A DNA stretch of 35,275 nucleotides, taken from assembly GCA_029098125.1 (NCBI GenBank), contig JAQXNS010000030.1, positions 1 to 35,275 on the forward strand. Reading direction: 5' to 3'. This document shows positions 1-35,275 of the stretch, one piece after another (position 1 is the first letter of the stretch; every line of letters begins with the position of its first letter). The position numbers and the translations under genes are program-made. The stretch is from a bacterium. Lineage in GTDB: Bacteria > Bacillota_I > Bacilli_A > RFN20 > CAG-826. The notes beneath the pieces were generated by a model. That model was not told where the DNA came from. It searched no databases and saw nothing but the letters and a program-made list of their open reading frames with translations.

Positions 1-40
1 GGACTTATTACTGCAAAACCGTTATTCTCAAGGGTGCTAA

Positions 41-95
41 AAGGTGCTAATTTTTACACGATTTGCTTAAAAAGGTGCCAATTATTACACGATTT
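41..95. repeat. Two direct copies of AAGGTGC(T/C)AATT(T/A)TTACACGATTT, 31 bp apart; possibly the terminal region of an insertion element lying mostly outside the window
   Basis: 41-64 aaggtgctaatttttacacgattt and 72-95 aaggtgccaattattacacgattt. A further ggtgcta/gtgtgcta fragment lies on each side. Confidence 0.45.
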
Positions 96-143
96 AAGGT
101 AAGTGTGCTAAAATTGTATTAAACCCTCTTACATGAGACAAAT

Positions 144-165
144 TTGTATTAATTTATTAATACAA
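144..165. other. Perfect 9-bp-stem inverted repeat (TTGTATTAA-TTTA-TTAATACAA), possible hairpin
   Basis: Direct reading of the inverted repeat. Confidence 0.5.
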
Positions 166-269
166 TTCTAATGATTCTAACGGTATCCTAGCCAATTATG
201 TTGCAATCCGTTGATAGTGACTAGTCCTCGTGGGAAACCCTGCTTTTTAGGAGAAGCGTCTAGCTGCAA

Positions 270-324
270 ATAAAAAAAGATCCATAAATTATGGTTTTGA
301 AGCCATAAAATGGATCTTTTTTGA
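270..324. terminator. Rho-independent-type terminator downstream of the 117-aa gene, possibly bidirectional
   Basis: aaaaaaagatccat...ttatgg-ttttgaa-gccataa...atggatctttttt: AGATCCAT/ATGGATCT outer stem, TTATGG/CCATAA inner stem, A-tract on one side and T-tract on the other. Confidence 0.75.
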
Positions 325-678
325 TTATTTAGAAAAATATTTGTTCTCTAATTCATCAATGGTTTTTTCATCTTTTTCTGATAAATGCCAATTGTTATAA
401 GGCTTCGAAAATGCGCTAGCTTCAACTTGCGTCACTCTTCGTATACACAAAAATGAATCGGCATCATCATTTGGATTAGGATTTTTTTCCATTTTTATGT
501 AGTCGTTCGGTTTACTCAGAACTCTTAATACGGAATGAGTAAACATATATCCGGAGATGTACATTTTTCCATCGATTTCTTTTTCTTCGACTACAACAAC
601 AATAAATGGGTGAGATTTCCCTTTTTTGTAAATTCTAAAATGGTACTTATCAGGTCCATTGTAGTTTTTGAAAGACAT
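325..678 (-). CDS. Conserved-looking small protein of unknown function, 117 aa; speculative PemK/ToxN-like fold
   Basis: ORF with SD (aaggagga) ~6 nt before ATG. Topology HPFIVVVV...ISGYMFTHS...YIKMEKNP...DADSFLCIRRVTQV...WHLSEKDEKTIDELENK vaguely follows the PemK-like pattern. Confidence 0.7.
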   Translation of the reverse strand: MSFKNYNGPDKYHFRIYKKGKSHPFIVVVVEEKEIDGKMYISGYMFTHSVLRVLSKPNDYIKMEKNPNPNDDADSFLCIRRVTQVEASAFSKPYNNWHLSEKDEKTIDELENKYFSK

Positions 679-719
679 GTTAATTCCTCCTTTCTTTAGA
701 AAGTAGCGGTGTCTTCAAA

Positions 720-1060
720 AGGAGATAATAAAAGCCATCACCGTAATGAAAACACCTTTTTGTAGTTATCGACTAAGTCCCGTAACTACTGGTGTTACAT
801 CATCCTTGTGATGGCCACATGCTCAATTAAATAATAATTGTAGGGAGCGTGATGATCTTCTTGCATCTAAGACCGTGTCCTAATGGTCGCCATTTATCTT
901 AGAGGTTCATATCATTACTGGGCAATACTTTCCCTATTACCACACCCTAACACGTAGTGTGATAGTTCATACATTCATTGATCTCAGTTTACTTGCGTAT
1001 GGTCGACTTTGCTTAATTAGCTAGTTCATATCGCTTGTGGTCTAAATATACGAGCAACTT
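720..1060 (-). ncRNA. Candidate structured non-coding RNA or long structured 5' leader of the 117-aa gene (strand inferred from adjacency)
   Basis: Nested long-range pairing GCCATCAC/GTGATGGC, ATGA/TCAT, AACACC/GGTGTT, GTAGTTA/TAACTAC (~733-815). Further hairpins CTAAGA..TCTTAG (~867-903) and CACAC..GTGTG (~941-961). GC is 35-45% per 60-nt line against 15% in the line starting at 1081. No convincing ORF. Confidence 0.5.
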
Positions 1061-1664
1061 TACTTTATCATAAGTGTAAATTTTATTAAATAAAAAGTAA
1101 TCAACGTATATGCTTACATAATGAATATTTGATAATTTTTCTATTGATTAAAAGTACGAGTAAAATAAAATCTGACTTTAGAAAACTCGGATATTTTAGG
1201 CAAGTAAATTGATAGAAATATTGAAAAAAGCAATGAACCAAATAAACCATGTTCTAATTTTAGCGCTTTAGAAAAATTATTTATTAGATTGATCTTTATC
1301 TACATAAAGTTATCTTGTAAAACAATCTAAATAAACTATTACGGCAGAATCAACAGTCCACTCCGTTTTTGCCGAAAGCATAGAAATCGTTAAAGAAATT
1401 TTTATGCAATAAGCAATTTATTTAACAGTTCTAAAATGCAAAACATGAAAAAATGGTCAAAAATCATTAAAACTCCATTTGTTTTTAAAATTATTTCTAT
1501 CAATTGCGATGATTTTAATTATGCAAGGCCTAGCACTATTGCGGATAAAGTTTTTATATTTTTACTGAAATTTATTAAATTATCAGAAAAAATTTCGTTT
1601 ATTATAGATTTTGATTTAACAAATTCTTTATGGAAAAATTATTAAGTGGCAAAATATAAAGAGT

Positions 1665-4600
1665 ATGGGTTTATTTACTAGAAATGATGTTCAAGAATAC
1701 AAAGAATTAGAAAGTTTTAGCTTTTTTCTAGATTCTTTATTGTCTAAAGACGATTACATTTCTCGAAAAGAATATCTAATTGAATCAACAAAATTAAATG
1801 AAACATTTGATAAGTTGATTCTTATGGATAAAGAAAATGTTTTAGCTGCATGGTGCAAACAAAATAAAGTCGACTTTAAAAAACTCAAGTTTTTGATGGA
1901 TAAATTTACCAAAACAGAGTCTTTAGTTAAAAAACATAATGATGAATATGTTCTTAATCATTTAAAGATAGATAAGGAATATCTCGATTCTGTTTTAGAA
2001 AAAGATGATCCAAATATTAAACTTGATGAAGAACAAAGAAGAGTTGTACTTTCAGACGAGGACTATACTTTAGTTATTGCTGGGGCTGGTGCTGGAAAAA
2101 CAACAACTATTGAGGCAAAAGTTAAATATCTCGTTGATAAAAAGAATATAAATCCAGATAGAGTTTTAATTGTTTCTTTCACTAGAAAAGCCACAGAAGA
2201 GTTAAAAGAACGTTTTGCTCGTTTACAAATCCCTGTTAATATCGCTACATTTCATTCAATTGGAAATGCAATTATTAAAGAAAATGATAATATCCAGCAC
2301 AAAATTGTTGAGCCGGGTTTTATGTATAACGTAATCAAAGATTATCTTCTAAGTAAATTAGATGATGAATATTTTATTAAGAAAATTCTTCTTTTCTTTG
2401 CTTCATATTTAAACATGCCTTTTGAAAGTAGTAATGCTCAACTATTGAAGAAAACATTATCTGCTAATGATTTCACGACTCTAAAAAGCGATATAACACA
2501 ATTATTAGATGAATATCATAAAGAACAAACAAAACAAAAAATCACAATTAATGATGAAAGAGTTAGAAGTATTGATGAATGTAGAATTGCTAACTTCTTA
2601 TATATAAAAGGAATAGATTATGTCTACGAGCCTGTTTATCAATTCGGATTTGAAGACACCACAAAACCTTATTGTCCTGATTTTTTGATTAAATACAATG
2701 GCCAAGAAATTTATTTAGAGCATTTTGGCATTAGCGAAAGTGGCAAAAATAGTAGATTCACCAAAGAGGAACTTGAAGAATATAAACGCCACGTTAACGA
2801 CAAGGTCAAACTTCATAAAAAACATAAAACAAAATTAATTTATACATTCTCTAAATATAATGATGGCAGAGATGTTATTACGCATCTTGAAGAAATTCTT
2901 TTAAAAGAAGGAATCAAGTTTGACGCAAAAGATAATGTTCAAATTTATCGTAGATTAGCTGAAAAAGCAGAAGATAAATATTTCACAAAATTTATTCAAT
3001 TAATTTGTAATTTTATTAATAGATTTAAAGTGTCAAATTTTGATCCAGATACAAAATTTGATGAATGGCTTTACAGTGTTAAAGATGAAAGAACAAAACT
3101 TTTTGTCGAAATCGCAAAAAGATGTTTTTTAATTTATGAAGCACGTAGACTAGAAGAAAAAGCAATTGATTTTGAGGACATGATAAATAATGCCTCTAAT
3201 GTTCTTGATAAGAGAATTGCGGAAGGCGATTTACTTCCCTATGACTATATTTTCGTTGATGAGTACCAGGATATTTCTTTACAAAGATTTGATTTATGTG
3301 AAAGATTGTCGAAGGCTTCAAAGGCAAAAATCATTGCAGTTGGCGATGATTGGCAATCCATTTTTAGGTTTAGTGGTGCCCAAATTGAATTATTCACTAA
3401 ATTCGAAGAAAAAATGGGATATGCAAATGTATTAAAAATCACAAAAACTTATCGAAATTCTCAAGAACTTATCGATATTGCTGGCAGTTTTGTTATGGAA
3501 AACCAAAAACAAATTAAAAAAGATTTAAAATCTAATAAATCGATAAAAGATCCTGTAATTTTAATGAGTTATGACGATTCTTACGATAAAGATGACCAAG
3601 AACACGGTCCATTTTATAGATTAGGTGAAGCAATTGAAAAATCACTTGATGATATTGTTGCAAAATGTGGCATGGAAAGTAGCGTGTTACTTATTGGAAG
3701 ATACAATTTTGATGGCAAGAATCTTGCGAAACTCGAAGATTTCTTTAAAATGAAAAACAACAAGATAATTTCAAAAAAATATCCTAAGCTTGATATTTCT
3801 TTTATGACTGCACATGCCTCTAAAGGTTTAGGAAGAGATAATGTTGTTATTATTAATGGTAAGGATGATGTTTTAGGATTTCCATCAAAAATCGAAGATG
3901 ATCCAATTATGAAACTTGTCATTAAAGAAGATGAAACCATGGATTTTGAAGAGGAAAGAAGATTGTTTTATGTTGCATTAAATAGAACAAAGAACAGAGT
4001 TTATATTATAACTCCTCAATTAAGACCATCAAAATTCATTCTAGAAATTAGTAAGAAATTTACAAATGTGATTTTGCGTGGCGCTGAATTAAATCCTCAA
4101 GAAGATACGAAAAATAAATATGTATGCCCATGTTGTGGATATCCGCTTCAAAAGAGAACGTCTAATTTAAAAATTTCGGATGTCACGAAAAAGTTATGGA
4201 TTTGCTCTAACGACCCAGAAGTCTGTGGGTTTATGACCAATGACTTAAATGGCAACAAATTTAAATTAAGCATTTGCAAGTGCACTGAGTGCAATGATGG
4301 TTATTTAATTGTCAAAAAGATTGATAACCCTCAATATGATAGAATGCTTGGTTGCACAAATTACACTACTCGTCATTGCACGAACTATATGCTTCCAACT
4401 AACTATACCCAAGATAAAAATAAAATTTTAAAGTTAAATGATGGAAAAGTTTTTTGTAGCGAATTTAAAGCCGAAGTTATTACGATACTTAATGCAATAG
4501 CAGAAATATTTAAAAAATATCCTAAATTTAGGCTTACTTTTACTTCACTTACAAACTTTTTGACTGGTAAAGAAAGCAAAACAATTACAACTTTTATGTT

Positions 4601-4796
4601 AAATAATATCGAAGGTTATGGAATTTATTCTGAAAAACCATCCTATTTTATAACTAAATTTTTAAATGCTTTGTTTGATTATGATATTCTTTTAAAAACA
4701 AAAGATGAGGAAAATCATAGAAAAATTGAATTACAAAACATCAATCCTTCTGATGAAACAATTCTTGAAATATATAAAGCGATTAAGAAATATTAG
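1665..4796 (+). CDS. UvrD/Rep-family superfamily 1 helicase with an inserted PD-(D/E)XK-like nuclease segment and a C-terminal zinc-ribbon + winged-helix-like tail
   Basis: Walker A VIAGAGAGKTTT, DEYQDIS (motif II), VGDDWQSIFRFSGA (motif III), FMTAHASKGLGRDNVVI, EEERRLFYVALNRTKNRVYI (motif VI); insert ECRIANFL..YVYEP..YCPDFLIKY..IYLEHFG; CPCCGYPL and CTECNDG zinc ribbons. Confidence 0.93.
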   Translation: MGLFTRNDVQEYKELESFSFFLDSLLSKDDYISRKEYLIESTKLNETFDKLILMDKENVLAAWCKQNKVDFKKLKFLMDKFTKTESLVKKHNDEYVLNHLKIDKEYLDSVLEKDDPNIKLDEEQRRVVLSDEDYTLVIAGAGAGKTTTIEAKVKYLVDKKNINPDRVLIVSFTRKATEELKERFARLQIPVNIATFHSIGNAIIKENDNIQHKIVEPGFMYNVIKDYLLSKLDDEYFIKKILLFFASYLNMPFESSNAQLLKKTLSANDFTTLKSDITQLLDEYHKEQTKQKITINDERVRSIDECRIANFLYIKGIDYVYEPVYQFGFEDTTKPYCPDFLIKYNGQEIYLEHFGISESGKNSRFTKEELEEYKRHVNDKVKLHKKHKTKLIYTFSKYNDGRDVITHLEEILLKEGIKFDAKDNVQIYRRLAEKAEDKYFTKFIQLICNFINRFKVSNFDPDTKFDEWLYSVKDERTKLFVEIAKRCFLIYEARRLEEKAIDFEDMINNASNVLDKRIAEGDLLPYDYIFVDEYQDISLQRFDLCERLSKASKAKIIAVGDDWQSIFRFSGAQIELFTKFEEKMGYANVLKITKTYRNSQELIDIAGSFVMENQKQIKKDLKSNKSIKDPVILMSYDDSYDKDDQEHGPFYRLGEAIEKSLDDIVAKCGMESSVLLIGRYNFDGKNLAKLEDFFKMKNNKIISKKYPKLDISFMTAHASKGLGRDNVVIINGKDDVLGFPSKIEDDPIMKLVIKEDETMDFEEERRLFYVALNRTKNRVYIITPQLRPSKFILEISKKFTNVILRGAELNPQEDTKNKYVCPCCGYPLQKRTSNLKISDVTKKLWICSNDPEVCGFMTNDLNGNKFKLSICKCTECNDGYLIVKKIDNPQYDRMLGCTNYTTRHCTNYMLPTNYTQDKNKILKLNDGKVFCSEFKAEVITILNAIAEIFKKYPKFRLTFTSLTNFLTGKESKTITTFMLNNIEGYGIYSEKPSYFITKFLNALFDYDILLKTKDEENHRKIELQNINPSDETILEIYKAIKKY

Positions 4797-5227
4797 TTTC
4801 TTTTTTCCCAAATTAAAAATATAAAATCGTTGTTATTATGCAATTTCAACAACTATATTTTTAAAGAATTTTGGAATTTTTTCGTCTAAATTTTTTTGAA
4901 GTTGATGCAATTTTTCGTTGACCTAGATTTAGTCAAAAATCACCAATTTCCCTATTCTATAATTGTAAAGTTAAATGCAACGGTTCACATTATAATTTGG
5001 AGTCGAGTTAACGCTAGATTATTTGTACTTTCATATTTAAAGATTGCAACATCAAAGGGTCAAATTATTTACTCAAAATAATGTTCTTTATCAGTTTTTC
5101 ACAAAAAATATCGTTTTTTGTCAATTCTATGAATAATTTTGACTATCAAAAATAATCAGAAAAACAGAAAGAAGTTCACAATAAATATAAATTATTAGGA
5201 AATTCTGCAGTTTTTGCTGATCCAAAA

Positions 5228-5381
5228 GCGTTGCATTTAGTCTTACAATTCACCTACGTATTTTCGATCTATTTATATATAGTAAGCGTTGCAATAAGTC
5301 TCACAATTCACCTACGTATTTTCAATTCATTTTCAGCTTAATATCGTTGCATTTAGTCTTACAATTCACCTACGTAATTTT
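5228..5381. repeat. Three direct copies of a ~38-bp repeat at exact 58-bp periodicity
   Basis: 5228-5265, 5286-5323 and 5344-5381: (g)cgttgcatttagtcttacaattcacctacgta(t)tttc with 20-bp unrelated spacers. A degenerate inverted copy (aattgtaaagttaaatgcaacg) lies at ~4961-4982. Confidence 0.9.
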
Positions 5382-5453
5382 TATGAATTTTTCATCATTT
5401 TTAACATAAAAATTATTTTTAATATAGAATACAAATATCGGAGTGAATGGAGC

Positions 5454-5995
5454 ATGAGTAATAATAACAATACTTCTAATAAAATTAAAGATTCACTTAA
5501 AGGAATTATTAGCATAGGCGCAGGTGCTTTTTAGTTATCCTTGGATTTGTATGGGTTAGCATATTACCATTATCGATAGTTCTTTGGATAATTGGATGTC
5601 CTTTAGTTGTTAATGGAATAAGAACAATATTTGGTAGGAAACAAAGCAATACAGCGAATAATGGTTCTCGATTAAGTAGTTCTTCTAGCAATTCAAATGT
5701 TAGAAGATATGGAAGACCTCAAAATCCAAATAGTGATGAAGAATTACTTAGTGTTTCTGATGTTAGAGATCCAATAGTTGGTATGTCTAATGGATATGTA
5801 AATGTTGTAGATGCTTATGTAAGTAGAGATTTTAACAATAGATTTATTATAACTATTACACTTGATAAACTCGTTGGATGGGAAGGGCCATACAGAAATA
5901 GTGCATACAATGAAAATGCTCGTGGGATGGTAAATGATATATCAAGTACAGTTAGTAGGCTTGGAGGTAGTTCTAGAGTTAGCTTTATTTGGTGA
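5454..5995 (+). pseudogene. Frameshifted small membrane protein of unknown function
   Basis: MSNNNNTSNKIKDSLKGIISIGAGAF* then -1 frame ..LVILGFVWVSILPLSIVLWIIGCPLVVNGIRTIFG...VSFIW*. The break is at a T5 tract (5528-5532); T6 would restore a single ORF. Confidence 0.75.
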
Positions 5996-6145
5996 TAATT
6001 TTTAGTGTAATTTAATAAAAAAATTTTTAAGTTTAAATTAAATAAACATAATCTCGATTTTTCCTTATAACTATTTTTAAAATAACTTTTTTTGGATTCA
6101 ATTTTTTTAAACACCGTAAATAAGAAGTAGTAAAATATTTTAAGT

Positions 6146-7042
6146 ATGAATTGGTTTTTGTTAGCACTTTTAGCAGCTGTTTTTACATCTCTTACTTCTA
6201 TTTTTGCAAAAATAGGTTTAAAAAGTGTAAATTCAAATTTTGCAACTGCATATAAAACAGTAATTGTTATTTTTTTCTCGATTATCATATGTTTGATTCG
6301 TGGTAGTTTTGCCTTTATAAGTCAATTAAATATTTACAACTATTTGTTTTTATTTCTTTCAGGAATTGCAACTGGTCTTTCTTGGATTTTCTATTACAAA
6401 GCATTAAAAATTGGTGATGTAAATAAAGTTGCTTCAATCGACAAATGTAGTTTCATTTTAACAAGTATTTTATTTTTGATTTTCTTTTTCGATGACACTA
6501 CAAGAGGCGGAAATGCTCTTACCATAATCATGCTAATACTTTCGATGATTTTAATGGGCTTAGGAACAATTTTGATGATTACAAAAAAGAAGAGTGAAGA
6601 AGTAGAAAATAAAAAATACCTGGTTTTTGCAGTGTTTTCTGCAATTTTTGCCTCTCTTGTTTCACTTTTTGTAAAGATTGGACTTAAAAATATTGAGAGC
6701 GATTTAGGCACATTATTTAGAACAATTGTTGTTTTTATTTTTGCTTCAACTATAGTTTTAATCAAAAAAGATTACAAAGAAATTTCAAAAATTGATAGAA
6801 ATGGTTGGATATTTCTAACCATTTCAGGAGTAGCAACAGGTGCTGCTTGGCTTTTAGAATATGAAGCATTAAATATTCCAAATGTAAATCCAGTTGCAGT
6901 TAATTCAATTATCAAATTATCAATAATTCTAACAATTATGTTCTCTTTAATTTTTCTTAAAGAGAAAATTAGCAAGAAAAATATACTTGGATTAATACTT
7001 TTGACAGCTGGTGTGCTTCTAATTTCTATTTTTAGTTTATAA
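6146..7042 (+). CDS. EamA/DMT-family transporter
   Basis: 298 aa, ~10 TM helices, two repeated halves (SIFAKIGLKSVNSNFATAYKT / SLFVKIGLKNIESDLGTLFRT), EamA-like C-terminus. Confidence 0.9.
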   Translation: MNWFLLALLAAVFTSLTSIFAKIGLKSVNSNFATAYKTVIVIFFSIIICLIRGSFAFISQLNIYNYLFLFLSGIATGLSWIFYYKALKIGDVNKVASIDKCSFILTSILFLIFFFDDTTRGGNALTIIMLILSMILMGLGTILMITKKKSEEVENKKYLVFAVFSAIFASLVSLFVKIGLKNIESDLGTLFRTIVVFIFASTIVLIKKDYKEISKIDRNGWIFLTISGVATGAAWLLEYEALNIPNVNPVAVNSIIKLSIILTIMFSLIFLKEKISKKNILGLILLTAGVLLISIFSL

Positions 7043-7225
7043 AAGTTTCATAAAATACAATTTTACTTATCGAACATTATTAACGCGAGGTCAAAAGGTC
7101 TGCTACATCTTTGTATAAGATGAAAGTTTAAGAAAATATGCAAAGAAAATTATTGGTTAAAAGATAGATTATTAAATTCAATTACATTTTTTGATAAAAT
7201 CTTTTTATAATCGATAGAGAATTTT

Positions 7226-8026
7226 ATGAATGTTTTAATTACTGGATATGCTAATGGAATCGGTGAAGCAGTTATCAAAAAATATGCCTCAATGGGTCAT
7301 TTTTGTGTTGGAATAGATATAATAAATGGCGAAAAAATGGATAATGTCGTTGGTTTTATTGCTGATACTCGTGATAAAGATTCTTTAAATATTGTTAAAA
7401 ACTACCTTGAAGAAAACAAAATTGAATTAGATCTCATTATTGATATTGCAGGAATTCATAGGATTGCAAGCCTTGTTGAAACCGATTTTGAAACAATTAA
7501 AAAAGTTATTGATATAAATCTTACAGGAACAATGCTTGTAAATCATACTTTTTATAACTTTCTGAAAGAAAAAGGAAAAATCATTATTGTTACAAGCGAA
7601 GTTTCGACATACACACCAATGCCATTTAATGGTTTGTACAACATTTCAAAAAGTGCTCTAGAAACTTATGCTGACACTTTAAGACAAGAACTTAATTTAT
7701 TAAACCAACAAGTTATTACTATTAGACCTGGAGCAGTTGAAACTAAACTTGCACATAGTTCAGTTGATGCTGCGCTTGCTTTTTCAAAGTCAACAAAACT
7801 ATTTCAAAAGCAAGGAGAAATGTTCCACATCTTGGTTTCAAAGTTTTTTGGAAAAACGCTTTCAAGAGAAAAACTTGCAAATAAAATCTATAAAGTATCA
7901 ATGAAAAAACACCCAAAACTTTCTTATTCAATGCATAGAACCCCAGGTTTAGTTTTATTAAATCTCTTACCAAAAAGAATGCAGCTTTCTATTATTAAGC
8001 TGATGCTAAATCGGAATTCAAAATAA
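7226..8026 (+). CDS. SDR-family NAD(P)-dependent oxidoreductase
   Basis: ITGYANGIGEAV (glycine motif), DIAG, YNISKSALETYADTLRQEL (YxxxK). Confidence 0.9.
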   Translation: MNVLITGYANGIGEAVIKKYASMGHFCVGIDIINGEKMDNVVGFIADTRDKDSLNIVKNYLEENKIELDLIIDIAGIHRIASLVETDFETIKKVIDINLTGTMLVNHTFYNFLKEKGKIIIVTSEVSTYTPMPFNGLYNISKSALETYADTLRQELNLLNQQVITIRPGAVETKLAHSSVDAALAFSKSTKLFQKQGEMFHILVSKFFGKTLSREKLANKIYKVSMKKHPKLSYSMHRTPGLVLLNLLPKRMQLSIIKLMLNRNSK

Positions 8027-8030
8027 GAAT

Positions 8031-8073
8031 TTTTGCAAAAATAGTTGAGTTCTGCAGGGTTTTTGAGATTTTT
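8031..8073 (+). repeat. Dispersed intergenic repeat, copy A
   Basis: ttttgcaaaaatagttgagttctgcagggtttttgagattttt. Confidence 0.85.
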
Positions 8074-8137
8074 ATATTATGATATTTTAGAATTTACTTG
8101 ATTTTTGTAACAATAAAAAATAAACCATAAAATAATT

Positions 8138-9544
8138 ATGAAACAATATTTACTATTATGCGCCTCTATGTTTTTAGGATTAACAGTTTGTTCAAGTTGC
8201 AATAATAACGAAGAAACAAACGAGTAAGTTGTATCCAAAAAACAAATAATTTTCAATCAAACTAATAATGAAGAATCGCTTTATGATGATTCTAACGTTA
8301 AATTTAATGATGGGAAATATACTTTTTCTGGAGGCTCTTGCAAAATCAAAAACGAAATATCGTTGACTTTATTTGAGTCTTCTTTGTGGGAAATTTCTTT
8401 TAAAAAATCGAAAATTGAGAGTGGTTATATTTTATATTTTAATTCAGATGACCCTTCAAATAAGATTTATTTTACTTTTAACTCTACTAATAAAATAGTT
8501 ACAATCGGCGTTTCAAATAACAAAAAGCAATTAAGATTTTTTAATTATGGTTTCACTTTGCCAATACAACAATTTACAGACATAGATTGTTCGATAAAAT
8601 ATGAAAATGAATTATTTTCCTTTTATATAAATGATACTGAATACAAATTAAACGCATTTAATGTGAACCAAGATAATAATTTTAATAAATGCGATGAACT
8701 AAATTTATCAAAAGAGCTTAGAGCACAAATAATTGGTATAACGAATTCACAATATTTGTTTTTAGATTCAGTTGGTTCGTTAACAAATGATGCACATTTA
8801 TTTAGAGGCTCCTTTGAAGAAATTTCAGTTTCATATTCATATGAAAAAGAAAAATTCATTGATGAAATCAGTGTTTTAGACGATAAAAGCCTATTTTTCC
8901 TTGGTTCTTCAATCTTTTATGGACATTGTACAGGTGGATATAGCTTTGCTGATATGATTTCTGATCATTATTTATTAACAAAAGTCTATAAATAAACTGT
9001 AAGTGGAACAACGCTAGCTGTTTCAAATAGTTTAAAAAACTCCTATGTTGAAAGAATGGATGCAAAAATTGAAAACTCAAAAAGTCACTCATATATTGAA
9101 GATGATGATGTTTTAATTGTTCAATTATCAACAAATGATTTTTGAAAAGGAATCTCACTTGGAAATATAGAAGATGAAGATGTTAAAGACTCTGAATCTT
9201 TTGATAAAACAACAATCATTGGTGCAATTGAATATATCTGTGCAAGAGCAAGAGAGTTAAACCCTGATATAGAAATTACATTTATTAGCTGTCCAATAAT
9301 TAATAGTTGGGCATATAGAGCGAAATATAAAACTTATAATGACGGAATCATGCAAGATTTGATCCAAAAATGGGATATTAACTATTTAGATCTATTAAAT
9401 TATGAACCTGCAGCAAGTTCATATGTAAGTTTAGATGCATCATCATTAAAAGGTTTCTTTTATAATGAAATTCACCCAAATTTTGTTGGATACAGTGTTC
9501 TAATTTATCCATTATTAGTTGATTTATTGACAAATATTTTATAA
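8138..9544 (+). pseudogene. SGNH/GDSL-type hydrolase lipoprotein with three in-frame stops
   Basis: One continuous frame of 469 codons: signal peptide MKQYLLLCASMFLGLTVCSSC, GSSIFYG, IVQLSTND, NEIHPNFVGY. Interrupted by TAA 8225-8227, TAA 8993-8995 and TGA 9143-9145. Confidence 0.85.
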
Positions 9545-9604
9545 TTTTTTCACTTTCGTTGTTTTTACCGATCTTTATTTAGTAAAATATTTTTAGGTAA
9601 AAAT

Positions 9605-9784
9605 ATGATTTTTAGTGTTAAAAAATTTGTTTTAAGTCTGTTTAATGTTAATGCAAATTTAAAAAGAGCATTAAAAATTTTAAATTGCGGTTTTAACCAG
9701 TATTTTTCGTGTTATTTTATCCCATCTTCAGATTCAATTCATTCAGAACTACCGAAGAACTTTAAAATAGCAAAAACTATTTAA
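9605..9784 (+). CDS. Possible 59-codon upstream ORF / leader peptide of mgtE
   Basis: MIFSVKKFVLSLFNVNANLKRALKILNCGFNQYFSCYFIPSSDSIHSELPKNFKIAKTI*; its stop codon overlaps the 5' arm of a hairpin immediately before the mgtE SD. Confidence 0.3.
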   Translation: MIFSVKKFVLSLFNVNANLKRALKILNCGFNQYFSCYFIPSSDSIHSELPKNFKIAKTI

Positions 9785-9820
9785 GGGTTAAGCCAAAATT
9801 TTATTTCTCTTAATCCTTAA
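9781..9820 (+). promoter_or_regulatory. Hairpin directly upstream of the mgtE ribosome-binding site
   Basis: ttaagggttaag-ccaaaattttatttct-cttaatccttaa, one mismatch in 12 bp, followed by taggagg SD. Confidence 0.6.
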
Positions 9821-9837
9821 ATGATAGGAGGAATAAA

Positions 9838-11277
9838 ATGGAAAACGAATTAATTTCTACTGAAAAATTAGAACAATTAATAAAAGAAAAGAACGTAAAA
9901 GAAATACGTAAAATTTTTGAAGTTGTCCCAACTATTGATATTGCAGAAGCTTGTGATGACTTTGAAGATATTTCATATCTAATTTTTATATTCAAAATTG
10001 TAAAAAGTGAATACACCGCTGATTTATTTACTGAATTATCTAGCGAAAGCAAAGAAGATTTAATTCTTGCAATGAGCGACGCCGAACTTGCAAAGATTTT
10101 AGAAAGTCAATTTGCAGATGATATTGTTGATGATCTTGAGGATTTACCAGCAAATCTTGTCACAAGAGTACTAAAAAACGTTCCAAAAGAAAGAAGAGAG
10201 AGCATTAATCGACTTTTAAATTATAAAGATAACACAGCTGGTTCAATTATGACCACTGAATTTTTGACCTTGCTTGATAATCTTAGCGCTGATGAAGCTA
10301 TCAATATGATTAGAAAAGAAGGTAAAACAAAAGAAACAATTTATACAATCTTTGTTATTGATAATAGAAGAAATTTAGTTGGAACTCTTGATCTTGACGA
10401 TTTGATTTTTGCAAACGGTGATGAAAAAATTTCAGACATCATGAATATGGACTATGTCACAACCAATGTCATGGATGATCAAGAAGAAGTTGCAAATTTG
10501 ATGAAAAGATACGACTTAAATGCAATTGCAGTTTTGAACAACGAAAATAGACTTATTGGTCTCATCACTGTTGACGATATCGTTGACGTTATTGAACAAG
10601 AAGCAACCGAAGATATGTCAAAAATGGCTGGTGTTGCACCTCTTGAAAACTCATATTTAGAGACAAAAACATTAAAAATGGCTTTAAAATGTGCACCTTG
10701 GTTGATGATTTTATTGATTTTAGGCACTTTTTCTTCAATGATTCTATCAAAATTTGAAAATGCACTTAGTGCTTTGCCAATTCTTGTACCTTTTGTCACT
10801 GTTTTAATGGATACTGGAGGAAATGCAGGAGGTCAAACAACGACACTTATAGTTCGTGGACTTGCTGTTCAAGAATTTGAACCACGTGACTATTTAAAAA
10901 TTCTATGGAAAGAACTTCGTGTTGCTTTTTTAACTGGTTTAATGGTTTGCATTTTTTCGACTATTTGGTTTTTAGGAGAAATGTATTTAAATATTATCTC
11001 GTTTGATGGATATGAAATTGCTAATGAAGTTTTATCTGGATGGCCATTATTTTTAGCTAGATTAGAGATTGCGCTTTTAGTTAGTACCACATTATTCCTT
11101 GGAATTATCGTTGCAAAATTTGTTGGCACGTCTCTTCCAATGCTTGTTGCATCACTTAAAAAAGACCCTGCTTTAATAAGTTCACCATTTGTTACAACCA
11201 TTGTTGATGTATGTTCATTGCTTATTTATTTAGGTTTTGCATACATCCTATTTTCAAATATTTTACCTGCACTTTAG
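9838..11277 (+). CDS. mgtE: Magnesium transporter MgtE
   Basis: N-domain, two CBS domains, TM domain with VTVLMDTGGNAGGQTTTLIVRGLA signature. Confidence 0.97.
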   Translation: MENELISTEKLEQLIKEKNVKEIRKIFEVVPTIDIAEACDDFEDISYLIFIFKIVKSEYTADLFTELSSESKEDLILAMSDAELAKILESQFADDIVDDLEDLPANLVTRVLKNVPKERRESINRLLNYKDNTAGSIMTTEFLTLLDNLSADEAINMIRKEGKTKETIYTIFVIDNRRNLVGTLDLDDLIFANGDEKISDIMNMDYVTTNVMDDQEEVANLMKRYDLNAIAVLNNENRLIGLITVDDIVDVIEQEATEDMSKMAGVAPLENSYLETKTLKMALKCAPWLMILLILGTFSSMILSKFENALSALPILVPFVTVLMDTGGNAGGQTTTLIVRGLAVQEFEPRDYLKILWKELRVAFLTGLMVCIFSTIWFLGEMYLNIISFDGYEIANEVLSGWPLFLARLEIALLVSTTLFLGIIVAKFVGTSLPMLVASLKKDPALISSPFVTTIVDVCSLLIYLGFAYILFSNILPAL

Positions 11278-11278
11278 T

Positions 11279-11313
11279 TAAAAAACCTGCATAACTCAAC
11301 TATTTTTGGAAAA
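11279..11313 (-). repeat. Dispersed intergenic repeat, copy B (divergent)
   Basis: ttaaaaaacctgcataactcaactatttttggaaa. Confidence 0.7.
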
Positions 11314-11673
11314 TTATGTCTATTTCATACATATTAATCATTTAAATATGTAATGATTTTTTATAAAAGGAAATGATTATGAAAGAATAAAAAGAAGAAA
11401 AAAATAAGTTTTGTAAAAATAAAACATGAAGAGATTAAATACTGAACATCAAGTTTATATGAAGGAACAAATACGGTAAGAGTTAAGCGATAAAACCCAT
11501 AAAGACATAGTGGTGTTACATGTTTTTCAAAAGATTCTGGTTCTTCATTCATATTTCATGATATGAATAATCTCCCGTAATAATGTTTTGTCTAGTGATT
11601 ACCCTTTTGATATAGCAATAAGTTTTAAATTATACATTTGGGCAAATTGGTTTCATTTCTTTTTTCTCTATTA

Positions 11674-12525
11674 TTATTCCTCCTCGTAATAATAAGAGTA
11701 ATCGATACCTTTCATAAAAATATCTCTGTTATTTATATCGTTAATTAAAGCTTGTTTGAGAAGACTAAAAATAGGTTTTGAATCAACAGGGCTCGCTTTC
11801 ATTGCCAACAAATAATCTTCCTTATTAATTTTTGACCAATCAATGCACTTTTTGAGCCTGTCCTTTAGAAGTAAATCTAACCAAATTCTAGTTGATCTAC
11901 CATTGCCTTCCATAAATGGATGAGCAATATTCATTTCAATATATTTATCAACTATTTCATCAAATGTATTATCAGGCATCCTGTTAATATCTTGCAAAAC
12001 CTGTGGTAAAAAGTCTCCGTTAGCAAAAGTAAATCCGCCTTTAGAAATAGTTTTAGTTCTGATTTTACCAGCGAATGGATAAAGCCCTTCAAACAAGTAA
12101 GCATGTATCTTTTGTAAAGCAATAGTCTTTCCAATTTCCTCTTTTTCAATCAATTCTGTTTTATAAAAGTCATAGGCTTTTTTCTTACTTTGCTCATCTA
12201 TTGGATCAAGTGAGCCGTCTAACCATTTTTCAAATTCTATATTATTCTTACTTCTAAGAATTCTTCCCAGTTTCTTGATTCCTGTTTCATCAATTACGTC
12301 AGTAAGATATTTCTTGCCATCATCAGCATATAATTTCAGTTGTCTACAAAATGTATTCAACTCAGGATTTCTTCGTTTAATAGCATTCCAATATATTCTT
12401 GGATTTTTGGAATCAGTTAGCACAAAAACAACATCAGTGGCGGAATACCACCATTTTGTTAATTTGCTATCCCATACAGCACGGATTGGTTTATTTAAAA
12501 AATACCTAATTGAATGTTTTATCAT
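11674..12525 (-). CDS. Bro-N/DinD-like N-terminal domain fused to Fic domain (Fic-family AMPylase-like)
   Basis: N-term IRAVWDSKLTKWWYSATDVVFVLTDSKNPRIYWNAIKRR...NTFCRQLKLYADDGKKYLTD (DinD/Bro-N-like). Fic motif AHPFMEGNGRSTRIW; flap-like YPFAGKIRTKTISKGGFTF; C-terminal SYYYEE. Confidence 0.88.
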   Translation of the reverse strand: MIKHSIRYFLNKPIRAVWDSKLTKWWYSATDVVFVLTDSKNPRIYWNAIKRRNPELNTFCRQLKLYADDGKKYLTDVIDETGIKKLGRILRSKNNIEFEKWLDGSLDPIDEQSKKKAYDFYKTELIEKEEIGKTIALQKIHAYLFEGLYPFAGKIRTKTISKGGFTFANGDFLPQVLQDINRMPDNTFDEIVDKYIEMNIAHPFMEGNGRSTRIWLDLLLKDRLKKCIDWSKINKEDYLLAMKASPVDSKPIFSLLKQALINDINNRDIFMKGIDYSYYYEEE

Positions 12526-12540
12526 AATGTTATGATAAAA
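12517..12540. promoter_or_regulatory. Perfect 11-2-11 palindrome over the Bro-N-Fic start codon
   Basis: TTTTATCATAA-TG-TTATGATAAAA. Confidence 0.6.
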
Positions 12541-12552
12541 TAAATCGTTTCA

Positions 12553-12575
12553 GTTGTCTACAAATTGTAGACAAC
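12553..12575. promoter_or_regulatory. Perfect 11-1-11 palindrome upstream of the Bro-N-Fic gene, candidate operator
   Basis: GTTGTCTACAA-A-TTGTAGACAAC. Confidence 0.65.
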
Positions 12576-12580
12576 TCACA

Positions 12581-12618
12581 AAGTAAAAATAAAAGGACCG
12601 ACACATTTTATCGATCCT
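12581..12618 (-). terminator. Terminator of the gltX/tRNA-Glu unit
   Basis: Minus strand AGGATCGA-taaaatgtg-TCGGTCCT followed by tttatttttac. Confidence 0.75.
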
Positions 12619-12630
12619 ATGTTTATAAGT

Positions 12631-12707
12631 TGGTAGTCTGTACGGGATTCGAACCCGTGAATGGCGCCTTGAGAGGGCGCTGAGTTAAGCCACTTCTCCA
12701 ACAGACC
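12631..12707 (-). tRNA. tRNA-Glu (anticodon CUC), CCA encoded
   Basis: Minus strand GGTCTGT TG GAGAAGTGGCTTAACTC A GCGCC CTCTCAA GGCGC CATTC ACGGG TTCGAAT CCCGT ACAGACT A CCA. Confidence 0.9.
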
Positions 12708-12751
12708 AAGTAGGTATATTTTACAAAAATACACCTAAAAAATAAACATTT

Positions 12752-14419
12752 TTATATAGTTGCGATGAATAAATTAATTCTTCTTGTACATTCTTCATTA
12801 CCTAAAATTTTCATAATTGAGAATAAATTAGGTGTAACTTTTCTTAGAACGAATGCGAGTCTTAGAATTTCACATGCATCATTGATGTTTCCGTTCCAAA
12901 TTGTTGGATCTTGTTTGTAAATTTTGTTGTCTGTGCAGAAATTATATTTTGAAGCGACTTCTTTAACATTATTAAACCAACAATTTTCATCAGATTCTAA
13001 TGCGTAATTTGACTTTGAGTAATCTATTAAGAAGTTTTTGATTATATCTTTAGAAATTCTTGGATTTAAATCAAATGATGTTTCTTTAATTGATTTATCA
13101 TAAACTTTATTATCAAAGAATGAGATTATTGGATAAATATCGCTATATTTAGCATAATCTTTTCTTGGGTTTTTCTTTTCTCTTTCTATATTCATAATTT
13201 CAACAAATTTATCGTAGTCTTTTTCAATAAATTCTTGTAATTCTTTTGAATAGATTTTTGCCCATTCATATGCTTTTTTAGAAATTTCATTTTTATCCAT
13301 TTTTCCTAAAATTTCTTTAGAGTAGAAGTTAAGTTTGTCATTATCGAATAATGCACCATCTAAACTCATTTTTTTGAACGATAATTTGAAATTATCAATG
13401 TTGTAATCTTTAGTTTTTACAATGTAATCTTCATAATTTGAGTTAGCAATAGTCATTAAATAGACAAGTAAAGCATGTGGTTCATATCCTGATTGTAAGA
13501 AATAGTCAACGCTTGCTTCCATATCTTTTCTTTTTGATAATTTTCTTCTTGTTCCGTTATCCATTTTCATGATAACTGGTAAGTGAGCATATTTTGGTGC
13601 CTTGAATCCTAATGCTTTAAATAAATCTAAATGTATTGGGAGTGATGGTAGCCATTCTTCTCCACGAGTAACAATAGTAGTGTGCATAAAATGATCATCG
13701 CAAACATGAGCAAAGTGATATGTTGGTAAACCATCGCTTTTATAAATTACAATGTCTTGATCATTTTCTGTGAGTTCAAGATCACCTCTAATTTCATCAT
13801 GACATTTTATTTTATTCTCGTGGTTGCCATGACTTTTAAATCTAATAACAAAAGGTTTTCCTTCCTTTATATATTTAATAGCAGTTTCAGGATCTAAATC
13901 TCTATAAATTGCATATTTTCCATAAACACCAGTGATTTCTTTATTTGCTGTTTGTTTTTCTCTTAATTCAGCAAGATCACTTTCACTCATAAAACAAGGA
14001 TAAGCAAGACCATTTGCAATCATATCTTTGATTACAATTTCATAAATCTCTTTTCTTTTGGATTGAACATATGGACCATAATTACCTTTTTCAGAGTCAC
14101 CAAGATATCCTTCATCTGGGTTAATGTTAAATTCATGAAGTTGTTTTAAAAGTAATTTATCGCTTCCTTCGACTTCTCTTTTTGTATCTGTATCTTCAAG
14201 TCTTGTATAAAAAATACCATTTGAGTCATGAGCTGTTTTACAAGCAATCATTGAAGTAAACAAACTTCCTGTATGCAAAAAACCAGTTGGTGAAGGTGCA
14301 AAACGAGTAACACGAGCGCCTTCTTTTAAATTTCTTTCTTTATATTGGTTTTCCAAATCTTGAATTGTTTTAGTTATGTTAGGAAAAATTAAATCAGCTA
14401 ATTCTTTTTTAAAATTCAT
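12752..14419 (-). CDS. gltX: Glutamate--tRNA ligase
   Basis: RFAPSPTGFLHTGSLFTSM (HIGH region), RRKLSKRKD (KMSKS), TRGEEWLPSLPIHLDLFKALG. Confidence 0.95.
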   Translation of the reverse strand: MNFKKELADLIFPNITKTIQDLENQYKERNLKEGARVTRFAPSPTGFLHTGSLFTSMIACKTAHDSNGIFYTRLEDTDTKREVEGSDKLLLKQLHEFNINPDEGYLGDSEKGNYGPYVQSKRKEIYEIVIKDMIANGLAYPCFMSESDLAELREKQTANKEITGVYGKYAIYRDLDPETAIKYIKEGKPFVIRFKSHGNHENKIKCHDEIRGDLELTENDQDIVIYKSDGLPTYHFAHVCDDHFMHTTIVTRGEEWLPSLPIHLDLFKALGFKAPKYAHLPVIMKMDNGTRRKLSKRKDMEASVDYFLQSGYEPHALLVYLMTIANSNYEDYIVKTKDYNIDNFKLSFKKMSLDGALFDNDKLNFYSKEILGKMDKNEISKKAYEWAKIYSKELQEFIEKDYDKFVEIMNIEREKKNPRKDYAKYSDIYPIISFFDNKVYDKSIKETSFDLNPRISKDIIKNFLIDYSKSNYALESDENCWFNNVKEVASKYNFCTDNKIYKQDPTIWNGNINDACEILRLAFVLRKVTPNLFSIMKILGNEECTRRINLFIATI

Positions 14420-14431
14420 ACAAACTCCTTG

Positions 14432-14461
14432 TTGACAATAGTCAGTTTTCTATAATATAAT
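14432..14461 (+). promoter_or_regulatory. Sigma70-type promoter of tRNA-Gly
   Basis: TTGACA (14432-14437), 18-bp spacer, TATAAT (14456-14461), 10 nt before the tRNA. Confidence 0.65.
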
Positions 14462-14471
14462 AATCAAGCAC

Positions 14472-14545
14472 GCAGGTGTAGTTCAGTGGTAGAACACCAC
14501 CTTGCCAAGGTGGTTATGCGGGTTCGATTCCCGTCACTTGCTCCA
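14472..14545 (+). tRNA. tRNA-Gly (anticodon GCC), CCA encoded
   Basis: GCAGGTG ... CCACC TTGCCAA GGTGG ... GCGGG TTCGATT CCCGT CACTTGC TCCA. Confidence 0.95.
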
Positions 14546-14555
14546 GTTGTGTATT

Positions 14556-14580
14556 AAGTCGAGTTACTCGACTTTTTTTA
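14556..14580 (+). terminator. Terminator after tRNA-Gly
   Basis: AAGTCGAG-TTA-CTCGACTT-TTTTT. Confidence 0.85.
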
Positions 14581-14637
14581 TTGCCTGGATAAATGAACGG
14601 CAATTATTTTACCATATTTATATGGCTATTATCTACA

Positions 14638-14662
14638 AAAGAAAAAGACTTTTTGAGTCTTG
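14638..14662 (-). terminator. Terminator of the cdaA/deoD minus-strand operon
   Basis: Minus strand AAGACT-caaaa-AGTCTT followed by TTTCTTTTG. Confidence 0.6.
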
Positions 14663-14678
14663 TTCTTTTGTATAATAT

Positions 14679-15797
14679 TTAATCTTTTTTATTATCATTC
14701 TTATTTTCTTCATCATTATTTTCTTGATCATGAGATAAGGATTTTTTCATGGCATCTAAAGCTTTTTCGAATTCTTTAATGTCATTTTCACTGTTAGTAT
14801 TAAATCTTTCCATTGTTCTTTTATAAACATCTAATTCGCTTTCAGCACCTTGAATAAAAGTTGCAAGGATTTTAGACATAAATTTTGGGCGAATCATTTC
14901 ATGATAATTGAAAACAAGTGGCATGAAAGGAATTATCACAATCAAAGTAACAATGATTGAAGTTAGAGTTACAATATCAACTGATAAATTTGGACTTAAT
15001 AAACCAAATAAAAAATAAGTTAGTGAGAAAGTTGTAACAAACAAAATTGTTAGTGGGAAGAGGATAAAATAGTATCCTTTATAATATGATTTATTTTCTT
15101 TGATTGTTCTTTTTAAAACAATATTTACAGCTTGTGGTGGTGCATTTCTTAATGTTGGAGCGATATAATATTTAAATGTTCCAACAGAAATTTTATGAAT
15201 AAAATAATAAAAAGAGACGAGAATAGCAGGGAAATTTGAAAATAATGCGACAAAACGGATGTAAGTATAGTGACTTTCCATTACTGTATTTATGCCATTA
15301 ATAAATGAGACTGTGTCATTATAATTGATGTTATTTAGTTCTTCAAAAATAGCGTAAAGTTCGCTTCCTGGAACTGTTGAAAGTATCATTAAAATCCCAC
15401 TTGTTACTACAGTTATACCGAAATAAATAATGATTGAAAATAGAAGTGTGTTCCAAATTCTAAGTTGTCCTTTAAATGGAATTTGTTTTCCAATTCTAGT
15501 TGTTTTTAAAAATGAAGAAAGTTTTAATTCATCTCTTCTTGATCCGTGAAGTCCTCCACAAACAGCAAAATAGCTATAAATGAAAGGTTCAATAAAGCCT
15601 GCAATTAAAGAAAGCAGGATTAAAAATAATAAATAAGATAAAAAATCTAGTGCTTGAAAACTACCAACATAGTTAAGTAAAAGTGCAAAAATTAAATAGA
15701 TTCCAAGTAAAATTAGATTTATGATCATGGCGCATTTTAATGTATACCATGCGTCGTTATAAAAAGTTTTATAAATTTGTTTGAATTTATTTTTCAT
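14679..15797 (-). CDS. Hypothetical multi-spanning membrane protein
   Basis: 372 aa, ~6 hydrophobic segments, charged C-terminal tail; shares 1 nt with the upstream gene. Confidence 0.8.
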   Translation of the reverse strand: MKNKFKQIYKTFYNDAWYTLKCAMIINLILLGIYLIFALLLNYVGSFQALDFLSYLLFLILLSLIAGFIEPFIYSYFAVCGGLHGSRRDELKLSSFLKTTRIGKQIPFKGQLRIWNTLLFSIIIYFGITVVTSGILMILSTVPGSELYAIFEELNNINYNDTVSFINGINTVMESHYTYIRFVALFSNFPAILVSFYYFIHKISVGTFKYYIAPTLRNAPPQAVNIVLKRTIKENKSYYKGYYFILFPLTILFVTTFSLTYFLFGLLSPNLSVDIVTLTSIIVTLIVIIPFMPLVFNYHEMIRPKFMSKILATFIQGAESELDVYKRTMERFNTNSENDIKEFEKALDAMKKSLSHDQENNDEENKNDNKKD

Positions 15798-16507
15798 TAA
15801 TAAATGTCATCTCCAGTGTCATTTTTTTGTTTGTTTTTACCATAGAGTCGTGAAATGTCTTGAACAGCAAATTCAAGTTGCTTTTGATCCATGTTTTTAA
15901 CGTTACGCTTTTCAATATTTTTAATTAATTTACGTAAATTTTTCTTTGATACTATAAAACTATTGTTTTTATTTAATTCATTTGCGTTTTTAACAACACA
16001 ATTATCATTAATTACTAAGATTGAAATAAAGAATGATTTATCAATATTTGTAACAAGAGATAATTTTTCAAGTCGTTTTTCATTCATTGCCATTGGGTTA
16101 TCCATTTCAAATTGTTTTTTCTGATTTGAATAGAAGAACCAAGTTGAATCTTCTTTTTTACCGCTAATTGCACCACGATAATATCGATCCTTAATGACAT
16201 AAATGTATTTATCACCAAATAAAACATGGTCAATTCGACAAATTAACTGATTATTATTTTTAATTACAAGATTATTTATTAAATAATAATCATTAATCTC
16301 AGCAATTTTTCTTATTTCCTTATAATATATTTTTTGGAAATTTTTGAAATTGTAATGTCTTTTTGCAAATGGAAAAATTATTAAAAATAATAAAAGTAAT
16401 AAAATGAATATTAAAGCGCAGATAAAAATAGTAAATCCTACTGGATTTTCTTTATAATTTAAAAAATCAATAAAAAGAGGAAATACTATCATAAAAATTT
16501 TATGCAA
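15797..16507 (-). CDS. Membrane-anchored NERD (nuclease-related domain)-like protein
   Basis: N-terminal TM, then YYLINNLVIKNNNQLICRIDHVLFGDKYIYVIKDRYYRGAISGKKEDSTWFF...NPMAMNEKRLEKL resembling NERD. Confidence 0.7.
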   Translation of the reverse strand: MHKIFMIVFPLFIDFLNYKENPVGFTIFICALIFILLLLLFLIIFPFAKRHYNFKNFQKIYYKEIRKIAEINDYYLINNLVIKNNNQLICRIDHVLFGDKYIYVIKDRYYRGAISGKKEDSTWFFYSNQKKQFEMDNPMAMNEKRLEKLSLVTNIDKSFFISILVINDNCVVKNANELNKNNSFIVSKKNLRKLIKNIEKRNVKNMDQKQLEFAVQDISRLYGKNKQKNDTGDDIY

Positions 16508-17207
16508 GTGATAAAGCTAAAGTAACCATTTTGACTAATGAAGATTGTCTTTCTTCTTGAGTCATATCTTTTTCTTCTTTATTTACAAATGTGTCGCTAA
16601 CTGTTAATAAGCAAAGTGCTTTCTTTTTTAGTCTCATTGCGTTTAAAAATAGGCCATAACTTTCCATTTCAACACCTAAAATACCAAGTTCCATAGGAAT
16701 TTTGTAAAATTCAGGATCTGGATCATAGAAGATGTCACTACTAAATATTGGTCCAGCATGAACAGGAATGTTAAGTTTTAATGCGTTTTCATATGCTTTT
16801 AACATGAGTGAAAAATCACTGCATGGAGCAACATGGACACCTTTATTTGAATAGTGGGAAGCATAATTTGAATTACTTGATGCACTTGTTGCAATAATTA
16901 CATCACCAACATGGCATTCTTTTTGATATCCGCCACAAGTTCCAATTCTAATGATGTTTTCAACTCCATAACATGTAAAAAGTTCATAAGAATAAATTCC
17001 AATTGATGGAACACCCATACCGCTTGCCATAACACTAATTTCTTTTCCTTCTTGAGTGTGGCCTGTGAATGCTAATATACCCCTAACATTGCTAACTTCT
17101 TCATAGTCAGCTAAAAAATTCTCTGCAATCCATTTTGCCCTTTTTGGATCGCCTGGCATTAATACTGTTTTGGCAAAGTGTGCTTTGTCATTAATGTGTG
17201 TCGACAT
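16500..17207 (-). CDS. deoD: Purine-nucleoside phosphorylase (DeoD type)
   Basis: MSTHINDKAHFAKTVLMPGDPKRAKWIAENFL; GMGVPSIGIYSYEL; RIGTCGGYQ; GVEMESYGLFLNA. Confidence 0.97.
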   Translation of the reverse strand: MSTHINDKAHFAKTVLMPGDPKRAKWIAENFLADYEEVSNVRGILAFTGHTQEGKEISVMASGMGVPSIGIYSYELFTCYGVENIIRIGTCGGYQKECHVGDVIIATSASSNSNYASHYSNKGVHVAPCSDFSLMLKAYENALKLNIPVHAGPIFSSDIFYDPDPEFYKIPMELGILGVEMESYGLFLNAMRLKKKALCLLTVSDTFVNKEEKDMTQEERQSSLVKMVTLALSLA

Positions 17208-17209
17208 AT

Positions 17210-17776
17210 TTATTCCTCCAAGTATTGAATTAAAGCTAAATCTAATTCATTAATTTTATCTTTCTCGACTTCGTTAAACTTTTTAAAGTGATTAGATGTT
17301 TCGATTTTTTCAAGTCTTACTTGATATATACCATAAATCACTGGTTTGGATAAATCCAAATGCTTTAATATTTTATCATTCTTAAGTAAAGAATTGATAT
17401 GAATATTATCTAAAAGTGATATTTGCTCTCTCGAAATATTTTCGATTTTTGCGTTGATGAAGTAAGATTCGATTTGATTGTAAAAAGATTCACTTAAACT
17501 TGCACTTAGTGTAATCAAGCCATATTTTTTAGAACTCGTTTTTACTAAATATATTTCATCATTTACTTTTAACAAAACTTTGATGATGAATGTTGTGTTT
17601 AAATTTGGATTAAATTCGTTAGAATTTTCAAAATTATCAAGGATTTTGAGTGATTTTTGGTATAAATCATCCAAAATATCATCATTTAATGAAAGAGAAT
17701 CGTATACTTTTTTAAGTTTTAAATCACGAATAACTTCCAAAAGATATGCGTAGAAAGTGTTTTCGTTATTCTTCAA
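17210..17776 (-). CDS. Hypothetical protein, ~188 aa
   Basis: ORF track starts at 17803, but a TTG at 17776 has GGAGG 8 nt upstream, lying inside the end of cdaA. No family recognised. Confidence 0.7.
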   Translation of the reverse strand: MKNNENTFYAYLLEVIRDLKLKKVYDSLSLNDDILDDLYQKSLKILDNFENSNEFNPNLNTTFIIKVLLKVNDEIYLVKTSSKKYGLITLSASLSESFYNQIESYFINAKIENISREQISLLDNIHINSLLKNDKILKHLDLSKPVIYGIYQVRLEKIETSNHFKKFNEVEKDKINELDLALIQYLEE

Positions 17777-18614
17777 CAGGCATTCCTCCAATTGTTGAAT
17801 CAACGCTTAATACATCTGTTTGAGCCATGATATTTGCAAATGCTTTTCTAAAGTCATCAGGGGTGTAGCTTTCAATTTCACCATTGTATGCAATAGAAAT
17901 TTTTCCTGTTTCTTCACTCACAACAACAGTAACGGCATCACAAATTTCACTTATTCCAATTGCTGCTCTATGTCTTGAACCAAATTTACCAATCAATGGT
18001 TTGGTTGTAGGAGTGTAATAAACACTAGCAGCTAAAATTTTGTTGCCACGGATAACGACTGCGCCATCGTGAAGTCTTGTTCCTGGATAAAAAATTGTTA
18101 CAAGAAGTTCATAAGTAACAGGTGCATCGAGTAAAGTTCCGTTTTTTGAAATTTCAAGAAGATTGTCTTTTCTTTCAAAAGTCATAATTGCGCCTATTTT
18201 ATGTTTACTTAAATATCTAGTTGCTTCATCAATTGTGTTATATAAATCTTCGTGTGAATAAAGGTTGTCAGGAACATTATTTTTCTTATTCAAACCTTTA
18301 TCATTAATTTTTTGCGATGATTTATTAGCTAATAAAGATCTAATTTCAGCTAAATTTGTAAACATTGAAATAATTGTGATAATTCCAATTGATATTGCTG
18401 CGATGATTCTTAGACTTGCTAAATCCAAAAGTGAACCAATTATGAATAAAACTGACAAAATCCCATTAGAAATATTAACAAATCTACGTTTTATAAAGTA
18501 AAGAACAAATAAATTAAAAAATATAACTAGGATAGTGCTTAAGGCAAAATCCAAATAATCAGTCCAATTAGGATTGTTTAAGATTGAAAAAATAACTGGT
18601 TTAATCAAGTTCAT
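17766..18614 (-). CDS. cdaA: Diadenylate cyclase CdaA (c-di-AMP synthase)
   Basis: N-terminal TM helices; DAC motifs LHDGAVVI and GSRHRAAIGISE. Confidence 0.95.
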   Translation of the reverse strand: MNLIKPVIFSILNNPNWTDYLDFALSTILVIFFNLFVLYFIKRRFVNISNGILSVLFIIGSLLDLASLRIIAAISIGIITIISMFTNLAEIRSLLANKSSQKINDKGLNKKNNVPDNLYSHEDLYNTIDEATRYLSKHKIGAIMTFERKDNLLEISKNGTLLDAPVTYELLVTIFYPGTRLHDGAVVIRGNKILAASVYYTPTTKPLIGKFGSRHRAAIGISEICDAVTVVVSEETGKISIAYNGEIESYTPDDFRKAFANIMAQTDVLSVDSTIGGMPVEE

Positions 18615-20028
18615 TCTCCTTTCTTAAAATATCTCGAGCAACATAGACTCCGTTTGCCCCAGCTTGTGCAAGTCCACGTGTGATTCCTGCGCCATCGCCG
18701 CCAACGTATAAATTCTTGATTTTAGTTTCAAAATTATTTGAGCAAGCAATTCTATCACTATAAAATTTAGCCTCAACACCATATAAAAGTGTGTGATCGT
18801 TTGCAATTCCAGGGGTAATTGCATCTAAGGCTTTAATCATTTCGATAATTGATTGCATTGTTTTGTAAGGTAAAACAAGTCCTAAATCGCCAGGTACAGC
18901 TTCTTTTAAAGTTGGAGTGACAAATCCTTCTTCAATTCGTTTTTCTGTACTACGTCTTCCGTTAATTAAATCACCAAATCTTTGAACGATTACAGTTCCA
19001 TTTGACAATTTATTAGCTAATGAAGAAACTTCTTCAGCGTACTCATTACTATCTTTAAAAGGTTCAGTAAATGTATGAGAAACAAGTAGTGCGAAGTTTG
19101 TGTTTTCGCTTCCAAGTTCACTTGAGTTAAAAGCATGACCATTTGCGGTGATAATGCCATTATTATTTTCTACAACTACGTGGCCGCTTGGGTTCGAACA
19201 GAAAGTTCTAACTATTGTTCCAACGCTAGTGTTATAAATGAATTTACCTTCATAGAGTTTTTCATTTATTTCACTCATGATAACATCATTTGTTTCAACC
19301 CTAACACCAATATCAACTCGATTATTTGTAACATTGATGTTATGTTTTCTCAAAGTTTTTGACAACCATTTAGATCCTGGTCTTCCAACATTCAAAAGTA
19401 CGTATTTGGCGTTGTAGGTATTACCTTTTTGGTCAATTACGCCAGAAATTACACCATTTTCTTCAATAATATCTTTAATTTCTGTACAGAATTGCATTTG
19501 CACGCCATCTTTTTTAAGTTCTTCGTATATTGATTGAAGTACTTTTAGGTTAATTTCTGTTCCCAAATGACGAATTTCACTTCTAAGTAGTTTTAATCCT
19601 ACTGCCAATCCTCTTCTTTCGATATCTAAAATTTCTTTTGTATTTGGGTTTGTTAATTCTTCTGGTGCTCCATGTGCTAAATTGATTTTATCAACATATT
19701 TGATTAGATCTAAAACTGTCTCTTTAGGTAAATATTCTTGCATCCAGCCGCCAAATTCATTTGTGATGTTAAATTTTCCATCACTAAAAGCTCCGCATCC
19801 TCCGAATCCGCTTGTCATTGAACAAGAAGGAAAGCATCCTGAATTTCCATAAATATCTTGAGGACATTGTTTAATTTTTCCTTCTAAAATAGGGCAAGTT
19901 CTATGGTAAATATCTCTGCCTTTGTCGACTAATAAAATTTTTAGATTTCTTTTGCTTTTAATTAATTCATATGCTGAGTAAATTCCACAAGGTCCGGCGC
20001 CAACAATAATTACATCATATTTTTCCAT
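18601..20028 (-). CDS. NAD(P)/FAD-dependent oxidoreductase
   Basis: DVIIVGAGPCGIYSAYEL dinucleotide motif; NLYVGGDGAGITRGLAQAGANGVYVARDI. Start at the internal ATG (MEKYDVI) preferred over TTG at 20046. Confidence 0.9.
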   Translation of the reverse strand: MEKYDVIIVGAGPCGIYSAYELIKSKRNLKILLVDKGRDIYHRTCPILEGKIKQCPQDIYGNSGCFPSCSMTSGFGGCGAFSDGKFNITNEFGGWMQEYLPKETVLDLIKYVDKINLAHGAPEELTNPNTKEILDIERRGLAVGLKLLRSEIRHLGTEINLKVLQSIYEELKKDGVQMQFCTEIKDIIEENGVISGVIDQKGNTYNAKYVLLNVGRPGSKWLSKTLRKHNINVTNNRVDIGVRVETNDVIMSEINEKLYEGKFIYNTSVGTIVRTFCSNPSGHVVVENNNGIITANGHAFNSSELGSENTNFALLVSHTFTEPFKDSNEYAEEVSSLANKLSNGTVIVQRFGDLINGRRSTEKRIEEGFVTPTLKEAVPGDLGLVLPYKTMQSIIEMIKALDAITPGIANDHTLLYGVEAKFYSDRIACSNNFETKIKNLYVGGDGAGITRGLAQAGANGVYVARDILRKENELD

Positions 20029-20048
20029 ACAAAAATAACCTTTCAACC

Positions 20049-20070
20049 TTAATATTATAAATAATATTAA
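20049..20070. promoter_or_regulatory. Perfect 10-2-10 palindrome upstream of the FAD-oxidoreductase/cdaA operon
   Basis: TTAATATTAT-AA-ATAATATTAA. Confidence 0.4.
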
Positions 20071-20176
20071 ACAAAATTAAAATAACTATATGAAGTTTTT
20101 ACTTTATTTCCGATGAGACTTATAGTGATAATGTGCATAATTTCTCAAATATTTTTAATTAATTTTATTGAAAATT

Positions 20177-20215
20177 TCTCAAAAACCCTGCAGAACTCAA
20201 CTATTTTTGTAAAAA
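20177..20215 (-). repeat. Dispersed intergenic repeat, copy C
   Basis: tctcaaaaaccctgcagaactcaactatttttgtaaaaa. Confidence 0.85.
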
Positions 20216-20737
20216 TTAATAAAAATTTACATTATTATTTTTTCTTGGTTTAGCAGCAGTATCTTTTTCAGAAGAGTAACCAAGAGCAACTGAACCAACA
20301 ATTTTATTTTTTATATCGATACCTGCCTTTTCAATAAAATTAACAAATTCTTTGTTATTTTTTAAATCGTCGTCAGATAATTGATTAATCCAACATGTGC
20401 CAAGTCCTAAAGCATGAGCAGCTAACATTATATTTTCAATTGCTGCAGAAGCATTTTTTTCGGCGAAACGTATATCGCTATCTGAAACGACGATGAGTAT
20501 TGGGGCTCCATAAGTAACATTATATAAAGGATTTAGTCTTCTCTTTTTGAAAAATTTCGAGATGTCAGACAGCCATTCTTTATTCTTAATGACTGTAAAA
20601 TGATATGTTTGGCGATTTAATGCACTAGGTGCAAATTTGCCACATTCAATTATTTTTTCTATTTTTTCTTGTTCTACCTCTTTATCTAAAAATTTTCTGA
20701 TACTTCTTCTTGTTAAAATACATTCAATTGCGTCCAT
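20216..20737 (-). CDS. Nitroreductase-family protein
   Basis: MDAIECILTRRSIRKFLDKEV; FAPSALNRQTYHFTVI; AAIENIMLAAHALGLGTCWI. Confidence 0.93.
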   Translation of the reverse strand: MDAIECILTRRSIRKFLDKEVEQEKIEKIIECGKFAPSALNRQTYHFTVIKNKEWLSDISKFFKKRRLNPLYNVTYGAPILIVVSDSDIRFAEKNASAAIENIMLAAHALGLGTCWINQLSDDDLKNNKEFVNFIEKAGIDIKNKIVGSVALGYSSEKDTAAKPRKNNNVNFY

Positions 20738-20804
20738 AACAACTCCTTTTTATATAATTATAAAACTTATTTAAAAAAGTAGTATAATTTTGGAGGCTTG
20801 AGAT

Positions 20805-21191
20805 ATGAAAAGTATAGTTGTTTGTGCTGCTGCAATTATTAAAAATAGTGAAGTTTTTGTTACAAAAAGAGGTTATGGAGATTTTAAGGGTAAATGGGAG
20901 TTTCCTGGTGGGAAATTAGAATCGAATGAGTCAATTTTTGATTGTATAAAACGTGAGATAAAAGAAGAACTTGACGCTGATGTTTCCCCAATTAAATTGA
21001 TAAAAACAGTCGAATACGACTATCCTAAATTTCATGCAACTATCCATCTGATTTTGTGCGATTTAGTATCTGATCATGTTGTATTAAAAGAACACGAGGA
21101 TGCAAAATACATCGAAAAAGAGGATTTTAAAATTTTGGAATTTTTACCTGCAGATTATTTACTTTTTGATGAACTTGAAAAATACCTTTAG
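20805..21191 (+). CDS. MutT/NUDIX hydrolase (8-oxo-dGTP diphosphatase-like)
   Basis: FKGKWEFPGGKLESNESIFDCIKREIKEELD = Nudix box. Confidence 0.93.
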   Translation: MKSIVVCAAAIIKNSEVFVTKRGYGDFKGKWEFPGGKLESNESIFDCIKREIKEELDADVSPIKLIKTVEYDYPKFHATIHLILCDLVSDHVVLKEHEDAKYIEKEDFKILEFLPADYLLFDELEKYL

Positions 21192-22078
21192 TTGTTAAAA
21201 TAATATTTGTGCTTTTCTTTTATTTTTTCTAAGTATTCTATATAAATTTTATAAAATTCATCTTTATGTTTAATAACAAATTGATCATTTTCGGATTTTT
21301 CGTTGTTCATTTTCTCTAGATTATATGGTCCATTTACTTTCCAAGAATTTATAAAACCAATTGAAAATGCATCTTTTGGACAATACATTGAGCAGCGCAT
21401 GCACATTAGACATTTGTGGTGGAACTTAATTTTTCCATCCTTTATATATATGTTGTTAACAGGACAAATTTTGACGCATTTATTGCATTTGATGCATTTG
21501 TTTTCATCAACTTTGTATAAAAAACTGTTAATTTTTCCTCCAATTCCTTGAATTGAAAGCATCCATGCATTCAAATTATAAAAGATATTTGATTTTATTT
21601 GAGTATTTAGTCCTTGTTTTAATTCCTCTAAAACAATATCAAATAGTTTCTCATTTGAGTAAAGGAGTTCTCTTGAAAACTCATCTTCAAAACGAAAGTG
21701 AATATTATATGGAAGAAGAAAATGATATTCGCTATAGTTTGTTATTTTATTTTTTCTAAAAATTCTGATCAATTTTCTACTGGATGCGTTATTTAATGGT
21801 AGTGGTTCTCCACTTTGCTTTAAAATTAGATATTTTTTGTTGTTTAAATACTTAATTTTTTTAAGATATTTCATGAAAAAAGACGGAATATTAAACGCAT
21901 AAATTGGATATGAAATTGTAATTAAGTCGTAATCGTTTAAATGAACAACCTCAGTTCCCTCTTTTACTTCAGTAAAATTCACATTATATTCGTTTTTTTC
22001 TAATCTTTTTGCAAATTCTTGAACTAAAAACCTTGTATTATAAGTGCCTGTAAAATAGATAATTAATGCTTTCTTCAT
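21188..22078 (-). CDS. EFR1-type flavodoxin + 2x[4Fe-4S] ferredoxin protein
   Basis: Flavodoxin-like N-terminus (ALIIYFTGTYNT); CIKCNKCVKICPVNN and CLMCMRCSMYCPKDA. Confidence 0.9.
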   Translation of the reverse strand: MKKALIIYFTGTYNTRFLVQEFAKRLEKNEYNVNFTEVKEGTEVVHLNDYDLITISYPIYAFNIPSFFMKYLKKIKYLNNKKYLILKQSGEPLPLNNASSRKLIRIFRKNKITNYSEYHFLLPYNIHFRFEDEFSRELLYSNEKLFDIVLEELKQGLNTQIKSNIFYNLNAWMLSIQGIGGKINSFLYKVDENKCIKCNKCVKICPVNNIYIKDGKIKFHHKCLMCMRCSMYCPKDAFSIGFINSWKVNGPYNLEKMNNEKSENDQFVIKHKDEFYKIYIEYLEKIKEKHKYYFNN

Positions 22079-22962
22079 TACTTTACCTCGTTTTCAATAA
22101 ATTTGATGATTTGTGGATTATTTAGATCTTTTATTACTTTTTTATCAAATTTTTGCTTATTTGGATAACCCCAACAATGCAAAAAGCCCCTTGGTCCGCT
22201 CCATTCATTTAAGTTATAGTCATCATTTATGGCATTTAGTAAAGACAATGCGGCCTTTTCTTGATTCATAAATATGAGTTTCATCAAAGGGACGATGAGA
22301 ATATAGAATATTTTTGGAAAAGCATTGTTCTTTTTGTTAAATAAATTAGTTGTTGATATTCCTGGATGAGCCAATACAATATTTAAACCCTCTTTTTTGA
22401 ACATTAACGAAGATAGGACAAGCATTCTTTTACTTAAGGCGTAATGAAGAGTTTTTATCTTTGAAGGTTTCTTAGAAACATCTGTTTGTGATTTAACGAA
22501 CTTGTAAGATATACTCGCAACATTTATAAATCTTGTTTCTTTGAAATTTTCTAACCTAGAAAGTTTTGTAATTAATTGAATTGGTCTAATAAAATTGACA
22601 AGATTTGTAATCTCTTTTCCATCAATGTATTTTATTTTTTGATGATATATTCCAGCATCATTGAAGAAAAAATCGATTTTTCTATCCTTAATTTTTAAAT
22701 ATGCTTCTTCTAGAATCTCATCATTTAAAAAATCAAATTTAATTATTTCAATTTTATTATGATATTTATTAGTTAATTCGTTCTTTATTTTTTCTGCTTC
22801 ATCGAGATTTCTTACAGCAAGAATCAAGTTGATCTTTAAAAACGACATATAGGTGGCTAGAGCTTTTCCTGTTCCACCTGTTCCTCCAATTAAGAAACAT
22901 GTCTTGTTTTCAAAATTATTTTTATAATGATTTTTAACGTACTTAAAGTATTTTTCTTTCAT
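22078..22962 (-). CDS. SDR-family oxidoreductase
   Basis: FLIGGTGGTGKALATYM; NDAGIYHQ; YALSKRM; HPGIS. Confidence 0.85.
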   Translation of the reverse strand: MKEKYFKYVKNHYKNNFENKTCFLIGGTGGTGKALATYMSFLKINLILAVRNLDEAEKIKNELTNKYHNKIEIIKFDFLNDEILEEAYLKIKDRKIDFFFNDAGIYHQKIKYIDGKEITNLVNFIRPIQLITKLSRLENFKETRFINVASISYKFVKSQTDVSKKPSKIKTLHYALSKRMLVLSSLMFKKEGLNIVLAHPGISTTNLFNKKNNAFPKIFYILIVPLMKLIFMNQEKAALSLLNAINDDYNLNEWSGPRGFLHCWGYPNKQKFDKKVIKDLNNPQIIKFIENEVK

Positions 22963-23046
22963 TCCTTAATTATATATTTATTAAGTTAAATTTACTCTAG
23001 AAATTTGTTTTTAATTTGTACAAAAAATTTTCATATAATAAAAAAT

Positions 23047-23088
23047 ATCTCAAAAACCCTGCAGAACCCCATTATTTTTTTAAAAATC
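23047..23088 (-). repeat. Dispersed intergenic repeat, copy D (subtype with GAACCCC)
   Basis: atctcaaaaaccctgcagaaccccattatttttttaaaaatc. Confidence 0.85.
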
Positions 23089-23156
23089 TACAAAAATTAG
23101 CGAATAAGTTAGAAGAAAATATTTGCTAGTTATTTTCTTTTTCTTATAATTAATAC

Positions 23157-24206
23157 ATGAAAAATAATAACAAAGAAATTTATAAGATTAATAAAAGACA
23201 AATCGATATACTTCATAAATATTATGAAGTTGATGAAGAGAATAAACTTGTATCGGTTAAATTTAATTTAGAGTCAGATAAGGAAATGCTTGAAACTAGC
23301 ATTGGAAAAGATGATTCTTCAATGTTTAATTATGAATTATTAAATAAAATTAATTCAATTTTTGAGTCAATACCTTTTGTTTATAAAATCGATATTGAAT
23401 TTGATGTTGGTGGAGAATTATCTCAATCGCCTCAAAAAACTTTAGAGGCTTTTAATGACACTTTAGAACTTGGTCAAATTACATCGAGAAAAGACAACAG
23501 AAGGAAATGGTTAATTGCAACTATGCTTGTGATGAGCGGAATTTTGCTATTGTTTTTCATGATTATTTCTTCACATTATTCATGGTTTGGAGATGGGTTG
23601 CAGGGTGAAATAATCGCAGAAATTATTGATATTAGTGCTTGGGTATTTCTTTGGGAAGCTGTAACAATTTTATTTTTAGAACCTAGCGAAAAAAGAATTT
23701 TGAATCTAAAAATTAAAAATAGAGTAAATTCAATTGCTATATATAAAAAAGGAGAAGACAAACCATTAGTTTTAGAGCATTCAAAGGACATTTTTGGCGA
23801 ATGGGAAGACGAAAGCAAAATTAAAAAATATGGAAAAATTGCACTTTTAATATCAAGTGCCGCTTTCATTTGTATGGGTTTTTATTCATGCTATTCATTA
23901 ATTAAATTTTTCTTTGAAAATCAAAACATTGATACTGGTATAATTTTTGTATCCTCAATTATCGGTTTTTTAACTTTTGCAATATACATTCTTGCTGGTC
24001 TAGGAGGCTTGTTTCGTTACTCAAATAGAAAAAACTTGTTGTCTAAATTAGTAGGACCGTTTGCAATATTATTGATTTTACAACTAGTATTTATTTTAAC
24101 AATGAGTGCAATTTCAAGCGAGTGGTCTGCAATTACAAGCAGTATTTCTGGCTTAATTATCGATATTTTATATATTTTTGGATATTTTGCTGAAAGAAAA
24201 GATTAG
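23157..24206 (+). CDS. Hypothetical membrane protein
   Basis: 349 aa, soluble N-terminus and ~6 TM segments; no family recognised. Confidence 0.75.
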   Translation: MKNNNKEIYKINKRQIDILHKYYEVDEENKLVSVKFNLESDKEMLETSIGKDDSSMFNYELLNKINSIFESIPFVYKIDIEFDVGGELSQSPQKTLEAFNDTLELGQITSRKDNRRKWLIATMLVMSGILLLFFMIISSHYSWFGDGLQGEIIAEIIDISAWVFLWEAVTILFLEPSEKRILNLKIKNRVNSIAIYKKGEDKPLVLEHSKDIFGEWEDESKIKKYGKIALLISSAAFICMGFYSCYSLIKFFFENQNIDTGIIFVSSIIGFLTFAIYILAGLGGLFRYSNRKNLLSKLVGPFAILLILQLVFILTMSAISSEWSAITSSISGLIIDILYIFGYFAERKD

Positions 24207-24208
24207 CT

Positions 24209-25696
24209 TTATAAAGTAGATAGTTTATTTTTTGCATAATTTTCAAATGACATATTATCATTTCCGCCGCTGATGTCTTCATTATGCAAAGTAAAAGAAT
24301 TGTTAAAATCCTTGTATTTTTGTATATCTAGATACTTTTTTGCATACATTGTTGCATAGTTTTCGTATTTCTTCTTATATTCTTCGATTATAGGACGGGT
24401 TGAACTACCAGGTGAAATTAATCTTCTAACCAATGGATTTCCGCAACCATCTGAAGTTGCTGTTCCTTGAAGTCTATCTGAAAACATTTTTTGTAAAGAA
24501 GTATCAATTGGCCAATCTTTTAATATTCCAAACACTCTGTCATTGTCGTATGGAATAAAATAAGCTTTATTTGATTCACTTGCAAAATATAAATAGTAAT
24601 TATTATAGTTGTTTCGATAGTCATCAGGTGAGCCAACAACCCAGCTCATAGCTGCAAAGCGTAAAAAATAATCTACATCTAAATAGTTATCAAATTCTTT
24701 TTTAATCTCTTCTGCTGGAATATTTCTTTTTGATAATTTGTCAATAAAAGTCTTTAACGATGAGTGATCACTTGAATCTTCATTTGTTTTTAAGTCGTAA
24801 CTTGGCTTAAAACCAGATTTTTCAACACCAATTTTATTGGAATCAGAAGTGGATAAATCGGCTGGACCTGAACTTGAGTATGTGCACTTGTAAAGATCAC
24901 CTTTTTGATCATTCTTATTTTTAAATACAGATTTAATCATTGTTTTATCAATGACTTCATATGCTAAATATTGTTTAGTTAATGAATCATTTTCTGTATT
25001 AATTGTTACATTTATTAAATTTGCATGTTGTGAAATTACATTCTCTTCTCTAAATACGTATAGTGAATATAATTCTTTTGTAAAAGATGAATCGTAATTT
25101 CTATTCCGTTTCAAATCGATTTTTTTCATACCAAAGAGTCTTCTTTTGTCTCTAGCATCAAGTTCGTCTTGCGTATAATTGTGGAAGTAGTAGTCATTAT
25201 CTGAAGAGGATTCAAAAGATTTATCAAATGCAAGTTTGAAATGACATACTCTTTCTTTATCAGTAAAGTTGCCATTTTCATTGATGAAACCATCGTAGCG
25301 AGATGTATTTCCTTTCATTCTTGCTCCAACTTCATCAAAAGTAAAAATTTTATCATTTAGTTTTAATTCAACATCAACTGGATGGTACATTTCTTCTTTT
25401 TCAAAATCATTACTTGTACCATATTTAGCAAGTTTATAAAGTGACTGGTTTGTAAAATTTAAAGTCAATGAGATGTTGCTTTGTGGTGCGAAAAACTCAT
25501 TAAAATCATCGTCTCCGTAATCTAATGAAATCTCTGAAGCGTTTTCATTTGATGTTTCATCGCTATTGTCTTCATTGTCGTTTTTGTTTTCATCTTCATT
25601 GATTGAAGGATCATTAATTTCTGGTGTTTTTGAACAAGATGCAAGGCAAAAAGAAATACTAAAAATAGCTAAAAATAAATAATTAAATTTTTTCAT
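24209..25696 (-). CDS. CotH-kinase-family lipoprotein
   Basis: Lipobox CLASC; GARMKGNTSR; MSWVVGSPDDYRNNYNNYYLYFASESNKAYFIPYDNDRVFG. Confidence 0.85.
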   Translation of the reverse strand: MKKFNYLFLAIFSISFCLASCSKTPEINDPSINEDENKNDNEDNSDETSNENASEISLDYGDDDFNEFFAPQSNISLTLNFTNQSLYKLAKYGTSNDFEKEEMYHPVDVELKLNDKIFTFDEVGARMKGNTSRYDGFINENGNFTDKERVCHFKLAFDKSFESSSDNDYYFHNYTQDELDARDKRRLFGMKKIDLKRNRNYDSSFTKELYSLYVFREENVISQHANLINVTINTENDSLTKQYLAYEVIDKTMIKSVFKNKNDQKGDLYKCTYSSSGPADLSTSDSNKIGVEKSGFKPSYDLKTNEDSSDHSSLKTFIDKLSKRNIPAEEIKKEFDNYLDVDYFLRFAAMSWVVGSPDDYRNNYNNYYLYFASESNKAYFIPYDNDRVFGILKDWPIDTSLQKMFSDRLQGTATSDGCGNPLVRRLISPGSSTRPIIEEYKKKYENYATMYAKKYLDIQKYKDFNNSFTLHNEDISGGNDNMSFENYAKNKLSTL

Positions 25697-25750
25697 GAAT
25701 TAATTATAACCTAATATGACCAAAAAGAAAATTACAAATTATTTTAGATT

Positions 25751-25788
25751 TTTACAAAAATAGTTGAGTTCTGCAGGGTTTTTGAGAT
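25751..25788 (+). repeat. Dispersed intergenic repeat, copy E
   Basis: tttacaaaaatagttgagttctgcagggtttttgagat. Confidence 0.85.
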
Positions 25789-26163
25789 ATTTCCAGAAAA
25801 TTTACTTTACATATTTATATATAATATGAAACAAGATTTTTAAAAAAATACAATGTAATGCTAGTTAAATTCAGCATTTCAATAAATGCCAAAGAAGTTT
25901 ATTTCTCAAAAATGTAATTACTCGACTTAAAAAAATAGCATAAGTAACAAATAATATATAAAATATTATTAAGATGTTAATTAACTTAAAGACTTATATC
26001 TTATCTAGCGAGTCTACGTGTGATATTATTAATGAGTAACCGTTATTAAAATGATTATAATTGGTTTTTCATGTATTGAATATTACCACTTATAATGAAA
26101 CATATTTATATTTTGCTATTTGGTCATTAATTTGATCAAAGCACATATTAAAGGAGTCAATCT

Positions 26164-27261
26164 ATGTCAATTAAAATGGGCTGGAGATGGTATGGTACAG
26201 GAAACGATCCTGTAACTTTGCAAGATATCAAACAAATACCTGGTGTCACTAGTATTGTTTGGGCTTTGCACAAAAAAATGCCTGGTGAAATTTGGGAAGA
26301 AAACGAAATCAAAGAAGTTGTTGATCAAATTCATTCTTATGGATTTGATGCAGAAGTTGTTGAGTCAGTTAATGTTCATGATGATATAAAAATTGGCAAG
26401 CCAACACGCGATGCATTAATCGAAAACTACAAAATTTGTATAAGAAATTTAGCAAAATATGGTGTAAAGGTAATTTGTTATAATTTTATGCCTGTTTTTG
26501 ATTGGACTAGAACTGATTTATTTCATCCAGTTGGTGATGGATCAACCGCGCTATTTTACGAAAAAAGTAAAATTATGAGTGATTATAAATCGATGGCCGA
26601 ATATATTATGTCTTTTACAGAAAAATATAATATGACCTTTCCTGGTTGGGAACCTGAAAGAATGGCTAAACTTGATGAACTTTTTAAAGCATATAAAGAT
26701 GTTTCTAAAGAGAAACTTTGGGATAATCTAAAATATTTTTTAGAAGCAATTATGCCAACTTGTGAAGAATGCGATGTTAAAATGGCTATTCATATGGATG
26801 ATCCACCATGGGATATTTTTGGTTTACCAAGATTGATGGTTGATGAAGCCGCTTGTGCAAAATTATTAAATATGGTTGATAATCCATACAATTGTTTGAC
26901 TCTTTGCACAGGTAGTTTAAATGCAAATCCTAAAAATAATTGCGCAGAAATTATTAGAAAACACTGTTCTAGAATTGCTTTTGCACATATTAGGAATATT
27001 CATCATTTCCCAAATGGTGATTTTATTGAAGCTGCACATAGAGATTGTTGTGGTGAAACCGGAATAATTGAAATTTTAAGAGCATATCATGATTGTGGAT
27101 TTGATGGATATATCAGACCAGATCATGGGAGACAACTGTGGGAAGAAGGTCCTGGAAAATGCCGTCCTGGCTATGGAAAATATGATAGAGCTCTTGGAAT
27201 TCAATATATGTTGGGTGTTTTAGATTTATTAGATAGGTTAGATGAAGAAAAAGGAAAATAA
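26164..27261 (+). CDS. uxuA: Mannonate dehydratase
   Basis: MGWRWYGTGNDPVTLQDIKQIPGV; AIHMDDPPWDIFGLPR; HIRN; GYIRPDHGRQLW. Confidence 0.96.
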   Translation: MSIKMGWRWYGTGNDPVTLQDIKQIPGVTSIVWALHKKMPGEIWEENEIKEVVDQIHSYGFDAEVVESVNVHDDIKIGKPTRDALIENYKICIRNLAKYGVKVICYNFMPVFDWTRTDLFHPVGDGSTALFYEKSKIMSDYKSMAEYIMSFTEKYNMTFPGWEPERMAKLDELFKAYKDVSKEKLWDNLKYFLEAIMPTCEECDVKMAIHMDDPPWDIFGLPRLMVDEAACAKLLNMVDNPYNCLTLCTGSLNANPKNNCAEIIRKHCSRIAFAHIRNIHHFPNGDFIEAAHRDCCGETGIIEILRAYHDCGFDGYIRPDHGRQLWEEGPGKCRPGYGKYDRALGIQYMLGVLDLLDRLDEEKGK

Positions 27262-27262
27262 A

Positions 27263-28849
27263 ATGAAACTTATTGACGTAATTAACAATGAAAATCGTGA
27301 TGAATTTGTTAAACATAATTACAATTTACCAAGATACGACATCAAAAAAGTAAGAGAAAACACAAAAAAAGAACCAACTTGGATTCATTTCGGAGCTGGA
27401 AATATTTTTAGAGCATTTCCAGCGGCAGTTTTAAATGAAATTTTAAATAAAAATGAATATGACAAGGGTGTTATTGTTGCAGAATCATTTGATTATGACA
27501 TTATTGATGAAGCATATCGCCCTTACGATAATTTATCTTTGCTTGTTAGTTTAAAATCAACAGGCGAGATTGAAAAAACAGTTATCGCTTCAGTTACTGA
27601 AAGTTTAAAAGCTGATAAATCTTTTAAAGAAGATTGGGATAGATTAGTTGAAATTTTTAAAGCGCCAAGTTTAGCTCAAGTTACTTTTACAATTACTGAA
27701 AAAGGATATGGTGCACCTTTAAGTGATATTGAAAAAGGTTTTGATGCATCATTTGCAATGGGCAAAATTAGTGTGCTTTTATATGAAAGATTTAAAGCTA
27801 ATAGTGCACCTTTAACTTTACAAAGTATGGATAACTGCTCACATAATGGCGACAAAATTAAAAATGCAATTATTTCATATGTATCAAATTGGGTAGAAAA
27901 GGGACTTGTTGAAAAAGAATTTTTAGATTATGTATCTGATCCAAGAAAAATTTCTTATCCTTGGTCAATGATTGATAAAATAACACCTCGTCCACATCCT
28001 TTAGTTCAAAAAATGCTTGAAAAAGATGGATTTGTAGATAATAAAACAATTGAAACACCTCGCCATTCATTTACTGCACCATTTGTTAATGCTGAAGAAA
28101 CAGAATATTTGGTTATCGAAGACTCTTATGTTAATGGCAGAGTACCGCTTGAAAAAGGTGGAGTTTTGTATACAAGTAGAGAAACAGTTGATAATGTTGA
28201 AAGAATGAAAGTTACAACTTGTCTTAATCCACTTCATACAGCCATGTCAATTGCTGGATGTTTACTTGGCTATACTTTGATTAGTGAAGAAATGAAAGAT
28301 GAAGACATTCGAGGATTCATTCAAAAAATTGGTTACATCGAAGCAATGCCAGTTGTAACAGATCCAAAAATTATAAATCCATATGAATTTATTGGATCAG
28401 TTATTAACAAAAGACTTCCAAATCCATTCATGCCAGATGCTCCACAAAGAATTGCGATGGATACAAGCCAAAAACTTGCAATTAGATTTGGTGAAACTTT
28501 AAAGGGTTATGAGAAAAAAGGTTTAGATAAATCAAATTTAATATTAATCCCGTTGGTTTTAGCATTATATGCTAGATATTTAAAAGGAATTGATGATAAT
28601 GGAAATGAATTTATTCCTTCACCTGATCCACTTTTAAATGAATTAACTGAAATTGTTAAACCACTTGAAGTAGGCAAAATCAATCAAGATTACTCAATTT
28701 TAAAGAATTTATATACTAGAAAAGATATTTTTGGTGTCGATTTATATGAATATGGACTTGGCGATTTAATCGAAAATTACGTAAAAGAATTATTTAGTGG
28801 TTTAGGCGCTGTTAGAAGCACGCTTCATAAATACGTTACAAAAAGATAA
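27263..28849 (+). CDS. uxuB: Mannitol dehydrogenase-family protein, probable D-mannonate oxidoreductase (fructuronate reductase)
   Basis: WIHFGAGNIFRAFPAAVLNE; KITPRPHP; TCLNPLHTAMSIAGCLLGY; adjacent to uxuA. Start at ATG 27263 rather than 27242. Confidence 0.85.
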   Translation: MKLIDVINNENRDEFVKHNYNLPRYDIKKVRENTKKEPTWIHFGAGNIFRAFPAAVLNEILNKNEYDKGVIVAESFDYDIIDEAYRPYDNLSLLVSLKSTGEIEKTVIASVTESLKADKSFKEDWDRLVEIFKAPSLAQVTFTITEKGYGAPLSDIEKGFDASFAMGKISVLLYERFKANSAPLTLQSMDNCSHNGDKIKNAIISYVSNWVEKGLVEKEFLDYVSDPRKISYPWSMIDKITPRPHPLVQKMLEKDGFVDNKTIETPRHSFTAPFVNAEETEYLVIEDSYVNGRVPLEKGGVLYTSRETVDNVERMKVTTCLNPLHTAMSIAGCLLGYTLISEEMKDEDIRGFIQKIGYIEAMPVVTDPKIINPYEFIGSVINKRLPNPFMPDAPQRIAMDTSQKLAIRFGETLKGYEKKGLDKSNLILIPLVLALYARYLKGIDDNGNEFIPSPDPLLNELTEIVKPLEVGKINQDYSILKNLYTRKDIFGVDLYEYGLGDLIENYVKELFSGLGAVRSTLHKYVTKR

Positions 28850-28863
28850 AAAAATAAAATTTT

Positions 28864-28902
28864 AAGAAAGTTCCAAGAATTATCTTGGGCTTTCTTTTTT
28901 AG
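28864..28902 (+). terminator. Terminator after uxuB
   Basis: AAGAAAGTTCCAAGA-atta-TCTTGGGCTTTCTTTTTT. Confidence 0.85.
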
Positions 28903-29061
28903 ATGCAATTTTGGCTTTAATTTATACATTTTTAAATCACGGAAATAGTTTCGAAATAAGATTTTGTATTACTTTTTGCGGAAATCTTTACATTTACTAT
29001 CATTAAATATGATTTGTGCTAGAATAATTTAGTAGATATTTTAATCAATAAAGGGGAATTT

Positions 29062-31005
29062 ATGAAACAATATAAAAAATTACTTGCTTTAGGATTAGTC
29101 GCTTTTTCTTTATTTAGTTGTGGAAGAAAGAATGAATCAAATAAAGAAAATAATGATAATATTCAAAACAATCAACCTAATGATAATAATGATCCAATTG
29201 GTAAACCAGATAATAACGATGGACCATCACATTCTCATAAAATGACACATTATCCAAGATTAGATCCAACATGTGAAGAAGACGGAGAAAGAGAACATTT
29301 CATTTGCTCTGAATGTGGCAAATATTATTGGACACCAGATGGAACAATTGAAATCCTTGATACCAGTGATCTACGTATAGAAAGACTCGGTCATGATTTA
29401 AAACATTTTGAACGTCATGAAGCAACTTGCGAAGACGATGGAAATGAAGAATATTATTACTGCAAACGTTGTGAAAATGTCTACGCTGACAAAGAATGTA
29501 GATTTCAAGTAACTGATTTAAGTGTTTTATATATTTCCCATTATGGTCATAACTTAGAATATTTTAAAAAAGTTGAACCAACTTGCACAAAAGCAGGTCA
29601 AAGAGAATATTGGCATTGTTTAACTTGTGAGAAAAATTATTGGTTGCCAGAAGGAAAAGCTGAAATTGCTGATATGAATAATTTAGTAATTGATCCAATT
29701 GGTCATGCTAAAACTGAATATATATTAAATGATATAGACAATCACTGGTATGCATGCGCACGTTGTAATGAAAAACTTGACGCAAGCGAACATGTTTGGG
29801 ACGATGGAAATGAAGTTGTTGAGGGCACATGTACTTCAAAACACACAACAGTATTTAAATGTACAATATGTAATGAGCAAAAAATTGATATTGAAGATCC
29901 AGTTGGTCATGATTTTTCAATTATTAAATCAGATGATAGTGAACACTGGAGTGAATGTTCTCGTTGTCACGTTGTTCATGAAAGAGAAAAACATAGTATA
30001 AATTCAACAATAGTGATAGAAGCATCTTGTACACAAACTGGTGAAATTCATCATACTTGCAGTAAATGTAGTTACGAATATACTGAAACTGTTGAGAAAA
30101 GAGCACATGATTTCAAGGATACATATGAAATTGACGATAATAGTCACTGGAGACAATGTAGAAATTGTAGCGAAAAAATAGATGTTGTTAACCATGTATG
30201 GGGTAATGACAGGATTATTAAAAATCCATCTTTTAGTGAAGAAGGATTAAAAGAAGTTAGCTGTCTTTATTGTAACTATAAAAAAGAAGTAACATTAGCA
30301 AAATCAAAATTCTTGTTTATGCTATCAAACGATGAAACATATTATACTTTGCTTGGCCTTTCTAGTGAAGAAAACAATTTAGATATCGTTATTCCTTCAA
30401 CTTATAATGATTTACCAGTCAAAAAAATTGGCGATAAAGCTTTTAAAAATTGTCAAAACGTTAATAGTGTTATCGTTCCTGATTCTATTACAGAAATAGG
30501 ACGTAATGCTTTTGAATATTGTTCGCTAAAGAGCATTTCTTTGCCAAACACAATTGAAACTATTAAATATAGTTGTTTTGTTAGCTCTTCTTTACTATCT
30601 ATAGATATACCAGATTCTGTCATAACTATTGAAGATGGTGCTTTTAATAGTTGTTCCAATTTAACTTCTGTTAATATGTCTAATTCGGTTGAAGAACTGG
30701 GATGTTGGACCTTTAATTATTGTTTTATGCTTTCTGATATAACTTTAAGTAATAGATTAACTATTCTTAGGTCTCAAGTTTTTCAAAATACAGGCATCAG
30801 TACTTTTGTAATAAACAAAAATATAAATTGTATCGAATATAGTGCTTTTCGTGATTGCGCTAATCTTAAATCAGTTATTTTTGAAGATCCAAATAATTGG
30901 GTTTATAATGGGGAATCTGTTAATGTAAATGATAGTGAATTAAATGCCTACTTACTTTCAAAAACATATAACGAAAACACATGGTACAAAAATACAGTAG
31001 CATAA
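29062..31005 (+). CDS. Lipoprotein with nine CxxC zinc-ribbon-like modules and a C-terminal BspA-type leucine-rich repeat domain
   Basis: Lipobox LFSC; repeated PTCxxxGxxxxxxCxxCxxxY; C-term VKKIGDKAFKNCQNVNSVIVPDSITEIGRNAFEYC (LRR_5). Confidence 0.88.
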   Translation: MKQYKKLLALGLVAFSLFSCGRKNESNKENNDNIQNNQPNDNNDPIGKPDNNDGPSHSHKMTHYPRLDPTCEEDGEREHFICSECGKYYWTPDGTIEILDTSDLRIERLGHDLKHFERHEATCEDDGNEEYYYCKRCENVYADKECRFQVTDLSVLYISHYGHNLEYFKKVEPTCTKAGQREYWHCLTCEKNYWLPEGKAEIADMNNLVIDPIGHAKTEYILNDIDNHWYACARCNEKLDASEHVWDDGNEVVEGTCTSKHTTVFKCTICNEQKIDIEDPVGHDFSIIKSDDSEHWSECSRCHVVHEREKHSINSTIVIEASCTQTGEIHHTCSKCSYEYTETVEKRAHDFKDTYEIDDNSHWRQCRNCSEKIDVVNHVWGNDRIIKNPSFSEEGLKEVSCLYCNYKKEVTLAKSKFLFMLSNDETYYTLLGLSSEENNLDIVIPSTYNDLPVKKIGDKAFKNCQNVNSVIVPDSITEIGRNAFEYCSLKSISLPNTIETIKYSCFVSSSLLSIDIPDSVITIEDGAFNSCSNLTSVNMSNSVEELGCWTFNYCFMLSDITLSNRLTILRSQVFQNTGISTFVINKNINCIEYSAFRDCANLKSVIFEDPNNWVYNGESVNVNDSELNAYLLSKTYNENTWYKNTVA

Positions 31006-31014
31006 AAAATCTTT

Positions 31015-31534
31015 ATGAAAATTAAAAAAATCTCAAAAACCCTCTTATTCTCAACTATTTTGTTCAGTATTTCATCTTGTACTCTTACAAAAAAAATTTT
31101 TAGAACGACCAGAAAATACAAATCTTGAAGCGTGGATTACTGAAGAGATTAATGCAAATGTGGCCGAAAAATTTAAGTATTTTCCAGGAATGTTTGGCGG
31201 AGATATGTATCTTGGATCGAAATATGAATTAATAAGAAATGAGGAAAATGAGTATCTTCTTCCTGAGATTTATGTGTTGTACACTTATTCTGGATATCCA
31301 GATTGCATAGATGCATATTGTTTAACAAGTATTGAAATTACAGATCCTGAAGTTTTTGTTTATGGATTAACCATTAATTCGCCTCAAGAAAAAGTAAATG
31401 AAGTGATGCTTGCTAATGGTTTTGAAGAAAAAGGAGATCATACCTATTTAAAAAATAATTGCTATTTTTCTTTTAGCAGTAACAATATTCAAATAAAAGC
31501 ACCATCAACAAACAATCATAATATTATTTATTAA
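31015..31534 (+). pseudogene. Frameshifted (or phase-variable) lipoprotein of unknown function
   Basis: MKIKKISKTLLFSTILFSISSCTLTKK then frame break at an A8 tract; removal of one A joins it to FLERPENTNLEAWITEEINANVAEKFKYFPGMFGG...NIIY. Confidence 0.75.
31029..31066 (-). repeat. Dispersed-repeat-like sequence (copy F) inside the signal-peptide coding region of the 31015 gene
   Basis: atctcaaaaaccctcttattctcaactattttgttcag vs atctcaaaaaccctgcagaactcaactatttttgt. Confidence 0.5.
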
Positions 31535-31553
31535 AAGGAGACATATATATAAT

Positions 31554-32855
31554 ATGTTAAAGATAAATTTTAATAAAATCATACCCTATTTAAGTATCTT
31601 GTTTTTAGTCTCTTCTTGTTCTTCAACTAGTGCTATAAGACTTTTAAAAGCTAAGAGCACAAATCTTTCTTACAATCTTTCTTCTTTGAATGAAGAATAT
31701 TTTGCTTCTAAAGAAAAAGCTGATTCTTTTGAATTAAAATTTAATGAAGCATATTTAAATAAATTTGATGATGGAGTTACAAATATAGCAATTTCTCCAT
31801 ATTCAGTATTTATGAGTCTTGGTATGCTTTATGAAACAGCAAATAATAATTCCGCAAAAGAAATTTTAGATGCTTTAAATATGAATGAAAATGAATTACG
31901 TAATTTTTCTTCTTTTTCATATCGATTATCAAATAAAGAAAAGTATAGTAGTAATGATAATAAACTCATATTAAGAGAAAAATTATTAAATTCTTTTTGG
32001 ATTAATGAAGGATTTAATCCAAAAGAAGAAGCTTTAAACAATTTTTCAAATTATTATTTTGCAGATTCTTATGAGGCACAATTTTATACAAATAATAAGC
32101 AAGCAAACAAAGATTTAACTAAATATATCAGCGATGAAACCTATAAATTTTTAGAACCAGATTTGAATATTAGTGAATATGCCAAAATTGCTTTGATGAA
32201 TCTCCTCTATCTAAAAACTGCATGGGGAAATTTAGATTTAAATCTTACTCTTAATGAATGTGATTTTTTAAATAGCAATCTTTCAACGACAAAAAAGAAA
32301 TTTATAGTTGGCAAATATCAAACTGGAAGAGCGCTCGAAAAAGACCTATATCGTGCATTTTATAATGAAAGTGAAAGTGGATATCGATTATATTTTGTAG
32401 TTCCTAACATCAATCAAAAATTAAAAGATGTTTATAATTATCAAATTATAAATGAAATCAGGAGCTATGATTATTCATCTGTTAACAATGAAAATGTTTC
32501 ATATTTTACAAAATGCATCTTTCCATCTTTTAGTGCTGAAAGTGACAACGATATAAAAGATTTAATGAGAGAATCATTTAATATAAAAGAATGTATGGAC
32601 AAAGATTTAGCCGACTTATCAAAAATTTCAGATACAAAACTTTATGTAAATGATTATAAACATATAGCTAAGTTGAATGTTGATGAAAAAGGTATTGAAG
32701 GTGCTGCAGTTACATTTATTTCTGGGGATGCAACATCAGCTGGACGAGGTGAAAATATTATCTATGAAACTTTCTTAGTGGATCGCTCTTTTGCTTATAT
32801 ATTAGAAGACCCATATCAAAATATATTATTTTCAGGTGTTGTTAACTCAATTTAA
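31554..32855 (+). CDS. Serpin-family lipoprotein (protease inhibitor)
   Basis: Lipobox LVSSC; ISPYSVFMSLGMLYETANNNSAKEI; hinge LNVDEKGIEGAAVTF; FLVDRSFAYILEDPYQNILFSGVV. Confidence 0.92.
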   Translation: MLKINFNKIIPYLSILFLVSSCSSTSAIRLLKAKSTNLSYNLSSLNEEYFASKEKADSFELKFNEAYLNKFDDGVTNIAISPYSVFMSLGMLYETANNNSAKEILDALNMNENELRNFSSFSYRLSNKEKYSSNDNKLILREKLLNSFWINEGFNPKEEALNNFSNYYFADSYEAQFYTNNKQANKDLTKYISDETYKFLEPDLNISEYAKIALMNLLYLKTAWGNLDLNLTLNECDFLNSNLSTTKKKFIVGKYQTGRALEKDLYRAFYNESESGYRLYFVVPNINQKLKDVYNYQIINEIRSYDYSSVNNENVSYFTKCIFPSFSAESDNDIKDLMRESFNIKECMDKDLADLSKISDTKLYVNDYKHIAKLNVDEKGIEGAAVTFISGDATSAGRGENIIYETFLVDRSFAYILEDPYQNILFSGVVNSI

Positions 32856-32924
32856 TTAAAAAATTAATCTCTTCTTGACTCTCCTTTTAGAGGATAGATT
32901 TTACTATACATTATGAGGAAGTTC

Positions 32925-33716
32925 ATGTATAGAATAGGTGATTTTTCAAAAGCGAGTAAAACAACAATTAAAACATTAAGGTATTATGAAAAAGAAGGCC
33001 TTCTCATACCTACATTTGTTAATCCATATACTGGATGCAGGTACTATGAAGCTTCTCAACTTTATGATTTATCAAAAATCATCAGTTTAAGACAACTTGG
33101 TCTATCAATCAGCGATATAAAAGAAATCAAAAGTGGTGAAGATTTAGAAATTATTCTTCAAAAAAGAAGAAAAAATATTTTGCTAGAAATTGAAAAATCT
33201 AATAATGAACTCAACCTCATAAACAATCTTTTGAATGGAGGAAATAGGGAAAAAAGAGTAATTATTAAAACAATCCCAAGTACAATCGTTTATTATAAGG
33301 AAGGGAAAATTAAGGATTTCAGTGAAATTTTTAATTTCGTTTTAGAGGCAGGAGAAGAATGCAAATCTTTAAATCCTAACTTAAAATGTGCTAAACCTGA
33401 ATATTGCTACATTACTTATCTTGATGGTGAATATAGGGAAAATGATATCACAATTAGGTACAGTGAAGCTGTTGAGGAAATTGGAAACTCAAATGAAAAT
33501 ATTAGGTTTAGTTACGAAAAAGAAATAAAAGTAGCGTCTTTATATCACAAAGGAAGCTATAGTTCTTTAAGAGATTCATATCTAATCTTGCTTAAATTCA
33601 TTGAAGATGGTGGATATGAAATAAACGGATATATCCGTGAATTTTATATTGATGGTTGTTGGAACAAAGAAAGTGAAGAGGAATATTTGACTGAAATTGA
33701 AGTCCCAATTAAGTAA
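32925..33716 (+). CDS. MerR-family transcriptional regulator with GyrI-like effector domain
   Basis: YRIGDFSKASKTTIKTLRYYEKEGLLIPTFVNPYTGCRYYE; SD GAGGAAG before ATG 32925. Confidence 0.9.
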   Translation: MYRIGDFSKASKTTIKTLRYYEKEGLLIPTFVNPYTGCRYYEASQLYDLSKIISLRQLGLSISDIKEIKSGEDLEIILQKRRKNILLEIEKSNNELNLINNLLNGGNREKRVIIKTIPSTIVYYKEGKIKDFSEIFNFVLEAGEECKSLNPNLKCAKPEYCYITYLDGEYRENDITIRYSEAVEEIGNSNENIRFSYEKEIKVASLYHKGSYSSLRDSYLILLKFIEDGGYEINGYIREFYIDGCWNKESEEEYLTEIEVPIK

Positions 33717-33725
33717 AAAAATAAG

Positions 33726-33755
33726 CTGCTTTAGCTTTAGGCTAAAGCAGTTTAT
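33726..33755 (+). terminator. Terminator after the MerR gene
   Basis: CTGCTTTAGC-tttag-GCTAAAGCAG-tttat. Confidence 0.75.
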
Positions 33756-33757
33756 AA

Positions 33758-33790
33758 CAAAAATAATGGGGTTTTGCAGGGTTTTTGCGA
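33758..33790 (+). repeat. Dispersed intergenic repeat, copy G (subtype with GGGGTT)
   Basis: acaaaaataatggggttttgcagggtttttgcg. Confidence 0.8.
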
Positions 33791-33794
33791 AATA

Positions 33795-34859
33795 TTAATC
33801 AATAATTGTGTATTGGCCTTTGTTTTCATTTTTAGTTTTGTATAGTGCTTCATCAACCTTTGTGAAAAAATTCAATTCGTTATCATCTTCTTTAATTTGA
33901 TAAATTCCAGAAGAAATTTGAATCTTTTGATCTTTAATTTTTTCTAATAATATTTCGTTTATTTTAACAAGTGATTTGGCAGTTTCATCAATTGAATTTT
34001 TAGAAAATATTACAAATTCATCGCCACCAAAACGGTAAATTGAATCATATCCAAATTCTTGTACGAGTTCTTCGGATATAATTTTTAAACAAGAATCACC
34101 AACTGTGTGGCCATATGTGTCGTTAATCATTTTAAAACAATCAATGTCGCAAAGAATAATAATTGGGCGGTTTTCATGCTCAGTTAAAACATTTTCTCTT
34201 ATATATTTATCAAGAGCACGTCTATTTTTAACTTGTGTTAATTCATCAGTATAACTTTGAACTAATAATTTGTTTCTTGCAATGCTATTTTCTTTGGTTA
34301 AAGCAAATAATTTATATACCAGTAAAATTGCAATAATCGCATAGATTATCATATTAATGTAATAACCTTGCTCAAATGTTCTATCTAATGTTAAAGGTGG
34401 AACAATGCACATTAATGCTGTTCCTATTATAATAATAGCTGAATAAAACATTGGACGGAGCAAGCAAAAAGATGGCAAACTAATGAAAACTGTAAGAAAA
34501 ACAATAGGATAATTACCATCTTTCATGTCGTAATATGAAATAAAACATGCCCATGTACAGATAAAAATTGTATAAATATTCGAGAAATAATATGCTAGAT
34601 TAATTATTTTTTCGCTTTTATTTTTTCTTAGAACTAAAATTATGGCAAAACCAATAAGGGAAAGAACAAGTAATAAAATGTAGGAAATGAAATAAGCTAA
34701 ATGTTTAGGATATGCAAAATCAAAAACAATTAAAGCTCTTATTATCATTATTATTTCAATTATTGTGATTCCAGATAAAATAATAAACATACCTTTTTGG
34801 TTTTCAATTATATTGTTTTTGATCAATTCATTATTCTTTATATTAAAATTTAATTTCAT
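33795..34859 (-). CDS. Membrane-bound diguanylate cyclase (GGDEF domain)
   Basis: ~6 TM helices; DELTQVKNRRALDKYI; DIDCFKMINDTYGHTVGD; YRFGGDEFVIF. Confidence 0.95.
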   Translation of the reverse strand: MKLNFNIKNNELIKNNIIENQKGMFIILSGITIIEIIMIIRALIVFDFAYPKHLAYFISYILLLVLSLIGFAIILVLRKNKSEKIINLAYYFSNIYTIFICTWACFISYYDMKDGNYPIVFLTVFISLPSFCLLRPMFYSAIIIIGTALMCIVPPLTLDRTFEQGYYINMIIYAIIAILLVYKLFALTKENSIARNKLLVQSYTDELTQVKNRRALDKYIRENVLTEHENRPIIILCDIDCFKMINDTYGHTVGDSCLKIISEELVQEFGYDSIYRFGGDEFVIFSKNSIDETAKSLVKINEILLEKIKDQKIQISSGIYQIKEDDNELNFFTKVDEALYKTKNENKGQYTIID

Positions 34860-35170
34860 TTTGTTCCCTCTTGCGTTTTATAATCATACATTTTTTATTA
34901 TTATAAAAAAAGAATAATATATCTAAAAATACGAATTAATTCATATTTTTAGCGTATTTCTATTTGATTATGATTTTTTTGCATGAAGCGATTTTAAAAT
35001 CTATAGGCAAACGAATATCAATAAATGATATTTTGATAATTATTGATTATTCAAAGAAATATTTATTGGAACATCGTTTTAAGATAAAACAATCGTTAAT
35101 TTTTGCTTGCGTTGAGATTATATTTAATTAAATTAATTTTGAGCCATATAAAGAATTTGTGGGTTAAATT

Positions 35171-35275
35171 TTAGGTTATTTTCATTTTTTCAAATGCTGG
35201 AACAATTCTTTTTGATAAGTCTGAACAAGAAATATAAATAAGATCTTTCATATTTTCTAGATTTCTAAATCCGTA
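35171..35275 (-). CDS. C-terminal fragment of a CDS running off the window; possibly a transposase
   Basis: Minus strand ..YGFRNLENMKDLIYISCSDLSKRIVPAFEKMKIT*, open to the window edge; YGFRN(F/L)EN resembles ISL3-type transposase C-termini. Confidence 0.4.
   Translation of the reverse strand, partial: YGFRNLENMKDLIYISCSDLSKRIVPAFEKMKIT

What the first reader, a model, noticed from the sequence alone, without database searches (positions are those of the whole stretch)
720..1060. Highly structured, locally GC-enriched non-coding segment directly upstream of a 117-aa orphan gene: candidate new ncRNA or cis-regulatory RNA
Seen directly: a nested set of long-range complementary arms. In + coordinates these are GCCATCAC ~734 with GTGATGGC ~808, then ATGA/TCAT, AACACC/GGTGTT and GTAGTTA/TAACTAC. 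A loop holding GACtaaGTC caps them, giving an ~80-nt hairpin. Further hairpins follow: CAC..GCTCAATT/AATT..GAGC..GTG, CTAAGA..GACC/GGTC..TCTTAG and CACAC/GTGTG. By hand count the 60-nt lines from 721 to 1020 are 35-45% GC, while the line starting at 1081 is 15%. Locally high GC plus structure in an AT-rich genome is a known signature of functional ncRNA. I could not match it to T-box, M-box, tmRNA, RNase P, SRP or a group I/II intron.
Basis: partly seen in the sequence, partly recalled or inferred. Interest (0 to 1): 0.72.

Follow-up and report, generated by a model that had tools for sequence, protein, structure and literature searches.

The report
RNA switch upstream of swappable toxins
The folded segment is a roughly 330-nucleotide RNA, of which one third is already catalogued as the "COG3943 RNA"; it appears to act as an on/off switch placed in front of many unrelated toxin-like or phage-defence-like genes in gut bacteria, and the gene behind it is exchanged while the switch stays.

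Summary
The folding is real, but the RNA is on the MINUS strand, and window 752-851 is a confident match to Rfam RF02941 (COG3943 RNA; 85.8 bits, cut-off 71.8). It is therefore not a new family. Rfam's model covers only about a third of it. Across 66 non-redundant relatives, covarying helices span about 330 nt (window ~1056-730, minus strand), from a promoter-like box to a terminator hairpin, ending shortly before the 117-aa gene. The 3' end carries two linked sets of mutually exclusive pairings. One fold makes a terminator and buries the ribosome-binding site; the alternative breaks the terminator. I read it as a cis-acting expression switch, default OFF, signal unknown. In 93 places in 65 genomes (one family of rumen/gut Bacilli) the RNA precedes unrelated genes: DUF1016 nuclease, RhuM-Fic, BrnT-BrnA, KilA-N, and this window's 117-aa family (predicted MazF-like fold). 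RNA type hardly predicts the gene: identical RNAs front DUF1016 and RhuM, and one genomic site keeps flank and RNA while the gene differs. This argues against a toxin-specific RNA antitoxin. Everything is computational; no expression, ligand or toxicity was measured. Novel relative to Rfam: full extent, switch, modular toxin/defence cargo.

The parts
1062..1072 (-). -10-like promoter box just upstream of the RNA (TATAAT in the family consensus, TATGATAAAGT here); no convincing -35
   Evidence: Conserved column block; 76 of 86 loci have a 5/6 TATAAT match in the upstream stretch against 38% of random stretches
730..1056 (-). Full-length structured RNA (approximate ends; transcription start inferred, not measured)
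   Evidence: Conservation and covariation over the whole span in 66 non-redundant relatives
968..1052 (-). 5' domain: H0 1052-1044/976-968, H1 1040-1035/987-982 (poorly formed in this window), H2 1034-1027/1001-995, H3 1021-1019/1013-1011
   Evidence: 68-87% of cells paired, 21 of 25 pairs with changes on both sides; outside the Rfam model
938..964 (-). H4 hairpin 964-957/945-938 with conserved loop GTGTTAGG
   Evidence: 98.5% paired, all 8 pairs covary; top-ranked covarying columns in an unbiased scan
841..936 (-). H5 long-range helix 936-932/845-841, joining the 5' domain to the Rfam part and enclosing variable hairpin H6 902-897/872-867
   Evidence: 98.8% paired, 3 of 5 pairs covary
752..851 (-). 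Rfam RF02941 (COG3943 RNA) match; contains hairpin H7 839-835/829-825
   Evidence: 85.8 bits, gathering score 71.8, E 2e-14; H7 95% paired
734..815 (-). Terminator hairpin: T 815-808/741-734, A:B 796-791/756-751, inner stem 789-783/768-762, then the T-run 733-727
   Evidence: T 97.4% paired; z -5.9; at least 5 T in an 8-nt stretch within 30 nt in 86 of 86 relatives
798..813 (-). L: competing local hairpin 813-809/802-798, exclusive with T; base 812 pairs with either 799 or 737
   Evidence: 4 bp paired in 66 of 66; 812, 799 and 737 change together, A-U to G-C
708..756 (-). B:C 756-747/717-708 (GGUGUUUUCA with UGAAGACACC), exclusive with A:B
   Evidence: 91.8% paired; own partners better than swapped ones, 0 of 2000 permutations
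685..725 (-). UCUCCUUU (725-718) pairing with the Shine-Dalgarno sequence AAAGGAGGA of the 117-aa gene
   Evidence: SD paired in 64 of 69 lowest-energy folds; own -12.0, swapped -10.5 (0 of 2000), shuffled -7.2 kcal/mol
325..678 (-). 117-aa gene controlled by the RNA; predicted MazF-like fold
   Evidence: AlphaFold pLDDT 86; best 12 Foldseek hits all MazF, E 0.04-0.3, TM about 0.5-0.6

Best explanation
The segment is a full-length COG3943 RNA that works as a cis-acting switch in the leader of the 117-aa gene. RNA polymerase starts near window 1056 on the minus strand and makes a folded 5' domain (H0-H5). It then makes GCCAUC, which can pair either with the local GAUG (L) or with the distal GAUGGC (T). 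In the default state T and A:B form a terminator, and any read-through message has its ribosome-binding site paired with UCUCCUUU, so the gene is off twice over. When an unknown signal stabilises the 5' domain or the L hairpin, T cannot form, polymerase reads through, B:C replaces A:B, and the gene is made. The same switch fronts many unrelated toxin-like or phage-defence-candidate genes, which are exchanged behind it. Shown: minus strand, extent, covarying helices, mutually exclusive conserved pairings, position before the gene, cargo diversity, cargo differing at one site. Inferred: that T terminates, that SD pairing represses, default OFF, that a signal exists, and that the 117-aa protein is a toxin.
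For: RF02941 match on the gene's strand. Structure counts: 87% paired, covariation 0.405 against at most 0.09 when slid; alternative state 0.427 against at most 0.10. Three-way change at 812/799/737. Own partners pair better than swapped ones for T, A:B, B:C and SD. Terminator fold -44.2 against -38.1 kcal/mol for the alternative in the window. Gene start usually 55-110 nt after the Rfam match. Cargo changes on the RNA tree 30 times, shuffled mean 34. No shared leader peptide.
Against: No transcript, termination or ligand data. T is a long interrupted hairpin that the simple terminator scan does not report. Permutations do not remove relatedness completely; several B:C changes are one-sided U-A to U-G. 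About ten loci have their first large gene 170-250 nt or more away, and one (G389) precedes a metallophosphoesterase. Rfam types the family as sRNA.
Confidence: 0.7

Rival explanations
1. An RNA antitoxin, as in type III toxin-antitoxin systems: the RNA binds and neutralises the protein encoded behind it, and the terminator sets the RNA:toxin ratio.
For: Structured RNA and terminator upstream of a MazF-like, BrnT or Fic-domain gene; no protein antitoxin seen next to most 117-aa genes.
Against: One RNA type serves proteins of unrelated folds; identical RNAs precede DUF1016 and RhuM. BrnT loci bring their own BrnA. No tandem repeats in the RNA. Does not explain SD pairing or B:C.
Confidence: 0.1
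2. An independent trans-acting small RNA that merely ends before the gene (Rfam's classification 'Gene; sRNA').
For: Own promoter-like box and terminator; more than one copy in many genomes.
Against: Near-constant spacing to a gene on the same strand in almost all loci, conserved pairing with that gene's SD, and B:C beyond the terminator have no use in an sRNA.
Confidence: 0.12
3. Mainly a DNA recombination site for gene cassettes (integron- or hotspot-like), conserved for recombination rather than as RNA.
For: Different cargo at one site with flank and RNA kept; RNA-gene-RNA-gene tandems with only the RNA repeated (G434, G377); 19 of 69 loci have a tRNA gene within 1 kb downstream.
Against: No recombinase was recognised among the neighbours I looked at, though I did not search systematically. 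The element lies before the gene and carries a promoter-like box and SD coupling. Three-way pairings are not explained. Ordinary homologous recombination between copies would suffice, and the two uses can coexist.
Confidence: 0.08

Closest known systems
Rfam RF02941 COG3943 RNA
   Same: Window 752-851 (-) is a member by score and structure.
   Different: The model has 108 positions; the conserved RNA has about 330. It includes L but not T, B:C, the SD pairing, H0-H6, nor the range of cargo genes.
Riboswitches and other terminator/antiterminator leaders (general class)
   Same: Folded 5' domain, mutually exclusive terminator and antiterminator pairings, SD sequestration, gene in cis.
   Different: Signal unknown; no Rfam riboswitch matches the 5' domain; controls unrelated toxin- or defence-like genes rather than one metabolic pathway.
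Type III toxin-antitoxin (ToxIN-like)
   Same: RNA, terminator, then a toxin-like gene.
   Different: No tandem repeats; one RNA shared by unrelated proteins; SD coupling.
MazF/PemK toxins (for the 117-aa protein)
   Same: Predicted fold; best structural hits all MazF.
   Different: No sequence-family match; usually no antitoxin gene beside it; activity unknown.
Integron cassettes (attC)
   Same: A conserved structured element with exchangeable single genes, sometimes in tandem.
   Different: The element lies before the gene and carries promoter-like box, terminator and SD coupling; no integrase noticed.

Membership tests
RF02941 COG3943 RNA | Covariance-model score above the gathering score | tested here: met
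   85.8 against 71.8 bits, full model length
RF02941 COG3943 RNA | Neighbouring COG3943 (RhuM) gene that gives the family its name | tested here: met
   RhuM follows the RNA in 17 relatives; in this window the neighbour is the 117-aa gene instead
Riboswitch / attenuator | Expression platform with mutually exclusive conserved pairings | tested here: met
Riboswitch / attenuator | Direct binding of a defined ligand | not testable with these tools
   No binding data; no known aptamer match
Riboswitch / attenuator | Transcription termination at the hairpin | not testable with these tools
   Hairpin and T-run predicted only
Type III toxin-antitoxin | Antitoxin RNA made of tandem repeats | tested here: not met
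   Tandem Repeats Finder 0 rows at score 30
Type III toxin-antitoxin | RNA specific to its cognate toxin | tested here: not met
   Identical RNAs with different cargo; cargo nearly random on the RNA tree
MazF/PemK toxin (117-aa protein) | MazF-like fold | tested here: inconclusive
   Best hits all MazF but E only 0.04 or worse
MazF/PemK toxin (117-aa protein) | Endoribonuclease activity | not testable with these tools
   None
Integron cassette | Tyrosine integrase nearby and attC after the gene | tested here: inconclusive
   None recognised by eye in neighbouring ORFs, not searched systematically; the element lies before the gene

The most novel reading that the evidence does not exclude
A portable, default-off RNA sensor that gut bacteria reuse in front of interchangeable phage-defence or toxin modules. 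It would sense an infection- or stress-linked signal, so that the switch evolves as a unit of its own while cargo genes come and go behind it.
Probability: 0.35. Interest if true: 0.85.

Novelty: new variant of a known kind. Interest (0 to 1): 0.62.

Why it matters
Known attenuating RNAs mostly control metabolism and are tied to one pathway. A large conserved switch shared by unrelated toxin- or defence-like genes, with the gene exchanged behind it, would be a modular regulatory layer for bacterial immunity. It would give an orphan Rfam family a testable function, and the signal it senses could reveal how cells decide to release costly genes. It also shows that the curated model covers only a third of the molecule, which would mislead experiments built on it.

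Tried and rejected
Plasmid and phage collections: no match. Viral contigs: one contig carries the RNA and looks cellular; a looser 21-mer gave four more hits that I did not examine and assume to be chance. Phage-borne origin is not supported. Wider distribution: RF02941 and my model R1 found members only in one bacterial family, in samples of 291-395 genomes of the class and phylum. Leader peptide: rejected, no shared peptide. Decayed coding gene: rejected, because changes preserve base pairs over the whole span. Second AlphaFold job (119-aa protein): too poor to use (pLDDT 43). Ms_IGR-2 hit: far below threshold, ignored. Simple promoter and terminator scans: nothing useful. 'Empty sites': two of three turned out to be deletions or decay, not ancestral empty sites. 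The source paper of RF02941 is not in the held library, so I could not compare with its authors' gene list; statements about that family beyond the Rfam hit are from my own knowledge.

Full report
OBSERVATION. The strongest element is the 734-815 hairpin, z -5.9 on the minus strand. The whole 340 nt is only modestly better than shuffles.

KNOWN FAMILY, MINUS STRAND. cmscan places RF02941 (COG3943 RNA) at window 752-851, minus strand, 85.8 bits against a threshold of 71.8. The RNA therefore points at the 117-aa gene (678-325, minus), which starts 73 nt after the Rfam match, behind AAAGGAGGA.

LARGER THAN RFAM. The genome has a second copy (contig 112), 68% identical over window 787-1034, which already runs beyond the Rfam model. 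Searching the bacterial family gave 94 matches in 65 of 225 genomes, of which 93 were analysed. None lay outside the family in a phylum sample. An independent pattern scan of 85,462 genomes gave 57 stretches, in MAG records titled as Bacilli, Erysipelotrichaceae, Bacillales and similar, many from rumen or faeces. I aligned 66 non-redundant copies. Conservation begins at a -10-like box and runs through the leader to the ribosome-binding site. An unbiased ranking of column pairs put the 5' hairpin H4 and the long-range helix H5 on top, both reaching outside the Rfam part. With the structure written out, 87% of cells pair, with covariation score 0.405 against at most 0.09 for slid controls and 0.169 for shuffles. 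The lowest-energy fold of the window RNA agrees with most of it. A covariance model of window 966-790 recovers members that were left out of it, such as G164:C3 and G153:C45, at E about 1e-26 to 1e-27.

A SWITCH. Base 812 pairs with 799 (local hairpin) in one fold and with 737 (terminator) in the other. All three letters change together, A-U to G-C, and both pairings are kept in practically all sequences. A second set is A:B (AACACC/GGUGUU) against B:C (GGUGUUUUCA/UGAAGACACC), whose C strand lies beyond the T-run. Real partners pair better than partners swapped between sequences in all of 2000 permutations for T, A:B and B:C; for L the effect is weak by this test (31 of 2000). The stretch UCUCCUUU after the T-run pairs with the gene's own ribosome-binding site in 64 of 69 lowest-energy folds, and own partners beat swapped ones in all of 2000 permutations. 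These permutations do not remove relatedness fully; the slid controls and the three-way change are the stronger evidence. In the window the terminator fold is the more stable (-44.2 against -38.1 kcal/mol), suggesting default OFF. There is no shared leader peptide.

CARGO. Behind the RNA I find DUF1016/YhcG nuclease (about 48 loci), RhuM (17; the 16 complete ones carry an HPFADGCKR Fic-like motif, and Pfam finds Fic in the one tested), the 117-aa family (15 directly, plus one interrupted copy and two preceded by a 60-75-aa ORF), BrnT followed by BrnA (5), KilA-N (1), and a 119-aa protein (2 loci, one of them followed by a BrnA/CopG-like antitoxin gene). PADLOC places the RhuM-Fic and DUF1016 proteins in its PDC families (that PDC means phage-defence candidate is from my own knowledge). 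The 117-aa protein models well (pLDDT 86) and its best 12 structural hits are all MazF, though weak. This is a lead, not proof.

MODULARITY. On the RNA tree the cargo label changes 30 times (shuffled mean 34), so RNA type carries little information about cargo. Two RNAs of one genome are identical yet precede DUF1016 and RhuM. Copies within a genome share just the promoter-to-C-helix block (for example -238 to +148, 99%), not flanks or cargo. At one site in six genomes, flank and RNA are kept while the gene is a DUF1016 subtype or RhuM; homology stops at the end of the RNA and resumes after the gene, at a tRNA cluster. Related genomes show a deletion scar, a RhuM pseudogene without RNA, and one clean vacancy. 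tRNA genes lie within 1 kb downstream of the cargo in 19 of 69 loci. How cargo moves is not established.

VERDICT. Not a new RNA family. It is an extended, better-defined one with a plausible mechanism (cis-acting terminator and ribosome-binding-site switch) and an unexpected use (exchangeable toxin- or defence-like genes). Nothing here measured transcription, ligand binding or toxicity.

Noticed in passing
L155 4333-4589; also upstream of the RNA in L154 and L011: Two or three tandem 85-bp repeats upstream of the RNA resemble a palindrome-bearing stretch inside DUF1016 coding sequence; the palindrome stems vary between copies with compensating changes.
   Followed up: partly
L214 1501-1884 and L215 1492-1866: Relatives of the 117-aa protein without this RNA sit beside a tmRNA gene in two genomes; more distant relatives occur in small arrays (L216, L218).
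   Followed up: partly
L017 1673-2366: A 119-aa protein of the same HFR...HP pattern is followed by a BrnA/CopG-like antitoxin gene, suggesting an undescribed toxin pair.
   Followed up: partly
19 of 69 related loci, e.g. the site of L080 and L096: tRNA genes (Gly, Pro, Arg, Trp, His and others), mostly convergent, lie within 1 kb downstream of the cargo gene.
   Followed up: partly
window 11674-12525 (-): A Fic-like protein (HPFMEGNGR) next to tRNA-Glu, without this RNA upstream by the Rfam scan.
   Followed up: no
window 1665-4796 (+): A 1043-aa UvrD-like helicase with weak RQC-like and zinc-finger matches, divergent from the RNA.
   Followed up: no
L158 1317-1392 (-): A c-di-GMP-I riboswitch upstream of the cargo-exchange site in G410.
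   Followed up: no
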